This document shows, in pieces, positions 1 through 64,000 of a stretch of DNA of 64,000 bases. The translations under genes were made by a program, and so were the position numbers. Below the pieces are notes generated by a model. It was given only the letters and a program-made list of their open reading frames with translations. It made no database searches and was not told where the DNA came from. Numbering within the stretch: the first letter of the stretch is position 1; each line of letters starts with the position of its first letter. This stretch comes from Candidatus Thalassospirochaeta sargassi. GTDB lineage: Bacteria; Spirochaetota; Spirochaetia; UBA9216. The stretch lies in contig JAQQAL010000011.1 of NCBI GenBank assembly GCA_028532855.1, forward strand, positions 1 to 64,000, given 5' to 3'.

Positions 1-473
1 AGGTCATTAATAGCTACCTGAACAACTGTGTATCCAGGATCACCATCTGAAAGATAACTCCAGACAAAAACCATCGCGGTACAGGGCGCAGCACCAAGGA
101 GGACAGCACCCGCTACATAGTCAGTAGCCAGAGCTTCCGGAATAAATGCTTTAAATACAACCTTAAGAAAGAAGCTTGCAATCAAAAACATCGTAAATGG
201 TTTTATAAGCCAATTAACAACTAATGTAACAATAAGTCCTTTCGGTTTTTTTCCTGTATTTACAATACTCTTAAAGTCAACCTTCAGCATCATCGGGTAA
301 ATCATCAACCAGATTAAAATTGCCACAGGAATAGAAACTTTAGCATACTCCATTTTCCCAAGCAGCACAGGAATTTTAGGGAACAATACACCTATTGTTA
401 CACCAAGAACAATGCAGACAGCAACCCAAATCGAAAGATATTTTGCAAAGAAACCAATACGCTTTTCAGCCAT
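1..473 (-). CDS. acr3: ACR3-family arsenite efflux permease (partial, C-terminus outside window)
   Basis: Reading leftward from the ATG at 473 gives MAEKRIGFFAKYLSIWVAV followed by hydrophobic segments. The translation includes PVAILIWLMIYPMM, VNWLIKPFTMF and the segment GAAPCTAMVFVWSYLSDGDP. These match the ACR3 (bile/arsenite/riboflavin transporter) family, in which the Cys of the GAAPCTAM segment is the As(III)-relevant residue. Family members export arsenite across the inner membrane. About 157 residues are visible and the frame stays open to position 1, so the gene continues beyond the window. It is divergent from an arsR-type gene about 100 bp away, the usual arrangement for an arsenite-induced exporter. 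ACR3 membership is strong; substrate is by family. Confidence 0.9.
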   Translation of the reverse strand, partial: MAEKRIGFFAKYLSIWVAVCIVLGVTIGVLFPKIPVLLGKMEYAKVSIPVAILIWLMIYPMMLKVDFKSIVNTGKKPKGLIVTLVVNWLIKPFTMFLIASFFLKVVFKAFIPEALATDYVAGAVLLGAAPCTAMVFVWSYLSDGDPGYTVVQVAIND

Positions 474-508
474 ACCTATACCTCACTAAATTAGCCTATA
501 TTGTCAAT

Positions 509-524
509 TTGGCAAAATTGCCAA
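509..524. promoter_or_regulatory. Palindromic operator candidate between acr3 and arsR
   Basis: TTGGCAA-AA-TTGCCAA is a perfect 7-bp inverted repeat with a 2-bp centre. It lies in the 103-bp space between the divergent acr3 and arsR starts, beside TTGACT-like boxes on both strands (529-534 for the minus strand, 542-547 for the plus strand). Its position fits an ArsR-type repressor site controlling both genes. Binding is inferred, not shown. Confidence 0.55.
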
Positions 525-576
525 TTATAGTCAACTATCGATTGACTTTATTTAAAAATTTATTCACATTAAATTT

Positions 577-921
577 ATGGATTATGCAAAAGAGAAAGAC
601 TTAGCTGCTTCAAGAGCAAAAGTCATGAAAGCATTAGGCCATCCTACCAGGATATTTATGGTCCAGCTGCTATCTAATGAAGACAGCTCAGTAAGTGATT
701 TAACAAAGGCAGTAGGTGCAGACGTATCGACTGTATCAAAGCACCTATCATTACTAAAACAGGCTGGACTTCTAATCGACAGGAAAGTTGGGAACAAAGT
801 TCTTTATTCGTTGATATGTCCCTGCATAATGGAGTTCATACATTGTATCGACGACGTCATTTATCAGGATGCTGAAAAAGGCCTATCTTGTATTAACGTA
901 AATAGAAAAAAATTATTGTAA
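577..921 (+). CDS. arsR: ArsR/SmtB-family metal-responsive repressor
   Basis: A 114-residue winged-helix protein. The segment KALGHPTRIFMVQLL (residues 18-32) and the recognition helix STVSKHLSLLKQAGLL (51-66) are typical of ArsR/SmtB repressors. The classical ELCVCDL metal box is absent; the corresponding stretch reads SSVSDLTKAVGAD. Cysteines sit instead in the C-terminal half at 81, 83, 90 and 105 (CPC plus two more), so As(III) may be bound there. The start at 577 gives the standard length; an overlapping earlier frame at 395 has no family match. It is divergent from acr3 and next to a palindrome, which supports autoregulated arsenite sensing. Confidence 0.88.
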   Translation: MDYAKEKDLAASRAKVMKALGHPTRIFMVQLLSNEDSSVSDLTKAVGADVSTVSKHLSLLKQAGLLIDRKVGNKVLYSLICPCIMEFIHCIDDVIYQDAEKGLSCINVNRKKLL

Positions 922-1071
922 AACCTCCTGGCACATCTGTTCATTTATATATTTAAACTCTTCCTTTTCACTTAATTAAAACATATCTGCTCTTATTTCC
1001 GCTTTTTGTCGTTCTTTTTCTCTAATCATTACATTGAAGTTGCAAATTTTAGAAACTTTGTCGATAAACAC

Positions 1072-1108
1072 TTGACAAGGTTGCGCGTTAGTTTCTATAT
1101 TTTGAAAC
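1072..1108 (+). promoter_or_regulatory. Promoter with overlapping palindromic operator, upstream of the permease remnant
   Basis: TTGACA (1072-1077), an 18-bp spacer and TATATT (1096-1101) form a good sigma-70 type promoter. The inverted repeat GTTTC-N8-GAAAC (1091-1108) lies across the -10 box, the position where a repressor would block polymerase. The half-site differs from the palindrome at 509-524, so the two may be read by different proteins. Confidence 0.55.
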
Positions 1109-1134
1109 AAAGAAACAACAAAGAGGAGAATTGT

Positions 1135-1500
1135 TTGAGTAGCACGATCTTATCTGCAGTTTCAAAAATCGCCCTGATACTATCGTTTTTAAAAGATAAA
1201 AAAAAGACAATTAAAGCTTTGAAAAAAGCACTTAAATCCTTTGAAAATATACTGCCTCAATTTTTAGCAATAATTGTCATAGTAGCGATTAATATTGCAT
1301 TTTTGGATCAAGACCAAATTTCCAAAGCCATTGGTGAAGACTCCGGCATCATTGGGGTATTCGGAGCAGCCATTGCTGGAAGAATAACTCTTATTGCTGG
1401 ATTCATTGCATTTCCGGCGACTGCAGATTAACGCTTGCACGATTATATGCAAGCGTAATTGGCATAGTAATCATATCTTTGATTCTGAATAAAAGCATCA
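1135..1500 (+). pseudogene. Remnant of a DUF318/YraQ-type metal permease
   Basis: A TTG start at 1135 has a clear AAGAGGAG site at 1121-1128. The frame reads a charged segment (KDKKKTIKALKKALKSFENI) and then LPQFLAIIVIVAINIAFLDQ and GVFGAAIAGRITLIAGFIAFP, the pattern of COG0701 permeases found in arsenic/metal clusters. It hits a stop at 1429-1431 right after FPATAD, where relatives continue with a further helix pair. A different frame just downstream resumes a hydrophobic C-terminal-like stretch (LARLYASVIGIVIISLILN, about 1434-1490). The middle of the second half therefore appears deleted with a frameshift. The overlapping 1006 start lacks a ribosome site. Confidence 0.65.
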
Positions 1501-1527
1501 GTAAAACAATTATAGAGGAGTATATTC

Positions 1528-1767
1528 ATGAAAATCCAAATTTTAGGAACAGGTTGTGTTAAATGTAAGGCTCTTTAAGCCTCTGCCATCGAGGCAGCAA
1601 GCAGGTTAGGCTCAGATTATGAGGTAGTAAAGGTTACAGATCTCGATGAGATAATGGAGATGGGAGTTATGGTAACTCCGGCGCTCGCAATCGATGGAGA
1701 AGTAAAATCGGCAGGCAAGGTTCTAACACCTGCACAGATTACTGATTTTATCAACGGAGACAAATAA
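1528..1767 (+). pseudogene. Small thioredoxin-like protein (redox-active disulfide type) with internal TAA
   Basis: ATG at 1528 has GAGGAG at 1515-1520. The frame reads MKIQILGTGCVKCKAL, then TAA at 1576-1578, then ASAIEAASRLGSDYEVVKV and continues through GVMVTPALAIDGEVKSAGKV to TAA at 1767. Apart from the stop this is a full 79-residue member of the small thioredoxin family with a CxxC active site (CVKC, residues 10-13) and the cis-proline segment VTPALAIDG. The stop replaces a residue shortly after the active site. The reading frame and ribosome site are otherwise intact, so the loss is recent or is a base-calling error. Confidence 0.75.
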
Positions 1768-1768
1768 G

Positions 1769-2105
1769 ATGTCGTGCTCTTGTGGAAATGACAAGAAAAC
1801 TAAATTGTTATATTCATGTTCAGGTATTCAGGAAACTCCACGCGGCTGGTGTTGCATATAGAACCTGCCTTGCAGGTGTTGGCGCAGATTTATCCGGATT
1901 TACTATCTCCGCACAGGAAGCGAAAGAGAATATTATTATTGACGGCTGCAAAATCAGCTGCAGAAAGAAGATATTTGAAAAGAACAATCTACCTTACACA
2001 CATTTTATTACTACCGATTTTGATGTGAAAAAAAGGAAAACAGAAATAACCGACAAGGTTATTGACCGGGTAACAGAAGAAATCCGTATGCAGATTGAAG
2101 GGTAG
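1769..2105 (+). pseudogene. DGC-domain (PF08859-like) putative zinc-binding protein, frameshifted
   Basis: The gene begins one base after the previous stop. ATG at 1769 reads MSCSCGNDKKTKLLYSCSG, the cysteine-rich N-terminus of DGC-domain proteins, and ends at a stop near 1860. The rest lies in another frame: QVFRKLHAAGVAYRTCLAG, VGADLSGF, IIIDGCKISC and KKIFEKNNLPYTHFITTDF, ending at 2105. The switch is near 1820-1830, with some residues missing between YSCSG and QVFRKL. Conserved Cys residues and the DGC motif remain. DGC proteins commonly accompany metal/arsenic and thioredoxin genes. The frameshift breaks an otherwise complete gene. Confidence 0.7.
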
Positions 2106-2194
2106 CTCGATGAGGAAGGGGGCTTCCCCGCATGTCTTCTTGCCGGACTGCTTTTCGGTTCAATAAATTAATTCACTAATTCAGGAGTAGAATT

Positions 2195-3373
2195 TTGAAA
2201 AACAAAAACGCAATGCTGATGTTTTTAGGTCTATTAGCATTTATGACCAATGGTGATAATTATGCAGCAGCTCCTTTACTGCTGAAAATATCAGAAGATT
2301 TAGGCTTGTCAATGCAACAGGCCGCATATTCTGTTACAGCCTACATGCTATCTTTCGGGCTTTTTACCCTAATTTTCGGGCCACTTTCCGACAGATTCGG
2401 CAAGGTTCGAATTATACGTATAGCAGCCTTCGGGACTGCTGTTTTCAGTATAATGGGAGGGTTATCCTTCAATTTGCAGAGTTTAATGATATTCCGGGCC
2501 TTTAATGGAGGGTTTGGTGCAGGTGTTTTCCCAGTAACAATGGCTCTGGTAGGTCAATCTTTCAATGATCAGGAACGTCAGGGTGCTCTTGGAAAGGTCA
2601 TGGGAATGATGTTTTTAGGGGGTGCTACTGCAACCGCTATAGGAGGAGCATTATCTTATTTCGGCTCCTGGCGGATGGTCTATATTGTTTACGGTATAGG
2701 CGAATTAATAGTCGCTATTATTATCACAAGAGTTCTTGAAAAAGACAGCAATGTTGTAGATAAATTGAATTTTGTATCGGCCTATAAGGCCCCCTTAAGC
2801 AACCCCCGGTTTATGAGAATTGTTATCACAATATTTTTTGTTGGCTTTACAGTCTTCGGAAGCTTCACATACTCCGGCAAACTTCTACAGCAACTTACAG
2901 GATTCTCAGTTCTACAGGTCGGCCTTATATTGTCTTTCTTTGGAGTTGGTACAGTCTTCGGAGGAAGAATTGCTCCAAAATTAAAAAAAGTATTGAAACA
3001 CGGCTTTCTTATTTCTGCAGGAATTGTCGGTTTTTCGGGGCTTTATATCATGTCATCATTCTCAAACATTGTAATGCTCTGTATAGGCCTATTCGGTTTC
3101 GGTCTTGCTTTCATCTTTCTGCAGACAACACTTGTATCAACAGCTCAGATGAAACTGCCGAAAATGCGTGGAACGGCAATGTCTCTTGCATCATTCAATA
3201 TGTTTGTAGGTGGTGCGGCAGGGACTATTTTAAACGGCAGAATACTCTCTACCCAGGGTATTAATTCAATCTTCTTTTATGCTTCTTTCATTTTATTAAC
3301 GGTAGGTTTTGTCGCAGCATTTTTTGTGGCAAGATTTGAAATGAGACAGAAAAGAGCTATCATCTCCAATTAA
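2195..3373 (+). CDS. Major facilitator superfamily transporter (12 TM)
   Basis: A 392-residue protein with about 12 hydrophobic segments and an MFS motif A between helices 2 and 3, GPLSDRFGKVRI. Length and the amphipathic centre (KDSNVVDKLNFVSAYKAPL) are standard for a drug or metabolite:H+ antiporter of the DHA type. A TTG start at 2195 is chosen because AGGAG stands at 2183-2187 and the first helix follows directly. It lies intact between broken genes of the ars-like cluster, so its substrate may be an arsenical or a thiol compound, but nothing in the sequence proves that. Confidence 0.85.
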   Translation: MKNKNAMLMFLGLLAFMTNGDNYAAAPLLLKISEDLGLSMQQAAYSVTAYMLSFGLFTLIFGPLSDRFGKVRIIRIAAFGTAVFSIMGGLSFNLQSLMIFRAFNGGFGAGVFPVTMALVGQSFNDQERQGALGKVMGMMFLGGATATAIGGALSYFGSWRMVYIVYGIGELIVAIIITRVLEKDSNVVDKLNFVSAYKAPLSNPRFMRIVITIFFVGFTVFGSFTYSGKLLQQLTGFSVLQVGLILSFFGVGTVFGGRIAPKLKKVLKHGFLISAGIVGFSGLYIMSSFSNIVMLCIGLFGFGLAFIFLQTTLVSTAQMKLPKMRGTAMSLASFNMFVGGAAGTILNGRILSTQGINSIFFYASFILLTVGFVAAFFVARFEMRQKRAIISN

Positions 3374-3389
3374 GCAGCAGGGCGGTGTT

Positions 3390-3682
3390 ATGAATCTAAA
3401 AAAAAACTTTAAAGAAACGACAAAGGCTGAACTCGCAATTTTAGAGTTCGGCTCGACTTGCGTCCCATGTGCAAAGATGAAGATTATGAAGGAATTGTAG
3501 CAGTGGAATATATTGATACAGGAACAGATTCAGGAGAAAAATCAGCAGAAGAAAATGAGATCAAAATAGCTCCCTCTCAAATCTTTATTGATTCAAATGG
3601 CGTGAAGTTTTCACGTCATGATGGATATCTGCCACAGGAAGAACATTTACTATTTTTTAAAAAAATAGGAATAAATAAATGA
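3390..3682 (+). pseudogene. Thioredoxin-like protein, frameshifted
   Basis: ATG at 3390 reads MNLKKNFKETTKAELAILEF, then GSTCVPCAKMKIMKEL and a stop at 3498-3500. The C-terminal half is in another frame: VEYIDTGTDSGEKSA, then IKIAPSQIFIDSNGVKFSRH and DGYLPQEEHLLFFKK, ending at 3682. The two halves together resemble the intact thioredoxin lipoprotein at 4397 (ELGSVSCIPCKMM ... IPTQVFLDSDGREYYRHVGF). The CVPC active site is kept. The frame change near 3485-3500 disables the gene unless it is a sequence error. Its end overlaps the ccdA-like start by ATGA. Confidence 0.7.
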
Positions 3683-4380
3683 TGGATTTTTTTAATTTAC
3701 TAAACACGGGCATGAGTCAACCCGGACTATTTGCATTCGCAGCAGCACTTCTTTGGGGAATATTAAGTGTTATTATAAGCCCCTGCCACTTGGGCTCACT
3801 TCCCTTAATCATTGCCTACATCAATAACAGAGAAAAACCGGACACAAAAACAGCTTTTACATTATCGCTATTATTTGGCCTCGGGCTATTAATCATGCTC
3901 GCGGTCATTGGAATAATTACAAGCATGACAGGGAGGATAATGGGTGATATTGGAGATGGAGTTCTTATTGGTGTAGCTATATTTCTTATTATCTGTGGTA
4001 TTTGGCTAATGGATTTTATCCCTCTTTCGAAGACATCTTTTTCCTTTACACCAAAAAGAATCAAAGCAGGTAAATTTGGCTCCTTTATCCTTGGGCTTGT
4101 ATATGGAATAGCCCTGGGCCCATGCAGTTTTGCTTTCATGGCACCGATGCTCGGATTTGTCTTCTCTGCATCCGCAAGCACTATTACCTTCGGTTTTTCT
4201 CTAATGCTGTTCTATGCAGTCGGACATACCGCAGTAATTATTGCAGCAGGAACTTTTGGTGATGCTGTGAATAATCTTTTACAAAAAAAATGGACAGATA
4301 AAGCCTTACCTGTTTTCAAAAAAATATGCGGCATAGCTGTTGTTGCCGTTGGAATATATCAATTAATTGATCTCATATAA
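3679..4380 (+). CDS. ccdA: CcdA/DsbD-like thiol-disulfide membrane transporter
   Basis: A 233-residue protein with six predicted membrane helices and the two half-repeat cysteine motifs of CcdA: SPCHLGSLPL near residue 34 and GPCSFAFMAP near residue 150. CcdA moves electrons from cytoplasmic thioredoxin to extracytoplasmic thioredoxin-like proteins. It starts inside the end of the frameshifted thioredoxin gene and is followed closely by a thioredoxin lipoprotein, an obvious electron acceptor. The cluster therefore looks like a periplasmic reducing pathway attached to metal resistance. Confidence 0.88.
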   Translation: MMDFFNLLNTGMSQPGLFAFAAALLWGILSVIISPCHLGSLPLIIAYINNREKPDTKTAFTLSLLFGLGLLIMLAVIGIITSMTGRIMGDIGDGVLIGVAIFLIICGIWLMDFIPLSKTSFSFTPKRIKAGKFGSFILGLVYGIALGPCSFAFMAPMLGFVFSASASTITFGFSLMLFYAVGHTAVIIAAGTFGDAVNNLLQKKWTDKALPVFKKICGIAVVAVGIYQLIDLI

Positions 4381-4396
4381 AATATTTGGAGGGAAA

Positions 4397-4795
4397 ATGA
4401 GAAATCTACTAAAGATTATGGCCATCCTGAGCATACTGACTTTGTTTGGATGCGAAAAAAAAATTGAGGCTGATGCCAGTCAAGCAGATGAGGAGAAGAG
4501 TTCTGAACGTGCAGCAGTTACATTTATTGAACTAGGGTCTGTAAGCTGTATACCTTGTAAAATGATGCAGCCTATAATGGAACAGGTTGAAGTTGATTTT
4601 GGAGAACAAGTGGAGGTTATTTTTCACGACGTCTGGACAGATGAGGGAGCGCCTTTTGCAAGCGAATACGGAATACAAGCCATTCCTACTCAGGTTTTCC
4701 TTGACAGTGACGGCAGAGAATACTACCGGCATGTAGGCTTTTTTTCTCAAGAAGAGTTGTATGAAATCATCGAAAAAGGTTTATCCTTGGATTAA
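4397..4795 (+). CDS. Thioredoxin-fold lipoprotein
   Basis: A 132-residue protein. The start at 4397 is chosen because GGAGGG (4388-4393) precedes it and the next residues form a lipoprotein signal (MRNLLKIMAILSILTLFGC). The mature part carries SVSCIPCKMM, with a CIPC active site, and the cis-proline segment AIPTQVFLDSDG. It would sit on the periplasmic side of the inner membrane or in the outer membrane, reduced by the CcdA-like protein encoded 16 bp upstream. It is the intact counterpart of the frameshifted gene at 3390. Confidence 0.88.
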   Translation: MRNLLKIMAILSILTLFGCEKKIEADASQADEEKSSERAAVTFIELGSVSCIPCKMMQPIMEQVEVDFGEQVEVIFHDVWTDEGAPFASEYGIQAIPTQVFLDSDGREYYRHVGFFSQEELYEIIEKGLSLD

Positions 4796-5032
4796 ATTGT
4801 TAAACTAATAACATACTTACGTGATTTTGCAAAAAATCATATTTACTTGAAAACAAGGCCATAATAGCAGATAATAATTATATCTTGATTATTGAATCAC
4901 ATAAGATGATTTTCCATCAAGTAAATAGTCCGGTTAAGGAGTTAGATGACTTATCCGCAGAGAAATGAGATCAAAAATATTTTGGCGTATTTTTTCACTC
5001 TATATCTGCGATTAAAAATCTTATAATTATTC

Positions 5033-8000
5033 ATGAATAGAAAGAATAATAAAGGTCGGCCCATACATTTGAAGCTCACGCTGAACTATGGTGGTCTCAT
5101 CTCGGCTATATTGTTAATTTTTATAATTTTAAACTTCTTTATCATCACAAATTTCAAGAATAAAGGAATAGACGCTTCGATTCAGCAGTCAATTGAAAAT
5201 ATTGAACATAACATCAGAGAATTTACTCATAAATCTGTTGAGCAGTATCTAAAAGTTGAAAACGAAAAGCTATCAGCTATTTCTGTTGAATATCTTAACC
5301 TGGCAGAAAAAGGATTAGTTAATAGAGAAGAGGTCGTTGAACAAATAGTGGCGCTTATTTCAAATTCACCTGTCGGGGAGTCGGGATACTCATATGCTTT
5401 AAATTTGGAAGGAGAGATGACCGCTCATCCCGTTGAAGAATACATAGGCAGGGACTTCAGTTGGGATGAAGGGATTCAGAAACAGCTTCTAATGAAAGAA
5501 GGTGTTTTAAAATATGACTGGAAGAATCCGGATGATATAAACTTCCGAAAGAAAATCCTTTATATGAGTTATTGCGAACCGCTCGCTTGGATAATCTCTA
5601 CTACTGCCTACACAGATGATCAGTACACAAAAAACCTTCGTCTTGAGGATATCAGATCTATTTTTGAAAACCAAAACTTGAATAGTCTCTGCTGTATATC
5701 TCTCATGAACGGCTCCGGTGACTTCATTTTGTCTACTGAGTCCCCCAATGAAGATAATGAAATTTTCAGGCAAGCGCTTTATGAGCGGTTTGATGATATT
5801 AGAGAGAACGTAATTGGTCATATGACCATTTACGTTAACAGCCCTCAGCGGGGAGAAAGCCGGGCTGTGGCGTTCTATTCATATCTTCCGGAAATGGACT
5901 GGGTTATTGTAGGCATGGGTTACCAAACGGAATTATACAGACAAGTCATTAATTCCTATATGGTAATGGCTACAGCAATAATTATAGCTTTTGTCCTGTT
6001 TGTAGTATTGAACAATAGAATCAGCAGCCACATAACGGCACCGCTTTCTGAACTGGTTGAAAAACTTGACAAAAGTACAGACGGTGATTTTTCGGTAAGG
6101 TTAAATATAAAAACCGGGGATGAATTTGAGATTGTAAGCGAACATTTCAATCGTTTCATGAAGAGTCATCAAGAGAATACAAAACGAATTGAACAAGCCC
6201 GTTCGGAGATAAAAACTCTTGCGAAGTTTCCAGATGAAACTCCTAGCCCGGTCATAAGGCTTGATTCATCCCAGCGCATCGAGTACGCCAACAAAGAAGC
6301 AGTAGCATCGATTCTTAATCCACTTAATCTTGCTGTCGGTGACACGGTGCCTGATGAATCTCTAACGAAGTTTATGAATACGAATACTTTTACCGGAAGG
6401 AATGAGTTTGAGATAAATGGTAAGATTTTTTCTTTTTCAGCTTCAAGAATTAATGACCCGGCTTGCACTTATTTATATGGAAAGGATATAAGCAGGCAGA
6501 AAAAGTTTGAATCAATACAGCTGCTTTCAGAAAACATTTTCAGAAACAGTATAGAAGGGATTGTTATAACGAATTCAAAAGGCATTATCGAATCGGTGAA
6601 TCCAGCGTTTACAAAAATTACCGGCTATAGTGCCGAAGAAGCGATTGGTCAAACTCCCAGGATTCTGAAATCACACAGACATAGCAAAGATTTTTATAGT
6701 GATTTGTGGGGAGCGTTGCGAAAGAAAGGATACTGGAGTGGAGAGATTTGGAACCGCAGAAAGAACGGAATTGTTTATGCAGAACTTCTGACAATTAATT
6801 CAATTCGAAATGATGAGGGTGAGATAATCCAGTTTATTTCATTTTTTCATGATCTCAGTGATGTCAAAGAAAAAGAAGCCAGGATCATCTATGAGTCAAT
6901 GCATGATAAGCTCACAGGTCTTCCTAACAGGGAATTCCTGATTTCCCTGTTCCCTTCACTTGTGGAGAACGCTGAATCAGATGGCGAATGTTTTAGTCTT
7001 GTTTATATCGATATTAACAACTTCAAACGGATAAACGAAAGCGCAGGAGCGGAAGCTGGGGATCTGCTGTTATTAGAAGTTTCTGATAGGTTAAGGGTTC
7101 TATTCAGTTCCGAAGATGATATAATCCGAATGGGCAGCGACGAATTTATATGCATTGTAAGGTCAGATAGAGACCAAAATGAAACATCTTCTATTGCAGA
7201 TAGTATATTGAAGATTTTCGGTCCTGCATTTTATGTTGCCGATCATGAAATTAATCTTGAAATTTCAATAGGGATTTCAAGATTTCCAGACGACGACAAT
7301 CTTCCATTAGAACTGCTTGCAAAGGCCGAAGCTGCGATGAGGGATTCTAAAAGAAACATTAACAGTCCATATACATTTTATTCACCATCCCTCAGACAGG
7401 ACGGTCTTTCAAGGATAGAAATTGAAAGTGCATTAAGAACCGCCTTCGAAAACAGGCAATTCTATTTAAACTATCAACCGAAAGTTTCCGCATCGGACGG
7501 TAAAATAATCGGAGCGGAAGCTCTTGTAAGATTAAAACCAGTAGAGGGACAGTTTATCGGTCCGGATGTATTTATTCCAATTGCTGAAGAAATAGGTTTG
7601 ATTGAGCCTCTAGGGGCATGGGTTCTGGAAATGGCATGCCGGGATACAGTCAGGCTAATAAATAACGGATTTTCAGATATTAATATTGCGGTTAATCTAT
7701 CTCCATGGCAGTTCAGGAACGTTAATCTTCCGGAGCAGGTGCGTAATATCATCGAATCTACCGGAATCCCCCCCGCCAACCTGAATCTTGAAATCACAGA
7801 AAGCATGGCTATTGATAATGTTAACGATTCCATAAAAGCAATGAATAGCCTGACAGAGATAGGTCTTTCTCTCTCAATCGACGATTTTGGGACGGGCTAT
7901 TCATCACTTTCGTATCTTTCCCAGTTTCCTGTTGATATCCTGAAAATTGATAAGGCTTTTGTGGACGGAATCCCTGAGGATTCCAAGCGTACAGGAGTAG

Positions 8001-8179
8001 TGCTTGCAATACTTTCCCTGGCTAAGAATCTAGGTATGAAAACAGTGGCTGAGGGTGTTGAAACAATAGAGCATTCAAATTTTCTGAAGAAACATGGATG
8101 TACTCAGTTTCAGGGTTATTATTACCACAAACCCCTTTTACTGGAAGATTTTGAAGAGGTTTTAGGCAAAGAAGTTTGA
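5033..8179 (+). CDS. Membrane sensor with dCache, HAMP, PAS, GGDEF and EAL domains
   Basis: A 1048-residue protein. A membrane helix at about 20-42 is followed by an extracellular Cache-type sensor region to about 305, a second helix at about 310-330, HAMP (about 332-385), one or two PAS regions (about 400-615), GGDEF (about 625-790) and EAL (about 800-1045). The diguanylate cyclase signature reads GSDEF at about residue 701 instead of GGDEF, so cyclase activity is uncertain. The EAL part keeps EALVRL (about 828) and DDFGTGYSS (about 950), consistent with c-di-GMP phosphodiesterase activity. The PAS text KITGYSAEEAIGQTPRILKS is classical. No strong ribosome site precedes the ATG at 5033. Confidence 0.9.
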   Translation: MNRKNNKGRPIHLKLTLNYGGLISAILLIFIILNFFIITNFKNKGIDASIQQSIENIEHNIREFTHKSVEQYLKVENEKLSAISVEYLNLAEKGLVNREEVVEQIVALISNSPVGESGYSYALNLEGEMTAHPVEEYIGRDFSWDEGIQKQLLMKEGVLKYDWKNPDDINFRKKILYMSYCEPLAWIISTTAYTDDQYTKNLRLEDIRSIFENQNLNSLCCISLMNGSGDFILSTESPNEDNEIFRQALYERFDDIRENVIGHMTIYVNSPQRGESRAVAFYSYLPEMDWVIVGMGYQTELYRQVINSYMVMATAIIIAFVLFVVLNNRISSHITAPLSELVEKLDKSTDGDFSVRLNIKTGDEFEIVSEHFNRFMKSHQENTKRIEQARSEIKTLAKFPDETPSPVIRLDSSQRIEYANKEAVASILNPLNLAVGDTVPDESLTKFMNTNTFTGRNEFEINGKIFSFSASRINDPACTYLYGKDISRQKKFESIQLLSENIFRNSIEGIVITNSKGIIESVNPAFTKITGYSAEEAIGQTPRILKSHRHSKDFYSDLWGALRKKGYWSGEIWNRRKNGIVYAELLTINSIRNDEGEIIQFISFFHDLSDVKEKEARIIYESMHDKLTGLPNREFLISLFPSLVENAESDGECFSLVYIDINNFKRINESAGAEAGDLLLLEVSDRLRVLFSSEDDIIRMGSDEFICIVRSDRDQNETSSIADSILKIFGPAFYVADHEINLEISIGISRFPDDDNLPLELLAKAEAAMRDSKRNINSPYTFYSPSLRQDGLSRIEIESALRTAFENRQFYLNYQPKVSASDGKIIGAEALVRLKPVEGQFIGPDVFIPIAEEIGLIEPLGAWVLEMACRDTVRLINNGFSDINIAVNLSPWQFRNVNLPEQVRNIIESTGIPPANLNLEITESMAIDNVNDSIKAMNSLTEIGLSLSIDDFGTGYSSLSYLSQFPVDILKIDKAFVDGIPEDSKRTGVVLAILSLAKNLGMKTVAEGVETIEHSNFLKKHGCTQFQGYYYHKPLLLEDFEEVLGKEV

Positions 8180-8193
8180 TCCGAAAATAATGA

Positions 8194-8222
8194 TTTATAG
8201 ATGATCAACTCCATGGTATATT
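8194..8222 (+). promoter_or_regulatory. Candidate promoter of the ynj-type operon
   Basis: TTTATA (8194-8199), a 17-bp spacer and TATATT (8217-8222) resemble a sigma-70 promoter. The GTG start of the ATPase gene begins at 8232 without a Shine-Dalgarno sequence, so a transcript starting about 7 bp after the -10 would be nearly leaderless. This is inferred from spacing only. Confidence 0.35.
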
Positions 8223-8231
8223 CTTTGTAGC

Positions 8232-9179
8232 GTGGAAGGATTTATTAAGTTTTTAAATGTTTGTAAGCAATATCATGATGCTTCAGTTCTAAAAGATTTA
8301 AACATTTCAGTGCCTCTGGGAGAATCACTTTCCGTTTTAGGCCCTTCAGGATCAGGAAAGACCACTCTCTTGAAAATCCTCGCTAATATAATCACTGCCG
8401 ATTCCGGATCCGTGGTCCTCCCTCACACAATCAAGAGCCAACCGGTTCTTGTCTTTCAGGATTATCAGCTGTTCCCCTACATGACCGTGTATAACAACAT
8501 CGCATTTGGTCTTCAAGCCAGAAGGCTGCCGAAAAAAGAGATTAAAGAAAAAGTGGAAGCCATGGCGGTGAAGTTATCCATTGACAACCGATTGAAAGCT
8601 TATCCCGCTCAACTCTCGGGAGGGGAAAAACAGCGCTGTGCTCTGGCCAGGGCGCTGGTCCTGAAACCCGAGGTAATTCTACTTGATGAACCTTTTGCGA
8701 ATTTAGACCGGAATTTAAAGTCTGAGACGGCAGAGTTCCTTCGCTCAATTCAGCAGGATTTCAAACTCACAATGATCACCGTCACCCATGATCAGGAGGA
8801 AGCCCTGATGCTCTCCGATTGGCTGGCTATCCTTGTAAACGGAGAAATGCTGGAATTCGGTCGGGCCGAAGATATTTATTTCCAGCCCGGATCTCTTGAG
8901 GCGGCTCGATTTCTCGGTCCGGTCAATGAAATCCCGAGAAGTCTTTATGCTTACTTCCTTCTTGAATCCACTGATTCAGTATATTGCAGGGCCGAAAGCC
9001 TGGAAATGATCCCTGACGAGAATGGAAAGGCTAAAATCAAAAGTAAACATTTTAAAGGAAGGTACTTCAGATATACAATAGAATTGGCTGATACCTCTAT
9101 TCAGTTATTCTCTCAGCAGAAAGACCTCTGCGGGGGAGACAGGGTTGATCTTAAGCTGAAGGAGTTTTTCAGCTTTTAA
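8232..9179 (+). CDS. ynjD: ABC importer ATPase, YnjD-like
   Basis: A 315-residue ATP-binding subunit. Walker A GPSGSGKTTLL (about 38-48), Q-loop VFQDYQLFP, signature LSGGEKQRCALARAL, Walker B VILLDEPFANLD and H-loop VTHDQEEAL are all present. After the ATPase core comes a 90-residue C-terminal extension with LGPVNEIPR and KSKHFKGRYFRYTIEL, a regulatory TOBE-like region as in thiamine/spermidine-type importers. The gene heads an operon with a binding protein and two permeases. The gene set and the downstream CDP-alcohol phosphatidyltransferase recall E. coli ynjBCDEF, whose substrate is not firmly known. The start codon is GTG. Confidence 0.85.
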   Translation: MEGFIKFLNVCKQYHDASVLKDLNISVPLGESLSVLGPSGSGKTTLLKILANIITADSGSVVLPHTIKSQPVLVFQDYQLFPYMTVYNNIAFGLQARRLPKKEIKEKVEAMAVKLSIDNRLKAYPAQLSGGEKQRCALARALVLKPEVILLDEPFANLDRNLKSETAEFLRSIQQDFKLTMITVTHDQEEALMLSDWLAILVNGEMLEFGRAEDIYFQPGSLEAARFLGPVNEIPRSLYAYFLLESTDSVYCRAESLEMIPDENGKAKIKSKHFKGRYFRYTIELADTSIQLFSQQKDLCGGDRVDLKLKEFFSF

Positions 9180-9247
9180 GAACATTGTTCAACCCTGTAA
9201 TAATAAATCAGGGCGTGAGATTATTTCCCCTTATCAAGGAGTTTGTT

Positions 9248-10468
9248 ATGAAAAAATTATTTGGAACAACAATAGTGATTCTGCTGATGTCAGTAAGCTT
9301 ATTTGCAGGAGGTACTCAGGAACAGGAGAAAGTTCTGTGGCAGCAGGCGGATTGGGAGGATGTCATTGAGGCAACCCGCGGCACAGAAGTATCCTTCTAT
9401 ATGTGGGGAGGGAGTGCGTCAATTAATAGCTGGATCGATAACGAAGTCGCTCCGGCATTGAAGGACAAATATGATTTATCTCTAAATCGGGTTCCCATGG
9501 ACGCTTCGGTTTTTATAAACCAGCTTCTGGCAGAAAAACAGTCGGGAAAACCCAGAGGGAGCATGGATCTGCTATGGATAAACGGAGAGAATTTCAGGAG
9601 GGCGAAATCGGAGGGGCTGCTCTACGGCAGTTTCGCTGATGCCCTGCCTAATTTCAGTCTGGTGGATCCGGAAACAGTGGCCTATGATTTTGGGACCCCG
9701 ACAGAGGGCTGGGAAATCCCCTACGGCAGAGCCCAGTTTGTACTTGAATATGACAGTGCCGTTGTAACTGCCCCTCCGGCCAATCTGAATGAACTGCTTC
9801 AATGGGTAATCGAAAATCCCGGACAATTCACCTATCCTCAGCCTCCGGATTTTACCGGCAGCGCTTTTCTCAGGCAGGTTCTCTTCGGAACCTCCGGCGG
9901 ACATGAGAATTTTACAGGGCCCTTCGAGGAGGCTGAATTCGAGGCCAAGGCCCGGCCCCTCTGGGCTTATCTGAACCAGCTGAAACCATACCTCTGGCAA
10001 AACGGAGAAACCTATCCTGCCGATAAAGCCAGATTGGATGGATTGTTCGAGCAGGGAGAGGTAGCTTTCAATATGACCTACACCCAGGCCGAGGCTTCGG
10101 GACGCATCAATGACGGGAGGTACCCCGAAACAGTCAGGACGCTGGTTTTTGAGGATGGGTCTATCTCAAATATCCATTTTACCAGCATCCCCTGGAACGC
10201 ACCAAATGTGCCAGGAGCCATGGTGCTGGCCAACTATCTGCTCTCACCGGAGGCTCAGTATTCCAAGAACAGGCCGGAGAACTGGGGAGATTTTACCGTA
10301 CTGGATCCTGGCCGTCTTACCGCTGAATGGAGACGGAAATTTACTGAACTTGACCTAGGTCCCGCAACCCTTCCTCTAAAGGAATTAAATAAGGCTGCGG
10401 TTCCGGAAATCAGCCCCGACTATTTAGAGGCCCTCGAAAAGAGCTGGATACGGGAAGTTCTCCGATAA
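9248..10468 (+). CDS. ynjB: Periplasmic solute-binding protein, YnjB-like
   Basis: A 406-residue protein. The start at 9248 is preferred over an upstream one because AAGGAG (9236-9241) lies before it and a signal peptide follows (MKKLFGTTIVILLMSVSLFA, then GGTQEQE). The mature region has the extracellular binding protein pattern of the YnjB group: FYMWGGSASINSWIDNEVAP, LLAEKQSGKPRGSMDLLWING and EGWEIPYGRAQFVLEYDS. It delivers an unknown substrate to the two permeases encoded next. Its TAA overlaps the next ATG (TAATG at 10466-10470), indicating translational coupling. Confidence 0.85.
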   Translation: MKKLFGTTIVILLMSVSLFAGGTQEQEKVLWQQADWEDVIEATRGTEVSFYMWGGSASINSWIDNEVAPALKDKYDLSLNRVPMDASVFINQLLAEKQSGKPRGSMDLLWINGENFRRAKSEGLLYGSFADALPNFSLVDPETVAYDFGTPTEGWEIPYGRAQFVLEYDSAVVTAPPANLNELLQWVIENPGQFTYPQPPDFTGSAFLRQVLFGTSGGHENFTGPFEEAEFEAKARPLWAYLNQLKPYLWQNGETYPADKARLDGLFEQGEVAFNMTYTQAEASGRINDGRYPETVRTLVFEDGSISNIHFTSIPWNAPNVPGAMVLANYLLSPEAQYSKNRPENWGDFTVLDPGRLTAEWRRKFTELDLGPATLPLKELNKAAVPEISPDYLEALEKSWIREVLR

Positions 10469-11334
10469 TGAAACGCTCCGTCCTGGCAGCCCATCTTATG
10501 CCCCTCTTAATACCCTTCAGCCTATTCTTTGTATACGGCATGGTATTGACTCTGGCACAGTCCACGGGTTGGGGAGCGGTTGATGATTACCGGGGCGGAT
10601 TTTTCTCCGCTTATGAAAAAATCTTAAAGGATCCCCTGTTTCTTCAAAGCACCATCTACTCCCTATGGATAGCCCTGGCCTCCTCGGTGGGTGCTTTGTT
10701 TTTCGGCAGCCTTCTGGCTCTGGCCATCTGGCAGCTCCCGCGTAGATTCAAGCTCCTCGCAGGAATATACCGGCTGCCAATAATCCTTCCCCATATTACT
10801 ATTGCCTTTATTGTTCTCTTCCTCTTCTCCAACCGCGGAATGGTTCCGGCGCTTTTCTACCATTGGAGCTCCGGAGAAACCCTGGGGCCTTTTTCTAACC
10901 TGCTTTATTCCAGGGGGGGAGGCGCGATCATTCTGGCATATATCTATAAAGAGGCACCCTTTGTCGTACTGATGGAGCTGGCTGTACTGCAGAACATCCC
11001 TGAGGAGAGAATTATTACCGCACGACAGCTGGGAGCAGGAGGATTCCGAATTTACCTGCGGGTTATTCTTCCCCAGCTGAGGGCCGTGATCAATACCCTT
11101 TTTGTTATTCTGTTTCTCTACAGCCTTGGGGCCTTCGATATCCCATTTATTCTGGGGATCTCAGAGCCCTCAATGCTGAGCATCCAAATCTATAACCTTT
11201 ATTTTAAATCCGATCTGGTAAACAGACCGCTGGTGATGGCGCGGCTCAGCCTTATGTTTCTCTTTTCGCTGGGGTTCATCCTTATCTATCTGAAAGCGGC
11301 TAAAAATCTGGATGAAAGGGTTCGAAAAATATGA
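10468..11334 (+). CDS. ABC importer permease, YnjC N-half-like
   Basis: A 288-residue inner-membrane protein with about six helices and the binding-protein-dependent permease loop around EERIITARQLGAGGFRIYLRVILPQL (residues about 180-205), which docks onto the ATPase. In E. coli YnjC the two permease halves are fused in one long chain; here they are two genes overlapping by ATGA (11331-11334). It begins within the stop of the binding-protein gene. Confidence 0.85.
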   Translation: MKRSVLAAHLMPLLIPFSLFFVYGMVLTLAQSTGWGAVDDYRGGFFSAYEKILKDPLFLQSTIYSLWIALASSVGALFFGSLLALAIWQLPRRFKLLAGIYRLPIILPHITIAFIVLFLFSNRGMVPALFYHWSSGETLGPFSNLLYSRGGGAIILAYIYKEAPFVVLMELAVLQNIPEERIITARQLGAGGFRIYLRVILPQLRAVINTLFVILFLYSLGAFDIPFILGISEPSMLSIQIYNLYFKSDLVNRPLVMARLSLMFLFSLGFILIYLKAAKNLDERVRKI

Positions 11335-12146
11335 AGAATGGCTCCCTGGTTTTCAAAAGCATTAGAAGCCTTCTCACTGTTTCTGTTCTGATCCTGGTGT
11401 TCATCCTACCGGTTCTGCTGCTGCTGATGCTGGCTTTCTCCTCGGCCTGGCGTTTTCCCGGACCGGGGCCTGTGGCCTTCAGTCTCAGAGCATTCCGCTA
11501 TGTCTTTTTCCAGAGTCCGGGATTTTTCCAGTCGATTCTCTCCAGCACTTTCTACTCAATATGCACGGTCATCCTTTCTCTCACCCTCTGCATCCTCCCT
11601 GCGAGGGCCCTGGCGTGGGAGGATTTCCCCCTGAAGAGGGTCGTGGAAGGGCTCTTACTTTCTCCTGTACTCCTCCCGGTAATGACCTTCAGCATGGGGA
11701 TCCATATCCTAATGCTGAAATGGGGATTAACCGGGACCGCCGCCGGGATTGTTGTCGTACTCACCCTCTTTAATTATCCCTATATGTTGAGATCCCTTAT
11801 CTCCGGATACCAGCAGTTTCCCCGGACCATGACGGAAACAGCCTCGAATCTGGGGGCTCCATGGCATTACACTCTTGTACGCGTTGAATTACCCCAGTTG
11901 ATCCCTGCCATTGCAGCCGGAGCTCCGGTGGTTTTTCTCACTGCATTCAGTGAGTATTTTCTGGTGTTTCTCATCGGCGGCGGGGCGGTTCCCTCTTTGT
12001 CAGGCTACCTCTTTCCCTTTATTTCCGGGTCGGATTACCCCGTCTCGTCTCTGATTGTGATAATATTCATCATTCTGCCCTTGTTGCTTTTTACCCTGCT
12101 TGATAGCGTTGTCTACGCCGTCTACAAAAAAAGAAGCTTGTCATGA
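11331..12146 (+). CDS. ABC importer permease, YnjC C-half-like
   Basis: A 271-residue permease with about six helices and the coupling loop TETASNLGAPWHYTLVRVELPQL near residues 165-187. It pairs with the product of the preceding gene to form the transmembrane channel of the ynj-type importer. The ATGA overlap with the upstream gene indicates one transcript and coupled translation. Confidence 0.85.
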   Translation: MKNGSLVFKSIRSLLTVSVLILVFILPVLLLLMLAFSSAWRFPGPGPVAFSLRAFRYVFFQSPGFFQSILSSTFYSICTVILSLTLCILPARALAWEDFPLKRVVEGLLLSPVLLPVMTFSMGIHILMLKWGLTGTAAGIVVVLTLFNYPYMLRSLISGYQQFPRTMTETASNLGAPWHYTLVRVELPQLIPAIAAGAPVVFLTAFSEYFLVFLIGGGAVPSLSGYLFPFISGSDYPVSSLIVIIFIILPLLLFTLLDSVVYAVYKKRSLS

Positions 12147-12177
12147 ATGACGCAAAGACGCAGAAGAGGGAGAAAAT

Positions 12178-12792
12178 ATGCTGGACAAAATAATGCGCCC
12201 ATTGAAAGACAGGTTCCTCACGCCCTTTGTATCCCTGATCGCGGGCAGCTTTTCACCCAATGCAATTACACTCATTTCTTTCCTGTTCGCCCTTGCCTCG
12301 GCAGGCTTCCTGCTGATGAGGATGTCCGGTTGGGCACTTGCTTTATGGGCTCTTAACCGGATCTTTGACGGCCTCGACGGAGCTGTTGCCAGACACCAGA
12401 ACAGACAGACAGATTTCGGCGGATATCTGGACATCATGCTCGATTTTATTACCTATGCCCTGCTGCCCCTTGTTTTCACCCTGAGATACGGTATGGGAGA
12501 ATCAACCTGGCTGGCCCTTGCAGTGATGCTCGGTTTGTTTTATGTCAACGCGGCCAGCTGGATGTACCTATCTTCACTGCTCGAAAAAAATCATGCCGGG
12601 GCTTCCATCAGGGGTGAACAGACCTCGGTGGCCATGCCTTCGGGCCTGGTGGAAGGAACAGAAACTATCATCATCTATACACTCTTATTCATAATCCCCG
12701 GCCGTATGACTCTCCTATTTTATGTAATGTCAGCAGCCCTGGTCCCCGGTATACTGTTCAGGCTGGTGTGGGCAAAGAAAAATCTGCACTAA
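12178..12792 (+). CDS. ynjF: CDP-alcohol phosphatidyltransferase family protein, YnjF-like
   Basis: A 204-residue membrane protein with the complete family signature D-x2-DG-x2-AR-x8-G-x3-D-x3-D at about residues 62-85, where the aspartates bind the metal and CDP-lipid. The enzyme class transfers a phosphatidyl group from CDP-diacylglycerol to a small alcohol. The acceptor cannot be read from the sequence. The gene follows the YnjBCD-type importer by 31 bp, as ynjF does in E. coli, so the imported solute might be the acceptor or a precursor of it. GGGAGA precedes the ATG. Confidence 0.85.
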   Translation: MLDKIMRPLKDRFLTPFVSLIAGSFSPNAITLISFLFALASAGFLLMRMSGWALALWALNRIFDGLDGAVARHQNRQTDFGGYLDIMLDFITYALLPLVFTLRYGMGESTWLALAVMLGLFYVNAASWMYLSSLLEKNHAGASIRGEQTSVAMPSGLVEGTETIIIYTLLFIIPGRMTLLFYVMSAALVPGILFRLVWAKKNLH

Positions 12793-12833
12793 TTTGATTT
12801 CCGGCTGTTTTTGCCTGCTATTTGCATAATAAC

Positions 12834-12861
12834 TTGACGAAAGACTATTCCAACATAATAC
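12834..12861 (+). promoter_or_regulatory. Candidate promoter of the flavoprotein operon
   Basis: TTGACG (12834-12839) lies upstream of CATAAT/TAATAC (12854-12861), 8 bp before the ATG at 12869. The -35 box is good; spacing to the best -10 match is short (14-16 bp). The 76-bp gap after the phosphatidyltransferase gene supports a new transcription unit. Confidence 0.35.
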
Positions 12862-12868
12862 TTAAACA

Positions 12869-14323
12869 ATGAAATATAGTCATGATCTTATTGTAATCGG
12901 AGGAGGCGCAGCCGGCCTCACTCTTACTGCAGGTGCAGCCCAGACAGGAGTCAAGGTCGTACTGATTGAGAAGGAGCATATGGGCGGAGACTGTCTGTAT
13001 TACGGTTGTGTGCCAAGTAAAGCCCTGTTGCGAAGCGGTAAGCTGATCGAAAATCTGCATGAGATTAACCGCTTTGGCCTTCCGCAATCAGGAATTGATA
13101 TATCTGCTGATGCTGCACTTCTCATGTCGAATATACAGCAGGTAATCTCTAATATTGCATATCATGACAGCATTGAGAGATTTACAAGCCTTGGAGCCGA
13201 AGTGATATTCGGAAGAAGCAGATTTATAAACAATCATGAGCTTGAGATAGAGTCCGTATCCGGTATTCAGCGGATATCCGCGCCTAAGATTTCTATATCC
13301 ACAGGCTCATCACCACTGATAATCCCTGTTCCGGGGCTTGAAGAAACAGGTTATCTAACCAATAAAACAGTATTCAGTATCAGTAAAATACCTGCTGAAC
13401 TGCTTGTAATCGGCGGTGGACCAATCGGGGTTGAAATGAGTTATGCATTTTCAAACCTCGGTAGCGCAGTAACCCTTCTCACAAATACCGATCAGCTTCT
13501 GCCCCACGAGGACCCGGATATGGCCCGCTATGCAGAGAACGCATTGGCCTGCTCCGGAGTAAAACTGATTTTTGGTGCAGAGATAGGCCAGGTTTTAAAC
13601 GCTAAGGGCCGGAAGCAGATAAAATATACACAGAATGGCTCCGCCCATATCCAAAGTGGTGAGGAAATTCTGGTTGCTACCGGCAGAACGGGGAATATAT
13701 CGGAGCTTCAACTGGATAATGCAGGCATTGAACACAATCAGCGATTTATAAAAACGAATAGTACGCTTCAGACAAGCCGTAAAAACATTATGGCCATTGG
13801 TGATGTAAACGGAAACTTTCTTTTTACACACGTTGCAGGCGCTGAGGGCGGAATAGCGTTCAGAAGGCAGGTTCTGGGACTGCCTGCCAATATGAATTAT
13901 GCCAGGGTTCCCTGGACTACCTATACTGCCCCGGAAATTGCATCAATCGGCCTGAATGAGAAAAGAGCAGATAAAGCGGGAATAGCTTACAGGAAAATCG
14001 AAGCTGAGTTCAGCGAAAACGACAGAGCCCAGGCAGAGCGCGAGACCGATGGAAAAATAAAAATTCTGACTGATAAAAAGGAAAGAGTGATTGGCGTTCA
14101 AATTGCCGGACCGCATGCCGGAGAACTGTTAAGCCCCGGCATTTTCGCAGTCAATGAAGGGTGGAAACTTTCAAAACTCTACAGCCCGATGCTGCCCTAT
14201 CCGACACTCACAGAAATATATAAGAAGGCGATAGGAGAGTATATGTCTCCTAAGCTTTTTAATCCCGGTGTCAGAAAATTCCTGAAAATATTCAAAGGCT
14301 ACAGGGGAACAGGACCTGTATAG
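12869..14323 (+). CDS. FAD-dependent pyridine nucleotide-disulfide oxidoreductase, MerA-like
   Basis: A 484-residue class I disulfide oxidoreductase. FAD site GGGAAG (11-16), redox-active pair CLYYGC (Cys42 and Cys47), NAD(P) site GGGPIGVE near 178-185, and a second FAD segment AIGDVNG near 310. The C-terminal helix contains PYPTLTEIY where glutathione reductase and lipoamide dehydrogenase carry a catalytic His, as in MerA where Tyr replaces it. The N-terminal metal domain and C-terminal vicinal Cys pair of true mercuric reductases are missing, so Hg(II) reduction is not supported. The gene is followed by a TVP38-SDR fusion and may use a membrane or lipid-linked substrate. Confidence 0.85.
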   Translation: MKYSHDLIVIGGGAAGLTLTAGAAQTGVKVVLIEKEHMGGDCLYYGCVPSKALLRSGKLIENLHEINRFGLPQSGIDISADAALLMSNIQQVISNIAYHDSIERFTSLGAEVIFGRSRFINNHELEIESVSGIQRISAPKISISTGSSPLIIPVPGLEETGYLTNKTVFSISKIPAELLVIGGGPIGVEMSYAFSNLGSAVTLLTNTDQLLPHEDPDMARYAENALACSGVKLIFGAEIGQVLNAKGRKQIKYTQNGSAHIQSGEEILVATGRTGNISELQLDNAGIEHNQRFIKTNSTLQTSRKNIMAIGDVNGNFLFTHVAGAEGGIAFRRQVLGLPANMNYARVPWTTYTAPEIASIGLNEKRADKAGIAYRKIEAEFSENDRAQAERETDGKIKILTDKKERVIGVQIAGPHAGELLSPGIFAVNEGWKLSKLYSPMLPYPTLTEIYKKAIGEYMSPKLFNPGVRKFLKIFKGYRGTGPV

Positions 14324-14356
14324 GACAGCATTTCTTTTGCTGGCGGAGGTTAAAAA

Positions 14357-16651
14357 ATGAACAATTCAGAAAATAAGAAAGGTTCAGCAGGCAATATCGT
14401 AAAATTGATTGCGGTTGCAGTGATAGCAGCCGGCATTGTTTTGCTCTTTATTTTTACTGATGTTACTGCAATGGTAACGAATTTACTAAGCTGGATACAG
14501 AGTACAGGAATATGGGCCCCGATAATTTTCTTTCTGGTGTACATCCTTGCTGCGGTACTCTTCCTCCCAGGTTCGATTTTAACCCTCGGTGCAGGATTTT
14601 TCTTTGGAGTGGTTAAAGGCACTATCCTTGTTTCAGTCTCCAGTACCGCAGCCTCCGCGGTAGCTTTTATAGTAGGACGCTATCTGTTCCGCGAATCGGT
14701 AAATGGGTGGATTAAAGGAAAGCCGCGTTTTGAAGCAGTTAACGAGGCAATTGCGCGGGAGGGGTGGAAAATTGTAGGATTGCTTAGACTCAGCCCGCTT
14801 CTTCCATATAATTTATCTAATTACTTCTACGGCATCACAAAAGTAAAATTTCGCGGATATATTCTCGCTTCCTGGATAGGGATGTTTCCCGGTACAGTTA
14901 TGTATGTCTATTTCGGGAAAGCGGCAGCCGATTTGGCATCCCTCAGCGGCAGCGAAAGAACTACCCTGGAATGGGCGCTTTTTGGCATCGGGCTTGCAGC
15001 TACGATTGCTGTAGTGATCATTATCACCCGTGTTGCAGCTAAAATACTAAACCAGAAACTATCTGAGCAAATGCTTAAAAAGTGGAAAACGGTGCTGGTC
15101 ACGGGTGGTAGCTCGGGCATCGGCATGGCGCTTGTTCGTAAACTGGTAAATCACAGAGATCTTGTGCTCGCCGCAGGCTCTAGAAAATATGAGGAATGCG
15201 GGGCCGATTTCCCGTTGAAACGCAATCAGTATCTATCCATAGATCTCTCTAAAGACAATGCACCTCACAAACTGGCGGACTGGGCCCGGGAACAGGCTGA
15301 AGACAATATAGAGCTTATCATACATGATGCCGGAATAGGCTACACCGGCCCCATAGCCTCTCAGGGTGCGGAGTCCGCCGCAAGAATGTATTCCGTAAAC
15401 CTCAGGATACCGGTGCTGTTGACCCGGGAAATTCTTGGCTATCAGAATAAATCACGAAAATGTACCATCGTTTTTGTAAGTTCTGTTGTTTCAAACCTGC
15501 CGTCACCAGCTTTTGCCTGCTACACTGCAACAAAAGCCGCCATAGACGCCTTTGTGCGAAACCTTGCGGCGGAACAGCCCGAAGGATACAGGGTCATCGC
15601 TGTACATCCCGGAGCTACCAACACAGCTATGCATCGAAGGTCCGCCCTGGATGACCGGTTTATGCCGAAAAGTACAAAGGGCTTTGCATCTCCGGATGCT
15701 GTAGCAGGGGCTATTCTTGGTAAGATTGAACATGCTGTAAAGAAGGACTCCCACATCAGACTCGCTCCTCTAGGTTTTGGGAATTCCGCGCTGATGACTT
15801 TCACCCGGATTTTCCCCCGCCTTTTCAGCATTATCAGACGAAATCCCGGGGTTCTGGGGGGGACAGAATCATCTGGCCTGTATAATAAAACCGGACCCGA
15901 ATCGGTCCTCATAACCGGAGCAGCAAGCGGGATAGGACTTGCCCTGACTCGTAAGTATCTCCAGTACGGCTCTACGGTCTATGCCCTTGACAGAGACCTC
16001 GCCGGCCTTGAAGAGTTGGGTAAATTGAATAAAGACCAGAGCTTGTTTACGTTGAAATGTGATCTCAGCGACAGACAGCAGATACATGAGATTGTGAAGA
16101 GCATCCCTCCCATTGATATTGTTATCCATAATGCGGGAATAAGCGTCTTCGGTCGATTCGAAAATCAGAAAACTTCGTCCCAGGATACAGTCTTGAAAGT
16201 GAACGGCCTTGCGCCGCTTCTTCTTGAGCAGGAGCTCATGCAGCAGAATAAAGCAGACAGCCACACAAAGAGGGCCTTCATGTCGAGTTTATCAGCATTC
16301 GTAGGATACCCGGGCGCTGCTGTCTATGCAGCAACAAAGGATCTTGTCAAAAGTTACGGCGAGAGCCTCGCGGCCGCGATGCCCGGCAAGGTCACCGTTG
16401 TCTACCCTGGCCCCACTAAAACGCCCCACGCCAGACGCTACAGCCCGGACAACAGCCGTGAATCCAGTCGAATGGAACCCGAAATTCTTGCTGAGTATAT
16501 ATTCTCAGCAGTCGAAAAAGGAAAACCCCGCCTTATTCCGGGAGCAGGTCTCCGGGCCTTTGCCTTTGCGGGACGTATATTCCCCCAAGTTACCGAATCT
16601 AGTCTTCGAAAATCTATGCTGGATCCCATAGAAGGCAGGGTGCTGGAGTGA
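14357..16651 (+). CDS. Fusion protein: TVP38/TMEM64 (DedA-like) membrane domain plus two short-chain dehydrogenase domains
   Basis: A 764-residue protein. Residues 1-235 are a TVP38/TMEM64 domain with about five helices, FLPGSILTLGAGFFFGV and the loop LLRLSPLLPYNLSNYFYGIT. SDR domain 1 (about 242-500) has TGGSSGIG, a HDAG variant of the NAG motif, Ser in FVSS and YTATK (about 388-392). SDR domain 2 (about 514-760) has TGAASGIG, HNAG, FMSSLS and YAATK (about 657-661). Both dehydrogenases keep the Ser-Tyr-Lys active site. The frame is continuous with no stop. GGAGG precedes the ATG at 14357. Such a membrane-anchored tandem dehydrogenase suggests action on a lipophilic substrate, perhaps with the upstream flavoprotein. 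Confidence 0.85.
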   Translation: MNNSENKKGSAGNIVKLIAVAVIAAGIVLLFIFTDVTAMVTNLLSWIQSTGIWAPIIFFLVYILAAVLFLPGSILTLGAGFFFGVVKGTILVSVSSTAASAVAFIVGRYLFRESVNGWIKGKPRFEAVNEAIAREGWKIVGLLRLSPLLPYNLSNYFYGITKVKFRGYILASWIGMFPGTVMYVYFGKAAADLASLSGSERTTLEWALFGIGLAATIAVVIIITRVAAKILNQKLSEQMLKKWKTVLVTGGSSGIGMALVRKLVNHRDLVLAAGSRKYEECGADFPLKRNQYLSIDLSKDNAPHKLADWAREQAEDNIELIIHDAGIGYTGPIASQGAESAARMYSVNLRIPVLLTREILGYQNKSRKCTIVFVSSVVSNLPSPAFACYTATKAAIDAFVRNLAAEQPEGYRVIAVHPGATNTAMHRRSALDDRFMPKSTKGFASPDAVAGAILGKIEHAVKKDSHIRLAPLGFGNSALMTFTRIFPRLFSIIRRNPGVLGGTESSGLYNKTGPESVLITGAASGIGLALTRKYLQYGSTVYALDRDLAGLEELGKLNKDQSLFTLKCDLSDRQQIHEIVKSIPPIDIVIHNAGISVFGRFENQKTSSQDTVLKVNGLAPLLLEQELMQQNKADSHTKRAFMSSLSAFVGYPGAAVYAATKDLVKSYGESLAAAMPGKVTVVYPGPTKTPHARRYSPDNSRESSRMEPEILAEYIFSAVEKGKPRLIPGAGLRAFAFAGRIFPQVTESSLRKSMLDPIEGRVLE

Positions 16652-16652
16652 G

Positions 16653-17504
16653 CTATCTCTCAGAAACGGGTTCGTTAAGTGTCCAGACATAATTAAAAGA
16701 CAGCCGTCCGCGGAAGTTCCGGATTTCATTCGCCAGCCCCGCTTCAGCATATTTAAACAGATGCTCAATCAGCCCATCACGATCCCCGCCGAAGTCCTCA
16801 TCCATATACCATTTGTAGATACTTGATAAATGCATAACATTCCCTTCTATCTTAACACCACGGGGATGATTAACATATTCACGTGCCCCGGCTTTCATAT
16901 AATCCCACACATTTTCGCCGGTGAAAGCTTCGCCTTCAAGTTCCGGGCAGCTGTAGCTCGCACAGTTTACAACGTAATGAGCAAGAGGACCCGGCCAGAT
17001 TGGCCGAATAATACGATGTTCGATATCGTTTAGCGTCAGTTTTTCTCCCATTATGCGAACCAGATGAGCATCCCATGGACCATTGCGGAAAAATCCTGAA
17101 ATGTCGACATCCCGGATGGATTTAACAGGATAATGCTCAAGAATAACCCTGACCGTCAGCGCGTTGTAAAGGTTGAGCCAGAATGCAAGCTGCTCATTCC
17201 TGTTGAGTGTATCAACATTTTCCGCCTCAAGTTGAGATATGTACATATCAAGAGATCTCCGATCCGCCGGAGTGACATCGGCATATCTTACAAGATTCAC
17301 CCCCGACGGATCGTCTGTTATGACATAACTTTCAAGAAATTCATTCCATAGAGAGTGATCTGGAAAACGGGTAGATTCGGGATCATTTGCCAGCCATTTT
17401 TCCCAGAGAATTGCAGAAGGAGCTGCTGTTAGGGTTATGAGAGGGACAATACATAGTAAGATAAGAAAAAACAATTTTAGTCCTGAATTATTTGATACCT
17501 TCAT
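16653..17504 (-). CDS. DUF547 protein, exported
   Basis: A 283-residue protein. The start at 17504 is preferred to 17531 because GGAGGT stands just before it. It begins with a signal peptide or anchor (LKLFFLILLCIVPLITLTAA). The DUF547 core is recognisable in RNEQLAFWLNLYNALTVRVIL, SIRDVDISGFFRNGPWD, LTLNDIEHRIIRP and HYVVNCASYSCPEL, whose Cys-containing segment is conserved in the family. Its function is unknown. It ends one base from the convergent TVP38-SDR gene. DUF547 genes often accompany TVP38 and MerA-like genes, so a shared pathway is likely although the genes are on opposite strands. Confidence 0.82.
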   Translation of the reverse strand: MKVSNNSGLKLFFLILLCIVPLITLTAAPSAILWEKWLANDPESTRFPDHSLWNEFLESYVITDDPSGVNLVRYADVTPADRRSLDMYISQLEAENVDTLNRNEQLAFWLNLYNALTVRVILEHYPVKSIRDVDISGFFRNGPWDAHLVRIMGEKLTLNDIEHRIIRPIWPGPLAHYVVNCASYSCPELEGEAFTGENVWDYMKAGAREYVNHPRGVKIEGNVMHLSSIYKWYMDEDFGGDRDGLIEHLFKYAEAGLANEIRNFRGRLSFNYVWTLNEPVSER

Positions 17505-17684
17505 TCTTACCTCCGAAATTAAAACCCTCATGCAGGATATTTACCCCTAAAGCATTTAATATAAGTATACATAACATGGTAGATAATATCAGGAAGAGGG
17601 AAAAGTTAATTGTTAAATATAAAAATGTGCTATATTTAAATTTACGAAACAGCAGCATCACAATAAAAAGGAAGAGATTAATTC

Positions 17685-18713
17685 ATGAGATCAAATCATC
17701 TAAATATAAAAACCAGGGTACTAGTTGCAGCCTTTTTATTAGCTGCCGTGATTTTGGTTGCGGTAATTCTTATAGCTAGGTCAATATCTGCCGATAAACT
17801 TGCCTTAAGATCCCCGGTAAGGGTAATGCACAACCCGAAAGTAACCTGGGCAGTTCCTGATGCTGAAGTATGCAAAACCAGCTCCGGTGACTGGACAGAA
17901 ATAGGACCCGGACAAAGATTAGTCGCAGGCAGCTCTATCAAAACCGGGCATTACGGAAACGTTGATATCAGTTTTGATGAAGGAACTCTCATCAGAGTCG
18001 CAGAAGATACAATCGCAAAAATTGATGATATAAGCCTGGTAAATGTAAAACTTAGTTTAGATGAGGGCCGCCTGATCACTAAATTCAGGAAAATCACAGG
18101 AAGGGAAATCCATAAAGTGAGCACCCCGGATGTTGTCTGTGGAATCAGAGGTACAGAACTGATTGTTGAGGTTGGGGAATCTGATACCATGGTATACGGT
18201 ATGTCAGGAATAACTGAGGTTGCTTCGGTTCAATATCCGGAACAGCCGGTATTATTAGGGTTTCAGCAGAAATCCAGGATAATTGATGGCAACACACCCG
18301 AATCGCCAGAAGATATGACTGACGAAGAGATTGCTTATTTCAGGCGGCAACTGGACTCGATGCATGATTCTGAAGTATTTTTTATAGCCACCGATCTCAA
18401 ATTCAAGCCCGATTCTGCAGAATTCGAGGCAGGATCAGAAGAAGTTCTTGAGGGCTTGGCAAAAATAATAAAAAGAAAGAGACTTGAGCTCGAGATTGCC
18501 GGCCATACAGCCGATGTCGGAGACAGGGCAAGTCAGTATGATCTTTCCCGCAAAAGAGCAATCACGGTGATGGAAGCCCTGATAGGGCTTGGGGTGAAAG
18601 AAAAACGCTTAAGAACCATCGGTTACGGCGGCTCTAAACCGATAGCAGATAATGAATCAGCCGAAGGGCGTGCAATGAATAGAAGAGTAGAGTTTATTAT
18701 AAAAGACTATTAG
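17685..18713 (+). CDS. FecR-like domain fused to OmpA-type peptidoglycan-binding domain
   Basis: A 342-residue envelope protein. A single membrane helix (about 11-32) anchors it. Residues about 50-205 form a FecR-type beta region: GQRLVAGSSIKTGHYGNVDI, SFDEGTLIRVAEDTIAKID and STPDVVCGIRGTELIVEV. Residues about 230-342 form an OmpA C-terminal domain with LKFKPDSAEFEAGSEEVL, GHTADVGDRASQYDLSRKRA and GYGGSKPIADNESAEGRAMN, including the Asp and Arg that bind peptidoglycan. It probably holds a sensory or structural FecR module against the cell wall. It stands alone between two minus-strand genes. Confidence 0.85.
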   Translation: MRSNHLNIKTRVLVAAFLLAAVILVAVILIARSISADKLALRSPVRVMHNPKVTWAVPDAEVCKTSSGDWTEIGPGQRLVAGSSIKTGHYGNVDISFDEGTLIRVAEDTIAKIDDISLVNVKLSLDEGRLITKFRKITGREIHKVSTPDVVCGIRGTELIVEVGESDTMVYGMSGITEVASVQYPEQPVLLGFQQKSRIIDGNTPESPEDMTDEEIAYFRRQLDSMHDSEVFFIATDLKFKPDSAEFEAGSEEVLEGLAKIIKRKRLELEIAGHTADVGDRASQYDLSRKRAITVMEALIGLGVKEKRLRTIGYGGSKPIADNESAEGRAMNRRVEFIIKDY

Positions 18714-18750
18714 TCCTCCATCAGTCGTTATATTCAGCTGTATTATAGAG

Positions 18751-19333
18751 TTATGAAACTGCCTCCTTAAGCGTATATTTCGAAATCATCTCACGAAATT
18801 CTATAATAGCTTCGACCGCAACCCTGTTCTGCTCAAGCATATTACCCGATAATCCTCTAATCTCTTTTGAACCTATTGTGATCTCTGATGCAGCAACCTG
18901 AAAGCTGCCAGACATCTCAGAAACAGGGCCTGTGGTATATTTTAATATTATTCTCAATGTTATGAAAAGAACTAACAGTGATATACCTCCAGCAAGAAAA
19001 AAAGCTGTACTGATCAAAGTGGCATAAAGGTTATGACGGGGAAAGTCAATCGGTACAATAAAATTTACTGTATAGTAAACTATTACAAGTTCAAATAACA
19101 TAAAACCCATGAATCTGCTGATAAGGTTTATCCCATTTTTTTAAAAAATCCCAGCCCGGATATTCAATAGATGCGGTTTTTTTAATAGTAAAATAAGTCA
19201 TAAGTATAATGAGAGTTAAACATGTGACTGCAATAGCAACAATCAATGGAGTATGTAAAAAAGGATTAAAGCCGTCCGCAGTGAATATTCCGCCTACCCT
19301 CTTTATTCCCATAGCATAAGGTGTCGAAACCAC
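18751..19333 (-). pseudogene. Collapsed methyl-accepting chemotaxis protein remnant with frameshift
   Basis: Two overlapping frames form one broken gene. From ATG at 19333 the first part has a membrane helix (LIVAIAVTCLTLIILMTYF) and reads to SIEYPGWDFLKK. The second part, in the next frame, contains two more helices (FMGFMLFELVIVYYTVNFIV and FFLAGGISLLVLFITLRIIL). It ends in a tail like the last helix of chemotaxis receptors (EITIGSKEIRGLSGNMLEQN) at 18751. Removing one base in the run of seven A's (T's at 19136-19142 on the plus strand) joins the frames. The conserved receptor signalling tip is absent, so an internal deletion is also likely. Confidence 0.55.
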
Positions 19334-19402
19334 ACTAATGTTGAGATTTAAAACAATTTTTCGTTAAAGAAAGAGCCCCACGACTGCATTATTTTTATAT
19401 AT

Positions 19403-20380
19403 TCATCTCAATATTTCGGCATATTTCAAAAGATCTGTTTTAAATACAATGTCAAGTCTGTCTGCAATTTTTAAATTCAGCAACAGATCAGATAATTTGT
19501 TGGTTGTATCAGAAATCCCACTTACCGGCTTTCCATTTATAATCTGAAGAGCGGTCTGCGCTGACCATATTCCAAGCTCTTCCGGCACCTTTAGATACCC
19601 GAGAAGAGCATAGGGCATTAAAAATCCATTAAGAACCCCTGTTGGAATTTTAATATTATCCAAAACAAACTGTTCTGCTTCAATCTGATCAAAATCAGAG
19701 ATAACAATCGTCCCGACAATTAAAATGTCAACTTTTTCCTGAATTTCAAGAAAGGCTTCTTTCCACTGTTCAAAGGAATCAACATATCTCTCTTCAAAAA
19801 GCTTTATTCCGAACTTAATCTTATAGTAATCTGCCTCATTTCTTTCAGTATATGTATCCGAGGCCAGATAACCCAACCTTCCTGAATATGAGGGGCTGAA
19901 AGCCGACAACTGATTAATCAACTCTGTGATCATATTAACCTCAACCATTCCCACTGAGTTATCATAAGGGTAACCGTATATTCCAGCGTCCCAATTTACT
20001 CCGCAAAAGACAACCGGTATATGAGAGTCCTTGAAGAAGGGTTCTATTACATATTTGGAGGCATTATCATCTGAAGCAATTATTACATCCGGCTCATCTG
20101 CTATTATTGAATCACGAACCCTTCTACCTTCAGCTGATTTATATTGTTCACCGGGGTTGCGCTTTGTATCCATTCTGTATACACGCAAGCTCACTGACTC
20201 TACAGATAGAACATCCTCTACTCCGCGCAGAATACGATCACTCCAGGAGTAGCCCTCATGATAGGAATCAATAAATGCAATTACAGGCTGATCTTTATCT
20301 TCAGAAAAAATAAAGGTAATTGAAAAGAATGGTAGTATCAAACTAATAAATATTATTTTCAAAAAATATTTATTCATCAT
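19403..20380 (-). CDS. ABC-type substrate-binding protein (PF04392-like), probably a sensory partner
   Basis: A 325-residue exported protein. A signal peptide (about 1-26) precedes a periplasmic binding fold: VIAFIDSYHEGYSWSDRILRG, DEPDVIIASDDNASKYVIEP, IPVVFCGVNWD, VDILIVGTIVI and a hinge near GIWSAQTALQIINGKPVSG. The family supplies ligands to ABC importers or to sensor proteins. No permease gene is nearby. The next gene downstream on the same strand is a ruined chemotaxis receptor, so this protein may once have fed that receptor. Confidence 0.75.
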   Translation of the reverse strand: MMNKYFLKIIFISLILPFFSITFIFSEDKDQPVIAFIDSYHEGYSWSDRILRGVEDVLSVESVSLRVYRMDTKRNPGEQYKSAEGRRVRDSIIADEPDVIIASDDNASKYVIEPFFKDSHIPVVFCGVNWDAGIYGYPYDNSVGMVEVNMITELINQLSAFSPSYSGRLGYLASDTYTERNEADYYKIKFGIKLFEERYVDSFEQWKEAFLEIQEKVDILIVGTIVISDFDQIEAEQFVLDNIKIPTGVLNGFLMPYALLGYLKVPEELGIWSAQTALQIINGKPVSGISDTTNKLSDLLLNLKIADRLDIVFKTDLLKYAEILR

Positions 20381-20413
20381 AGGATACTACCATTGCAGTT
20401 TAACAATCGTCAA

Positions 20414-20824
20414 TTACATCTCAATACCAACGCCATCCCAGTCTGTAAATGACAGTTCTTCAGCTTCCATTATTACAATAACTGTAAATGTTAAAACCCT
20501 GGTTCCTTCTTCAAGGTGTCCGCCCTGCGCCTTTTCAGAGTCAGAGAGAATGATATGAGCATGAACCCTTCCGTCTATGACCATACCCGTAACGGCAATA
20601 ACATCACAGGGCTCTTCCGCTTTAGGAAAACTTTCTGCCGGAGGTATATTACAGTCAGCGACGACGTGATAATGATAACTCTGCACTGAGCCTAAGCCGT
20701 TCATTATAAAGCCAGTCTTAATCTTCTTCTCTTCTACAACCTTTCGCAAAGTGAGAAGGATGTCATCATCTTTGTTCAATCTGATAAAATGCAGTTTTCC
20801 TGCTTTGGTACTACTAATTTTCAT
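20414..20824 (-). CDS. PPC/DUF296-domain protein
   Basis: A 136-residue protein that is entirely one PPC (DUF296) domain. The conserved block GRVHAHIILSDSEKAQGGHL (about 85-104) carries the histidines seen in the bacterial members of this family, which form trimers and probably bind metal. The domain is also found in plant AT-hook proteins. It is the last gene of the dctPQM-dhaKL operon. In this context it may act on the phosphorylated product or serve as a small regulator, but no activity can be read from the sequence. Confidence 0.82.
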   Translation of the reverse strand: MKISSTKAGKLHFIRLNKDDDILLTLRKVVEEKKIKTGFIMNGLGSVQSYHYHVVADCNIPPAESFPKAEEPCDVIAVTGMVIDGRVHAHIILSDSEKAQGGHLEEGTRVLTFTVIVIMEAEELSFTDWDGVGIEM

Positions 20825-20832
20825 ATTATCTC

Positions 20833-21471
20833 CTATAAATTTTCAATTATTATATCTGCCATAGAGTTCAGAATAAGGGCACAGGATGCCGATCCCGCAT
20901 CAATCACACCGCGTGAACGCTCGCCAAGTCTTGATGAACGACCAATCTTTGCAACCATATCCTCCGTACTTTTACTGCCGGCATCTGCAGCTTCTCCCAT
21001 TTTAATCAGAGCGGTCGAGAATGATTCATTGCTTGCAACAGAAGCCTCAAATGCATCAACTGCCGGAACCAATGCATCCATAAGGGTTTTATCACCCGGT
21101 TCAGCATCACTTATATCCTGTAAATTTGAGAGACCAGCTTTAAGCATTTTTAGATAAACCTCTGCTGTGATCTCAGATTTTTCACCCAATCCCTCAACAA
21201 GTCCGGAAAAGAACATTCCGTAGATTGGCCCCATTGAACCTCCGATTTTTGTCATAAGAATATTAGAAAGAATTTCAATAGACTCTTTCAAACTGTATGA
21301 GCCATCTTCAAGCTGCTGCCTGCAGAGCTGGAAACCCTTATTCATATTAATTCCATGATCTCCATCACCAATTTTACCGTCTATTGTACTCAGGTAATCT
21401 CTGTTCTCTTTAATTACCTCCGCAAGCTTAAGTACCATTCTACTGTCACCGGCATTAAATGAATCAGACAT
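20833..21471 (-). CDS. dhaL: Dihydroxyacetone kinase subunit DhaL (nucleotide-binding)
   Basis: A 212-residue protein with the Mg-nucleotide site IDGKIGDGDHGINM, where Asp31, Asp36 and Asp38 are the metal ligands. TKIGGSMGPIYGMFFSGL and AEPGDKTLMDALVPA are the other family blocks. It phosphorylates the ketose bound to DhaK. No DhaM phosphotransfer subunit is encoded nearby, so the phosphate source could be ATP bound directly or a DhaM elsewhere. It begins 3 bp after dhaK. Confidence 0.9.
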   Translation of the reverse strand: MSDSFNAGDSRMVLKLAEVIKENRDYLSTIDGKIGDGDHGINMNKGFQLCRQQLEDGSYSLKESIEILSNILMTKIGGSMGPIYGMFFSGLVEGLGEKSEITAEVYLKMLKAGLSNLQDISDAEPGDKTLMDALVPAVDAFEASVASNESFSTALIKMGEAADAGSKSTEDMVAKIGRSSRLGERSRGVIDAGSASCALILNSMADIIIENL

Positions 21472-21474
21472 ATA

Positions 21475-22479
21475 TTAACCTCCTGTTACTATCAATCCGG
21501 GGCTCCGCGCCGGAAAAGAAAGAAGTTCCTTCATCTCAGAGTCCAGCCTCATTATTGTAAAAGTCGCGCCCTGCATTTCAAGAGATGTAAAATAATTTCC
21601 AACTAGGCTGGTATGAATATTAATCTCAGATAGCTCGAGTATGCCGCTGATTTCATTAAATAATATATAGAGCTCCTGTAGAGGGGTAGCACCCAGTCCT
21701 GAAACAATAACTGCCACATCATCACCACTGTTAAAAGGGAGATCTTCTATCACCGTTGAGCACATTCTTTCAGCTATAATTTTTGCAGACTCAAGATCAG
21801 TAATCTCGATTCCGGGTTCACCATGGTGCCCGATACCGAATTCCATCTTTCCTTCTTCGATATCAAAGTTAGGATGACCGAGCTGAGGAAGGGTACATGA
21901 AGATAATCCGACACCGACACTTCTTGTGTTGTCAATTGCCTTCTGAGCTGCAGAGACGACTTCCTCCAGATTATACCCCTTAGCTGATGCCGCACCTGCA
22001 ACCTTCCACATGAAAATTTCTCCAGCAACACCTCTTCTCTTATTCGGTTGATCAGCCGGAGCCGATGCCGCATCATCATTTGCAATAACAGATTTTACTT
22101 TTATCCCTGCATCAGCAGCCATTTTTTCAGCCATCTTCATATTCATCTTATCTCCGGCATAATTACCGTAAAGACAAGCCACTCCGTTTCCGCTGTCTGC
22201 TGACTTTATTGCATCAAAAAAAGCCTGAGCAGGAGGTGACGAAAAAACCTCTCCTACTGCAACTGCATCAAGCATGTTTTCACCAATATAGCCTATAAAG
22301 GCCGGCTTATGACCAGAGCCGCCTCCAGTTACAATCCCCACACGTCCCGGTTGTGCCGCATTCTTCGAAACTAAAACACGAGGATTGTCTGAAGCCTCGA
22401 CCAACCCGGAATGAGCCTTCAGAAAACCCTGAACCGATTCGTCTACTACCATTTCCGGATCATTTATTATCTTACGCAT
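21475..22479 (-). CDS. dhaK: Dihydroxyacetone kinase subunit DhaK (substrate-binding)
   Basis: A 334-residue protein. GGGSGHKPAFIGYIG (substrate loop, about 51-65), YGNYAGDKMN, the SCTLPQLGHPNF segment and GIGHHGEPGIEI with His218/His219 are all present. The His binds the carbonyl of dihydroxyacetone or a related short ketose covalently. The pairing with a TRAP importer suggests the transported substrate is a small ketose or a sugar that is converted into one. The start overlaps the stop of a possible small upstream frame. Confidence 0.92.
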   Translation of the reverse strand: MRKIINDPEMVVDESVQGFLKAHSGLVEASDNPRVLVSKNAAQPGRVGIVTGGGSGHKPAFIGYIGENMLDAVAVGEVFSSPPAQAFFDAIKSADSGNGVACLYGNYAGDKMNMKMAEKMAADAGIKVKSVIANDDAASAPADQPNKRRGVAGEIFMWKVAGAASAKGYNLEEVVSAAQKAIDNTRSVGVGLSSCTLPQLGHPNFDIEEGKMEFGIGHHGEPGIEITDLESAKIIAERMCSTVIEDLPFNSGDDVAVIVSGLGATPLQELYILFNEISGILELSEINIHTSLVGNYFTSLEMQGATFTIMRLDSEMKELLSFPARSPGLIVTGG

Positions 22480-22567
22480 ATTTTTTCATTTCTCCAGTTT
22501 TAAAGATTTCTTTCTCCAGCCTCTGCATTAAAGCATCTCTATCTACATTGTTTCCATTGATATACAC
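22472..22567 (-). CDS. Possible 31-residue coupled leader peptide before dhaK
   Basis: A GTG at 22567 with AAGGA about 7 bp upstream opens a frame of 31 codons (VYINGNNVDRDALMQRLEKE then IFKTGEMKKYA). It ends at TAA 22472-22474, overlapping the dhaK ATG by a few bases. The overlap would couple dhaK translation to it, and the gap between dctM and dhaK would otherwise be unused. A frame of this length can arise by chance, so this is weak. Confidence 0.25.
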   Translation of the reverse strand: MYINGNNVDRDALMQRLEKEIFKTGEMKKYA

Positions 22568-22577
22568 ATTTTCATCC

Positions 22578-23852
22578 TTACTTAACTAATCCGGGCAGCC
22601 ATAATGATACCTGTGGGAAAAATGTAATCATTATCAATGTGATACCAAGCGGAATAAAATACACAAAAACACTTTTAAAGACCCTGGTTATCGGACATTC
22701 TGCTATCTCACTTATCATAAAGAGAGAGAGCCCCATAGGGGGTGTCACCAGGCCAAGCATGAGATTAAATATCGCAATTATTCCCAGGTGCACCGGGTCA
22801 ATCCCCATTGCTACAGCAGGCGGAGCCAGAATTGGTATTACCAGTAACGTCGCTGTTGTACTGTCCAGAAACATCCCGACTATCAGAAGAATAAGGTTTA
22901 TTATGATAAGAAATACAATCCTGTTTTCTCCAAACGGAATAATAAACTGGGTAAACATCTGAGGGATCTGCTCAACAGCCAGAATCCAGCCGAAGAGAGA
23001 CGCGGTAGCAATTATTACAAGAATTGCTGCAGAAGATTTCAGCGTAGCAAGTGCTGAGTCTATAAGATGTTCGAAAGAGAAATCTCGATAAATAAAAACA
23101 CTGATTAACAGAATATATATGACAGTACCACTAGCCGCTTCAGTAGGTGTAAAAACACCAGTCAGCATGCCAACAACCAGCAATGCGGGAGCCAGCAAAG
23201 CCGGTAAACCAGACATAAAATCATTGCCGATAGCCCTTAGAGTCGGCCATCGTTCCGCTCTAGGCAGTTTTTTTATAAAAGCTATAAACACTGTAGTGAC
23301 CATCATTAGAATAACAGCAATTACAGCCGGAAGAATTCCGGCAAGCAGAAGCTTCACGATTGAAACGCTGGCAACTGAACCGTAGATCACCAAGGGTATA
23401 CTCGGAGGGAAAATCGGTCCTACAGTTGCAGACGCACAGGTAACCGCACCTGAAAATTCTTTCGAGAAACCTTTGTCGCGCATTGCTTTTATCTCAATTT
23501 TCCCAAGACCGCCTACATCGGCAAGAGCTGCTCCAGACATACCGGAAAATATCAGACTGGCAAATATATTTACCTGAGCAAGACCACCAGGAACCCGGCC
23601 AACCAAAGTATCGGCAAATTTAAAAATTCGTCTCGTGATTCCTGTTGAATTCATTAAGTTACCGGCAAATATGAAAACAGGCACCGCAACCAGCGTATAG
23701 GAATCAAGTGCATAGTGCATGCGCTGAGCAAGCATATCAATAGGAAATCCCTGAGTCAGAAGATAAACAATAGACGGAATACCAATTGCAATCATCACCG
23801 GTAAACCTAAAAGAAACAATAAAAGAAAAGACCCTTTTACGAGCAATCCCAC
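22578..23852 (-). CDS. dctM: TRAP transporter large permease DctM
   Basis: A 424-residue inner-membrane protein with about 12 helices. Family blocks are GLPVMIAIGIPSIVYLL, FAGNLMNSTGITRRIFKFAD, FSGMSGAALADVGGLG, ATVGPIFPPSIPLVIYG and LGLVTPPMGLSLFMIS. DctM is the transport-competent subunit driven by an ion gradient. It is two bases from the dctQ stop in a dctP-dctQ-dctM order, followed by dhaK. Confidence 0.93.
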   Translation of the reverse strand: MGLLVKGSFLLLFLLGLPVMIAIGIPSIVYLLTQGFPIDMLAQRMHYALDSYTLVAVPVFIFAGNLMNSTGITRRIFKFADTLVGRVPGGLAQVNIFASLIFSGMSGAALADVGGLGKIEIKAMRDKGFSKEFSGAVTCASATVGPIFPPSIPLVIYGSVASVSIVKLLLAGILPAVIAVILMMVTTVFIAFIKKLPRAERWPTLRAIGNDFMSGLPALLAPALLVVGMLTGVFTPTEAASGTVIYILLISVFIYRDFSFEHLIDSALATLKSSAAILVIIATASLFGWILAVEQIPQMFTQFIIPFGENRIVFLIIINLILLIVGMFLDSTTATLLVIPILAPPAVAMGIDPVHLGIIAIFNLMLGLVTPPMGLSLFMISEIAECPITRVFKSVFVYFIPLGITLIMITFFPQVSLWLPGLVK

Positions 23853-23853
23853 A

Positions 23854-24342
23854 CTACACCTCCACCCCGGCTTTACCTGGCCTGAGTTTTATTACAGCCT
23901 TTTTAAGATTCAAGATTGAATAAACAGCAGAACCGATAAAACCAATCACCGTTGGAGCAAGGAAGATGACTGAGGGGATCCCAAGATTAATCGTCCTGTT
24001 TCCAATGTTATTTTTCAAAGCCATAGCAGCTGAAAACGCCAGTATTATAAAAACAAATGCTGAACCTGCATCACAGAAAAAGCAGACAGCGTTCTGTATT
24101 TTGAGCGGAAACATTTTTTGAATTTCTATCATTTTTATATGCTCTTCAGACCTTGTTGTCAAAGGTATAGATAAAAAAACTATTGAGATTAAAAAGTACC
24201 TGGCCAGCTCTTCAGTTCCAATAAGCGGGTAGTTGAATACCGTTCGTAGAACTACCTGAACAATTGTCATGCCAATTAGAACAAATAAAAGTATCACACT
24301 CAAGACAACAAGCGGGCTTCTCTTTGAACGGCTTGTCTTCAT
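23854..24342 (-). CDS. dctQ: TRAP transporter small permease DctQ
   Basis: A 162-residue protein with four helices. The start at 24342 is chosen because GGAGGT is directly upstream; an earlier start at 24381 would place 13 residues over the intergenic hairpin. The conserved EELARYFLISIVFLSIPL and RSEEHIKMI blocks identify DctQ. It partners DctM and receives ligand from DctP. Confidence 0.9.
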   Translation of the reverse strand: MKTSRSKRSPLVVLSVILLFVLIGMTIVQVVLRTVFNYPLIGTEELARYFLISIVFLSIPLTTRSEEHIKMIEIQKMFPLKIQNAVCFFCDAGSAFVFIILAFSAAMALKNNIGNRTINLGIPSVIFLAPTVIGFIGSAVYSILNLKKAVIKLRPGKAGVEV

Positions 24343-24358
24343 ATTACCTCCGTTAACA

Positions 24359-24374
24359 GGGAGGTTCCCCTCCC
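24359..24374 (-). terminator. Intercistronic hairpin between dctP and dctQ
   Basis: GGGAGG-TTCC-CCTCCC forms a perfect 6-bp GC-rich stem with a 4-base loop. It lies just after the dctP stop and before the dctQ ribosome site, without a U-tract. Such a stem can protect the upstream mRNA or partly stop transcription, giving more binding protein than permease. Confidence 0.5.
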
Positions 24375-24390
24375 CGTACATTAAAGTTGA

Positions 24391-25422
24391 TTATTTAATA
24401 TCTGAGATCTGATTAATGAGATCAGTCCACTCTGGGAATTCCATATTTACCTTTTCCAGAACCTGGCTTCTGAAAGCATCAAGATCTAAACCTTCCTCTT
24501 CGCCAATAAATGTCACACCTTCTGCTGACAGTTCATCAATAATTTTGCCATCAGCTTCTTCAGCCCAGCCTAGAGATCTCTGTGACATCTCAAAAGCCGC
24601 ATCTTCAATAGCAGCTCTGTCAGATTCAGAAATTGACTGCCAGGTATCTTCATTGATAAATGTACAAAGGACCGATTGCATATGGCTGGTAAGCATTACG
24701 TAGTCCTGCACCTCATAGAGTTTTGCAGCATAGATATTCGTGAGAGGATTTTCCTGGCCCACAACAAGACCGGTCATAAGAGCAGTAGGGAGTTCCGGGA
24801 ATTCAACTGGTGTTGGAATAGCCCCCATGCCTTCAAGCATTGTCATCCAGATTTTATTGGGTACACCTCGAATTTTCTTTCCAGCTACATCTGCAGGTGT
24901 GTATACCGGAAAATCAGTAGTAGTCAGCTGTCGGGCACCCCGATAAAAACTTCCTATTATTCTCATTTTACCTGCCTCAATTAACTTTTTATTCAAGTCC
25001 CTGAGAAGAGGTGAGGTTTTAGGGTTACTTGCCATGACCGCATGTTCAGCATCACGAAAAACAAAAGGTGCACTGAAAACTGAAAGCTCAGGAACTAGTT
25101 GTCCAAGAGACGCAAAGTCATGATGCGCGATGTTAACACTTCCACTCTTTACTGAATCCACCATTTCAGAAACATTTCCAAGCTGTGAATTCGGAAATAT
25201 TTTCATACTTACCCGGCCTTCGGTTTTTTCATTAACAAGAGCAGAAAACTCTTCGGCATACCTTGACTGAGGCGCACCCTCTACTCCTACATGAGCATAA
25301 ATCAGCGTGATGGGCTCTACCTGAACCATTTCACCCTTAGCTTCCTGCTGTCCTGCTGCAAAAGCAGAAAAGCCTGTGATAACACAGATAATCAGCATTA
25401 CCAGAATCTTTTTTTTCATCAT
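24391..25422 (-). CDS. dctP: TRAP transporter solute-binding protein DctP
   Basis: A 343-residue periplasmic protein with signal peptide MKKKILVMLIICVITGFSAF and then AAGQQE, a spirochaete-like junction. DctP blocks: IFPNSQLGNVSEMVDSVKSG, GKKIRGVPNKIWMTMLEGMG, PTPVEFPELPTALMTGLVVG (with the ligand-pairing Arg in the preceding block) and QENPLTNIYAAKLYEVQDYV. It is the first gene of the operon that also encodes DctQM, DhaKL and a PPC protein. The ligand is probably an organic acid or small polyol/ketose; the kinase genes favour the latter. Confidence 0.93.
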   Translation of the reverse strand: MMKKKILVMLIICVITGFSAFAAGQQEAKGEMVQVEPITLIYAHVGVEGAPQSRYAEEFSALVNEKTEGRVSMKIFPNSQLGNVSEMVDSVKSGSVNIAHHDFASLGQLVPELSVFSAPFVFRDAEHAVMASNPKTSPLLRDLNKKLIEAGKMRIIGSFYRGARQLTTTDFPVYTPADVAGKKIRGVPNKIWMTMLEGMGAIPTPVEFPELPTALMTGLVVGQENPLTNIYAAKLYEVQDYVMLTSHMQSVLCTFINEDTWQSISESDRAAIEDAAFEMSQRSLGWAEEADGKIIDELSAEGVTFIGEEEGLDLDAFRSQVLEKVNMEFPEWTDLINQISDIK

Positions 25423-25464
25423 TTCCTCCTGAAATTACCCTTTGGGATTTTATATGAGGAAATA

Positions 25465-25481
25465 GTAATGCCGTTCATTAC
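25465..25481. promoter_or_regulatory. Palindrome between dctP and the divergent sensor kinase
   Basis: GTAATG-CCGTT-CATTAC is a perfect 6-bp inverted repeat with a 5-bp centre, 43 bp upstream of dctP and about 100 bp from the kinase start. It is a plausible site for the AraC-type response regulator encoded next door. Confidence 0.35.
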
Positions 25482-25564
25482 ACCCCGGTATGGAGAAATT
25501 CACCGGATTTCATGTAAATATATTTATCATGGAATTTTTTTCTGGTTTTTAAAAAAAAAGCAAT

Positions 25565-25570
25565 TATAAT
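25565..25570 (+). promoter_or_regulatory. -10 box of the sensor kinase operon
   Basis: TATAAT stands 13 bp before the ATG at 25583. No good -35 is seen at the right distance, which fits an activated promoter. The leader would be only about six bases, with no ribosome site. Confidence 0.35.
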
Positions 25571-25582
25571 ACACAAATAAGA

Positions 25583-27019
25583 ATGAAGATTCAAAACCGT
25601 CTTAATCTGATGTCCACTGTGCTTCTCCTCATATTTACAATAGCCTCAATGTGTAGCGGTGTACTTGTAATCAATGATGTGGTTTTTCAGTTAAACACAC
25701 AGCTGCTTGAATTGCGCCTTGATGGAATACTGAAAGAGATAAACGGGGTTTATGAGATCCTGGAAAGAACCGGCCTTAATAATATTCCCAAATATAATGA
25801 ATCAGCACAACAGGAGCTTCTTCAAAGATTCCGCAAACTGCCTTTTGGTAAATCAGGGCAGATCATAATCATTGACAACAACAGGGTAGATTTAATTACA
25901 GAGGTATTTGAACTTGATTTTATAAAGCAGATGCAGATTCAAAAATCGGGAACTATTAAATATGATTATTTTGATGAACAAAGATTTGGGATCTTTGATT
26001 ATTTTCCAGAATGGAATTGGGTAGTTGCCCTTTCAATAACCGAGGAAGAAATTTATTCTTCCAGAACAAAATACATTTTTACCGTTTCAATTGTTACTTT
26101 TTTTACAGCTCTATTCAGTGTCACAGTAGCTCTTTTCTTTTCAAGACAACTTACACGAAGTATACAGGATATCCTACGGGGACTGAAAAAGGTTGAAGGA
26201 GGCGATCTTTCAATCAGATTCAAACCCAGAACAAATATAGAAGAACTCATAATCTTGAAAAACGGCATCAATTCAATGATTTCAAACATTTCTAAGCAGA
26301 CTGCTGAAATTGTTGCGAGCAATCAAAAACAGCTGAACATGCAGCATTCACTGCATCAATCTGAACTCCATCATAAAGAAGCCAGGATTCTCGCGCTTCA
26401 AAGCCAGATTAACCCACATTTTCTCTATAATACTCTCGAATGTATAAACAGTATTGCAACAATATATGAAGTAAAAGAGATTCAACTGATTGCAATCAGT
26501 CTCTCAAAGATGTTCAAATATGCAATAAAAGGCGATATAAAAGTTTCAATTAAGGAAGAACTTGATAGTGTAAATGACTATTTAAATATACAGAAAATCA
26601 GGTTTGTTGACAAAATTAATACGATAATTGATATCCCTGAACCTGTTATGAAATTTAGAATAATGAAATTTATAATGCAGCCGCTTGTTGAAAACGCGAT
26701 ATATCACGGAATTGAACCGAAGATTGGAAAGGGAACAATTAAAATTTACAGTATAACTGAGGATGAAATACTAAACCTCATCATAGAAGATGATGGACTA
26801 GGCATAGAGGAAGAAGAACTTTATGAGCTGAATCAATTTTTAAGCATGAGTGCAACAGCAGTTACTGTAGACAGTATAAATAAGAGATCCATAGGATTAA
26901 TTAATATTAATAATAGAATCAAACTTTCATATGGCCCGGAATACGGTCTCAGAATTAAAAACCTTGAGAGCTGTGGTGTAGCCGTGATAGTAAAGACTCC
27001 TATTTTACAGGAAGAATAG
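25583..27019 (+). CDS. YesM/LytS-type sensor histidine kinase
   Basis: A 478-residue membrane kinase. Helix 1 at about 10-31, an extracellular Cache-like domain to about 160, helix 2 at about 165-187, HAMP about 188-240, then a His-kinase domain of the YesM class: LQSQINPHFLYNTLE with His279, QPLVENAIYHGI (N-box, about 366) and DDGLGIEEEEL (G-box). The stop is immediately followed by the response-regulator ATG, so the two form a two-component system. It is divergent from dctP, as in many TRAP or sugar loci where such pairs sense the transported ligand. Confidence 0.92.
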   Translation: MKIQNRLNLMSTVLLLIFTIASMCSGVLVINDVVFQLNTQLLELRLDGILKEINGVYEILERTGLNNIPKYNESAQQELLQRFRKLPFGKSGQIIIIDNNRVDLITEVFELDFIKQMQIQKSGTIKYDYFDEQRFGIFDYFPEWNWVVALSITEEEIYSSRTKYIFTVSIVTFFTALFSVTVALFFSRQLTRSIQDILRGLKKVEGGDLSIRFKPRTNIEELIILKNGINSMISNISKQTAEIVASNQKQLNMQHSLHQSELHHKEARILALQSQINPHFLYNTLECINSIATIYEVKEIQLIAISLSKMFKYAIKGDIKVSIKEELDSVNDYLNIQKIRFVDKINTIIDIPEPVMKFRIMKFIMQPLVENAIYHGIEPKIGKGTIKIYSITEDEILNLIIEDDGLGIEEEELYELNQFLSMSATAVTVDSINKRSIGLININNRIKLSYGPEYGLRIKNLESCGVAVIVKTPILQEE

Positions 27020-28468
27020 ATGAAATTCAAAGTAGTAATTGCCGATGATGAACCCTACATTCTTGAAGGGCTAAAAAAAAGAGTTGATTGGTCGCAGCTT
27101 GGATATCAAATAATTGCTACTGCGTCAAACGGTCCGGAGTGTCTTGAAATGATCAACATGCATCACCCTGATTTAATTATTACCGATATACGAATGCCTG
27201 GATTTACCGGGCTTGAGTTAATAAAAAATATTCAGGGGCTCGATGAAAAAGCTGAGGTTATAATAATCAGCGGCTATTCCGAATTCGATTATGCTAAAAA
27301 AGCGCTCGAGATGGGGGTTCAATCATACCTGCTAAAACCAATTTCTGAAGATGAACTAAAAAAATCATTAAAAATTTTACATAAAATACTATTTAAAAAA
27401 AAAGCCCAGATTAAAGAACAACAGTTAAAAGAAACAGCGAGACTTCTGGAATTCTTAAAATGTGAAAATATTTCTAAGATTGAAATTAGTAAAATCCTAA
27501 AAAAAACCGGGCTAAAAAAGAGCACTAATCAATTCATATCCTTGGTTTCACCGCACTCAAACATAAAAATTGAAAGCTCTTTATCAGTTCAAAAATTTGC
27601 TTTTAATTATGAATTAAATCTTTTTATCGTAGAAGGGCAGAATATTAATCAGAATAAAATTACAAAAGTAATCAATAATTCAGGGAATTTACAGAAAACA
27701 GGAATAAGTACTGTAGCAGAATCAGTATATGATTTAGGAATAATAATAGATGAAGCTATATCGAGCTATTATATGACAATTTTTACAAATCAAATTACAT
27801 TCTGTTTCTTTAAAACTGATCCAGAATTTTATATTACACTGATAAATAAAACTGAAATATTCAGCCTTGAAAACATTAAATCATGCAATAGAAAATTTTT
27901 TGCAGCGTTAAAATCATATTTAGAGAATCCCGCTCTTTCACCTAAACTCTTCTTAGCTTTTTATAATAAGTCGACAATAAACCTTAATGATATTATTATT
28001 TCTCAGGGTCTTAAAATAAACCTCCTTCCTCAGTTCTCATCTATATCTCAGATAGCTCAAACATTCAAATCATTTGATTCTATAATAAGAAGGATTCAAT
28101 CAGTAACTGAAGAGCTCTCTACCGTCGATAATGAAGAACAAAATTCATCAGATCCGGAATTGATAATACATAGAACACTCAGATTCATAAACTCAAAATT
28201 TACATCTGATTTGTCTCTCTCTAATATTGCAGAAGCAGTTCAGACTGAACCTAAATATCTGAGTTCAATTTTTATAAAACATACCGGCTCGACAATTCTT
28301 GAGTACATAAGATTCAAGAGAATTGAGCATGCAAAATTTCTTCTGAGAAATTCTGAACTTAATATGAACGAAATTGCTGATTCCTGCGGCTATGCTGACT
28401 ATTATTATTTCGCGAAGGTATTTAAAAAAGAAACAGGAATAACAGCAACGCAATTTAAGAATAAATGA
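27020..28468 (+). CDS. YesN-type response regulator with AraC DNA-binding domain
   Basis: A 482-residue protein. The receiver (1-120) has the acidic pair ADDEP, phospho-acceptor Asp56 in IITDIRMPG and Lys in SYLLKPISED. A variable linker of about 250 residues follows, and two AraC helix-turn-helix motifs fill about 380-482 (SLSNIAEAVQTEPKYLSSIF and NMNEIADSCGYADYYYFAKV). It probably activates the divergent dctPQM-dhaKL-PPC operon when phosphorylated by the adjoining kinase. Confidence 0.92.
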   Translation: MKFKVVIADDEPYILEGLKKRVDWSQLGYQIIATASNGPECLEMINMHHPDLIITDIRMPGFTGLELIKNIQGLDEKAEVIIISGYSEFDYAKKALEMGVQSYLLKPISEDELKKSLKILHKILFKKKAQIKEQQLKETARLLEFLKCENISKIEISKILKKTGLKKSTNQFISLVSPHSNIKIESSLSVQKFAFNYELNLFIVEGQNINQNKITKVINNSGNLQKTGISTVAESVYDLGIIIDEAISSYYMTIFTNQITFCFFKTDPEFYITLINKTEIFSLENIKSCNRKFFAALKSYLENPALSPKLFLAFYNKSTINLNDIIISQGLKINLLPQFSSISQIAQTFKSFDSIIRRIQSVTEELSTVDNEEQNSSDPELIIHRTLRFINSKFTSDLSLSNIAEAVQTEPKYLSSIFIKHTGSTILEYIRFKRIEHAKFLLRNSELNMNEIADSCGYADYYYFAKVFKKETGITATQFKNK

Positions 28469-28607
28469 TATCTGGGACTATGGTTTATTTTTTTATCCTG
28501 ATATTTATATTGACAGATATACAGTACTGAAAATAAATCAATGTCGAATAGTCATCTTCTAACACTTTAATAACAGCAAACTAATATTGAGAGTATAAAA
28601 GGAAGGC

Positions 28608-30431
28608 ATGGTTTTAATTTTGCCTGACTATCACTCTCCTGAGTCTGAAGAAATATGGACACGAAGAACAGAATTCCTTTATTACGCTTTTCAACCTATT
28701 GTAAACATTCATACGGGGGCTACTCATGGTTTCGAAGCCCTACTTAGGGGGTATGAAGAGGCAGGATTTACATCTATTCAAAATTTATTTAATGAAGCCT
28801 ATGCTGATGAGGTCCTTTACAGTCTTGATCTTCATTTAAGAGAAAAAGCTCTGTCTGCGCTGTATTCAAACCCCGCTTTTGCGGGCATGAAGCTCTTTTA
28901 CAATATTGATAACAGAGTTCTTGAGATGCCTAACTATAACCAGGGAAACACCGAAAAATTTCTTAAAGAGAATAATCTGTTTCCGCTGAATTTCTGTATC
29001 GAATTATCTGAACAGCATGAATTTTCAAGCTATAATCATACACATCAGATTCTCAGGGATTATAAAGAACAGAATTATCGTATCGCAATAGATGATTTTG
29101 GAACCGGTTATTCAGGTCTGACCCTGCTTTATCATTGTGAACCGGATTATATTAAGATTGATCGGTTTTTCATTGAAAACATAAACGCTGACAGCCGCAA
29201 AAAGTTCTTTGTAGCAAATGTGGTTAATCTTGCCCACATGATGGGAATTAATGTTATCGCTGAGGGCATAGAAACTGCGGAGGAGTTTTTTGTCTGCAGG
29301 GAGATTGGTTGTGATTTTATTCAGGGCTATCTTATCCAGAAGCCCTGCCCGGAAATAAACTTGCTTCTCATCGAGTATCCGGAGGTCTTAGAACTGGCTG
29401 GCAGACATCTGCGCAATGACTCCGGTGACAAGGACTTAATCCTACGTGAAATAAAATATATTCAGCCCATTACCCTTGATTGTTCTGCGGAAGAAATACT
29501 TGAAGTTTTTCGAAATGATTTAACAGTTCATAATCTACCGGTATTAAGCGCTTCTATGGAACCTTTAGGGATTCTAAGAGAAGATGACCTAAAAAAGTAT
29601 GTATTTTCTCCTTACGGAATTTCCATTCTGCAGCATAAATCTTCATCCCAGGGTTTAGAGAGCCTCATATTCCGGTCGCCAGTCATGGAGGTTTTTAACT
29701 CAATTGAGAAAATCCTGGAACTTTACAGTATGAATGAAAATATTGAAAGTGTAATCATTACCGAAAACGGTCTCTATCAGGGCATTTTAGACTCCAGTGC
29801 AATATTAAGAATTTTGAGTGAAAAACAGATCTCGATAGCCCGGGATCAGAATCCTCTGACAAAACTTCCGGGAAACAGCAGCATCACCGAGTACTTGACA
29901 GGAATTGTTAAAGATCACACGGATGGACATATTTGCGTGTATTTTGATTTTGATAATTTTAAACCATTCAATGATAAATATGGATTCCGTCAAGGGGATA
30001 GAATAATCCGGCTCTTTGCAGACTTGTTAAAGGAACATTGGGAGGTTCACAAGGCATTTACCGGACACCTTGGCGGTGATGATTTTGTTTTATTTTACAG
30101 TGATAGAGATCATAACATTGAAAATATTCTTAGCGAAATTCGAAAACTGATACAGCGGTTTGAAGAGGATGTTCTACCTTTCTACAATTCTGAAGATCGA
30201 AAAAATGGATATATTACATCCAAAAGCAGGAGCGGCCGAAAAAAACAATTCCCACTTCTCACTATAAGTGCCGGAATTGTATATCTACGCGATCTGGATA
30301 CAAATTTTACTTCTGAATGGCTATCAGAAAAAATGGCCCTTCTTAAAAAAGAGGCAAAAAAATCTCCTACACATATGGTGTGTGAATACATCAACACATT
30401 ATCTGAGGACCCAGCATCTGCAAAAACATAA
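28608..30431 (+). CDS. EAL-CBS-GGDEF c-di-GMP protein (cytoplasmic)
   Basis: A 607-residue protein without membrane helices. EAL domain 1-260: YAFQPIVN, FEALLRG (42-48), ELSEQHEF and DDFGTGYSG. The middle (about 270-400) has two CBS-like repeats (ILEVFRNDLTVHNLPVLSAS, SPVMEVFNSIEKILELYSMN). The GGDEF domain (about 415-595) has DFDNFKPFND and the signature GGDDF near 490. The order EAL-CBS-GGDEF resembles proteins of the YfgF/Pseudomonas PA type in which nucleotides bound by CBS regulate c-di-GMP turnover. The Asp for Glu change in GGDDF leaves cyclase activity uncertain. Confidence 0.88.
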   Translation: MVLILPDYHSPESEEIWTRRTEFLYYAFQPIVNIHTGATHGFEALLRGYEEAGFTSIQNLFNEAYADEVLYSLDLHLREKALSALYSNPAFAGMKLFYNIDNRVLEMPNYNQGNTEKFLKENNLFPLNFCIELSEQHEFSSYNHTHQILRDYKEQNYRIAIDDFGTGYSGLTLLYHCEPDYIKIDRFFIENINADSRKKFFVANVVNLAHMMGINVIAEGIETAEEFFVCREIGCDFIQGYLIQKPCPEINLLLIEYPEVLELAGRHLRNDSGDKDLILREIKYIQPITLDCSAEEILEVFRNDLTVHNLPVLSASMEPLGILREDDLKKYVFSPYGISILQHKSSSQGLESLIFRSPVMEVFNSIEKILELYSMNENIESVIITENGLYQGILDSSAILRILSEKQISIARDQNPLTKLPGNSSITEYLTGIVKDHTDGHICVYFDFDNFKPFNDKYGFRQGDRIIRLFADLLKEHWEVHKAFTGHLGGDDFVLFYSDRDHNIENILSEIRKLIQRFEEDVLPFYNSEDRKNGYITSKSRSGRKKQFPLLTISAGIVYLRDLDTNFTSEWLSEKMALLKKEAKKSPTHMVCEYINTLSEDPASAKT

Positions 30432-30522
30432 ATGATGGTTTCGTCCCACCTGGCACTGTAGTTCCAGACATATAACATCATGCACTTGACAGGCACGTGT
30501 TTGATAGTTAGGCTACTCTAAT

Positions 30523-31455
30523 ATGCTGGATACGTTCAGGGAGGCATCCCTATATTTTATTGCAGTGATACTTGAAGCATCGGGATTCATGCTGATAGGT
30601 TGCCTGGTTGGCTCTTTGATTGAGGAATTCCTTCCTGATAACACTATTCCTAAACTGATTGGAAATAAACCAATTGCAGGAATCCTGATTGCAGGGCTTA
30701 TAGGCATACTTTTTCCAATATGCGAATGTGCTATAGTCCCAGTCATAAGAAAGCTTATCAAAAAAGGAACTCCTACACCTATCGCCATCACATTTATGCT
30801 GGCTGTTCCCATAGTTAATCCAGTTGTGGGGTTTTCAACATATATCGCATTTTCAAATAATCTTGAAATAGCCGGGTTAAGGCTTGCTTCAGGTTATTTT
30901 CTTGCTGTTCTAATTGGAATGCTTACACTGTTTATTTTCAAAGACGGTATTGATTCACAGATAATTCAATCGCACGCTCATAGTCATGATCATTGTCACC
31001 ATTGCAGCACTGTGGTCATAAAAAGCCCCGGCAGCCGGGTGAAAAGATTAATTGAACACACCTGGACTGAGTTCACAGAAATAGCCGGTTTTCTGTTCAT
31101 TGGAGCCGGTATTGCAGCTATATTCAGGTCTTCAATACCGCTCGCCTTTCTAGGAAACCTGAAAAATGTTCCAGGATTAAGCACTTTATTCATGATGGCT
31201 GCAGCCTTTATTCTGAACCTCTGCAGCGAAGCTGACGCCTTCATTGCCGGAAGTTTCACATCTCTGTTTTCCCCCGCTCCACTATTAGCTTTTATGCTGG
31301 TAGGGCCTATGCTTGATATCAAGCTGCTCATTATGTACCGTACAGTATTCAAACCAAAGTTGATAATCTGGTTATCTGTGACAATCATTGTGTCTGTATT
31401 CTTGTGGGTGTCTATCCTCAATTTTACAGGTTTTATTCCGGAGCTGCGAAGATGA
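30523..31455 (+). CDS. COG0701 permease (YcgR/YraQ type) with His-rich loop
   Basis: A 310-residue protein with eight or so helices. The motif FPICECAIVPVIRKLIKKG and the repeat-like LNLCSEADAFIAGSF are the family signatures. A central loop (about residues 146-160) reads HAHSHDHCHHC, a probable metal-binding stretch. The downstream gene overlaps by ATGA and encodes the TIGR03943/DUF1980 partner, so the pair corresponds to B. subtilis YcgR/YcgQ. Related pairs have been placed in zinc homeostasis by genome context; transport of a metal or metal complex is inferred. Confidence 0.82.
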   Translation: MLDTFREASLYFIAVILEASGFMLIGCLVGSLIEEFLPDNTIPKLIGNKPIAGILIAGLIGILFPICECAIVPVIRKLIKKGTPTPIAITFMLAVPIVNPVVGFSTYIAFSNNLEIAGLRLASGYFLAVLIGMLTLFIFKDGIDSQIIQSHAHSHDHCHHCSTVVIKSPGSRVKRLIEHTWTEFTEIAGFLFIGAGIAAIFRSSIPLAFLGNLKNVPGLSTLFMMAAAFILNLCSEADAFIAGSFTSLFSPAPLLAFMLVGPMLDIKLLIMYRTVFKPKLIIWLSVTIIVSVFLWVSILNFTGFIPELRR

Positions 31456-32192
31456 AAAGAATTGTGATGTGGCTGGAATTTATCGTTCAGGGTCTTTGGC
31501 TGATATTTTTAATCTTTCTTGTAATTGAAAATGATGGAAGGCAATTAGCTTCAGATTTCCTGAATCCAAAATATTTTTGGCTTCTATATCTGTCGATTGT
31601 TTTTTTTGCATTCTTTCTATTCAATACACTCATAAAGATCCTTTCCGGAAGTGATGGCGATAGAGGTGTGCCGGTCTTCCTATATCTTATAGTACCACTG
31701 GTATTACTTCCCGTATCTTTAAAGGCCGAACTGGGATCTGCAGCTGTCACGAGAAGGGGAGTTGTTTTCCATGAGGTACAGAAAAGCGAGCCCGTGGCTG
31801 AAGCTCCGAAAACGCTGATATCTCCTTTTACAGGAACAGCCCCCTCTTACAAGAATGCAGATGGTACTGACCGCTTCCTGGAAATTCTTTCAAACCCCGA
31901 AGAGAGTATTGGCAGAAGCGTGGATATAATTGGTCAGGCGGCTTTCAATCCGCTTCTTCCTGAAGGCAGCTTTTATATATTCAGATTTATAATTTACTGC
32001 TGTGCTGCCGATGCCACTCCCAGCGGATTAATAGTTACTGGAATTGAATCTTCACAAGTAGAAGCAGATCATTGGTATCGAATCAAAGGTACCGTAACAA
32101 TGACCCCTGTAGACGGAAAAGAGTATCTATCTGTTGACAGTGACAGTATTGAGCAGATTGAAGAGCCGGAGATGCCGTTTGAGAGCTACTAA
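31452..32192 (+). CDS. TIGR03943/DUF1980 membrane protein (YcgQ type)
   Basis: A 246-residue protein. The start at 31452 overlaps the upstream stop by ATGA. Two or three N-terminal helices are followed by a soluble domain with EILSNPEESIGRSVDIIGQA, FIIYCCAADATPSGLIV and DHWYRIKGTVTM, an OB-fold-like pattern with a CC pair typical of the family. It partners the permease encoded just before it. Confidence 0.82.
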   Translation: MKRIVMWLEFIVQGLWLIFLIFLVIENDGRQLASDFLNPKYFWLLYLSIVFFAFFLFNTLIKILSGSDGDRGVPVFLYLIVPLVLLPVSLKAELGSAAVTRRGVVFHEVQKSEPVAEAPKTLISPFTGTAPSYKNADGTDRFLEILSNPEESIGRSVDIIGQAAFNPLLPEGSFYIFRFIIYCCAADATPSGLIVTGIESSQVEADHWYRIKGTVTMTPVDGKEYLSVDSDSIEQIEEPEMPFESY

Positions 32193-32314
32193 TCCTCACG
32201 GACTATCGAAAGAGGCTTCCAGTTAAGATTAATTCTCCCGGCAAATAACAAAAGACAGATTCAAACTTACTTCTGGAAAAGTTTTTAGGATACATTGGGA
32301 TCACTTTTCACCGG

Positions 32315-32355
32315 AAAAAAAAGGCAGTAGAGATGATATATCATCTCTACTGCCT
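32315..32355 (-). terminator. Strong intrinsic terminator of the FMN-binding lipoprotein gene
   Basis: A perfect palindrome of 34 bases at 32322-32355 (17-bp arms with essentially no spacer) is preceded on the plus strand by A's at 32315-32321. On the minus strand this reads as a long hairpin followed by U's, 22 bp after the lipoprotein stop. Because the hairpin is symmetrical it may also affect transcription from the YcgQ-type gene on the plus strand, although no T-run follows on that side. Confidence 0.85.
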
Positions 32356-32376
32356 GTAAAATTGCTTATTCCTGTA

Positions 32377-32910
32377 TTATTTAGCAGCTTTTGCTGCTTT
32401 GATAATCATTCCTAAATAGCCTTTTGTATCAGCAAGAGTTGCACCTGAAACTGCATCGGTAACCTTCTCAGCTTCCTGAGACGCAACGCCTTCAATTTCA
32501 GCTATAGTTTTTCCAACTACAAATGCCTCGATTGCCGCATAGTTGTCTGCAATTGGAACTGTTGCGCCGCCATGGGCAGCCATGTTTGCACTGTAGGCAG
32601 CACTGTCTGTTTTCTTGGAAACCAGAACCTGTCCTTCAGCAAAACCTTTTCCAAAATAATTGTCGGCACCTTCAACAAATGAGTTCGGAACACCAATCAG
32701 GTCATCACTAGCACCCTGAAACTGGAACTCATCCAAAGTAGCAGAAATTATAGTGTCTCCTGACATTACAACTACTGCAGTACCGAAAGCATAGTGACCA
32801 TGAGGCGCATCGATAATATAACCTGTTTTAACATTAGATGTATCGATGTCTCCACCACAAGACATAAGAACTGCTGAAACAATTAATAAAAGTACAAAAA
32901 TTTTCTTCAT
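32377..32910 (-). CDS. FMN-binding-domain lipoprotein with flavinylation motif
   Basis: A 177-residue protein with a lipobox (FVLLLIVSAVLMSC, Cys18). The C-terminal part carries DAVSGATLADTKGYLGMI. The sequence D-x-x-S-G-A-T is the motif in which ApbE attaches FMN covalently to Thr. The mature protein would be a surface or periplasmic one-flavin electron carrier. Otherwise it is low in recognisable motifs, with AAHGGATVPIADNYAAIEAF in the middle. No ApbE gene is in the window. Flavinylation is inferred from the motif. Confidence 0.7.
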   Translation of the reverse strand: MKKIFVLLLIVSAVLMSCGGDIDTSNVKTGYIIDAPHGHYAFGTAVVVMSGDTIISATLDEFQFQGASDDLIGVPNSFVEGADNYFGKGFAEGQVLVSKKTDSAAYSANMAAHGGATVPIADNYAAIEAFVVGKTIAEIEGVASQEAEKVTDAVSGATLADTKGYLGMIIKAAKAAK

Positions 32911-33097
32911 GAATTTCTTCTCCTATAATTTAATATTTATATAAATATATAAATATCTAAATTAATCAAGGGTTATTATTATAAATTCAATAATCTTTTT
33001 AGTTTTTATTCGCTAATATGATTAGCTCTATTGATATTCACACAGAAATGTAAAAGAAGAGTTCAAGAATGCTCAGTTCTATTTATAAAATATATAA

Positions 33098-33132
33098 AAC
33101 TATTCCAAAGAGATACACTCTTTGGAATAGTT
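33098..33132 (-). terminator. Intrinsic terminator after livF
   Basis: AACTATTCCAAAGAG (33098-33112) and its exact complement (33118-33132) form a perfect 15-bp stem with loop ATACA. On the minus strand it is followed by a T/A-rich tract. It lies 56 bp after the livF stop and ends the liv operon. Confidence 0.75.
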
Positions 33133-33187
33133 GTCTTCGGACTAAATTGTTCAGGAATTCTATTGCTCAGCCACCACATCTACAATC

Positions 33188-33916
33188 TTAACCGCCAAGG
33201 TAGGCCTTCTGAACATCCTTGTTGTTTCGAAGTTCATCAGAACTCCCGGATGCAATGATTTCTCCTGTATCTAGTACATATCCTCTGGTGGCAAAATCGA
33301 GGGCGACCTTTGCATTTTGCTCTACAACAAGAATTGTAATCCCATTCTTGTTCAGTTCCCTCAATGCCCGAAACATCTCATACATCAGGACAGGAGCAAG
33401 CCCCATTGAGGGTTCATCCAGCATTATAAACTTACATCCTGTCATTAAAGCTCGTCCGACTGCAAGCATCTGCTGCTCTCCGCCCGAGAGTGACTCAGAG
33501 CGCTGTTTCTGACGTTCCTTCAATCTTGGAAAAAGATTATAAACCAGGTCTTCAGTTTCCTGTACAAACTGATGGTCTTCCTTCACTGCATAGGTTGCAA
33601 GATCCAGATTCTCCTGCACCGAAAGGTTTCCGAAGATATGCCGGCCCTCCGGGACCAATGCCATCATCTTCTGCTCCACCAGCTTATGTGGTTCAGTTTT
33701 CAGAATGGACTCGCCGTCAAAAAGAATATCCCCTTCAAAAACAGTCGGGGCATCTGGAGGGGCCAGCCTGGAAAGGGAAAGAAGCGTAGAGGTTTTTCCG
33801 GCTCCATTTGCTCCGATTAGAGTAACGATTTCTCCGCGGTCTATTTCAAAATTTAACCCGTGGAGAGCCTCTATATTTCCATAACGGACCTTAAGGTCCT
33901 TAATTTGCAACATCAT
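33188..33916 (-). CDS. livF: Branched-chain amino acid ABC transporter ATPase LivF
   Basis: A 242-residue ATPase. Walker A GANGAGKTSTL, the LivF-typical MMALVPEGRHIFGNLSVQEN, signature LSGGEQQMLAVGRAL, Walker B FIMLDEPSMGLAP and the H-loop VVEQNAKVAL identify it. It is the last gene of the five-gene livKHMGF operon and overlaps livG by ATGA. Confidence 0.94.
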   Translation of the reverse strand: MMLQIKDLKVRYGNIEALHGLNFEIDRGEIVTLIGANGAGKTSTLLSLSRLAPPDAPTVFEGDILFDGESILKTEPHKLVEQKMMALVPEGRHIFGNLSVQENLDLATYAVKEDHQFVQETEDLVYNLFPRLKERQKQRSESLSGGEQQMLAVGRALMTGCKFIMLDEPSMGLAPVLMYEMFRALRELNKNGITILVVEQNAKVALDFATRGYVLDTGEIIASGSSDELRNNKDVQKAYLGG

Positions 33917-34680
33917 ATCTCGCCATCTCCTAGATACGCTTTTATAACCTGTGGGTTATTTCTAATTTCATCCGGAAGGCCATCAGCAATTTCTTTACCG
34001 AAATCTATGACCTTAATTCGGTCACATAGAGTCATAATAACCTGCATCTGGTGTTCAATCATCCAGATAGTTATTTTAAAATTCTCATGTACCCAGCGTA
34101 TGTAATCAATCAGCTCAACAACATCCGAGGTGCTTAAACCTGCAGCAGGTTCATCCAGCATTAGCAGCTTCGGCCCCAAAGATAAAGCCCTGGCGATTTC
34201 AACCCTGCGCTGAACACCGTAGGAAAGATTTTTGGGATATTCACAAGCCAAATCTGTAAGATTAAACTCTTCAAGAAGTTCCATGGCCTTTGCTTCAATC
34301 TTTCTTTCCCGATCCCGATACTTTTTTGTTTTAAAGATAACTCCCGGCAGTCCATATCCGAGCTGGTAATGCTGACTGATCTTGATGTTATCAAGCACAG
34401 TCATCTCACTCCAAAGTCGTATATTCTGAAAAGTCCGCCCTATTTGACGGGCAGCAATATCGTGTGGAGGCAATCCGTTCAATTCCTCACCCCGGTATTG
34501 TATTTTACCTTCTGAAGGGTTGTAAAAACCGCTGACAAGGTTAAACACTGTTGTCTTTCCGGCACCGTTTGGTCCTATAAGACCATAAATACCACCCTCT
34601 TCAAGTTCGTAATTTAAGTCTGAAACAGCAGTTAGACCGCCGAAACGATGAGTTAATGAATCAATTTTGAGGAAACTCAC
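33913..34680 (-). CDS. livG: Branched-chain amino acid ABC transporter ATPase LivG
   Basis: A 255-residue ATPase with Walker A GPNGAGKTTVFNL, the LivG block ARQIGRTFQNIRLWSEMTVL, a signature region NLSYGVQRRVEIARAL (variant of LSGGQ: LSYGVQ) and Walker B LLMLDEPAAGLS. It pairs with LivF to power LivHM. Its start overlaps the livM stop. Confidence 0.94.
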   Translation of the reverse strand: MSFLKIDSLTHRFGGLTAVSDLNYELEEGGIYGLIGPNGAGKTTVFNLVSGFYNPSEGKIQYRGEELNGLPPHDIAARQIGRTFQNIRLWSEMTVLDNIKISQHYQLGYGLPGVIFKTKKYRDRERKIEAKAMELLEEFNLTDLACEYPKNLSYGVQRRVEIARALSLGPKLLMLDEPAAGLSTSDVVELIDYIRWVHENFKITIWMIEHQMQVIMTLCDRIKVIDFGKEIADGLPDEIRNNPQVIKAYLGDGEI

Positions 34681-35726
34681 ATACTGCTCCTTGTGAAAAA
34701 TCGTTTAAGCCTGGGAAATTTGTCTGTCAGCTCCTTGTTTCCCATCAGCCCCTCAGGTCTAAACTGCATCAGCAATATAAGCATTAGCGGAATTAAAACC
34801 CATTTTAATATCTGCAGAGGTCTCATGGCTTCCAGCAAAATAGTGAAAATTATCGCGGATAACACAGACCCGCTCAAACTGCCCATTCCGCCAAGGTAAA
34901 CCATTACAAGAGCTTCGGTAGATTTCATGATTGAGAAAGAGGCCGGGTTTATAAATCCCATAACATGGGCAAAAAGCCCTCCGGCAATCCCGGCCAAACC
35001 TGATGAAAACATGAATGCTACAAGCTTCATATGATTTGTATTTACACTCATTATTTCAGCGGATATTTCATCATACCGAATTGCGGAGATTCCCTTTCCG
35101 AAGGTGGAACGCATAAGTCTCTTTATCAGAAAAACTGCAAGGGAACAGAATGTAAGGGTCCAGAACAGCATGTATGGTGCTTTAAAAACATCCTCCATTG
35201 CAAAAACCGTCCCCTTCATTCCCATGAATCCTCTGGATCCGCCGACAAACTCAAGGTTATTCACAAGAGAAACAAAAATGAAATTAGCTGCAATAGTGAT
35301 TATGGCTAAATAATCATCTCTGGTTTTGAACGAGGGTATTGCTACCAGCAGCCCCGCTACAGCCGCTACTAACCCACCGATTATTATAATCACCGGAAAG
35401 AGAAAAACCGCCGTTGAAGGAGGTAATATCGGATGGCCGAGCCATTTGCTGTTGGTAAAAAGAAGAACCGACAATATTGACGATACATAGGCACCAACCA
35501 GCATAAATCCGCCATGCCCGCATGAGAACTCTCCCATATAACCGTTAACGACATTAAGACTGGCTGATAATATGACATTTATACCGATAAACATTATAAC
35601 AGTCTGGATGTATTTGTTGATTGACCCGGTAGCGCCTAACGCGATGATAATTCCGCCGCCTATAAACAGGGCCAGCGGCCAGAGATTCATTTCCTTTTTA
35701 GTTTTAATTGTTGCTGTTGTACTCAC
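34677..35726 (-). CDS. livM: Branched-chain amino acid ABC transporter permease LivM
   Basis: A 349-residue protein with about nine helices, including VNGYMGEFSCGHGGFMLVGA, FKTRDDYLAIITIA, VFLIKRLMRSTFGKGISAIR and YLGGMGSLSGSVLSAIIF, the LivM family blocks. It forms the channel with LivH, encoded 9 bp upstream. Confidence 0.93.
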   Translation of the reverse strand: MSTTATIKTKKEMNLWPLALFIGGGIIIALGATGSINKYIQTVIMFIGINVILSASLNVVNGYMGEFSCGHGGFMLVGAYVSSILSVLLFTNSKWLGHPILPPSTAVFLFPVIIIIGGLVAAVAGLLVAIPSFKTRDDYLAIITIAANFIFVSLVNNLEFVGGSRGFMGMKGTVFAMEDVFKAPYMLFWTLTFCSLAVFLIKRLMRSTFGKGISAIRYDEISAEIMSVNTNHMKLVAFMFSSGLAGIAGGLFAHVMGFINPASFSIMKSTEALVMVYLGGMGSLSGSVLSAIIFTILLEAMRPLQILKWVLIPLMLILLMQFRPEGLMGNKELTDKFPRLKRFFTRSSM

Positions 35727-35735
35727 TGTCTGCTC

Positions 35736-36650
35736 CTATATCTTGGTGCTCTTGGCGACGCCGAAGAATCCGGTGGGCTTAATAGTCAGAATCAGAAGCA
35801 GAATTACAAATGCAATCAAATCCTTATAACTCGACGGAAAAAAGGCCACGACGATAATCTCGATAAAGCCCAGAATAAATCCGCCGAGAAAAGCACCCTT
35901 AATATCACCAATACCACCAACTACAGCAGCAATAAAGGCTTTCCAACCGATAATCATTCCCATATAGGGGTCAAGTACAGGGTAGCTCATACCAAACAGA
36001 ATACCTGCTACTGCAGCTAAACCGGAGCCGAGAGCAAAGGTGAAGGTAATGACCTTGTTAACCGGAATTCCCATTAAAGGTATAGCAAACTTATCATATG
36101 AAATGGCACGCATGGCCATACCGATCTTCGTTTTATTTACTATCAGATTCAGAATAAAAAAGACGACGATCGATGAAAGTATGACGATTATTTTAAGGTT
36201 TGTTAGATTTACACCACCAAAACTTATTATGACCTTATCAATCATATCTGGAAAGCGTCTTGAACTGGCTCCCAATACTGCAAGATTTCCATTTTCCAAT
36301 ATAAACCCCAGCATCAGAGCCGTAATAACTACATAGAGCCTGTGGGCGCCCTTCTTACGCAGGGGGCGGTAGGCCACTCTTTCAATAAATACGCCTAAAC
36401 CTGCTGTTACCATTATTGTAAGGAAAAGGGTAATAACAAAAATGACAGGCCCCGGGAGACCCAGAAAAATACTCAGAAAAAATGTAGCGATAAAGAAGGC
36501 GAAATAACATGCCATCATAAATATATCGCCATGAGCAAAATTTATTAAACGCAGAACACCGTAGACCAGGCAGTACCCTAGTGCAATCATCGAATAGAAA
36601 CTACCCCATTGCAGGGCATTAAACAGGTTCTGCAGAACTGTTGTGAACAA
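35736..36650 (-). CDS. livH: Branched-chain amino acid ABC transporter permease LivH
   Basis: A 304-residue protein with about eight helices. YCLVYGVLRLINFAHGDIFM, ERVAYRPLRKKGAHRLYVVI, SYDKFAIPLMGIPVNKVITF and GGIGDIKGAFLGGFILGFIE are the typical LivH blocks. It follows livK after a short hairpin-containing gap. Confidence 0.93.
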   Translation of the reverse strand: MFTTVLQNLFNALQWGSFYSMIALGYCLVYGVLRLINFAHGDIFMMACYFAFFIATFFLSIFLGLPGPVIFVITLFLTIMVTAGLGVFIERVAYRPLRKKGAHRLYVVITALMLGFILENGNLAVLGASSRRFPDMIDKVIISFGGVNLTNLKIIVILSSIVVFFILNLIVNKTKIGMAMRAISYDKFAIPLMGIPVNKVITFTFALGSGLAAVAGILFGMSYPVLDPYMGMIIGWKAFIAAVVGGIGDIKGAFLGGFILGFIEIIVVAFFPSSYKDLIAFVILLLILTIKPTGFFGVAKSTKI

Positions 36651-36683
36651 AACTATCTCCTCATTGTGTGAAAACTGATGAAA

Positions 36684-36704
36684 GAGTCCGGCCTAACCGG
36701 ACTC
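36684..36704 (-). terminator. Intercistronic hairpin between livK and livH
   Basis: GAGTCCGG-CCTAA-CCGGACTC is a perfect 8-bp GC-rich stem with a 5-base loop, located between the binding-protein stop and livH. No U-tract follows directly, so partial termination or 3'-end protection of the livK message is likely, as at dctP/dctQ. Confidence 0.6.
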
Positions 36705-36745
36705 CCTCCTATAAATTACTTTAGTAGATTTTTAAAATGAATGTA

Positions 36746-37924
36746 TTATGGCTGCATAGTAGCCACAAACTCAAACTCCCCATCATCATTAACCATAACT
36801 ACTACAGCATCCTTGATCGGATCTCCATCCGGTGTGAATGTCATGGTACCGGTTATTCCAGGATATGATTCCAGAGATGCCATAGCATCTTTAACAGCAT
36901 CTCGGTCTGTCTGAAGATCTCCTGTCAGACCGGCATTCTGAATGGCCTGTAAAACTATATTAACAGCATCAAAAGAAAGAGCTCCGACGTCATCCGGGAC
37001 ATATCCGTATGCTTCGTTGTACTCATCGATAAAATCTTTAGTTGCGCCTACAGCTCCAGCTGCAGCATAGTGGGTTGTGAAGTAATAGCCTTTTACAGCA
37101 CCCTTGGAAAGTTTAACAAGGTCGGCAGAGCCCCAGGAATCTGAACCCATTACAGGTTTCTCCCACCCGAGGTCTTTCGCCTGAGGAACTATCATAGCAA
37201 CCTTATTATAGAAACACGGCAGATAAAGAAAGTCCGGATCAGCAGCTGTTATTGCGGTTAACTGGACTGAAAAGTCCTGGTCCTTATTACCATAACTTTC
37301 AAAGTTCAGAACTGAACCGGCACCATTTTTCTCTTCCCAGGCAGCCTTGAAAAGTTCAGCGAGAGTCTTTGAGTAGTCATCTTCCAGATTATACATAACT
37401 GATACTGTTTCAGCACCAAACTGTTCAGATGCAAACTTTGCCGCTACAGGAGCCTGAAACGGATCAAGAAAGCAGGCACGGAAAACATAGGGCCTATCAA
37501 GTGTTGTATTCGGATTAGTAGACCAGGGGCTTATCAGTGGAGTCCGGTTATCGTTAGCAACCTGTCCGGCAGGAATTGCCTGAGTTGAACCATCCGGGCC
37601 GACAATAGCAAGAACCTGATCCTGTTCAATCAGTTTGAACGCAGCCTGTACAGCGGATTCTGCCTTAAGTTCATTATCTACATAGATAAAATCAAGCATG
37701 TATTTTTCTCCGCCAACCTCAAGGCCGCCTGCGGCATTTACCTTTTCTTTGATTAGTTCAGCAGCGAACTTGGTACCTTCCCCTACCTTGGGACGATCAC
37801 CTGTCAGCGGGATATCAAATCCAATTTTAATTACATTTCCTTCCGATTGGCCTCCCGCAAATAAAGCGGCGGGGATGACAAGCAGTGTGATGAATAGCAC
37901 GGATAGAACGGTTTTTTTCAGCAT
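36746..37924 (-). CDS. livK: Branched-chain amino acid binding protein LivK/LivJ
   Basis: A 392-residue periplasmic protein. The start at 37924 is preferred to 37942 because AAGGAG lies 8 bp upstream of it, inside the longer frame. Signal peptide MLKKTVLSVLFITLLVIPAA, then LFAGGQSEGN. Family blocks: IKIGFDIPLTGD, VLAIVGPDGSTQAIPAGQVA, DNRTPLISPWSTNP and DAVNIVLQAIQNAG. First gene of the livKHMGF operon. Confidence 0.93.
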   Translation of the reverse strand: MLKKTVLSVLFITLLVIPAALFAGGQSEGNVIKIGFDIPLTGDRPKVGEGTKFAAELIKEKVNAAGGLEVGGEKYMLDFIYVDNELKAESAVQAAFKLIEQDQVLAIVGPDGSTQAIPAGQVANDNRTPLISPWSTNPNTTLDRPYVFRACFLDPFQAPVAAKFASEQFGAETVSVMYNLEDDYSKTLAELFKAAWEEKNGAGSVLNFESYGNKDQDFSVQLTAITAADPDFLYLPCFYNKVAMIVPQAKDLGWEKPVMGSDSWGSADLVKLSKGAVKGYYFTTHYAAAGAVGATKDFIDEYNEAYGYVPDDVGALSFDAVNIVLQAIQNAGLTGDLQTDRDAVKDAMASLESYPGITGTMTFTPDGDPIKDAVVVMVNDDGEFEFVATMQP

Positions 37925-38181
37925 TTTAATGCTCCTTTTCATTTGTTTAACATATATTTGCAGAAATCATGCCAAGTACCACTATTTAAGAAATTTGAAA
38001 GTGGTTTAGCGAAGGAAAGGTCTTTTTGAATAATTTTGCGGAAATATCCGGAGTAATTAACAAGAAATCGGGAAAGGAAAATATTAAAACTGCTGAGAGA
38101 TCCTACGTAAATGTAATTTTTTAATGCTCGTCATACGATAATGTATGATTCTTTTTATTTGTCAGCCATTGACCAATAACC

Positions 38182-38793
38182 ATGAATCCTAGTAGATATT
38201 TATATATGGATGTGATGCTTCAACTCTGGGGAGGACTCTTCTACCTTGCCAACAAAATTACTTTTTCTATAGCAGAAGGAAGGCGTAATTCAGTAAAAAG
38301 AAAACTTCGGATCATTGGCTGGGTCATCTACATCCTCGGCGTTCCAGCCTGGGTAACTATCCTGATCCTGAAACGAAACTGGATTGCAGCCTCAATAGAA
38401 GCCGGGGGACTACCGTCAATGATCTTCGGCCTTGTAAATGATATTCAGAATGAAGATAAACCGGACAAAGGGCTGGATCGAATTGCATCCTTATTCACCT
38501 ATACGTTTATCCTCCTTGGGGCTGGAATCAGCATCTATGACTTTGGCGGTATAAAAACACTAAGCCAGTTCCTCGAGATTGGTGTCACAATCGGATTTCT
38601 GATGGGCAGCCTGCTGCTAGCCAGAAAAAAACCTTCAGGCTGGGGGTTTTTCATGCTTATGAATAGCTCTATGGGAATTCTTATGCTTATACAGAAGCGA
38701 CCATTGCTGGCAGCGCAACAGCTGCTCTCACTTGGCTTTGTAATATACGGTTTCATCTCAGCTCGAAATAAAATGTTCAAACAGTCCGCTTAG
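38182..38793 (+). CDS. Small multi-helix membrane protein, distantly PnuC-like
   Basis: A 203-residue protein with about six or seven hydrophobic segments. The C-terminal part (SGWGFFMLMNSSMGILMLIQ, then RPLLAAQQLLSLGFVIYGFI) resembles the helix packing of PnuC/SWEET-like vitamin transporters. The N-terminal half shows no diagnostic motif. No operon partner. The call is based on hydrophobicity and weak pattern only. The ATG at 38182 lacks an obvious ribosome site. Confidence 0.45.
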   Translation: MNPSRYLYMDVMLQLWGGLFYLANKITFSIAEGRRNSVKRKLRIIGWVIYILGVPAWVTILILKRNWIAASIEAGGLPSMIFGLVNDIQNEDKPDKGLDRIASLFTYTFILLGAGISIYDFGGIKTLSQFLEIGVTIGFLMGSLLLARKKPSGWGFFMLMNSSMGILMLIQKRPLLAAQQLLSLGFVIYGFISARNKMFKQSA

Positions 38794-38824
38794 CGACATT
38801 CACTTAACCCTATCTATAACTTTA

Positions 38825-39067
38825 TCAACTGATAGTTAAAGCTTTCAACAGTTTTGTGGATCCGTCAGTCTTCTCAAATTGAAGATCTAATTCTTCCGAA
38901 ACCTTCATCGCATTATTCTTCAGCCTCACCTGGTCGCCAACACCGGTTTCAATAAACAATCCTCTATTATAGTACTCGAGCATATGCCGCATCATCGCAA
39001 GCGAATCGTTTTCAAGGAGTAATGTAAGTCGATCATTAAGCTCTTGTGGAAGTTCGGATTTGTACAT
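38825..39067 (-). CDS. Small protein of unknown function (80 aa)
   Basis: I do not recognise this 80-residue protein. It is mostly helical and charged (LNDRLTLLLENDSLAMMRHM, LKNNAMKVSEELDLQFEKTD) with no membrane segment or cysteine. It follows the flavodoxin gene on the same strand after a terminator-like hairpin, so it is probably transcribed separately. AT-rich but with normal codon use. Confidence 0.55.
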   Translation of the reverse strand: MYKSELPQELNDRLTLLLENDSLAMMRHMLEYYNRGLFIETGVGDQVRLKNNAMKVSEELDLQFEKTDGSTKLLKALTIS

Positions 39068-39094
39068 AAACTTTTAATTTCCTAATAGAAAATA

Positions 39095-39114
39095 CCGGGG
39101 ACGTGAATCCCCGG
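39095..39114 (-). terminator. Hairpin terminator after the flavodoxin gene
   Basis: CCGGGGA-CGTGAA-TCCCCGG forms a 7-bp GC-rich stem, followed on the minus strand by TATTTTC. It lies 32 bp past the flavodoxin stop and before the next small gene. Confidence 0.65.
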
Positions 39115-39145
39115 ATAGAGAGTGTTTAGCAGACCTGTTTTAAAA

Positions 39146-39556
39146 CTAAGCCTGGATAAAGCCTTTGGCAAATTCTTCAGCTTTTTTAAGATCATCAGCA
39201 TTGGGACGATTTCTGTGCATTACTGCAAAAGAGCCGCGACAATGAAATTCTCTGTCTGACATTTTTATACCTTTACTTGATAGAATTTTTTTCATCTGAT
39301 CAAAAGTAGATTTAATAATAGCAGCTGTGCTGAAGTTAACAGCCTCTTTCACTTCTACATTGAGTCCATTAATGAATTCTTTTACCTTTTTATCTACTCC
39401 GCCTGCATAAACTGAACTTCCCAGAAAGAGAGTATCAACATCCTCTTTCAAGCCCTCGTCAATTGAAACAGCCTGAACACCAAGTGGTTTAGCAATAGCT
39501 TCTGCTACCTTTCTGGTGTTTCCAGATTTAGTAAAATACATAACGGCAATTTTCAT
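39146..39556 (-). CDS. Flavodoxin-family protein
   Basis: A 136-residue protein that begins MKIAVMYFTKSGNTRKVAEA, with the FMN phosphate loop TKSGNTRK, followed by DTLFLGSSVYAGGVDKKVKE. It is slightly short for flavodoxin and is probably a flavodoxin-like FMN reductase or electron carrier. It is encoded 12 bp after a PNPOx-like gene, both divergent from an HxlR regulator, and so probably belongs to a redox or quinone stress response. Confidence 0.82.
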   Translation of the reverse strand: MKIAVMYFTKSGNTRKVAEAIAKPLGVQAVSIDEGLKEDVDTLFLGSSVYAGGVDKKVKEFINGLNVEVKEAVNFSTAAIIKSTFDQMKKILSSKGIKMSDREFHCRGSFAVMHRNRPNADDLKKAEEFAKGFIQA

Positions 39557-39568
39557 TGTTATTCCTTC

Positions 39569-39964
39569 CTAGGATATTTTCTTACCGGCATCCGGTCCTG
39601 CACCCTGATTGAATGCTTCAACCGGTTCAAACAGCCATAAACCTCTGACCGTCATGCCATGTTTTGCAAGCTCAGCCTTCACATTTTCAAAAAGCGGGCC
39701 CTCTGTCTGGCGTTCTTTCACAGTTGCTGTTACCTGATATGACTCCATCCCCTTAACAGCCAGTACAGTAACATTGCTGTTTTCAGCCAGGTTCTTTGAG
39801 GTTGTCTGCATCAAAATTTCTGCTGCTGCAATCATACCTTCTTCCGGTGCCATTGCACTTCCGACAACAACAGAATGAGGAATTCCGTCTGCTGAAACTG
39901 AGGTTAAAACCTTTACAGCCTCCTGATCATTTAATAAGGACATAACTTCTTTTGCCATTTTCAT
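39569..39964 (-). CDS. Pyridoxamine 5'-phosphate oxidase-like flavin-binding protein
   Basis: A 131-residue protein. The start at 39964 follows a GGAGAA site; a longer frame from 40021 adds 19 residues without a ribosome site. VKVLTSVSADGIPHSVVVGS and NVTVLAVKGMESYQVTATVK are the split-barrel flavin reductase/PNPOx pattern. It probably binds FMN or F420 and reduces a small molecule. First gene of a two-gene unit with the flavodoxin. Confidence 0.75.
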   Translation of the reverse strand: MKMAKEVMSLLNDQEAVKVLTSVSADGIPHSVVVGSAMAPEEGMIAAAEILMQTTSKNLAENSNVTVLAVKGMESYQVTATVKERQTEGPLFENVKAELAKHGMTVRGLWLFEPVEAFNQGAGPDAGKKIS

Positions 39965-40135
39965 AGTGTCTTCTCCGTTTTCTTTAAGATTTATATTATT
40001 ATCCATTAGCAGTATGCTCATGTCAAGTACTACGGTTTTTAATACACGGTATTCTATACATACTTAGTTGTTTAATGCACATCACCTTGAAAACAACCAT
40101 ATTTCGTAGTATGTTTTTGATACCAAGGAGTAAAT

Positions 40136-40516
40136 ATGTCGTTCGATACTTATGCAGCAGAGTGTGCCATATGTGAAATTGACAGTGATATCAAGCAGTC
40201 CCTGTGTCCAGTCTGTCTGACTCAAAGGATTTTCAGAGGAAAGTGGAAGATTGTAATCTTATGGCTTTTACGAGATAAAGAACTCCGATTCTCAGAGCTC
40301 AAGAAATCTATTCCGAATATAACTCAGGCATATCTCAGCAATCAGTTGAAAAGCCTCGAGTCCGACCAGCTGGTTATTCGCAAATCATATAACGAAATCC
40401 CCCCCCGGGTAGAATACTCCCTGACCGAAGAAGGCCGAAATTTCATCAAGGTAATTGACTATATAAACGATTGGGGAACAGATTACCTGAAAAAACGGAT
40501 AGATTCGAGGTCATAA
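40136..40516 (+). CDS. HxlR-family regulator with two CxxC motifs
   Basis: A 126-residue winged-helix protein. The HxlR core is clear: IFRGKWKIVILWLLRDKELR, FSELKKSIPNITQAYLSNQL and YNEIPPRVEYSLTEEGR. The N-terminus carries Cys10-x2-Cys13 and Cys24-x2-Cys27. HxlR proteins such as YodB or HypR use cysteines to sense quinones, aldehydes or oxidants. Divergent from the PNPOx-flavodoxin pair, which it probably controls. CCAAGGAG precedes the ATG. GTACTACG (40027-40034) and CGTAGTAT (40105-40112) in the intergenic region are possible half-sites. Confidence 0.85.
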   Translation: MSFDTYAAECAICEIDSDIKQSLCPVCLTQRIFRGKWKIVILWLLRDKELRFSELKKSIPNITQAYLSNQLKSLESDQLVIRKSYNEIPPRVEYSLTEEGRNFIKVIDYINDWGTDYLKKRIDSRS

Positions 40517-40547
40517 GTTATAATAAATACACGAAAAGGACAAAAAG

Positions 40548-42422
40548 TTGACCTGGCTGAAAAAACTCAGACATAAAACCATAAAATACTCCCTCAACAG
40601 CAATATAGAGTCTATAGGTGATGATTTTATAAACCGGGTATTACACGCAGCCAGACAGGACAACTGGGGACTCAGAGTCATGCAGCTTGCCTGGACTGCG
40701 GGGCCTGTAACTTTTATGGCCCTGCAGGGTGGTTACCTGCTAGGCTATGGAAAATCCGCACCAATGGAATTATTTGTATATTTTGCCATATACACAATAA
40801 TTGCCGGAATAGTGGCAATATTAATTAGATTTCTTTATCAGATGACAAAAGGTGACGAGAGAATCAAGATGGAAAAAGCACTAAAGCAGTCTTTCATCCG
40901 ACTGCCGGAGCTTATCCTTCTTACAAGAAATGAACTGCTGCATGAGTATGATGCAAAAAACCGCAACCTGCTCACAGCAAGATATCTGTTGGAAAACCCC
41001 GATTCAAATATCGAAGCAATCAAGGCCGCCATATACGATATCACTGAAAAAACTGAACTCAGGTTCGCAATAGAAAGAATAGAAATATTCAGAGAGAACG
41101 GGCTTTTTGCCAGGATTGAAGACGAGAACTTAAAAATTACCGATGAACTTGAGGAAGCAGTCGCAGAACTCACAAAAGCTTCACCTGCTGTAGCAAACCT
41201 TGTAAAGAGACGCTTTGCAGGAAACCCGCCTAACAGACAAACAGGAAGGCTTAGAACAGAGGGTTTTATTAGTAGAGCACTTTCCGCTGCCGAAAAAGAT
41301 GAATATCTCTCGCTTACTCTTCAGGATGCGGAAGAAATCTTCACTTTAGCTTTTGAACTGCTTGCGGACCGTGACATACCGCTTTTTCGTCTAAAATACC
41401 GCGGTTCCGAAGAATTTACAAAGACATCGGAAAATCTGGAAAAAGCAAGGCTTGCATACAGGCAGAAAGTATTTCAGAGGAACAACAAACTAAGAAAACT
41501 TGCAGACCTTTTTTCAGAATCGGATGAAGTAGATTTTCTTTCAGCTGCAAGTCCAACTTTTTCAACCATAGATGTTATGTACAAAAACATTTTACTTGCT
41601 ATTGACTCCATGTATGACGAGCTACTGAAATATACCCGCTCTTCACCTGCTATACTCAGAACAAAAAAATCAATATCCAAAAACAGGATTAAATTCAGAA
41701 AATTAGAGCAGGCCATAGATTTGCACAAAGCCTTAGTCACGGCGAACAGCAGACTGGATAAATATTATGACAACCTGCTTCTTGCGGAAAAACGCTATAA
41801 CAAAACAGCAGCTAAAGCTACACAGGATTTTCCATTGAGGTTATTGGATGAAAAACAGCGTGGGCACGGAATAAAAATTATTCAGGATCACATCCTGCTC
41901 AGCAAAAACAACAAGAAATTATTTGCTGTTGAGCTTAAAAAACTCTTAAAGGCTTTTGATAATTCTAAACACGCCAACACAATAAAGTTAAGAAAACTTG
42001 CTGTCGATATCATGATGCTGCTTGACAGCTCATTGAAACTAGGCCAATTCAGAATACAGTATGCAATTGAGAGTTCAAATGCTTCTTATCTTTCTTCACT
42101 GAATCTAAATCTGAGCGCCTCTGCAAAAACCGGAATGGCGGTAACGCTGATTAAAGAGATTCAGAAAAATGTACGCGTACATATACATCGTCTTATGTTT
42201 TCCCTTGTAAACTTCCATAAAATGCCGCTTGATCCGGATTCTATTGAACTCCTCGTGAATAAGTTTGGAGCAGATAGAGATTATCTTGAAAAGATAACCC
42301 CGACAGAAGAGTCTGCTCAGGAAACACTGAATAAGCACCCGGCTCATCTACTGAAAACAACTCAACTTGACCGCAAATACATAAAACTGATTGAGCTTGC
42401 TTTGAAGAAGAATATGCTATAA
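40548..42422 (+). CDS. Large helical membrane-anchored protein, unknown function
   Basis: A 624-residue protein that I do not recognise. Two hydrophobic helices lie near residues 45-70 and 75-100 (VMQLAWTAGPVTFMALQGGY, ELFVYFAIYTIIAGIVAILI). The remaining 500 residues are highly charged and helical, with many Lys/Glu repeats and coiled-coil-like stretches (NLEKARLAYRQKVFQRNNKL, LDKYYDNLLLAEKRYNKTAA). A TTG start at 40548 follows AAAAGGA at 40534-40540. It comes 32 bp after the HxlR gene and may share its transcript. No catalytic motif is seen; a scaffold or envelope role is possible. Confidence 0.7.
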   Translation: MTWLKKLRHKTIKYSLNSNIESIGDDFINRVLHAARQDNWGLRVMQLAWTAGPVTFMALQGGYLLGYGKSAPMELFVYFAIYTIIAGIVAILIRFLYQMTKGDERIKMEKALKQSFIRLPELILLTRNELLHEYDAKNRNLLTARYLLENPDSNIEAIKAAIYDITEKTELRFAIERIEIFRENGLFARIEDENLKITDELEEAVAELTKASPAVANLVKRRFAGNPPNRQTGRLRTEGFISRALSAAEKDEYLSLTLQDAEEIFTLAFELLADRDIPLFRLKYRGSEEFTKTSENLEKARLAYRQKVFQRNNKLRKLADLFSESDEVDFLSAASPTFSTIDVMYKNILLAIDSMYDELLKYTRSSPAILRTKKSISKNRIKFRKLEQAIDLHKALVTANSRLDKYYDNLLLAEKRYNKTAAKATQDFPLRLLDEKQRGHGIKIIQDHILLSKNNKKLFAVELKKLLKAFDNSKHANTIKLRKLAVDIMMLLDSSLKLGQFRIQYAIESSNASYLSSLNLNLSASAKTGMAVTLIKEIQKNVRVHIHRLMFSLVNFHKMPLDPDSIELLVNKFGADRDYLEKITPTEESAQETLNKHPAHLLKTTQLDRKYIKLIELALKKNML

Positions 42423-42472
42423 CTTCGCAGGATGTCTGCTTTCAATCATTTTCAAGAAGAGGGGTAATTATA

Positions 42473-43591
42473 TTGATTAATCAAATTCTTAAAATTGCAA
42501 AAATGCTATCATTGGCATTACTTATTTTGTTGTCAGCTGTGATATTGGTCATTATGCTGACACGTTTTATAAACTATCATAAAACCAGAATCACTTCAGA
42601 ATTGGGCATCCAGGAAGACTTGTATATAGAATTAGGCGGTATAGAGCAATATTTACAAATTAGAGGTGAAGATATTAACAATCCAGTCATTTTATTTTTG
42701 CATGGCGGCCCGGGCTTTCCATTATCATATCTATCCTATTATTATCAGCCATACCTTGAATCAGATTACACCTTTGTTTGCTGGGATCAAAGAGGTTCAG
42801 GGAGAACATATTATAAAAATGAAGTGACCGAAAATGACTTAACGCCAGAACAACTGCTTGCTGATACTGATGAATTAGTTGAATATATATGCAGTCGATT
42901 TCAAAAAGAAAAGGTTATTATAATGGGTCAATCCTGGGGGACTGTTCCAGGCACTTTATATACCATGAAATATCCCGATAAAGTTGAAAGCTATATTGGC
43001 GTAGGGCAAGTGATTGATTTCGATGCAGGTAAAATTGAGGCTGCTATAGCTGCAAAAACACTGGCAAAAAAAGAATCTATTGAATCAGATGTGACGACAC
43101 TTATAAACGAAATAGAGAATTTTAGTCAGGCATCCAATATAAACGAAATTGATATTCCTGGTATGGAAAAAATGATTCGAACCTCTCTAAATTACTTAAA
43201 AGGCTCTGATGAATTAAATCCATTAAAAACAATGTGGCTGGGCCTTACATCTCCTGATGTATCAATTAATGATTTGCGTTGGTTTAAAAATGCCTCAAGT
43301 ACAGAAACTATTTTTAAATTGGAAAAAAATTTGATAAATTATATGTATTATGGTTTTGATATTGATGTCCTGGACAACCAATACGATGTGCCTATTTACT
43401 ATATTTCAGGGGGCAATGATTGGATTACACCATATACCATGGTGAAAATATATTGTAATAATCTTGTAGCACCTTCGAAAGATATGATAATTATAGAGAA
43501 TACAGGCCATACACCTTTCCTGGATCAACCGGAAAGTTTTGCCGACGCAGTAAAACTATTACTTAATAAACAAAAGATGGTGGGATTTTAG
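42473..43591 (+). CDS. Alpha/beta hydrolase, proline-iminopeptidase-like, membrane-anchored
   Basis: A 372-residue protein. An N-terminal helix (LSLALLILLSAVILVIMLTR) anchors it. The hydrolase core has the oxyanion region LFLHGGPGFP, CWDQRGSGRT, the nucleophile elbow GQSWGT, an acid in YYISGGNDW and His in ENTGHTPFLD, which is the S33 peptidase layout with Ser-Asp-His. A TTG start at 42473 follows AAGAGGGG. It probably cleaves an N-terminal proline or a related amide or ester outside or at the membrane. Confidence 0.85.
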   Translation: MINQILKIAKMLSLALLILLSAVILVIMLTRFINYHKTRITSELGIQEDLYIELGGIEQYLQIRGEDINNPVILFLHGGPGFPLSYLSYYYQPYLESDYTFVCWDQRGSGRTYYKNEVTENDLTPEQLLADTDELVEYICSRFQKEKVIIMGQSWGTVPGTLYTMKYPDKVESYIGVGQVIDFDAGKIEAAIAAKTLAKKESIESDVTTLINEIENFSQASNINEIDIPGMEKMIRTSLNYLKGSDELNPLKTMWLGLTSPDVSINDLRWFKNASSTETIFKLEKNLINYMYYGFDIDVLDNQYDVPIYYISGGNDWITPYTMVKIYCNNLVAPSKDMIIIENTGHTPFLDQPESFADAVKLLLNKQKMVGF

Positions 43592-43740
43592 TACTCAATA
43601 TTCAGTGATTTTCAGGAGAAATGATTGAAGATCTGGTTATCAGGATTTCAATTGTAGCCTCATCCGTTGTTGACCAAATAATTTTTAGTTGATTTTCATT
43701 TATTCCACTCAAATTGTTTTTATAATTTTAATGTGAAAAA

Positions 43741-43918
43741 TTATCTTTTTGCTCTGAGATAATCATTTACGGCCTGAACCATTGTTCCGGCAAAATCTTC
43801 TCCAAATTCTTCTTTTACCCTTTCCTGTGCAGCCTGTCATTTGGGGTAAGCTTCCTTTATTATGTTCCGTCCTTCGGGTGTTATAGAAATTGACAGCTCC
43901 TTACCGTTACCGCCGAGT
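43741..43918 (-). pseudogene. C-terminal remnant of a MarR-family regulator
   Basis: The 397-bp gap between the hydrolase and the ankyrin gene holds this fragment. On the minus strand, ending at TAA 43741-43743, one frame reads LGGNGKELSISITPEGRNII, then KEAYPK, a TGA, and QAAQERVKEEFGEDFAGTMV. This is the wing and last helix of MarR proteins; the TGA stands where relatives have Trp (AYPxWxxAQ). Upstream of about 43918 another stop appears and no N-terminal half is found. The rest of the gap (43592-43740 and 43919-43988) shows nothing recognisable. Confidence 0.55.
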
Positions 43919-43988
43919 TATGATGAAACTGTAATCAAGAGCTCATAAAATATATTTTTAATAATACTAACACACATGCTCTCTATTT

Positions 43989-45014
43989 TTAACTATTGTA
44001 TCTGTAATCGTTAAGCTCCCAATAACCCCGTGAACCTTTCAAGGTGGGATTATGCTGAATAAGCATCCAGGCTGTTTTACCGGTTTTGGTGACGGTTGCG
44101 GCTTCAGCACCAGCATTCAAAAGAAGTCTGATGATTTCATCATTCTTAGATGCGTATGCAGCAAACATAAGCGGGGTGAATCCGGATTCGGATACAGCAT
44201 TGACATCTTCCCCGCTAGCTATAAGAAGCTTTAGTACATCAGGGTTAGAATTTACAGCTGCCGCCAGCATCAAAGTGGTATAACCTTCCCGTGAATCGAG
44301 ACTTATATCACCGCCGTGGTCAAGAATAAGCTGCAGCACCGAAGGATTACTGTTATAAAGAGCAGCTATGGTTCCGCTCCCCCATCCTGCAGCGTCACGA
44401 ATATCTGCGGCAGCCCCACTTTCAAGCAACGCCGCTACCTCAGGCAAGCTGCAGTTATTTCGGAGAGAAGCTGTCAGCCGGCTATAGCCCCTCCCACTCC
44501 TTTCTTCAAATGCATCATCCAAACCGAATGGATATGTAATTGAGGGCTCTTCCAGTGACAGAAGCGTCATCAGAATTTCCGGGTTGTGTCCGTACATGTA
44601 CGCAACCATTAATGCAGTAAGGCCATAATCATTTTCCACGTTCACATCAGCTCCGGCAGCAGCAAGAATAACAGGAGTTTCTGTCAGAACTTGATTCATC
44701 GCAGCAGACATTAGAGCGGTCTGTCCGGTTTCCGTTACACTTTCAGGATCAGCACCAGCCTCAAGAAGCCCTTTGATAACATCTAAATCCCCGCAAAGTT
44801 CAGCAGCGAACATCAATGCATTATAGCCTCCGGAAGCAGTGGCGGAAGGGTCGCATCCAGATTCTATAAACTGATTAAGACGGCTTGTATCCATCGTATT
44901 CCATTCCTGAACACTCAAAACCGGCCAGCCGGCCGTATCCCCGGAAAATTCAGTGATAGTACAGGAGAAGAGAAAAAATGCGGAGGCGGCAAACAGTAAG
45001 CATCTTCTTTTCAT
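43989..45014 (-). CDS. Ankyrin-repeat lipoprotein
   Basis: A 341-residue protein with a lipobox near residue 18 (LFAASAFFLFSC). Seven or so ankyrin repeats follow, for example GYNALMFAAELCGDLDVIKG, LLEAGADPESVTETGQTALM, YTTLMLAAAVNSNPDVLKLL and GFTPLMFAAYASKNDEIIRL. The repeats mediate protein binding in the periplasm or at the surface. It is next to another lipoprotein gene on the same strand, separated by a terminator. Confidence 0.87.
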   Translation of the reverse strand: MKRRCLLFAASAFFLFSCTITEFSGDTAGWPVLSVQEWNTMDTSRLNQFIESGCDPSATASGGYNALMFAAELCGDLDVIKGLLEAGADPESVTETGQTALMSAAMNQVLTETPVILAAAGADVNVENDYGLTALMVAYMYGHNPEILMTLLSLEEPSITYPFGLDDAFEERSGRGYSRLTASLRNNCSLPEVAALLESGAAADIRDAAGWGSGTIAALYNSNPSVLQLILDHGGDISLDSREGYTTLMLAAAVNSNPDVLKLLIASGEDVNAVSESGFTPLMFAAYASKNDEIIRLLLNAGAEAATVTKTGKTAWMLIQHNPTLKGSRGYWELNDYRYNS

Positions 45015-45029
45015 ATCATTATTTATACC

Positions 45030-45070
45030 AAAAAAAAGACTGCTGATCAGCCTTAACGGACAGTCAGCAG
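45030..45070 (-). terminator. Intrinsic terminator between two lipoprotein genes
   Basis: CTGCTGA (45040-45046) pairs with TCAGCAG (45064-45070) around a 17-base loop, and on the minus strand a run of T's (A's at 45030-45037) follows. It terminates the lipoprotein gene starting at 45746 before the ankyrin gene. Confidence 0.7.
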
Positions 45071-45092
45071 CCTGAAAATACTTTTAAAACAC

Positions 45093-45746
45093 TTAGAACG
45101 ATACAGCCGCTGCTCTTGCTGTAACGGTGTAGGTTAGGTTCTTTGTTTCATAAACTTTAGATGCAGGCAGAAAAAGGAATGCTTCGGTTTCAGTTCCATT
45201 AAGTTCCTCTTCGATTTCCCATGAGTAATCAGGGAGAAGCAGTGCAACACCGCCCTTTGCGGCAGCTTTCTTCATCAGATCATAGTTTACTGCTTCAAGT
45301 GCTATGTCTTTCGGATCCATCTTTGATACAGAAGCTGCTGTCGCATCGCTGTCTACTGAAACAGCACCGAAAAGTCCGCTTAAAAGTCCACCACTTGCGG
45401 GCATGAAAAGGTCAGCGCCACCTACTGATGAACCTTTGAGGTTACCAACAACACGGGTCCCTGTTACCTCTGTAGTTCCGTCAAGAGCGGTATAGCTGTA
45501 TTTATAGTCATCCATTTCGATAACATAGTCTCCGTTCATCTGAAGCACATAGGTTACTGTTCTTACAGCTTCTACGTTTCCAACAATTTCAACATCGTCC
45601 ATGGAAATGGAGCCAAGTGATATATTTTCGAATGCTGTCATTTCATTGTCACGAAGACTTGTTTTTTCAGAGAAATCTGTTGAAGCACAGGAGAAAAGCA
45701 TTGAGACAAGAGCGATTCCCACAAGAATTTTAAGAGCGTTTTTCAT
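45093..45746 (-). CDS. Lipoprotein of unknown function with shared promoter element
   Basis: A 217-residue protein with a lipobox (LVGIALVSMLFSC, about Cys20). The mature part is soluble and beta-rich (TYVLQMNGDYVIEMDDYKYS, LTYTVTARAAAVSF) with no family I can name. It is divergent from the OmpR-type regulator gene. The upstream element at 45798-45829 is nearly the same as the one before the lipoprotein gene at 50968. Confidence 0.75.
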   Translation of the reverse strand: MKNALKILVGIALVSMLFSCASTDFSEKTSLRDNEMTAFENISLGSISMDDVEIVGNVEAVRTVTYVLQMNGDYVIEMDDYKYSYTALDGTTEVTGTRVVGNLKGSSVGGADLFMPASGGLLSGLFGAVSVDSDATAASVSKMDPKDIALEAVNYDLMKKAAAKGGVALLLPDYSWEIEEELNGTETEAFLFLPASKVYETKNLTYTVTARAAAVSF

Positions 45747-45797
45747 AAGTATTGTCCTTACTGTAAATGTTGATCGAAAACAACGTTTTCAGTTAGA

Positions 45798-45829
45798 TAC
45801 TATTATCTCTATCTTAAATCAATCTTAAA
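45798..45829 (-). promoter_or_regulatory. Direct-repeat regulator site upstream of the 45746 lipoprotein gene
   Basis: On the minus strand TTTAAGA (45829-45823), four bases, TTTAAGA (45818-45812) and then TAGAGAT follow, giving an 11-bp repeat period as expected for OmpR/PhoB-type regulators. The same pattern TTTAATC-N4-TTTAAGA-TAGACAT occurs at 50902-50926 before another lipoprotein gene. The site is also close to the divergent regulator gene at 45895. Confidence 0.6.
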
Positions 45830-45880
45830 ATTTGATTCTTTTTTCTTAGATAATTTAAGGAAAATTTAATCACGAACAAC

Positions 45881-45886
45881 TATAAT
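45881..45886 (+). promoter_or_regulatory. -10 box of the OmpR-type regulator gene
   Basis: TATAAT lies 8 bp before the ATG at 45895 and no ribosome site is present, so the transcript may be leaderless. No clear -35 box is seen; the TTTAAGA repeats further upstream may compensate. Confidence 0.4.
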
Positions 45887-45894
45887 TATTATAA

Positions 45895-46596
45895 ATGAGC
45901 AGCAGTAAAATCCTTGTTATTGAGGATAATGGAAGACTAAGACGTTTTATCGTAACAAGCCTTGAAAAGGAGGGATTCTCGGTTCTTCAGGCCGATTCCG
46001 GTCAAAATGCTTTCAGCATACTGAGAACGGAACTTCCGGATCTGATACTTCTTGATCTGAGGCTTGGGGACTATGATGGCATAGAGATTCTCAAAACAAT
46101 AAGGCGTCAGGATGATGTGCCGGTTATAATTGTTTCTTCAATTAACAATCAGGATATAAAGATTGACGGCTTCAATATCGGCTGCGACGACTACATCACA
46201 AAACCATTTTATATAGATGAATTGATTGTCAGGGTAAAAAGACTCCTGGTACGTTCCGAGAAAACCGGAAATATTAAGGCTCCCATCTTAGAAAAAATAA
46301 AAAGCGGACCTTTTTCAATTGATATAAACACTCAGACCGTAATTAAAGGCAAAAAACCGTTACAGATGAGACAAAAACTATTCAATCTTTTTCTCTATTT
46401 TATAAAGAATCCTGATATTATAATCTCCTACAACCAACTGTATGAAAAGCTCTGGAGTTCATCCGCAGAGTTCAGTGAAAACAGTCTATATGTGCATATC
46501 CGGCATCTGCGGGCCGCGATTGAGGACAACCCGTCAAAACCGGTTTATATCAAGACTGTGAAAAACGCCGGATATATTTATTCGCCAGACGAATAA
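45895..46596 (+). CDS. OmpR/PhoB-family response regulator
   Basis: A 233-residue protein. The receiver (1-120) has VIEDN, Asp54 in LILLDLRLGD and Lys in YITKPFYIDE. The C-terminal winged helix (about 135-233) reads YNQLYEKLWSSSAEFSENSL, YVHIRHLRAAIEDNP and IKTVKNAGYIYSPDE. The hybrid kinase and sensor genes on the opposite strand are obvious partners. Its last 19 bp overlap the end of the sensor gene. Confidence 0.92.
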   Translation: MSSSKILVIEDNGRLRRFIVTSLEKEGFSVLQADSGQNAFSILRTELPDLILLDLRLGDYDGIEILKTIRRQDDVPVIIVSSINNQDIKIDGFNIGCDDYITKPFYIDELIVRVKRLLVRSEKTGNIKAPILEKIKSGPFSIDINTQTVIKGKKPLQMRQKLFNLFLYFIKNPDIIISYNQLYEKLWSSSAEFSENSLYVHIRHLRAAIEDNPSKPVYIKTVKNAGYIYSPDE

Positions 46597-48101
46597 ACCT
46601 CCAGCCGCAGAATACAGTTACCAGAATGGGAAGTCTTAAGCTCAACAGAAAGATCAAACTGCTGCAGCACAGGCTCAATAACACTTAGCTCCGGTTCAGC
46701 TATCCTATCGCGGCTCTGAAATACCGCCTCGATAAACACCAACTCAGGGCTCTTCCCAGAAACAAGCACAATCTCGCTTCCTCTTACTGCATTTTCACCC
46801 GCATAAGCCAGAACATCATTAAGAACAAACATAAACAGTGCTTCATCACCGCTCACTATTAGCGGTACCGATCTCAGCCGGCTGATAATGCTGATACCAT
46901 TCCTGCTGAATGCTGATGCTTTTTCTATCACTAGATCATTTATTATGTCATTAAGGTTGAACATATTATGCATCCGACTATCACCATCTGTTGCGAGAAA
47001 ACTTTTTACGGATTCCCGACACTGCTGAATCCTGATTTTTTCATCACCTGAAGCGGTTAAAGCCGTTCCCACAAGCCTGTCGAGGATATAAATTAAAGCC
47101 TGCAGATACTGAACAATAACTCTCGAACCTGCTATCGATTCTCCGGCTTTGCCATATGTAATCTTTAATACGACAAGGATAAAGGAAAGCATCAGAAATA
47201 TAAGCAAAATCTCGATCACAATAGTTCGACGCAGAACCGAACTAACGTTCTGTCTCAATATTCCTCCGCTCCGCTCTATAATCAGATAACTGTCCCAGAT
47301 CTCCAAGTATTCGCCCCATAGAAGGTTTTCGTCAGTATCAGGCGAAACAACTACCCCCTTAGGGGAGTTCTTCATCCTGACCAGGGTGTCAATAACTGGA
47401 TAAGACCATAAATCATCAACGCTGACAGCTCCGCCCGACATAATTTCCTTATTCTCGGCATAGATGAGCTGACCATCCGGTCTGACCAGATAGAGTCTAA
47501 CATCCCAGTCGTTCTCTAATGCGCGAAATGTTTTATTGAACACTGATGCATCCACACCGCCTCCTGTGACGCCAATATATCGGCCGCTGCTGTCGAAAAC
47601 TGGAATATTTATAAATAGCCCCAGCAAATCGGTTTCAGGGTAGTACCATGAATCAATATTTATGTCCTGTGAATTCTCCCGGTAATGATAATACCAGCCG
47701 TCTCGTTCTCTGTTGAGAGGTGACAACTGAAGCACCCGGCCATCGGTTCCGTAATACATCTCAGTGACGTCGCTAATAAGACTTGCATCCAGTAAGTCGT
47801 TAGCATCACGCACCTTCTTCATGTAACTCGAAAGCTCATCAGGGTCCTGTTCTCCATTCAGAATCCAGTTAACAATATATCCGTCTTCTAGAAGCTGAAA
47901 GCCGGCTTTTTCATACATCATGGCAATGTTGTCAAATATTGCAGCAGCGGCAGTTCCCAGCAGGGGCATTTCCGTATCTCTGGTGTAATTTTTTATTCCG
48001 GCAATTTCATTTATTGCGTCAAGTATAAGCAGAAAGCCGAAAGCAGCAATGATCACTATGGGGAGAATCCAGTATGCCGGCTTCAAGTTACTCATTCCCA
48101 T
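46578..48101 (-). CDS. dCache sensor protein with degenerate kinase-like C-terminus
   Basis: A 507-residue membrane protein. Helix 1 (about 11-31), a double-Cache periplasmic domain (about 35-280; GWYYHYRENSQDINIDSWYY, NIPVFDSSGRYIGVTGGGVD), helix 2 (about 295-318). The C-terminal 180 residues resemble a histidine-kinase ATPase fold (FVLNDVLAYAGENAVRGSEI) but the phospho-His box and glycine motifs are missing. It probably senses a small ligand and signals through the hybrid kinase encoded upstream, with which it overlaps by 14 bp. Confidence 0.8.
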   Translation of the reverse strand: MGMSNLKPAYWILPIVIIAAFGFLLILDAINEIAGIKNYTRDTEMPLLGTAAAAIFDNIAMMYEKAGFQLLEDGYIVNWILNGEQDPDELSSYMKKVRDANDLLDASLISDVTEMYYGTDGRVLQLSPLNRERDGWYYHYRENSQDINIDSWYYPETDLLGLFINIPVFDSSGRYIGVTGGGVDASVFNKTFRALENDWDVRLYLVRPDGQLIYAENKEIMSGGAVSVDDLWSYPVIDTLVRMKNSPKGVVVSPDTDENLLWGEYLEIWDSYLIIERSGGILRQNVSSVLRRTIVIEILLIFLMLSFILVVLKITYGKAGESIAGSRVIVQYLQALIYILDRLVGTALTASGDEKIRIQQCRESVKSFLATDGDSRMHNMFNLNDIINDLVIEKASAFSRNGISIISRLRSVPLIVSGDEALFMFVLNDVLAYAGENAVRGSEIVLVSGKSPELVFIEAVFQSRDRIAEPELSVIEPVLQQFDLSVELKTSHSGNCILRLEVYSSGE

Positions 48102-50724
48102 TATTTACGGCCGCCGGCAAACTGACAACAAAGCACGCTCCATCATCGCCATCACGATAGTAAAGCTCGCCGCCGTTCATGCGCGTTAGCTCATGCGCGA
48201 CATAAAGACCAAGCCCGGTTGAAGATTCCCCTCCGGTAGGGTGGGTGGAAAGACATTGAAAGCGCTCAAAAAGCAGCCCCTGCTCAGAAGGGGCAATTCC
48301 CGGCCCGGCATCCTCAACCTCAACTCGAACTTTTTCACTATATGAAATCCTGATGCTGACACAACTCCCCGTAGGACTGAACTTCAGTCCATTATCTATA
48401 AGATTATATAAAACCCCCCGCATTGCGGAATAATCAGCGTCTATCATCGGTACAGTTTCGGATTTTATCTCAAGGCTTTGGTTTTTTTCAGCAACCTTTC
48501 TGGACAAATCATCAGCCACTGCCCTTACAACATCTTCTATTCTAAACCTCGAGAATCTAAGGGTCTGTCTTCCATCGGAAAGCCTGAACGATATCAGCAC
48601 ATTCTGGACAATTTCATTTATCTCACGACTGGCAGCGTGGAGGTCGTCGGAAACCTCTCTGAATGAGTCAGGTTCGGCGGACAGAGACAAATCCCTAATT
48701 CGATTGAGGAGTAGAGTCAGGGGGGTATTAATATTATGCGTCAGAAAATAAAGAAAGGTATTTTTTTCTTTTTCCGATTTAGCAAGATCATGATTATGCC
48801 GGGCTACATTTTTCAACTTTACAAGTGACTGGATGCGTGCAGCCAGTTCTGAAGAATCAAAGGGTCGCGTTAGAAAATCATTTACACCCGCTCCGTAGCC
48901 CTTTTTCATGAGGTAATCTGCATGATAATTTGCTACCATCAATACTGGAACCTCAAACATGTTATGCTCTTCTCTTATCATTCGGCATAAATTAAATGCA
49001 TTTTCACCCGTGGCAACAGGATCGATAATCAGAACATCAATTCTGCCGGCGTTCACAAGTGACAAAATCTGATAATGTTCAGATATAACCCTAACATCAT
49101 AACCCGTGGAGCGAAGCAGCAGAGCTGTTCTCGCTGAATTTTCAGGATTGATATCATAAATACAGATTGAGGTATCAATCCAGGGTTTTGTTTCCGGTTC
49201 TATTGCGTTACTGAACTTTTCATGAAGTCCGGTTTCCACAGATTCTTCGTCAAGCTCGTTAACCAGAACTTCAATGTCCGACTTTATCATTTGCTTTAGA
49301 TCTTCAGCTTCTGATGAGATCTCTGATAATACTGCAGAAACTTCTGCTGGCTTCTCTTCTCTGCGAATAATTGCCGAAAGTGCTATAATTGAATCTATGG
49401 GCTGAATCAGCCTGTAGCCGAGCTGATGCAGCACGGCGGATTTAAGTTCAGCAACCTCAACCAGTTTCTGATCCATCTCAATTTGATCACTCTCACGCCG
49501 GACATCTACCGATAGAAGATATTTTCTAAAACGCCTGTTATTATAAAACTGCAGCACAATCGAAAAAAGAACAAGGGATAGAATCATCCCGGCAACCTGA
49601 AGAATTGCCGGAGAAATCTGCAGTCGTAAATTATTAGCAGATGCGGTAATATCAACAGCCATGGTAGTCAACCAGGGAATGAATACCAGAACTATATACA
49701 GCATGTCATAATCACCAGCCTTCAAAGACCGGAACACCCCTACCCCAATCAGAACAACCACAGCAGGGACCAATAGATTCAAAAGGTCAGCCGCAAGATA
49801 CGGGGCTCCGAAAAATGAATATATCATCAGCCCAGCCGATACCGAAATAATCACTATTAATAAAAGACCTAGCTTCCGGCAGAAATATTCCTTCATAAGG
49901 CTTCTCGCAAGATTTATGGAAGTAATAATATTAAGACCTATCGAAAAAGCAAAAAGCCAATCTGGATAAACCATCGGATCAATAAGCAGAAGAAGAATGC
50001 GGCTTTGTCGAAGGAAGAAAAAAAACAGCGACAGCATGAAGGCTACAGCCGGAAAGAAGTCGAGTCCATTGAGCAGAAATCCATTTACAGTATTTATCAG
50101 GATGAGGATCATAAATACCCCGCAGAAAAAACCAGCGACTGTGCGTTCCGAAACAGCGGCATCAAGATAACTCTGAAAACTGATTATACCGGGTGCAATA
50201 ACAATACTGCTCGGGCTGAAATATTCCAGAATAAATGTAAGTCGGCTTCCGGCAGGAACTGTGACAGGAAACCCGGGCTTAATATGCCTGTACGGGGAAT
50301 CGCCAAAAGGAACCCTATCGCCATAGCGGTAGAGAGTTACAGCTGCATCTCTTTCAGGAGAGAGCATTTCAATATAGTAATTCCAACTTGTATTATATAG
50401 AATCACATCCGCAGCAGTTTCTGTTTCATTTAACAGCTCAACCTTAAGATATGCATAAGGTGAAGTAGTTCGAATACTCCTGCTCACATCCGCATTCACA
50501 AAACGTTGTTCTGAAGCAAGCCCGAAGACTGATCTACGTTCCTCTGAAAACAGAAGTGAATACTCTGATTTAATTCCAGATACGTGTTCTTCAGTTGAGA
50601 ATCGATTAGAAATATAAATCAGGAGAATAACAAGAAACGACAAAATTATGCCAGTAAACAGGAATAACTGGATTTTCATATCTTTTTGATTATCAAAGCG
50701 ATTGCTGACTGTACCTTGGTGCAT
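48088..50724 (-). CDS. 7TMR-DISM hybrid histidine kinase with internal receiver
   Basis: An 878-residue protein. After an N-terminal helix a DISM extracellular beta domain (about 60-175) precedes seven helices (about 180-390), then a coiled-coil. A receiver-like domain follows (about 520-640; Asp568 in VLIIDPVATG, FLTRPFDSSEL). HisKA has His663 in FLYFLTHNINTPL, and HATPase has YNLIDNGLKFSP, DAGPGIAPSE and GLGLYVAHEL. Phosphorelay to the OmpR-type regulator nearby is likely. The receiver sits before the kinase core, an uncommon order. The start may be 50724 or Met16; neither has a strong ribosome site. Confidence 0.88.
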   Translation of the reverse strand: MHQGTVSNRFDNQKDMKIQLFLFTGIILSFLVILLIYISNRFSTEEHVSGIKSEYSLLFSEERRSVFGLASEQRFVNADVSRSIRTTSPYAYLKVELLNETETAADVILYNTSWNYYIEMLSPERDAAVTLYRYGDRVPFGDSPYRHIKPGFPVTVPAGSRLTFILEYFSPSSIVIAPGIISFQSYLDAAVSERTVAGFFCGVFMILILINTVNGFLLNGLDFFPAVAFMLSLFFFFLRQSRILLLLIDPMVYPDWLFAFSIGLNIITSINLARSLMKEYFCRKLGLLLIVIISVSAGLMIYSFFGAPYLAADLLNLLVPAVVVLIGVGVFRSLKAGDYDMLYIVLVFIPWLTTMAVDITASANNLRLQISPAILQVAGMILSLVLFSIVLQFYNNRRFRKYLLSVDVRRESDQIEMDQKLVEVAELKSAVLHQLGYRLIQPIDSIIALSAIIRREEKPAEVSAVLSEISSEAEDLKQMIKSDIEVLVNELDEESVETGLHEKFSNAIEPETKPWIDTSICIYDINPENSARTALLLRSTGYDVRVISEHYQILSLVNAGRIDVLIIDPVATGENAFNLCRMIREEHNMFEVPVLMVANYHADYLMKKGYGAGVNDFLTRPFDSSELAARIQSLVKLKNVARHNHDLAKSEKEKNTFLYFLTHNINTPLTLLLNRIRDLSLSAEPDSFREVSDDLHAASREINEIVQNVLISFRLSDGRQTLRFSRFRIEDVVRAVADDLSRKVAEKNQSLEIKSETVPMIDADYSAMRGVLYNLIDNGLKFSPTGSCVSIRISYSEKVRVEVEDAGPGIAPSEQGLLFERFQCLSTHPTGGESSTGLGLYVAHELTRMNGGELYYRDGDDGACFVVSLPAAVNNGNE

Positions 50725-50901
50725 ATCCTATTATAGTAAAAATCAATTTACCTTATCAATTATATAAGATAAATAAAAATACATGGTAGTCATAAAGAGA
50801 AACCGCGATACTTGATTGATGTTTTAACTATAGGATGGGATTATTGCAAATCCGATATTCTGTTCAGTCCAGCTTGAACTGATAGCTGATTATCTTCAGG
50901 C

Positions 50902-50929
50902 TTTAATCTTAATTTAAGATAGACATCAT
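50902..50929 (+). promoter_or_regulatory. Direct-repeat regulator site upstream of the 50968 lipoprotein gene
   Basis: TTTAATC (50902-50908), four bases, TTTAAGA (50913-50919) and then TAGACAT repeat the element found before the 45746 gene, in the same orientation relative to the gene and at a similar distance (49 versus 66 bp to the start codon). Confidence 0.6.
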
Positions 50930-50967
50930 ATCCTAAGAGTAAATCTTATTATTCAACAGGAGAAAAT

Positions 50968-51627
50968 ATGAACAAAAAAATGATTACAACGATTGTTCTT
51001 TTTTCATTTCTTGTTCTTCTATATTTCAACGGGTGTGATTTCACCAATGAAATGGGTAGGCGAGAAATGGTAATTACGAACTATAGTGCCAATGAGATTA
51101 CAAGCATAGAATTTAACGGTCGAGAACTTGTTTACTCGGACGGATCATCTTACACACTGTCTAGTGAAGAAGAGCTTACTATGAGCCTTGAGTTTATTGC
51201 TGAAGGCAGCTACAGCATGACGGCAACCGATTCCAGCGGGGAAACCGATACCGAAACTATCAAAATCGATGACGAAGGCGGAGAGGTTAATTTCTTTGAA
51301 ATCGAAACCACAATCTCAATAACTAATAACACCGGCAAAGAGGTTATCTGCTTTGCCCTAACCGATACCTACTCCGGTGAAAATGTTGAAGAGATAAGCG
51401 GTATAGAATACTGGATAGGAGATCTCACAAATATTTTCTTTCCAATATCTAATGGTTCAACTGAGACTGCTACTGAGGTTGACAGTAATGGATTTGTCGA
51501 TAAGAGCCTTTATGTGTATGCCTGGATCTATGATTCAGATACCGAGGAAGGAGAATACGTCAATCAGGGTACGATGTCCGTTACCTCCGGCGAGACAAAC
51601 ACTTTTACAGCAACAGTAGGGAACTAG
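50968..51627 (+). CDS. Lipoprotein of unknown function, beta-rich
   Basis: A 219-residue protein with lipobox LLYFNGC (Cys23). The mature part contains two similar beta-rich halves (MVITNYSANEITSIEFNGRE and TISITNNTGKEVICFALTDT), suggesting an internal repeat of a small Ig-like or sensor fold. I cannot name a family. GGAGAA precedes the ATG. Co-transcribed with the lipoprotein at 51637. Confidence 0.75.
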   Translation: MNKKMITTIVLFSFLVLLYFNGCDFTNEMGRREMVITNYSANEITSIEFNGRELVYSDGSSYTLSSEEELTMSLEFIAEGSYSMTATDSSGETDTETIKIDDEGGEVNFFEIETTISITNNTGKEVICFALTDTYSGENVEEISGIEYWIGDLTNIFFPISNGSTETATEVDSNGFVDKSLYVYAWIYDSDTEEGEYVNQGTMSVTSGETNTFTATVGN

Positions 51628-51636
51628 GAGATAAAA

Positions 51637-52095
51637 ATGAAAAGAAATATAACAATTGCACTGATATTAGTTACTATGGCATCTGCTTTCACCTCCTGCT
51701 CTGGCGCATATCTGGGTGTATGGAGCTATGTCGGCTCTACCGATGATCAAGACCGGTGGATTGAGTTTACCGAAGAGGGTGAATTTAATTACGTTATTAT
51801 GGAAGCCCCCAATTTCACTGATGTTGAGTACTATTACTACGGAACTTATACCGTTAGTAAAAAGGTTATCACTCTTGAATGCGAGAAGGTAAGCGACGGT
51901 TCACAGAGTGAGGAGGACGACGATATCAACCTTTACGAATGGACCGAAACCGATGAGGAGATAGAGATAACCTATGCAAAAAGCGGTAGCAATCTGGTTT
52001 TAACCTTTGAGGACGGTTCGGAAATAACCCTTACCGAAGCAGAGGATAATGTATTCTCGGATACACGTTCTATAGCAGAGTTCTTCGGCATATAA
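51637..52095 (+). CDS. Lipocalin-like small lipoprotein
   Basis: A 152-residue protein with a lipobox (LVTMASAFTSC). The pattern LGVWSYVGSTDDQDRWIEFT, EEGEFNYVIMEAPNFTDVEY and YYYGTYTVSKKVITLEC resembles small lipocalin-like or YxeF-type beta-barrels with repeated strand-turn units. Very acidic mature part. Nine bp after the previous lipoprotein, so one operon. Confidence 0.7.
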   Translation: MKRNITIALILVTMASAFTSCSGAYLGVWSYVGSTDDQDRWIEFTEEGEFNYVIMEAPNFTDVEYYYYGTYTVSKKVITLECEKVSDGSQSEEDDDINLYEWTETDEEIEITYAKSGSNLVLTFEDGSEITLTEAEDNVFSDTRSIAEFFGI

Positions 52096-52117
52096 TCATA
52101 CTTTAAAAAAAACAACA

Positions 52118-52150
52118 GGCCTTCAATCAATCCTGATCGAAGGCCCTAAT
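52118..52150 (+). terminator. Intrinsic terminator after the lipoprotein operon
   Basis: GGCCTTC (52118-52124) and GAAGGCC (52139-52145) form a 7-bp stem around 14 bases, followed by CTAATTTTA. It is 22 bp after the stop at 52095. Confidence 0.7.
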
Positions 52151-52170
52151 TTTATACTTTTGTGTCAGTC

Positions 52171-52517
52171 CGATTTGTATTAAACCTAAAACCATGCCGG
52201 GAATTCGTGAAACAAAGAGCTGAACTTTTTCAGAAGAGATTCCAGGGAAAAAACACTGATTCAAGACAATGCCGCTCAACTCCCTTCAATTGACTATAGC
52301 TGGTTTGGAATTGAGGGGGTTAATACCTGCTCTCATTCTAACAACCTGAATGCTTATGTCAAAAGATTGAACGGTTTCATTCGCAGGGAAGCTTTAGACC
52401 ATTTCCTGTTGTTTCCTGAGAAGCAAATCCGGAAAATCATCAAAGAACAAATTTTAGGTGCTTTACACTACCATTATTACCGTTCAAGGACGTATAGTCG
52501 AAAAAACTATAGGACAC
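52171..52517 (+). pseudogene. Decayed DDE transposase fragment
   Basis: Across frames this stretch reads RFVLNLKPCREFVKQRAELF, then SIDYSWFGIEGVNTCS, then NAYVKRLNGFIRREALDHFL and LGALHYHYYRS. This matches the C-terminal half of the intact transposases at 56997 and 59292 with two frameshifts and a deletion. An end sequence GTATAGTC...GACTATAC-like (52492-52515, with AAAAAACTATAGGAC) resembles the terminal repeats of those elements. The remaining gap 52518-52727 shows nothing recognisable. Confidence 0.75.
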
Positions 52518-52755
52518 CCTTTACAAATTCTGCTGATAATTCGTTTAGTCGTTGATCATCTATCATAATACTGCTCATTCTATATCCTTTGCGTCTTTGA
52601 GGCGATTTAGAATTAAGCAGTTACACAATTATTTTTACAGAGTCGCAGTTTTTGATAGAAGAAGAAAAATTATTGCAGCATCAGAGCTTTTCTATCCGGC
52701 TTTTTATCAATTTCTATGTTTTCAGACTGAAATTCCCCCAGTTCTGTAGACATTC

Positions 52756-53565
52756 TTAACTTGCCATAAGAGCCTTTTCAAAATCAACAGGTGACCGCCG
52801 ATTTAAGTGCTCATGCCTTCTTTTTCTATTATAAAATACTTCGATATAATCAAAAATATCATTTCGAGCTTCTTCCCGAGTTAGATATTTTCTTCTTCGA
52901 GTTCGTTCCTTTTTCAGACTGTTGAAAAAAGATTCAACAGCAGCGTTGTCATAGCAGTTCCCACGGCGACTCATACTCTGAATGAAATTGTTATTTTTAC
53001 AGAAACGATTCCAGTCATCGCTTGAATATTGAGTTCCCTGATCTGAATGAATAATAACTTTGTTTTTAGGACGACGTCTCCAGAATGCTGAAAGCAGAGC
53101 CTGAACAACAATATCTCGGTGAAGAGTATTCTGCATCGACCATCCAACAATTCTTCGAGAACACAAATCCATTACTACCGCCAGATATAACCAGCCTTCA
53201 CTGGTAGGTATATAGGTAATATCTGTCACCCATGCAACATCTATTTCATCATAGCTAAAATTCTGTTGAAGATGATTCTCATGCGTAACTGATGGCTTGC
53301 CATACTTGTAGCGCCGTCTTTTTAAGCCAATTTCAGCCTGAATCTTATTCTCACGCATTATTCGCGCAACACGATTTAATCCGCAAACCTCTCCAGATTC
53401 ACGTAGGTCTTCAAATATTCTGGGGCTGCCGTAGACTTTATCACTCTCATCCCAAAAATGTTTTATTTGCTTGAGAATACGCTCGTCTTCTATCTGGCGA
53501 GCCGACTTCGGTTTATTCAACCAGGCATAGAAACCGCTGCGATGAACTTTCAGAACTCGACACAT
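52756..53565 (-). CDS. IS3-family transposase OrfB (DDE integrase core)
   Basis: 269 residues from the first Met. Catalytic residues are in VAWVTDITYIPT (first Asp), IIHSDQGTQYSS (second Asp) and AAVESFFNSLKKE (Glu). MCRVLKVHRSGFYAWLNKP is the usual OrfB N-terminus. The frame extends upstream to about 53650, where a slippery A7-G run lets ribosomes shift -1 from OrfA, giving the OrfAB transposase. The chain is complete, so the IS could be active. Confidence 0.9.
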   Translation of the reverse strand: MCRVLKVHRSGFYAWLNKPKSARQIEDERILKQIKHFWDESDKVYGSPRIFEDLRESGEVCGLNRVARIMRENKIQAEIGLKRRRYKYGKPSVTHENHLQQNFSYDEIDVAWVTDITYIPTSEGWLYLAVVMDLCSRRIVGWSMQNTLHRDIVVQALLSAFWRRRPKNKVIIHSDQGTQYSSDDWNRFCKNNNFIQSMSRRGNCYDNAAVESFFNSLKKERTRRRKYLTREEARNDIFDYIEVFYNRKRRHEHLNRRSPVDFEKALMAS

Positions 53566-53612
53566 CGAAACAATCCTGAACTCAGTCCTGTTTGATTTAA
53601 TAAAAACATATC

Positions 53613-53900
53613 TTACTCGGACTGATTTGCGAAGAATGCCGCGGCTTTTTTTAATATGTCACGCTCCTCGGTGGCCCGCCGCAACTCTGATTGGAGCCTT
53701 TGAATTTCTTTTTCCTGAGCAGACATTTGTTGTTCAGCTTTTTGTGATTTTGGATTTCTCGGATCTGCATGCAGCCACTTATATAGGCTGTGTGTTGATA
53801 CTCCGATTCGCTCTGCGACATCCTTGACTGAATAGCCTCGCCCAACGATTTGTGTTACAGCTTCTTTCTTAAATTCATCCGTATACCTGGATTTTCCCAT
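53613..53900 (-). CDS. IS3-family OrfA (helix-turn-helix protein)
   Basis: A 95-residue protein: FKKEAVTQIVGRGYSVKDVA and ERIGVSTHSLYKWLHADP form the HTH, followed by a leucine-rich coiled coil. The codons for ILKKAAA contain seven A's and a G (53652-53645 on the minus strand), the standard IS3 -1 frameshift site, positioned so that the OrfB frame follows in phase. Confidence 0.88.
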   Translation of the reverse strand: MGKSRYTDEFKKEAVTQIVGRGYSVKDVAERIGVSTHSLYKWLHADPRNPKSQKAEQQMSAQEKEIQRLQSELRRATEERDILKKAAAFFANQSE

Positions 53901-53957
53901 CTACATCTTCTCCTCATTTTGAGTTTATCAGATGTCTACGATTTCGGGGGAATTCCA

Positions 53958-54101
53958 CATAGATGATTTACCGGTGCCCCAACCTCCAGAGACACCCATC
54001 GAAATTGGTTGCCCCTCAGCTTCTAAAATTATTTCAGCTGCAGTATCTGCAACACACTTGAAATTAACATAATCTTTATTAGTTTGATTATCATTCCACA
54101 T
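53958..54101 (-). pseudogene. 5' fragment of a KAP-type P-loop NTPase cut by the IS3 element
   Basis: From ATG at 54101 the frame reads MWNDNQTNKDYVNFKCVADT, then AAEIILEAEGQPISMGVSGG and WGTGKSSMW, with Walker A GGWGTGKS. It then runs directly into the IS3 end at 53957. The sequence is the start of a KAP-family NTPase, membrane-associated ATPases often found in accessory and defence loci. The rest of the gene is not found on the other side of the IS. The remainder of the gap to 54521 is mostly AT-rich DNA with the repeats noted separately. Confidence 0.65.
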
Positions 54102-54344
54102 ATGGAACTCTCTGATAGATTAATACTTTTTCAGTTTTCATAAATACCCTTATTGCAATATAATTAAAAATTAAATATTGAATTACATAAAAGTTTAGCA
54201 TAATTTTATCGATTATCAATAAGAACTTATTACTCAAAGGAGACCATCAAAGATAGTTATACTTGGCGGAATTATCACGATATATAAATCAGTTTTTTGT
54301 GTATGAGCCTTATAAAACAAATTTGATTGATAGGAACCATTTGT

Positions 54345-54388
54345 AGTAATTTTACTCCATTCACCAGATCAATCACCATTTTCTGGCG
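54345..54388. repeat. Imperfect direct repeat, left copy (partner at 55880)
   Basis: About 44 bp beginning AGTAATTTTACTCCATTCA and ending TTTTCTGGCG is repeated at 55880-55925 with roughly 85% identity by eye. Nearby the 11-mer CAAGACAACTC occurs at 54420-54430 and 54453-54463. Such stacked repeats are typical of decayed ends of IS21-like elements, which I infer but cannot prove. Confidence 0.6.
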
Positions 54389-54521
54389 CAAGTGCTAAAT
54401 TGCTTATTTCATCTGTCAACAAGACAACTCATTAAATCTGATATAACACGATCAAGACAACTCGTTTATTGATACATCCCATCTTAAAACCATTAAAATC
54501 ATCAACAAAAATAGAAAGTAG

Positions 54522-55001
54522 TCATCTTTCAATAATATGCTGACAGAGTTCTTCATCAAATTTATATATTTCACAATACTTACTTTGTTCATAATACTCA
54601 TAAATAACAACATCTTTAGGAATGAAGTTTTGGTACCTCTCGATATAATACTGAACAAGCGTTTTCCATCTCTTCTGGCTGAAATCCATCAAAACAACAA
54701 AATATTTCTTGAATGAGGTCGGGGCCATATAGAAATAGAACATTGCTTCATTCCAAACATGGATTTTGCCTTGTGGTATTCCATCAGAAGCAGTCCACTT
54801 ATGTGATTTACATTCAATAAGGAGTGAATCGTTTCCAAAATCAAACCTATGAGCCTTCTTTGAAGAGACTCCAACCGGAATGCTATAATCCTTCTCAATA
54901 GAGATGCCTTCTGAGGTGAAATAATCATATATTTGATCTTCAAAATCCTTACCGGCATGTGCGTTTGACGTTACACCTTCTCTCTGATGGTTTGTACTCA
55001 T
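54522..55001 (-). CDS. Small PD-(D/E)XK-type nuclease-like protein
   Basis: A 159-residue protein. GKDFEDQIYDYFTSEG (about 17-32) and HRFDFGNDSLLIECKSHKW (51-69), with Asp54, Glu63 and Lys65, form the D-x(n)-ExK motif of the PD-(D/E)XK fold used by restriction and repair nucleases. The C-terminal half contains YIERYQNFIPKDVVIYEYYE with no known motif. AT-rich. It is divergent from the unknown gene at 55126, and the two are enclosed by direct repeats. No methylase is nearby, so a classical restriction pair is not supported. Confidence 0.65.
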   Translation of the reverse strand: MSTNHQREGVTSNAHAGKDFEDQIYDYFTSEGISIEKDYSIPVGVSSKKAHRFDFGNDSLLIECKSHKWTASDGIPQGKIHVWNEAMFYFYMAPTSFKKYFVVLMDFSQKRWKTLVQYYIERYQNFIPKDVVIYEYYEQSKYCEIYKFDEELCQHIIER

Positions 55002-55125
55002 ATCTGAATCATATCATTAGATTTATCACTCTATAAAGTAAGACTATCCTCATCTCTATCTTTTTCATTTCATAAATGATTGTTTCATGGATAAAACCGT
55101 AGAAATCCTGTAAAATATTCAAGCT

Positions 55126-55872
55126 ATGACTCCTGATGAAGCAATTTCATATGTAATGTCAATTCAAGATGAAAAAGAGCTTATTAATTCACAAAATTAT
55201 AAAAAGATAAGAAACGGAATTGGATATATTCTTTTATATTCAGATAGATATGAAAAATTGTTAGAAGGTTTCGAGCATACTGGCCTATCATATTCTGAGA
55301 TTGATGACGCAATTGAATATCATATCGGGCAAAAACATATTATTTCTAAACTGCTAAGAAAACAACTTGAAGAATTGGAGCAGAATAACTGTATTCAAAT
55401 AAATGGCTTTTTTTACCCATATAATATTAGATTGATTTATTGGAAAATGGAAGAAATATGTAAGGGTTCTCCCTCTCTTGAAATAAAAGGTTTTAATCGT
55501 GAGGGACTTTTAAAAAGGCCCGATCTTTTCCATGTACATCATAATCAAACAAATTCTATCGGCCTAAATGCAAAAAGATATCTCGACGCCCATTACAAAT
55601 CTCCTCACTCTTTCCAAAGAAAGATTTCTGAACTAAAAACAAGAAGGAATAACCCTACAGTAAGAGAGCTTTTGAGTGACTTCACATATACTATTTTAAT
55701 GGATTCTTTAAACTCAGAAAAAAGAGATAACGATTGGAAAATGACTGGCGAGTGGATCGTTTTTCAAAAACTTAAAAATGATAGAATCAACTTCTTATGT
55801 TTATCAACGCATGATGAAGGAAGTGGTGATGGAGAAATCCTTAATGACAAAATTAAAGATTATATAAGATAG
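55126..55872 (+). CDS. Unknown 248-residue protein, accessory
   Basis: I do not recognise this protein. It is soluble and charged. HVHHNQTNSIGLNAKRYLDA suggests a possible metal-binding His cluster (HVHH, about residues 135-138). The C-terminal segment TGEWIVFQKLKNDRINFLCL, then STHDEGSGDGEIL, looks like a structured domain rather than random sequence. AT content is high compared with the core genes. It is divergent from the PD-(D/E)XK nuclease gene; the 124-bp gap could hold promoters for both. Confidence 0.6.
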   Translation: MTPDEAISYVMSIQDEKELINSQNYKKIRNGIGYILLYSDRYEKLLEGFEHTGLSYSEIDDAIEYHIGQKHIISKLLRKQLEELEQNNCIQINGFFYPYNIRLIYWKMEEICKGSPSLEIKGFNREGLLKRPDLFHVHHNQTNSIGLNAKRYLDAHYKSPHSFQRKISELKTRRNNPTVRELLSDFTYTILMDSLNSEKRDNDWKMTGEWIVFQKLKNDRINFLCLSTHDEGSGDGEILNDKIKDYIR

Positions 55873-55879
55873 GCTTTAC

Positions 55880-55925
55880 AGTAATTTTACCCCATTCAAC
55901 GAGGTCAATCACCTTTTTTCTGGCG
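55880..55925. repeat. Imperfect direct repeat, right copy (partner at 54345)
   Basis: AGTAATTTTACCCCATTCA through TTTTCTGGCG mirrors the copy at 54345-54388 in the same orientation, differing by scattered substitutions and a 2-bp insertion. The two copies enclose the nuclease gene and its divergent neighbour. Confidence 0.6.
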
Positions 55926-55955
55926 TCAATAAAGGCGTCAGTCCCAATTTTGGCC

Positions 55956-55988
55956 AAAAAAAAGAGTTCAGCCAAATTGGCCGAACTC
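55956..55988 (-). terminator. Intrinsic terminator downstream of the tRNA-Leu fragment
   Basis: On the plus strand, eight A's (55956-55963) are followed by GAGTTC-A-GCCAA-A-TTGGC-C-GAACTC (55964-55988). Read on the minus strand it is an 11-bp stem followed by U's. It lies 30 bp after the 3' end of the tRNA-Leu fragment and in the right direction to be the native terminator of that tRNA gene. Confidence 0.75.
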
Positions 55989-56017
55989 CTAATCTCTTAC
56001 CCTGTTAGGGTTTATAA

Positions 56018-56071
56018 TGCCCAGAACTGGACTCGAACCAGCACGTCCGTGAAGACACTAGACCCTGAACT
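56018..56071 (-). other. 3' fragment of tRNA-Leu(CAG), probable att site
   Basis: On the minus strand, 56071 to 56018 matches the 3' part of a class II leucine tRNA. It contains the end of the anticodon loop with CAG, the 3' anticodon strand TCTAG, a long variable arm GTGTCTTCACGGACGTG-like, the T arm GCTGG-TTCGAGT-CCAGT and the acceptor strand TCTGGGC plus discriminator A. The 5' half is absent: sequence before the loop (CTGAG) does not pair with TCTAG. Fragments that start at the anticodon loop are the usual crossover products of tyrosine integrases. No integrase is in the window. Confidence 0.7.
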
Positions 56072-56151
56072 CAGTGTGGTTCCTTATGTTGTCCATATAT
56101 TGCTGTATTTAGCAGCATATAGGGAGCTTATGTAGTAACCTTTCCATATAA

Positions 56152-56210
56152 AGCTTCTGGGCTTGTATAATAAAGGCGTCGCGTCGATACTGGCATCGAT
56201 AGTCGACAAA
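56152..56210. repeat. Direct repeat, left copy (partner at 58521)
   Basis: AGCTTCTGGGCTTGTATAAT and the following TCGATACTGGC and TCGATAGTCGAC are repeated at 58521-58574, with a few substitutions and a 5-bp difference. The two copies enclose the mntA-hepT genes and the nested transposase block. The rest of the 55873-56275 gap holds the terminator and the tRNA fragment listed separately. Confidence 0.65.
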
Positions 56211-56275
56211 ATCTATGAAGTTTTTTATTGTTCCTTTTTTATCAAATTTATATTATCATTTATTAGGATGAAGTC

Positions 56276-56572
56276 ATGAAAGATGTAGCCGATATTAAGA
56301 CATACTTACTTAAGAAGAAACCTCAGCTGAAGAAATATGGCATTACTGAAATAGGTTTGTTCGGCTCTTACGTTAAAGGGTCTGCAACTTCAAAAAGTGA
56401 TGTTGACATTCTGATAGATATAAAAAGACCTTCTAACATAGGTCTCCTGGAGTTGCTAGAGATAGAGAATCAGCTATCTGAAGAGTTGGACACAAAAGTA
56501 GATTTAGTAATTAAATCTGATTTAAAACCTGCAATCGGTGCTAACATTCTCCGAGAAGTTCAATATATATGA
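56276..56572 (+). CDS. mntA: MntA-type nucleotidyltransferase antitoxin
   Basis: A 98-residue minimal nucleotidyltransferase. IGLFGSYVKGSATSKSDVDI has the GSxxxGxxxxxSDxD motif, and VDLVIKSDLK holds the third acidic residue. In MNT-HEPN systems MntA modifies and silences the HEPN toxin by AMP transfer to a tyrosine near its RNase site. Overlaps hepT by ATGA. AGGATGA precedes the ATG. Confidence 0.9.
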   Translation: MKDVADIKTYLLKKKPQLKKYGITEIGLFGSYVKGSATSKSDVDILIDIKRPSNIGLLELLEIENQLSEELDTKVDLVIKSDLKPAIGANILREVQYI

Positions 56573-56901
56573 AAGAAGAATACTCTGATTATCTAAACGA
56601 TATCATTAAATCAATGGAACTTTCTCAGGAATTCATTATTAATCAGACATTACATACTTTTAAAGAAGATAATAAAACTCAATTTGCTGTAATACGTTGT
56701 TTGGAAGTGATAGGTGAGGCTACAAAACGCCTGCCGGAAGAATTAAGAGCTGCTAATCCCAAAATCCCATGGAGATCTATGGCAGGCATGAGAGATCGGT
56801 TAATTCATGGATATGATGTTGTGGATTCTGAGATTGTGTGGATTACAGTCACAAAAACGATTCCGGAACTGATAGATAAAATCAAAGAAATTGAACTCTA
56901 A
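56569..56901 (+). CDS. hepT: HepT-type HEPN toxin
   Basis: A 110-residue HEPN protein. The RNase motif RDRLIHGYD (R-x4-H followed by the Tyr that MntA modifies) is intact near residues 84-92, and AVIRCLEVIGEATKRLPEEL is a typical HEPN helix. The gene overlaps mntA, forming a bicistronic toxin-antitoxin unit inside the mobile region. Confidence 0.9.
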   Translation: MKEEYSDYLNDIIKSMELSQEFIINQTLHTFKEDNKTQFAVIRCLEVIGEATKRLPEELRAANPKIPWRSMAGMRDRLIHGYDVVDSEIVWITVTKTIPELIDKIKEIEL

Positions 56902-56909
56902 AAATGCCC

Positions 56910-56928
56910 GTGCTATAGTTTTTTTAAC
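56910..56928 (+). repeat. Isolated transposon end (IR of the 59292-type element)
   Basis: GTGCTATAGTTTTTTTAAC resembles the complement of the right end of the second transposase element at 60326-60344. It lies directly left of the first element and seems to be the orphan left end of an element into which the first element was inserted. Confidence 0.45.
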
Positions 56929-56930
56929 TC

Positions 56931-58059
56931 GTGGTGTAGCTTAATTCCATCAGCCTCATTAATGACGTAAAATTTCCACATTCCGATAATAATAGTATGT
57001 TCAACTTCGCTGTAAGTCTTCTAAAAACACTATTCTCTATCATTTTCAAGAAAAGGAAAGATGTGATATTCACGTTCTTTCTGCTCAAAAAGGAAAATGA
57101 GATAATGAAGCGTCATCTTAATCTATCTGGAAAGAAAATCACCTCAAATCATTCTGACCGGTTCTGTTTATCACTTATTACAGCTTTATCAAAACGAGCA
57201 ATTAACCATTTAACAATAGTAAAACCGGAAACTCTTCTTGAATGGCAGCGACGGTTCATCAAGAAACGATGGTCGTTCAAGCATAAAAAACGCGGTCGTA
57301 AACCTGTTAATGCTGAGCTCAAGAATCTAATCCTCGAAATGAAAACCGACAATCCTTTGTGGGGGTGCAGGAGAATCTCTGATGAACTAAAAAAGTTGAA
57401 TATTAAAATTCATCACACCACAGTCAACAAGATCATCCAGACATTCAGGAAACAAGGTAAGATTCAGTCAAATGGAAGTTGGAAGAAATTTCTGAAAACC
57501 CACTGGGATTCATTATACGGTATGGATTTCGCCACGATTGACACTTTATTGGGTAAACGATTCTACTTGCTCATCATCCTTGAACTAAAATCCAGAAGGA
57601 TAATCCGTTATGACTTAACCGAAAACCCTTGCAGAGAGTTTGTGAAACAGCGACTTGAACTATTTGCTGAGGGTCTGCTGGGAGAAAAAACACTGATTCA
57701 TGATAATGCACTTCAGTTTACCTCCATTGAATACAGCTGGTTCGATATCGAAGGAGTCAATATCTGTACCTCAGCGCCGAATATGAATGCCTATACCGAA
57801 AGGTTTATCGGCAGTATCAGGCGCGAAGCTCTGAATCACTTCTTGCTGTTTTCAGAAAAGCAGGTTCGCAAAATCATTAAATCATATGTGGATTATTATA
57901 ATCACCAGCGTCCTCATCAAGGTCTTGATCAAATCCCGGCAGGTAGGATTGTTTCATCTACCGGAAAAATCAAGAAAGAGCGAATCTTAGGAGGACTACA
58001 TCATAATTATTACAGAAGCAGTGCCTGAAATCTTCTCCGATGGAATTAAACTACGGGAC
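56931..58059 (+). mobile_element. IS element carrying a 343-residue DDE transposase (copy 1)
   Basis: The left end GTGTAGCTTAATTCCATCAG (from 56934) and the complement of the right end CCGATGGAATTAAACTACGG (58037-58056) form imperfect inverted repeats around the transposase gene at 56997-58028. Directly right of it follows the C-terminal part of another transposase copy, so the element has landed inside or beside a relative. Confidence 0.65.
56997..58028 (+). CDS. DDE transposase (integrase-core, IS481/IS3-like), copy 1
   Basis: A 343-residue protein. An N-terminal helical/HTH region (to about 150; WGCRRISDELKKLNIKIHHT) precedes the integrase core with YGMDFATIDTLL (first Asp), LIHDNALQFTS (second Asp) and NAYTERFIGSIRREALNHFL (Glu). 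RPHQGLDQIPAGR is the conserved end. The frame is complete. About three quarters similar to the copy at 59292 by eye. Exact family within the IS481/IS3 group is uncertain. Confidence 0.85.
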   Translation: MFNFAVSLLKTLFSIIFKKRKDVIFTFFLLKKENEIMKRHLNLSGKKITSNHSDRFCLSLITALSKRAINHLTIVKPETLLEWQRRFIKKRWSFKHKKRGRKPVNAELKNLILEMKTDNPLWGCRRISDELKKLNIKIHHTTVNKIIQTFRKQGKIQSNGSWKKFLKTHWDSLYGMDFATIDTLLGKRFYLLIILELKSRRIIRYDLTENPCREFVKQRLELFAEGLLGEKTLIHDNALQFTSIEYSWFDIEGVNICTSAPNMNAYTERFIGSIRREALNHFLLFSEKQVRKIIKSYVDYYNHQRPHQGLDQIPAGRIVSSTGKIKKERILGGLHHNYYRSSA

Positions 58060-58347
58060 GCGCTCCAAATATGAATGCTTTTGTTGAAAGATTGAATGGT
58101 AGTATCAGAAGAGAAGCTTTGGATCATTTTTTCCTGTTTTCAGAAAAGCAGGTTCGCAAGATCATTAAATCGTATGTGGTTTATTATAACCACCAGCGTC
58201 CTCATCAAGGTCTTGGTCAAATCCCGGCAGGTAGGATTGTTTCATCTGCCGGAAAAATCAAGAAAGAGAAAATCTTAGGAGGACTACATCATAATTATTA
58301 CAGAAGTAGTGCTTAAAATACAGTCCGATAGAAAAAAGCTACAGGAC
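58060..58347 (+). pseudogene. C-terminal fragment of a transposase copy with its right end
   Basis: From 58071 an 81-residue frame reads MNAFVERLNGSIRREALDHF and continues to HHNYYRSSA, nearly the same as the last quarter of copy 1. It ends in TCCGATAGAAAAAAGCTACAG-type terminal sequence at 58324-58347. Nothing of the N-terminal part precedes it; copy 1 occupies that place. Confidence 0.8.
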
Positions 58348-58350
58348 GGC

Positions 58351-58500
58351 ATTGGAATTCACTCTTCGCAATGGACTTCATGACAGTGGATACAATATTC
58401 GGCCGAAGGCTATACCTTCTCATCATTCTTGAACTGAAATCGAGAAAATGCAGATACTGTCCGGGTTACACCATCATTATTACCGTTCAAGTGCGTGAAG
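58351..58500 (+). pseudogene. Internally deleted transposase fragment
   Basis: The stretch reads HSLFAMDFMTVDTIFGRRLY-like sequence followed by LLIILELKSRKC, then jumps to PGLHHHYYRSSA-like sequence at about 58475. It keeps the first catalytic Asp region and the last residues of the 59292-type transposase with the middle deleted. The gap 58501-58570 contains the right copy of the direct repeat. Confidence 0.7.
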
Positions 58501-58520
58501 ATGTAAAAAAATAACGAACG

Positions 58521-58574
58521 AGCTTCTGAGCTTGTATAATAAAGGCATCGATACTGGCGTCGATAGTCGACTAA
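58521..58574. repeat. Direct repeat, right copy (partner at 56152)
   Basis: AGCTTCTGAGCTTGTATAAT then ATCGATACTGGCG and TCGATAGTCGAC repeats the sequence at 56152-56210. Its end overlaps the stop of the downstream HTH antitoxin gene, read on the minus strand. Confidence 0.65.
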
Positions 58575-58840
58575 ACTGCTATGTCTTTAAAATTCAATCC
58601 TAAAGCAGCCATCGCTTTAAAATAAGTATCGATATTGCAATTCTCACCATTCTCAATTTTGCTTACCTGCTGTTGAGTAAGATGAGCGATATTTGCAATA
58701 ACTTTCTGCGAAAAACCTTCCTCTTCTCGCTTTTTAGCAATAGCTACTGCCATATCTACCCGCATTTTTTCAGCTTTTACCCGGCTGTCAAATTCAGGAT
58801 CATCTTTTCGGAGAGAATCTTTTAAATCAGAATACTTCAT
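58571..58840 (-). CDS. higA: HigA-type XRE antitoxin
   Basis: An 89-residue protein with a Cro/C1 helix-turn-helix: FSQKVIANIAHLTQQQVSKI and ENGENCNIDTYFKAMAALGL. It follows the toxin gene with a 4-bp overlap. It would bind the toxin and the operator upstream of the pair. Confidence 0.85.
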   Translation of the reverse strand: MKYSDLKDSLRKDDPEFDSRVKAEKMRVDMAVAIAKKREEEGFSQKVIANIAHLTQQQVSKIENGENCNIDTYFKAMAALGLNFKDIAV

Positions 58841-59193
58841 TTTCCACTCCTTTCAATATATTCCTCTCGTATTTTAATAGCCTTCTTGATTTCCTTTTCG
58901 GGAACTTTAGAAACGTTCTTATGAAAAGAATGAGTCAAGACTATCCTGTTCTCGAATACAAAAAAATAGAGTATTCGAACTTGATTCCCAGAAACTTTTA
59001 CTCTAAGTTCATGTATTCCATCTCGTAAAAGATCTGCGTACGGACGAGGCAGAAGTGGTCCCAGCTCTTCCAACTTATCAATCCAGGCAATGACTTTATC
59101 CCGCTGAGAAACTTTGAGATTCATAATCCAATCTGATAGCTCACATTTTCCATTTTTGTCAGAATAGAAATCGATATCCCATTGCTTGTCCAT
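58837..59193 (-). CDS. higB: HigB/RelE-type toxin (Gp49-like)
   Basis: A 118-residue protein. The start at 59193 is used because 20 extra upstream residues in the longer frame lie over the promoter. LPRPYADLLRDGIHELRVKV, NQVRILYFFVFENRIVLTHS and FHKNVSKVPEKEIKKAIKIR are the typical blocks of the HigB/phage Gp49 group of RelE-fold mRNA interferases. Toxin first and antitoxin second is the usual order in higBA. Confidence 0.87.
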   Translation of the reverse strand: MDKQWDIDFYSDKNGKCELSDWIMNLKVSQRDKVIAWIDKLEELGPLLPRPYADLLRDGIHELRVKVSGNQVRILYFFVFENRIVLTHSFHKNVSKVPEKEIKKAIKIREEYIERSGK

Positions 59194-59200
59194 ATGGCAT

Positions 59201-59222
59201 ATTATACATCTTTTATGATGTA
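59201..59222 (-). promoter_or_regulatory. higBA promoter and operator
   Basis: On the minus strand TATAAT is read at 59206-59201, and the inverted repeat TACATC-N6-GATGTA (59205-59222) overlaps it. This is a good position for autorepression by HigA. Confidence 0.55.
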
Positions 59223-59291
59223 AAAGCAAGTTTGATAAGCAACAGGTAAGCAACAGGTTAATTTTGCCACATTCCCCTGATATAATGATGC

Positions 59292-60323
59292 ATGTTCAAC
59301 TTCTTGCTTCTACTGCTCAGTTCATTGTTCAATATTCTTTTTTCCAACCGGAAAGATTTGATTCTTACCCTTATGGTCCTGAAAAAAGAAAACCAAATCT
59401 ATAAACGGCAATTCAACCAGAAACAGATTCAGGATTTAACAAAACGTAGTGACCGAATTCTATTCTCAATCATCTCAAACCTTTCGAAACGAGCGGTAAG
59501 ACACCTCACCATTATAAAACCATCACCCCTGCTCGATTGGCAGCGCAGATTCATAAAGAGTTTCTGGAGTTACAAACACAAAACTCCCGGTCGAAAACCA
59601 GTATCAAGCGAAATAAAGAAGCTCATTCTTGAGATGAAGCAGACCAACCCTCTTTGGGGCTGTCATAGGATTGCTGATGAGTTGAAGAAGGTCGGTATTG
59701 ATTTGAACCCTACAACTGTAAACAGAATAATCCAGACATTCAGAAAGCAGGGCAAAATCCAGCCAACGGGCAGCTGGAAGAAGTTTCTCAAAGCACATTG
59801 GGATACTCTTTTTGCAATGGACTTCATGACAATCGATACGTTACTTGGGAAGAGGCTGTATCTGCTACTAATAATTGAACTCAACTTAAGAAAGATTGTC
59901 CGCTTTGATATAACCCAGAATCCGACAAGGGAGTTTGTTAAACAGAGGATTCAACTCTTCTCAGAAGATTTTCCTGAGCAGCTTACCTTGATTTATGATA
60001 ATGCTCCACAATTCACAACCATTGATTATAGCGCTTATGAAATCGACGGAGTAAATACAGCTCCTGCAGCTCCAAATATGAATGCTTTTATTGAAAGAAC
60101 AATCGGAAGCATATGGCGTGAAGCTTTAGATCATTTCCTACTGATTTCGGAAAAACAGATTAAGAAAATTGTTCAGGAATATGTTGATTATTATAATCAT
60201 TACCGTCCCCATCAGGGAATCAATAGAATTCCTGATGGGGAGAACTGTTTTAGCTTTGGCAGTATAAAGAAAAAGCCGGTTTTAGGCGGGCTCCATCATC
60301 ATTACTATCGTTCGAGTGCTTGA
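59292..60323 (+). CDS. DDE transposase (integrase-core, IS481/IS3-like), copy 2
   Basis: A 343-residue protein aligned along its whole length with copy 1. FAMDFMTIDTLL (first Asp), LIYDNAPQFTT (second Asp) and NAFIERTIGSIWREALDHFL (Glu) are conserved, and RPHQGINRIPDGE is near the end. A GATATAATG box lies just before the ATG at 59292. Complete frame, but one terminal repeat is missing, so it may not move by itself. Confidence 0.85.
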   Translation: MFNFLLLLLSSLFNILFSNRKDLILTLMVLKKENQIYKRQFNQKQIQDLTKRSDRILFSIISNLSKRAVRHLTIIKPSPLLDWQRRFIKSFWSYKHKTPGRKPVSSEIKKLILEMKQTNPLWGCHRIADELKKVGIDLNPTTVNRIIQTFRKQGKIQPTGSWKKFLKAHWDTLFAMDFMTIDTLLGKRLYLLLIIELNLRKIVRFDITQNPTREFVKQRIQLFSEDFPEQLTLIYDNAPQFTTIDYSAYEIDGVNTAPAAPNMNAFIERTIGSIWREALDHFLLISEKQIKKIVQEYVDYYNHYRPHQGINRIPDGENCFSFGSIKKKPVLGGLHHHYYRSSA

Positions 60324-60344
60324 AAGTGTAAAAAACCATAGCAC
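59292..60344 (+). mobile_element. IS element with a 343-residue DDE transposase (copy 2), right end intact
   Basis: The right terminal sequence GTGTAAAAAACCATAGCAC is at 60326-60344. No matching left end is seen between the higBA promoter (59222) and the ATG (59292), although about 30 bp before the ATG resemble copy 1. The left end was probably lost when the toxin-antitoxin genes joined. Confidence 0.6.
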
Positions 60345-60390
60345 GATAACTCATCTCCTTGTTCCCTACTAACAACTTCACATTCCGGTT

Positions 60391-61170
60391 TCAGATTTCA
60401 TCAGCCTTAAACCGTAATACAGCGATTGCTAAGAAGCAGATTGTTAAAAACACAGATACGAGAATAGACTCATAAGATGTCATTGTTCCATAAAAAAAAT
60501 AGTCTCCAAGTATTGAACCGGCGCCTTCATCTCCGCTGAGCATACTGTTTGGAAAGAATAGGGCCAGCTTCGGAAAAACACCGCTTAACAGGCTCTGAGC
60601 AAAAAATATGCTAAGCGGGATTCCGGAGGCCAGACCTCTATTGCTGAAAAGGGTACCGCACAGAATTGTTAACGAAAGATAGAAAGAGAGGTAAATAAGC
60701 AGACATCCTATAAATATTGGGATCCGGACAACAGAGAAAATCTGACCATCCCTCAAGGATATATAGAGAACATTTAAGAGCACAGGTATTAGACTCATGG
60801 AGATAAAGAATCCTAAGAGGTTTCCAAAGAACTTGGAGATTATATAAGAGGATCTTGATATAGGCTTTGAATTCAACCAGGCTGCAATTCCGGTTTTTCT
60901 CTCCCCGATAATCACCCCCTGAACTGACAGTATAATTCCTATAGAACCGAAGACCCCTACAAAATTCAAATATAAGCCTATAGCTCCGGGGGCTGTGTAG
61001 CTATTCATGCTTGCTATAACAACCAGTCCGAATAACAGGATTATCCAAAGCGAAACATGAAACCAAATCTTTTTTGTATTGAACCAGTTTTGCATCTCTA
61101 TACTTACCAGGTTCGAAATTCCGGAAAATTCATGTTTCCTGATTGTTTTCCTTTCTAATTCCCAATTCAT
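60391..61170 (-). CDS. ABC-2-type membrane permease
   Basis: A 259-residue protein with six helices. It begins with a cytoplasmic arm (MNWELERKTIRKHEFSGISN) and has the layout of ABC-2 exporters, with ERKTGIAAWLNSKPISRSSY in the first cytoplasmic loop and LTILCGTLFSNRGLASGIPL. It starts one base after the ATPase gene stop and would be its membrane partner. Confidence 0.85.
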   Translation of the reverse strand: MNWELERKTIRKHEFSGISNLVSIEMQNWFNTKKIWFHVSLWIILLFGLVVIASMNSYTAPGAIGLYLNFVGVFGSIGIILSVQGVIIGERKTGIAAWLNSKPISRSSYIISKFFGNLLGFFISMSLIPVLLNVLYISLRDGQIFSVVRIPIFIGCLLIYLSFYLSLTILCGTLFSNRGLASGIPLSIFFAQSLLSGVFPKLALFFPNSMLSGDEGAGSILGDYFFYGTMTSYESILVSVFLTICFLAIAVLRFKADEI

Positions 61171-62130
61171 CTACTTATCTCCTTCTGCAATGATATTAAG
61201 AAATGTATCTTCCAGATCATTTTGTTTTTGACCATACCCCGTAATAACCACGCCGGGTTCTTTAACAAGTATCCGTAATAATGAACCTTCGGCCTCTCCG
61301 GGATCAGACACCCTGATACTCATAACTTCATTGCCATCTTCCTTATTTCGCATGAGATCTACATTTGAAATCCAGGGGATGGAAGTCAGAGAATCAACGC
61401 TTGGCGCTGTGTTTTTCCGGAATTTAACTGAATAAACAGTTTCTTTATGCGATACCAATTGTTCTATGGGCCCTTGCGCTATACAGGAGCCTTCATTCAG
61501 GATTGCAACAGCGTCGCTTACCCGCTGCACGTCAGAAAGAATGTGCGTGGAGTAAAAGATTGTTGTTTTATCTTTTAAGCTCTTCATAACATCCAGAACA
61601 TTCTTTCGGCCAATAGGATCCAGCGCTGCTGTCGGTTCGTCGAGAATCAGCAGCGCTGGATAATTAATCTGTGCCTGGGCAATGCCGAGCCTTTGCCTTT
61701 CCCCGCCTGAGAAGCCTTTGATCTTTCTCTCCGCCAGGGAAGACAAACCGGTCAGCTCAAGCATCTCGTCGATTCTTTTCTCGATAGCCTTTTTATTATT
61801 TTTAAAAAAGAAGCGGGCTGTAATTCTTAAATTCTCCCTGGTTGACAGGTTATCGTAGAACCTCGGCTCCTGTGACAGATACCCGATCCTCGAGCGTATC
61901 TCTATACTATCCCTTGAGATATCTTTACCGAGGATCGTTCCACGTCCTTCAGTAGCCTTAATAAAGCCCAACAGGATTTTCATCGTCGTTGTTTTTCCGG
62001 CTCCGTTCGGCCCGAGAAATCCAAAGATTGAGTTTTTAGGTACGTTCAGGTTTAAACCTTTGAGAACATTTATATTGCCGTATGATTTTCCTATCCCTGA
62101 AATCTGAATTGCATCCTGGTAATTATTCAT
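61171..62130 (-). CDS. ABC transporter ATPase (export type)
   Basis: A 319-residue ATPase. Walker A GPNGAGKTTTMK, Q-loop YLSQEPRFYDNLSTREN, signature FSGGERQRLGIAQAQ, Walker B LLILDEPTAALDP and H-loop YSTHILSD. About 90 C-terminal residues end in VKEPGVVITGYGQKQNDLED, as in CcmA/BcrA-type ATPases. It pairs with the ABC-2 permease; substrate unknown. Confidence 0.92.
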   Translation of the reverse strand: MNNYQDAIQISGIGKSYGNINVLKGLNLNVPKNSIFGFLGPNGAGKTTTMKILLGFIKATEGRGTILGKDISRDSIEIRSRIGYLSQEPRFYDNLSTRENLRITARFFFKNNKKAIEKRIDEMLELTGLSSLAERKIKGFSGGERQRLGIAQAQINYPALLILDEPTAALDPIGRKNVLDVMKSLKDKTTIFYSTHILSDVQRVSDAVAILNEGSCIAQGPIEQLVSHKETVYSVKFRKNTAPSVDSLTSIPWISNVDLMRNKEDGNEVMSIRVSDPGEAEGSLLRILVKEPGVVITGYGQKQNDLEDTFLNIIAEGDK

Positions 62131-62927
62131 CTTATTTCTCCTGTTTTATCCGTCTGCCTCGATAGTGTTCCGGATAGTACAATATTTATAGAAAGAACAA
62201 TCAGTAGCCCTACTGTAATATAAAGAACCCACATATCCCCTCCGGTGTTCGAAGGAAGAACGGGCAAAAGTCCTATGGTTACATTACTTGCGGCATGAAA
62301 GAAGTGAACAAGCAGCAGGCTCCCCCGGGAATTGTTATATATCCAGGTCATTACGATTGACAGCGCAACCTCCTGTATCATGAACAATGTAAATGAAATA
62401 TCCTGATGGAAGTTTCCGGCTATGAAAAACAACGGCAAATGCCACAATCCCCAAATAACTCCAATACCAAGACTCGCAACTAATGCTCCGTACTTCCGCT
62501 GCAGCCTCGGGAGAGCAAAACCCCTCCAGCCTGTTTCTTCTCCAAGCACACTCAGAGAAAAGACATATAAAAACACCGGTATTACTAAATACACCTTTTT
62601 AAGATCGTTAAAAATAAAGATCCTGCTTCCAAGAGCAAAGGAAATTCCAATTGCCGCAACAGCAATAAGGGCTGTAGAAAAGAAACAAAAGAGATACCAG
62701 TTAATATTTATACGCCAGATAGTAAATTTTCTTAAAAGCTTCCTTATACCTGAAAGCCCTTCAAAGATAAAAGTTACGATCAGGGCTGAAGAAAGCGGAC
62801 CGAATGTTCCCATAATCCTCAGAACAGTAATTTCCCTGCCGGTCACAATCTGGGGAAGCCAAAATCCCCAGGAAATAATAAAGGTCAGACAAAAGAAGGG
62901 AACTATTGGATTTCTAAATCTTCTCAT
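62127..62927 (-). CDS. CPBP-family intramembrane metalloprotease-like protein
   Basis: A 266-residue protein with about eight helices. The signature EETGWRGFALPRLQ (EExxxR) and GVIWGLWHLPLFF (HxxxF/N) are the two catalytic blocks of CPBP (CAAX/bacteriocin-processing) proteins. Overlaps both neighbours by ATGA. In bacteria such proteins often accompany export ATPases and give immunity or process peptides. Confidence 0.88.
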   Translation of the reverse strand: MRRFRNPIVPFFCLTFIISWGFWLPQIVTGREITVLRIMGTFGPLSSALIVTFIFEGLSGIRKLLRKFTIWRININWYLFCFFSTALIAVAAIGISFALGSRIFIFNDLKKVYLVIPVFLYVFSLSVLGEETGWRGFALPRLQRKYGALVASLGIGVIWGLWHLPLFFIAGNFHQDISFTLFMIQEVALSIVMTWIYNNSRGSLLLVHFFHAASNVTIGLLPVLPSNTGGDMWVLYITVGLLIVLSINIVLSGTLSRQTDKTGEIR

Positions 62928-63760
62928 TGGTTTGCTCCTTCTATCAAATAATTATGATATATGTTTCTAATATTGAAGCGTGCATAGCTGTGTTCTTCGC
63001 CAGCTATTTTCCATATAGCTTCAATGCGCATGGGTATAAGCATTCCGTTTACCCTCTGGTAATCGCTTACCCGCCCTATCCATGTCTCAAGCCCGGCGTC
63101 CCCCATGTAGCGCCTGGTCTGCAGCTGCTTAATTGACCCTAGGGCATCAAAACTCACTTCGTATGAAACCTCCTGCCCCTCATGCTTAAACGTCAGGTTT
63201 GCAGTTTCATTATCTATTGCACTCCATCGAAGCCGAGGGCCTGGAAGTAAATTAGTCGGGAACCAGACACTCTCGCCGAGCCATCGAAGAAGTTCTCCCT
63301 GGTCGTATTTATAACCTTCTCCGTCAACAAGCTTGAAGATATTCAGCAGTTTGACCTTAATCCGGCCTTTTTGGGAAATATACATATCCCGAACAGAAAA
63401 AAGAGAAGTTTTTCCTACCCAAAGAAACCCCGGTTCATCAGCAGAAAAATACTGCTTACCCTTTATATCTATCCATTCTTTATCCAGGGCAGTCTTAAAC
63501 TGGCCGTCATGTTCCATGTAAACCGCGCTTACATAGGGTTGCCCCTCGCTGAGTACATATCGAAAATAGCGCTGCACCGGTAAAGGAAGTCCTACAAGCA
63601 GGTCTTCGTCATAGATATTCGCGGATATATCCCGAGTAGAAGTCCGGAGATTTTTAACCTCTTTGCTAATTTGCTTTTTTGTAAATATTGTTCCGCCAAG
63701 ATAAAGCAGGCCTGGCAATAAAAGAATTACAGCAACTGTTCCAATCAGCATCCTGTTCAT
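62924..63760 (-). CDS. DUF6544-family membrane-anchored protein
   Basis: A 278-residue protein. One N-terminal helix (about 3-22) is followed by a soluble domain recognised by LPLPVQRYFRYVLSEGQP, LNIFKLVDGEGYKYDQGELL and RWLGESVWFPTNLLPGPRL. Function unknown. The start at 63760 has GGGAGG just upstream; the upstream FMN-binding gene stops at 63760-63762, so translation is probably coupled. The gene links the FMN protein to the CPBP and ABC genes in one operon. Confidence 0.75.
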   Translation of the reverse strand: MNRMLIGTVAVILLLPGLLYLGGTIFTKKQISKEVKNLRTSTRDISANIYDEDLLVGLPLPVQRYFRYVLSEGQPYVSAVYMEHDGQFKTALDKEWIDIKGKQYFSADEPGFLWVGKTSLFSVRDMYISQKGRIKVKLLNIFKLVDGEGYKYDQGELLRWLGESVWFPTNLLPGPRLRWSAIDNETANLTFKHEGQEVSYEVSFDALGSIKQLQTRRYMGDAGLETWIGRVSDYQRVNGMLIPMRIEAIWKIAGEEHSYARFNIRNIYHNYLIEGANQ

Positions 63761-64000
63761 CATTCCTCCCGACAAGCCTTATCGAGTGCGACTTTTACAG
63801 CATTGATGATAACGTTACTGCTGTTCGTAGCACCCGAAACAGCATCAACATTTAGGGTCTGCTGCTCCAGTATTTTCTTTATAATGACAGCTTCAGCCAT
63901 TACACCCAGTAAGGCATCATGTTCAATGATATTAATGGATTTTATTTCTTGAGACCCTACAGAAACCTCAACCCGGGCGGAATTTAGCCCGCCCTCATAA
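63760..64000 (-). CDS. FMN-binding-domain protein (partial, N-terminus outside window)
   Basis: Eighty visible C-terminal residues begin YEGGLNSARVEVSVGSQEIK and include SINIIEHDALLGVMAEAVII, KKILEQQTLNVDAVSGATN and SSNVIINAVKVALDKACREE. The motif DAVSGAT is the flavinylation site where ApbE would attach FMN to Thr; the same motif is in the lipoprotein at 32377. The gene starts beyond 64000. It overlaps the DUF6544 gene and heads the right-end operon. Confidence 0.8.
   Translation of the reverse strand, partial: YEGGLNSARVEVSVGSQEIKSINIIEHDALLGVMAEAVIIKKILEQQTLNVDAVSGATNSSNVIINAVKVALDKACREE

Follow-up and report, generated by a model that had tools for sequence, protein, structure and literature searches.

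A conserved TTTAAK direct repeat marks a predicted lipoprotein regulon tied to an OmpR-type regulator in mostly uncultured spirochaetes

Introduction

Spirochaete surfaces are rich in lipoproteins, and the literature we found on how their transcription is controlled deals mostly with Borrelia (RpoN-RpoS). The 64,000-nucleotide stretch of Candidatus Thalassospirochaeta sargassi DNA analysed here (the window) contains a block in which a response regulator, a dCache sensor protein and a hybrid histidine kinase lie between lipoprotein genes. A first-pass annotation, made from the sequence alone, had noticed a similar repeated element before the lipoprotein genes at both ends of this block, and proposed a small regulon in which envelope signals control surface lipoproteins. 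Is this repeat a genuine control site, and is it the regulator of the block that reads it? We addressed these questions by comparing the window with other spirochaete genomes.

Results

A regulator and two sensor proteins between lipoprotein genes

The block and its flanks hold the following genes:

43989-45014, minus strand: ankyrin-repeat lipoprotein (Pfam Ank)
45093-45746, minus strand: lipoprotein A, 217 aa, lipobox LFSC, no Pfam match
45895-46596, plus strand: OmpR/PhoB-family response regulator (Response_reg and Trans_reg_C)
46578-48101, minus strand: dCache sensor protein with a degenerate histidine-kinase-like C-terminal domain
48088-50724, minus strand: hybrid histidine kinase (7TMR-DISMED2, 7TM, receiver, HisKA, HATPase_c)
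50968-51627, plus strand: lipoprotein B, 219 aa, lipobox FNGC
51637-52095, plus strand: lipoprotein C, 152 aa, lipobox FTSC, in an operon with lipoprotein B

Pfam searches confirmed the three central genes as an OmpR-type regulator, a dCache protein and a 7TMR-DISM hybrid kinase. The regulator has an N-terminal receiver (PF00072, E=7e-27) and a C-terminal winged helix (PF00486, E=6e-19), both above the gathering score. Its receiver is intact, with E10, D11, D54 and K103 invariant in five orthologues, and the nearest solved DNA-binding domain is that of PhoB. The DISMED2, HisKA and HATPase_c domains of the hybrid kinase score above the Pfam cut-off, and its 7TM domain reaches 23.6 bits against a cut-off of 29. 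The H-box (His663) and the N and G boxes of this kinase are invariant in five orthologues, and its true start may be the in-frame ATG at 50679. The receiver of the hybrid kinase may itself be degenerate: four of five orthologues have Arg (LTRPF) where Lys is usual.

The dCache protein, whose gene overlaps the regulator gene tail to tail, matches dCache_1 with E=5e-7 and 30 bits, below the Pfam curated cut-off of 45. Its C-terminus resembles the CA domain of VanSA in an AlphaFold model (pLDDT 77; Foldseek TMt 0.82). Pfam HisKA and HATPase gave no match to the protein even at E=5, and neither a catalytic His nor any other catalytic residue is conserved among orthologues in the C-terminal half. 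As modelled, this half would resemble a CA domain only in fold, with neither the phospho-acceptor His nor the N and G boxes of an active kinase. The dCache half is far better conserved than the kinase-like half. The relatives G001, G003, L158, L159 and L160 all keep the order regulator-dCache-kinase. G002 keeps it as far as its contig reaches, and G006 and G051 have a more diverged version.

Lipoproteins A, B and C are all positive in a crude lipobox test, which calls a signal peptide with a lipobox Cys. Lipoprotein C shows a weak, possible likeness to lipocalins, and an rve-type transposase ORF (52756-53565) lies downstream of the B-C operon. Orthologues of lipoprotein A are found at the same place in G001 and G002 (54% and 45-46% identity), with the ankyrin lipoprotein behind them there too, and in the window these two genes probably form one operon. 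A structure model of lipoprotein A was too poor for use (pLDDT 52.5). Searches of the four same-genus genomes did not turn up the B-C operon, but G006 has orthologues of it at another place; the operon may have been moved in.

Three promoters share one layout

Both elements of the first-pass annotation are present, TTTAAGATTGATTTAAGATAGAGAT on the minus strand from 45829 and TTTAATCTTAATTTAAGATAGACAT from 50902, and a third, which had been overlooked, lies before the OmpR-type regulator gene:

45797-45829, minus strand: site 1, TTTAAGATTGATTTAAG-N10-TAGTAT, in the promoter of lipoprotein A and probably serving also the ankyrin lipoprotein behind it
50902-50934, plus strand: site 2, TTTAATCTTAATTTAAG-N10-TATCCT, in the promoter of the lipoprotein B-C operon
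45854-45886, plus strand: site 3, TTTAAGGAAAATTTAAT-N10-TATAAT, with the repeat at 45854-45870, in the regulator gene promoter

The core of the element is TTTAAK-N5-TTTAAK, a direct repeat with an 11-bp period, and the full pattern is TTTAAK-N5-TTTAAK-N10-TANNNT. The repeat stands exactly 10 bp from the −10 hexamer (TAGTAT, TATAAT or TATCCT) at all three sites, and these promoters show nothing resembling a −35 hexamer at 16-18 bp upstream of the −10. The TAGAGAT/TAGACAT tail that had been taken as part of the element is not conserved in relatives, and was rejected as a site component for that reason.

Exact copies of the core repeat number 17 in the 3.84-Mb genome, three of them inside the 5.2-kb block, a clustering with a Poisson P of ~2e-6 for a pattern chosen after two of the three had already been seen. 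None of the remaining 14 has the −10 context; they fall within reading frames or have no suitable gene behind them. A genome-wide search for the element had been proposed at first pass; across 3.8 Mb the full pattern has exactly three perfect matches, which are the three sites of the block, and the reversed control has none. Because the −10 part of the pattern was added after the window sites had been inspected, an independent test can come from relatives only. At one mismatch the full pattern is no commoner than its reversed control, and one to two mismatches add mostly noise, so the edges of the regulon cannot be drawn from such sites.

The element is kept at the regulator locus in related species

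In sister species whose regulators are 63-73% identical to that of the window, the element is kept at the regulator locus, and the repeat alone is kept down to 44-45% identity. G001 and G002, which belong to the same genus (regulator 72-73% and 68% identical), have perfect elements at both the regulator and the lipoprotein A promoters. G003 has a perfect element before the divergent gene, which there encodes a different secreted protein, and its regulator site is a 10-bp-period form. A search with variant spacings (N4-6, N9-11) yielded only this form, the sites checked including no additional lipoprotein target. The GC-rich genome G060 (record L159; regulator 56% identical) contains two exact repeats in 3.8 Mb, at the regulator and divergent promoters only. 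G006 and G051 (44-45%) keep the repeat before the regulator, and G061 has a degenerate NTTAAK form there, GTTAAG-N5-ATTAAT-N10-TATACT. No such site was found near the regulator orthologues (~40%) of Treponema berlinense and two Treponema MAGs. In a Treponema MAG (L162:5965-8810) the regulator orthologue is followed directly by the gene of a 664-aa lipoprotein, with no visible TTTAAK repeat.

The −10 hexamer of the regulator promoter lies 8 nt before the ATG in the window (45881-45895) and 7, 6 and 7 nt before it in G001, G002 and G003. A spacing this short predicts a leaderless or nearly leaderless regulator mRNA in these four species; in G060 the hexamer is less close to the ATG.

Perfect sites lie mostly before lipoprotein genes

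Genomes that carry the regulator contain 21 perfect matches to the full pattern against three to the reversed control (~34 Mb), whereas the 32 spirochaete genomes in which no regulator orthologue was detected contain two against three (~119 Mb). Among 20 distinct perfect sites, three precede the regulator, 13 lipoprotein genes and two genes for signal-peptide proteins; one has no clear ORF and one lies at a contig end. A possible second site at L158:12079, which precedes no lipoprotein, was left uncounted.

The unlinked set was defined as the sites in relatives that remain once the window and the inherited regulator/lipoprotein A block are removed (n=10). Eight of the ten stand before lipoprotein genes as called by the crude lipobox test, one before a signal-peptide protein and one before no ORF. 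Against a crude background of ~10% lipoproteins, eight in ten has a hand-computed binomial P of ~3e-7. The first-pass annotation held that its proposal would fall if the element were absent from other regulated genes and not bound by the regulator; in relatives the element was found at these unlinked sites.

Several families recur among the targets. The orthologue of lipoprotein B in G006, a member of another genus, is unlinked and has its own perfect site, and the lipoprotein C orthologue adjoins it. An FTKGG TPR-like lipoprotein has a site in G001 and, with one mismatch each, in G003, G006 and G062. A lipocalin/NlpE-like lipoprotein has a site in G002 and a one-mismatch site in G001, and a PKD-like lipoprotein has a site in G003 and a one-mismatch site in the window genome, G000. 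Ricin-lectin-like secreted proteins have a site in G002, G006 and G060, with one mismatch in the last two or more. The perfect G001 site without a clear ORF downstream (C2:10614; L142:3115-3147) faces a lipoprotein promoter. It may be a chance match or, like CiaR boxes, direct transcription of a small RNA.

Judged by its conservation, the repeat is a real control site type before lipoprotein genes in this mostly uncultured group of spirochaetes. The small lipoprotein regulon proposed at first pass is borne out by footprinting, by unlinked sites in other genomes and by a clean control in genomes without a detected orthologue, and these comparisons strongly support a regulon of exported lipoproteins tied to the block regulator. 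The lipoprotein targets stood; the predicted target that had been omitted is the regulator itself.

Discussion

We think it likely that a dimer of the block regulator, fed by the linked kinase, binds the tandem half-sites and activates its own gene together with a small set of exported lipoproteins. The two half-sites, one helical turn apart, would accommodate a dimer of the OmpR/PhoB-family regulator (45895-46596), which would cover about −39 to −23 in place of a −35 box, leaving 10 bp to the −10 hexamer (−12 to −7). The linked 7TMR-DISM hybrid kinase would phosphorylate the regulator, a step that the dCache protein with its degenerate kinase domain probably modulates. Once phosphorylated, the regulator most likely switches on its own gene. 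Its predicted targets in the window genome are lipoprotein A with the ankyrin protein, and lipoproteins B-C; in relatives they would be TPR-like, lipocalin/NlpE-like, PKD-like and ricin-lectin-like exported proteins.

PhoB-type activated promoters have tandem half-sites of ~11 bp in place of a −35 box, and activator-dependent promoters typically have no visible −35 hexamer. Activation is favoured here because the layout matches that of PhoB-type and CiaR promoters (PMC3091779) and a −35-like hexamer is absent. From these patterns we infer binding by the block regulator, activation over repression, the pairing with the kinase and an envelope signal. More tentatively, the whole could be an envelope-response regulon made up almost wholly of lipoproteins, with a three-part sensor (7TMR-DISM hybrid kinase, kinase-dead dCache partner and OmpR-type regulator), a leaderless, self-activated regulator mRNA, and targets that are rebuilt between species while the geometry of the site stays fixed.

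The same sites and regulator might instead act mainly in repression, with a dimer over the −35 region blocking RNA polymerase until a signal releases it. The site does overlap the −35 region, and autoregulated regulators are often repressors. We nevertheless regard this as unlikely, since three promoters with no visible −35-like hexamer would be expected to have low basal activity, CiaR promoters, whose geometry is identical, show strong activation (PMC3091779), and different species keep 10 bp between repeat and −10, which fits contact with RNA polymerase. It is less likely still that the sites belong to another OmpR-family regulator and adjoin this one by chance or through inheritance of the block. 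Different OmpR-family proteins do bind such a box in other bacteria (PMC3091779, PMC5253667, PMC10927774), and the genome offers at least 47 matches to the regulator query, but the site lies in the block regulator's own promoter in several species, and the 32 genomes without a detected orthologue stay at background despite their other OmpR-type regulators. That the elements are chance A+T-rich repeats near promoters with no common regulator, as the lack of excess at one or two mismatches might suggest, is scarcely credible given the excess of exact sites over controls in regulator-bearing genomes (21 against 3), the persistence of the element across diverged species, a GC-rich one among them, and the lipoprotein bias, which extends to unlinked targets in relatives.

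Activation by the block regulator, as we prefer to read these sites, would provide a concrete, testable lipoprotein regulon in free-living relatives, one for which regulator, site and kinase are all predicted. Several lipoprotein families of no known role would thereby gain a common predicted control.

How much of this is new can be judged against known systems. The first-pass annotation did not recognise the system as described. That stands for the regulon, of which we found no description in literature searches with small reach into subscription papers, and fails for the promoter grammar, which is that of the streptococcal CiaR promoters, TTTAAG-N5-TTTAAG-N10-TATAAT, later given as NTTAAG-N5-TTTAAG, which are activated (PMC3091779). 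CiaRH likewise combines an OmpR-type regulator, a TTTAAG-N5-TTTAAG box and 10 bp to a TATAAT-type −10 (PMC3091779), and all three window sites have this arrangement, with T for G in one half-site of two of them. The recognition helix differs, however, reading VVEVYVSKVRKKL in CiaR and SLYVHIRHLRAAI in the window regulator when compared by eye; the linked kinase here is a 7TMR-DISM hybrid kinase with a dCache protein rather than CiaH; and the targets here are lipoproteins, whereas those of CiaR include small RNAs. By its predicted recognition helix or its linked kinase, the window regulator is not CiaR.

HP1043/HsrA of Helicobacter pylori, also of the OmpR/PhoB family, uses TTTAAG direct repeats that are separated by 5 bp and lie one helical turn apart (PMC5253667). 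It is described as an essential orphan with a degenerate receiver (PMC8345958), whereas in the window regulator the receiver is intact and a kinase is linked. The PmrA box of Acinetobacter baumannii is TTTAAGNNNNNTTTAAG, with support from EMSA and calorimetry (PMC10927774); PmrA controls polymyxin-resistance genes such as pmrC and naxD, and its sensor and targets are unrelated to those here. PhoB/OmpR-type activators at large have Trans_reg_C in common with the window regulator and differ from it in half-site sequence and regulon. As far as the literature we found goes, the type of DNA site was already known, and what is new is the regulon, the lineage and the sensor module, which add another instance of distinct OmpR-family regulators sharing the TTTAAG-N5-TTTAAG-N10 promoter grammar.
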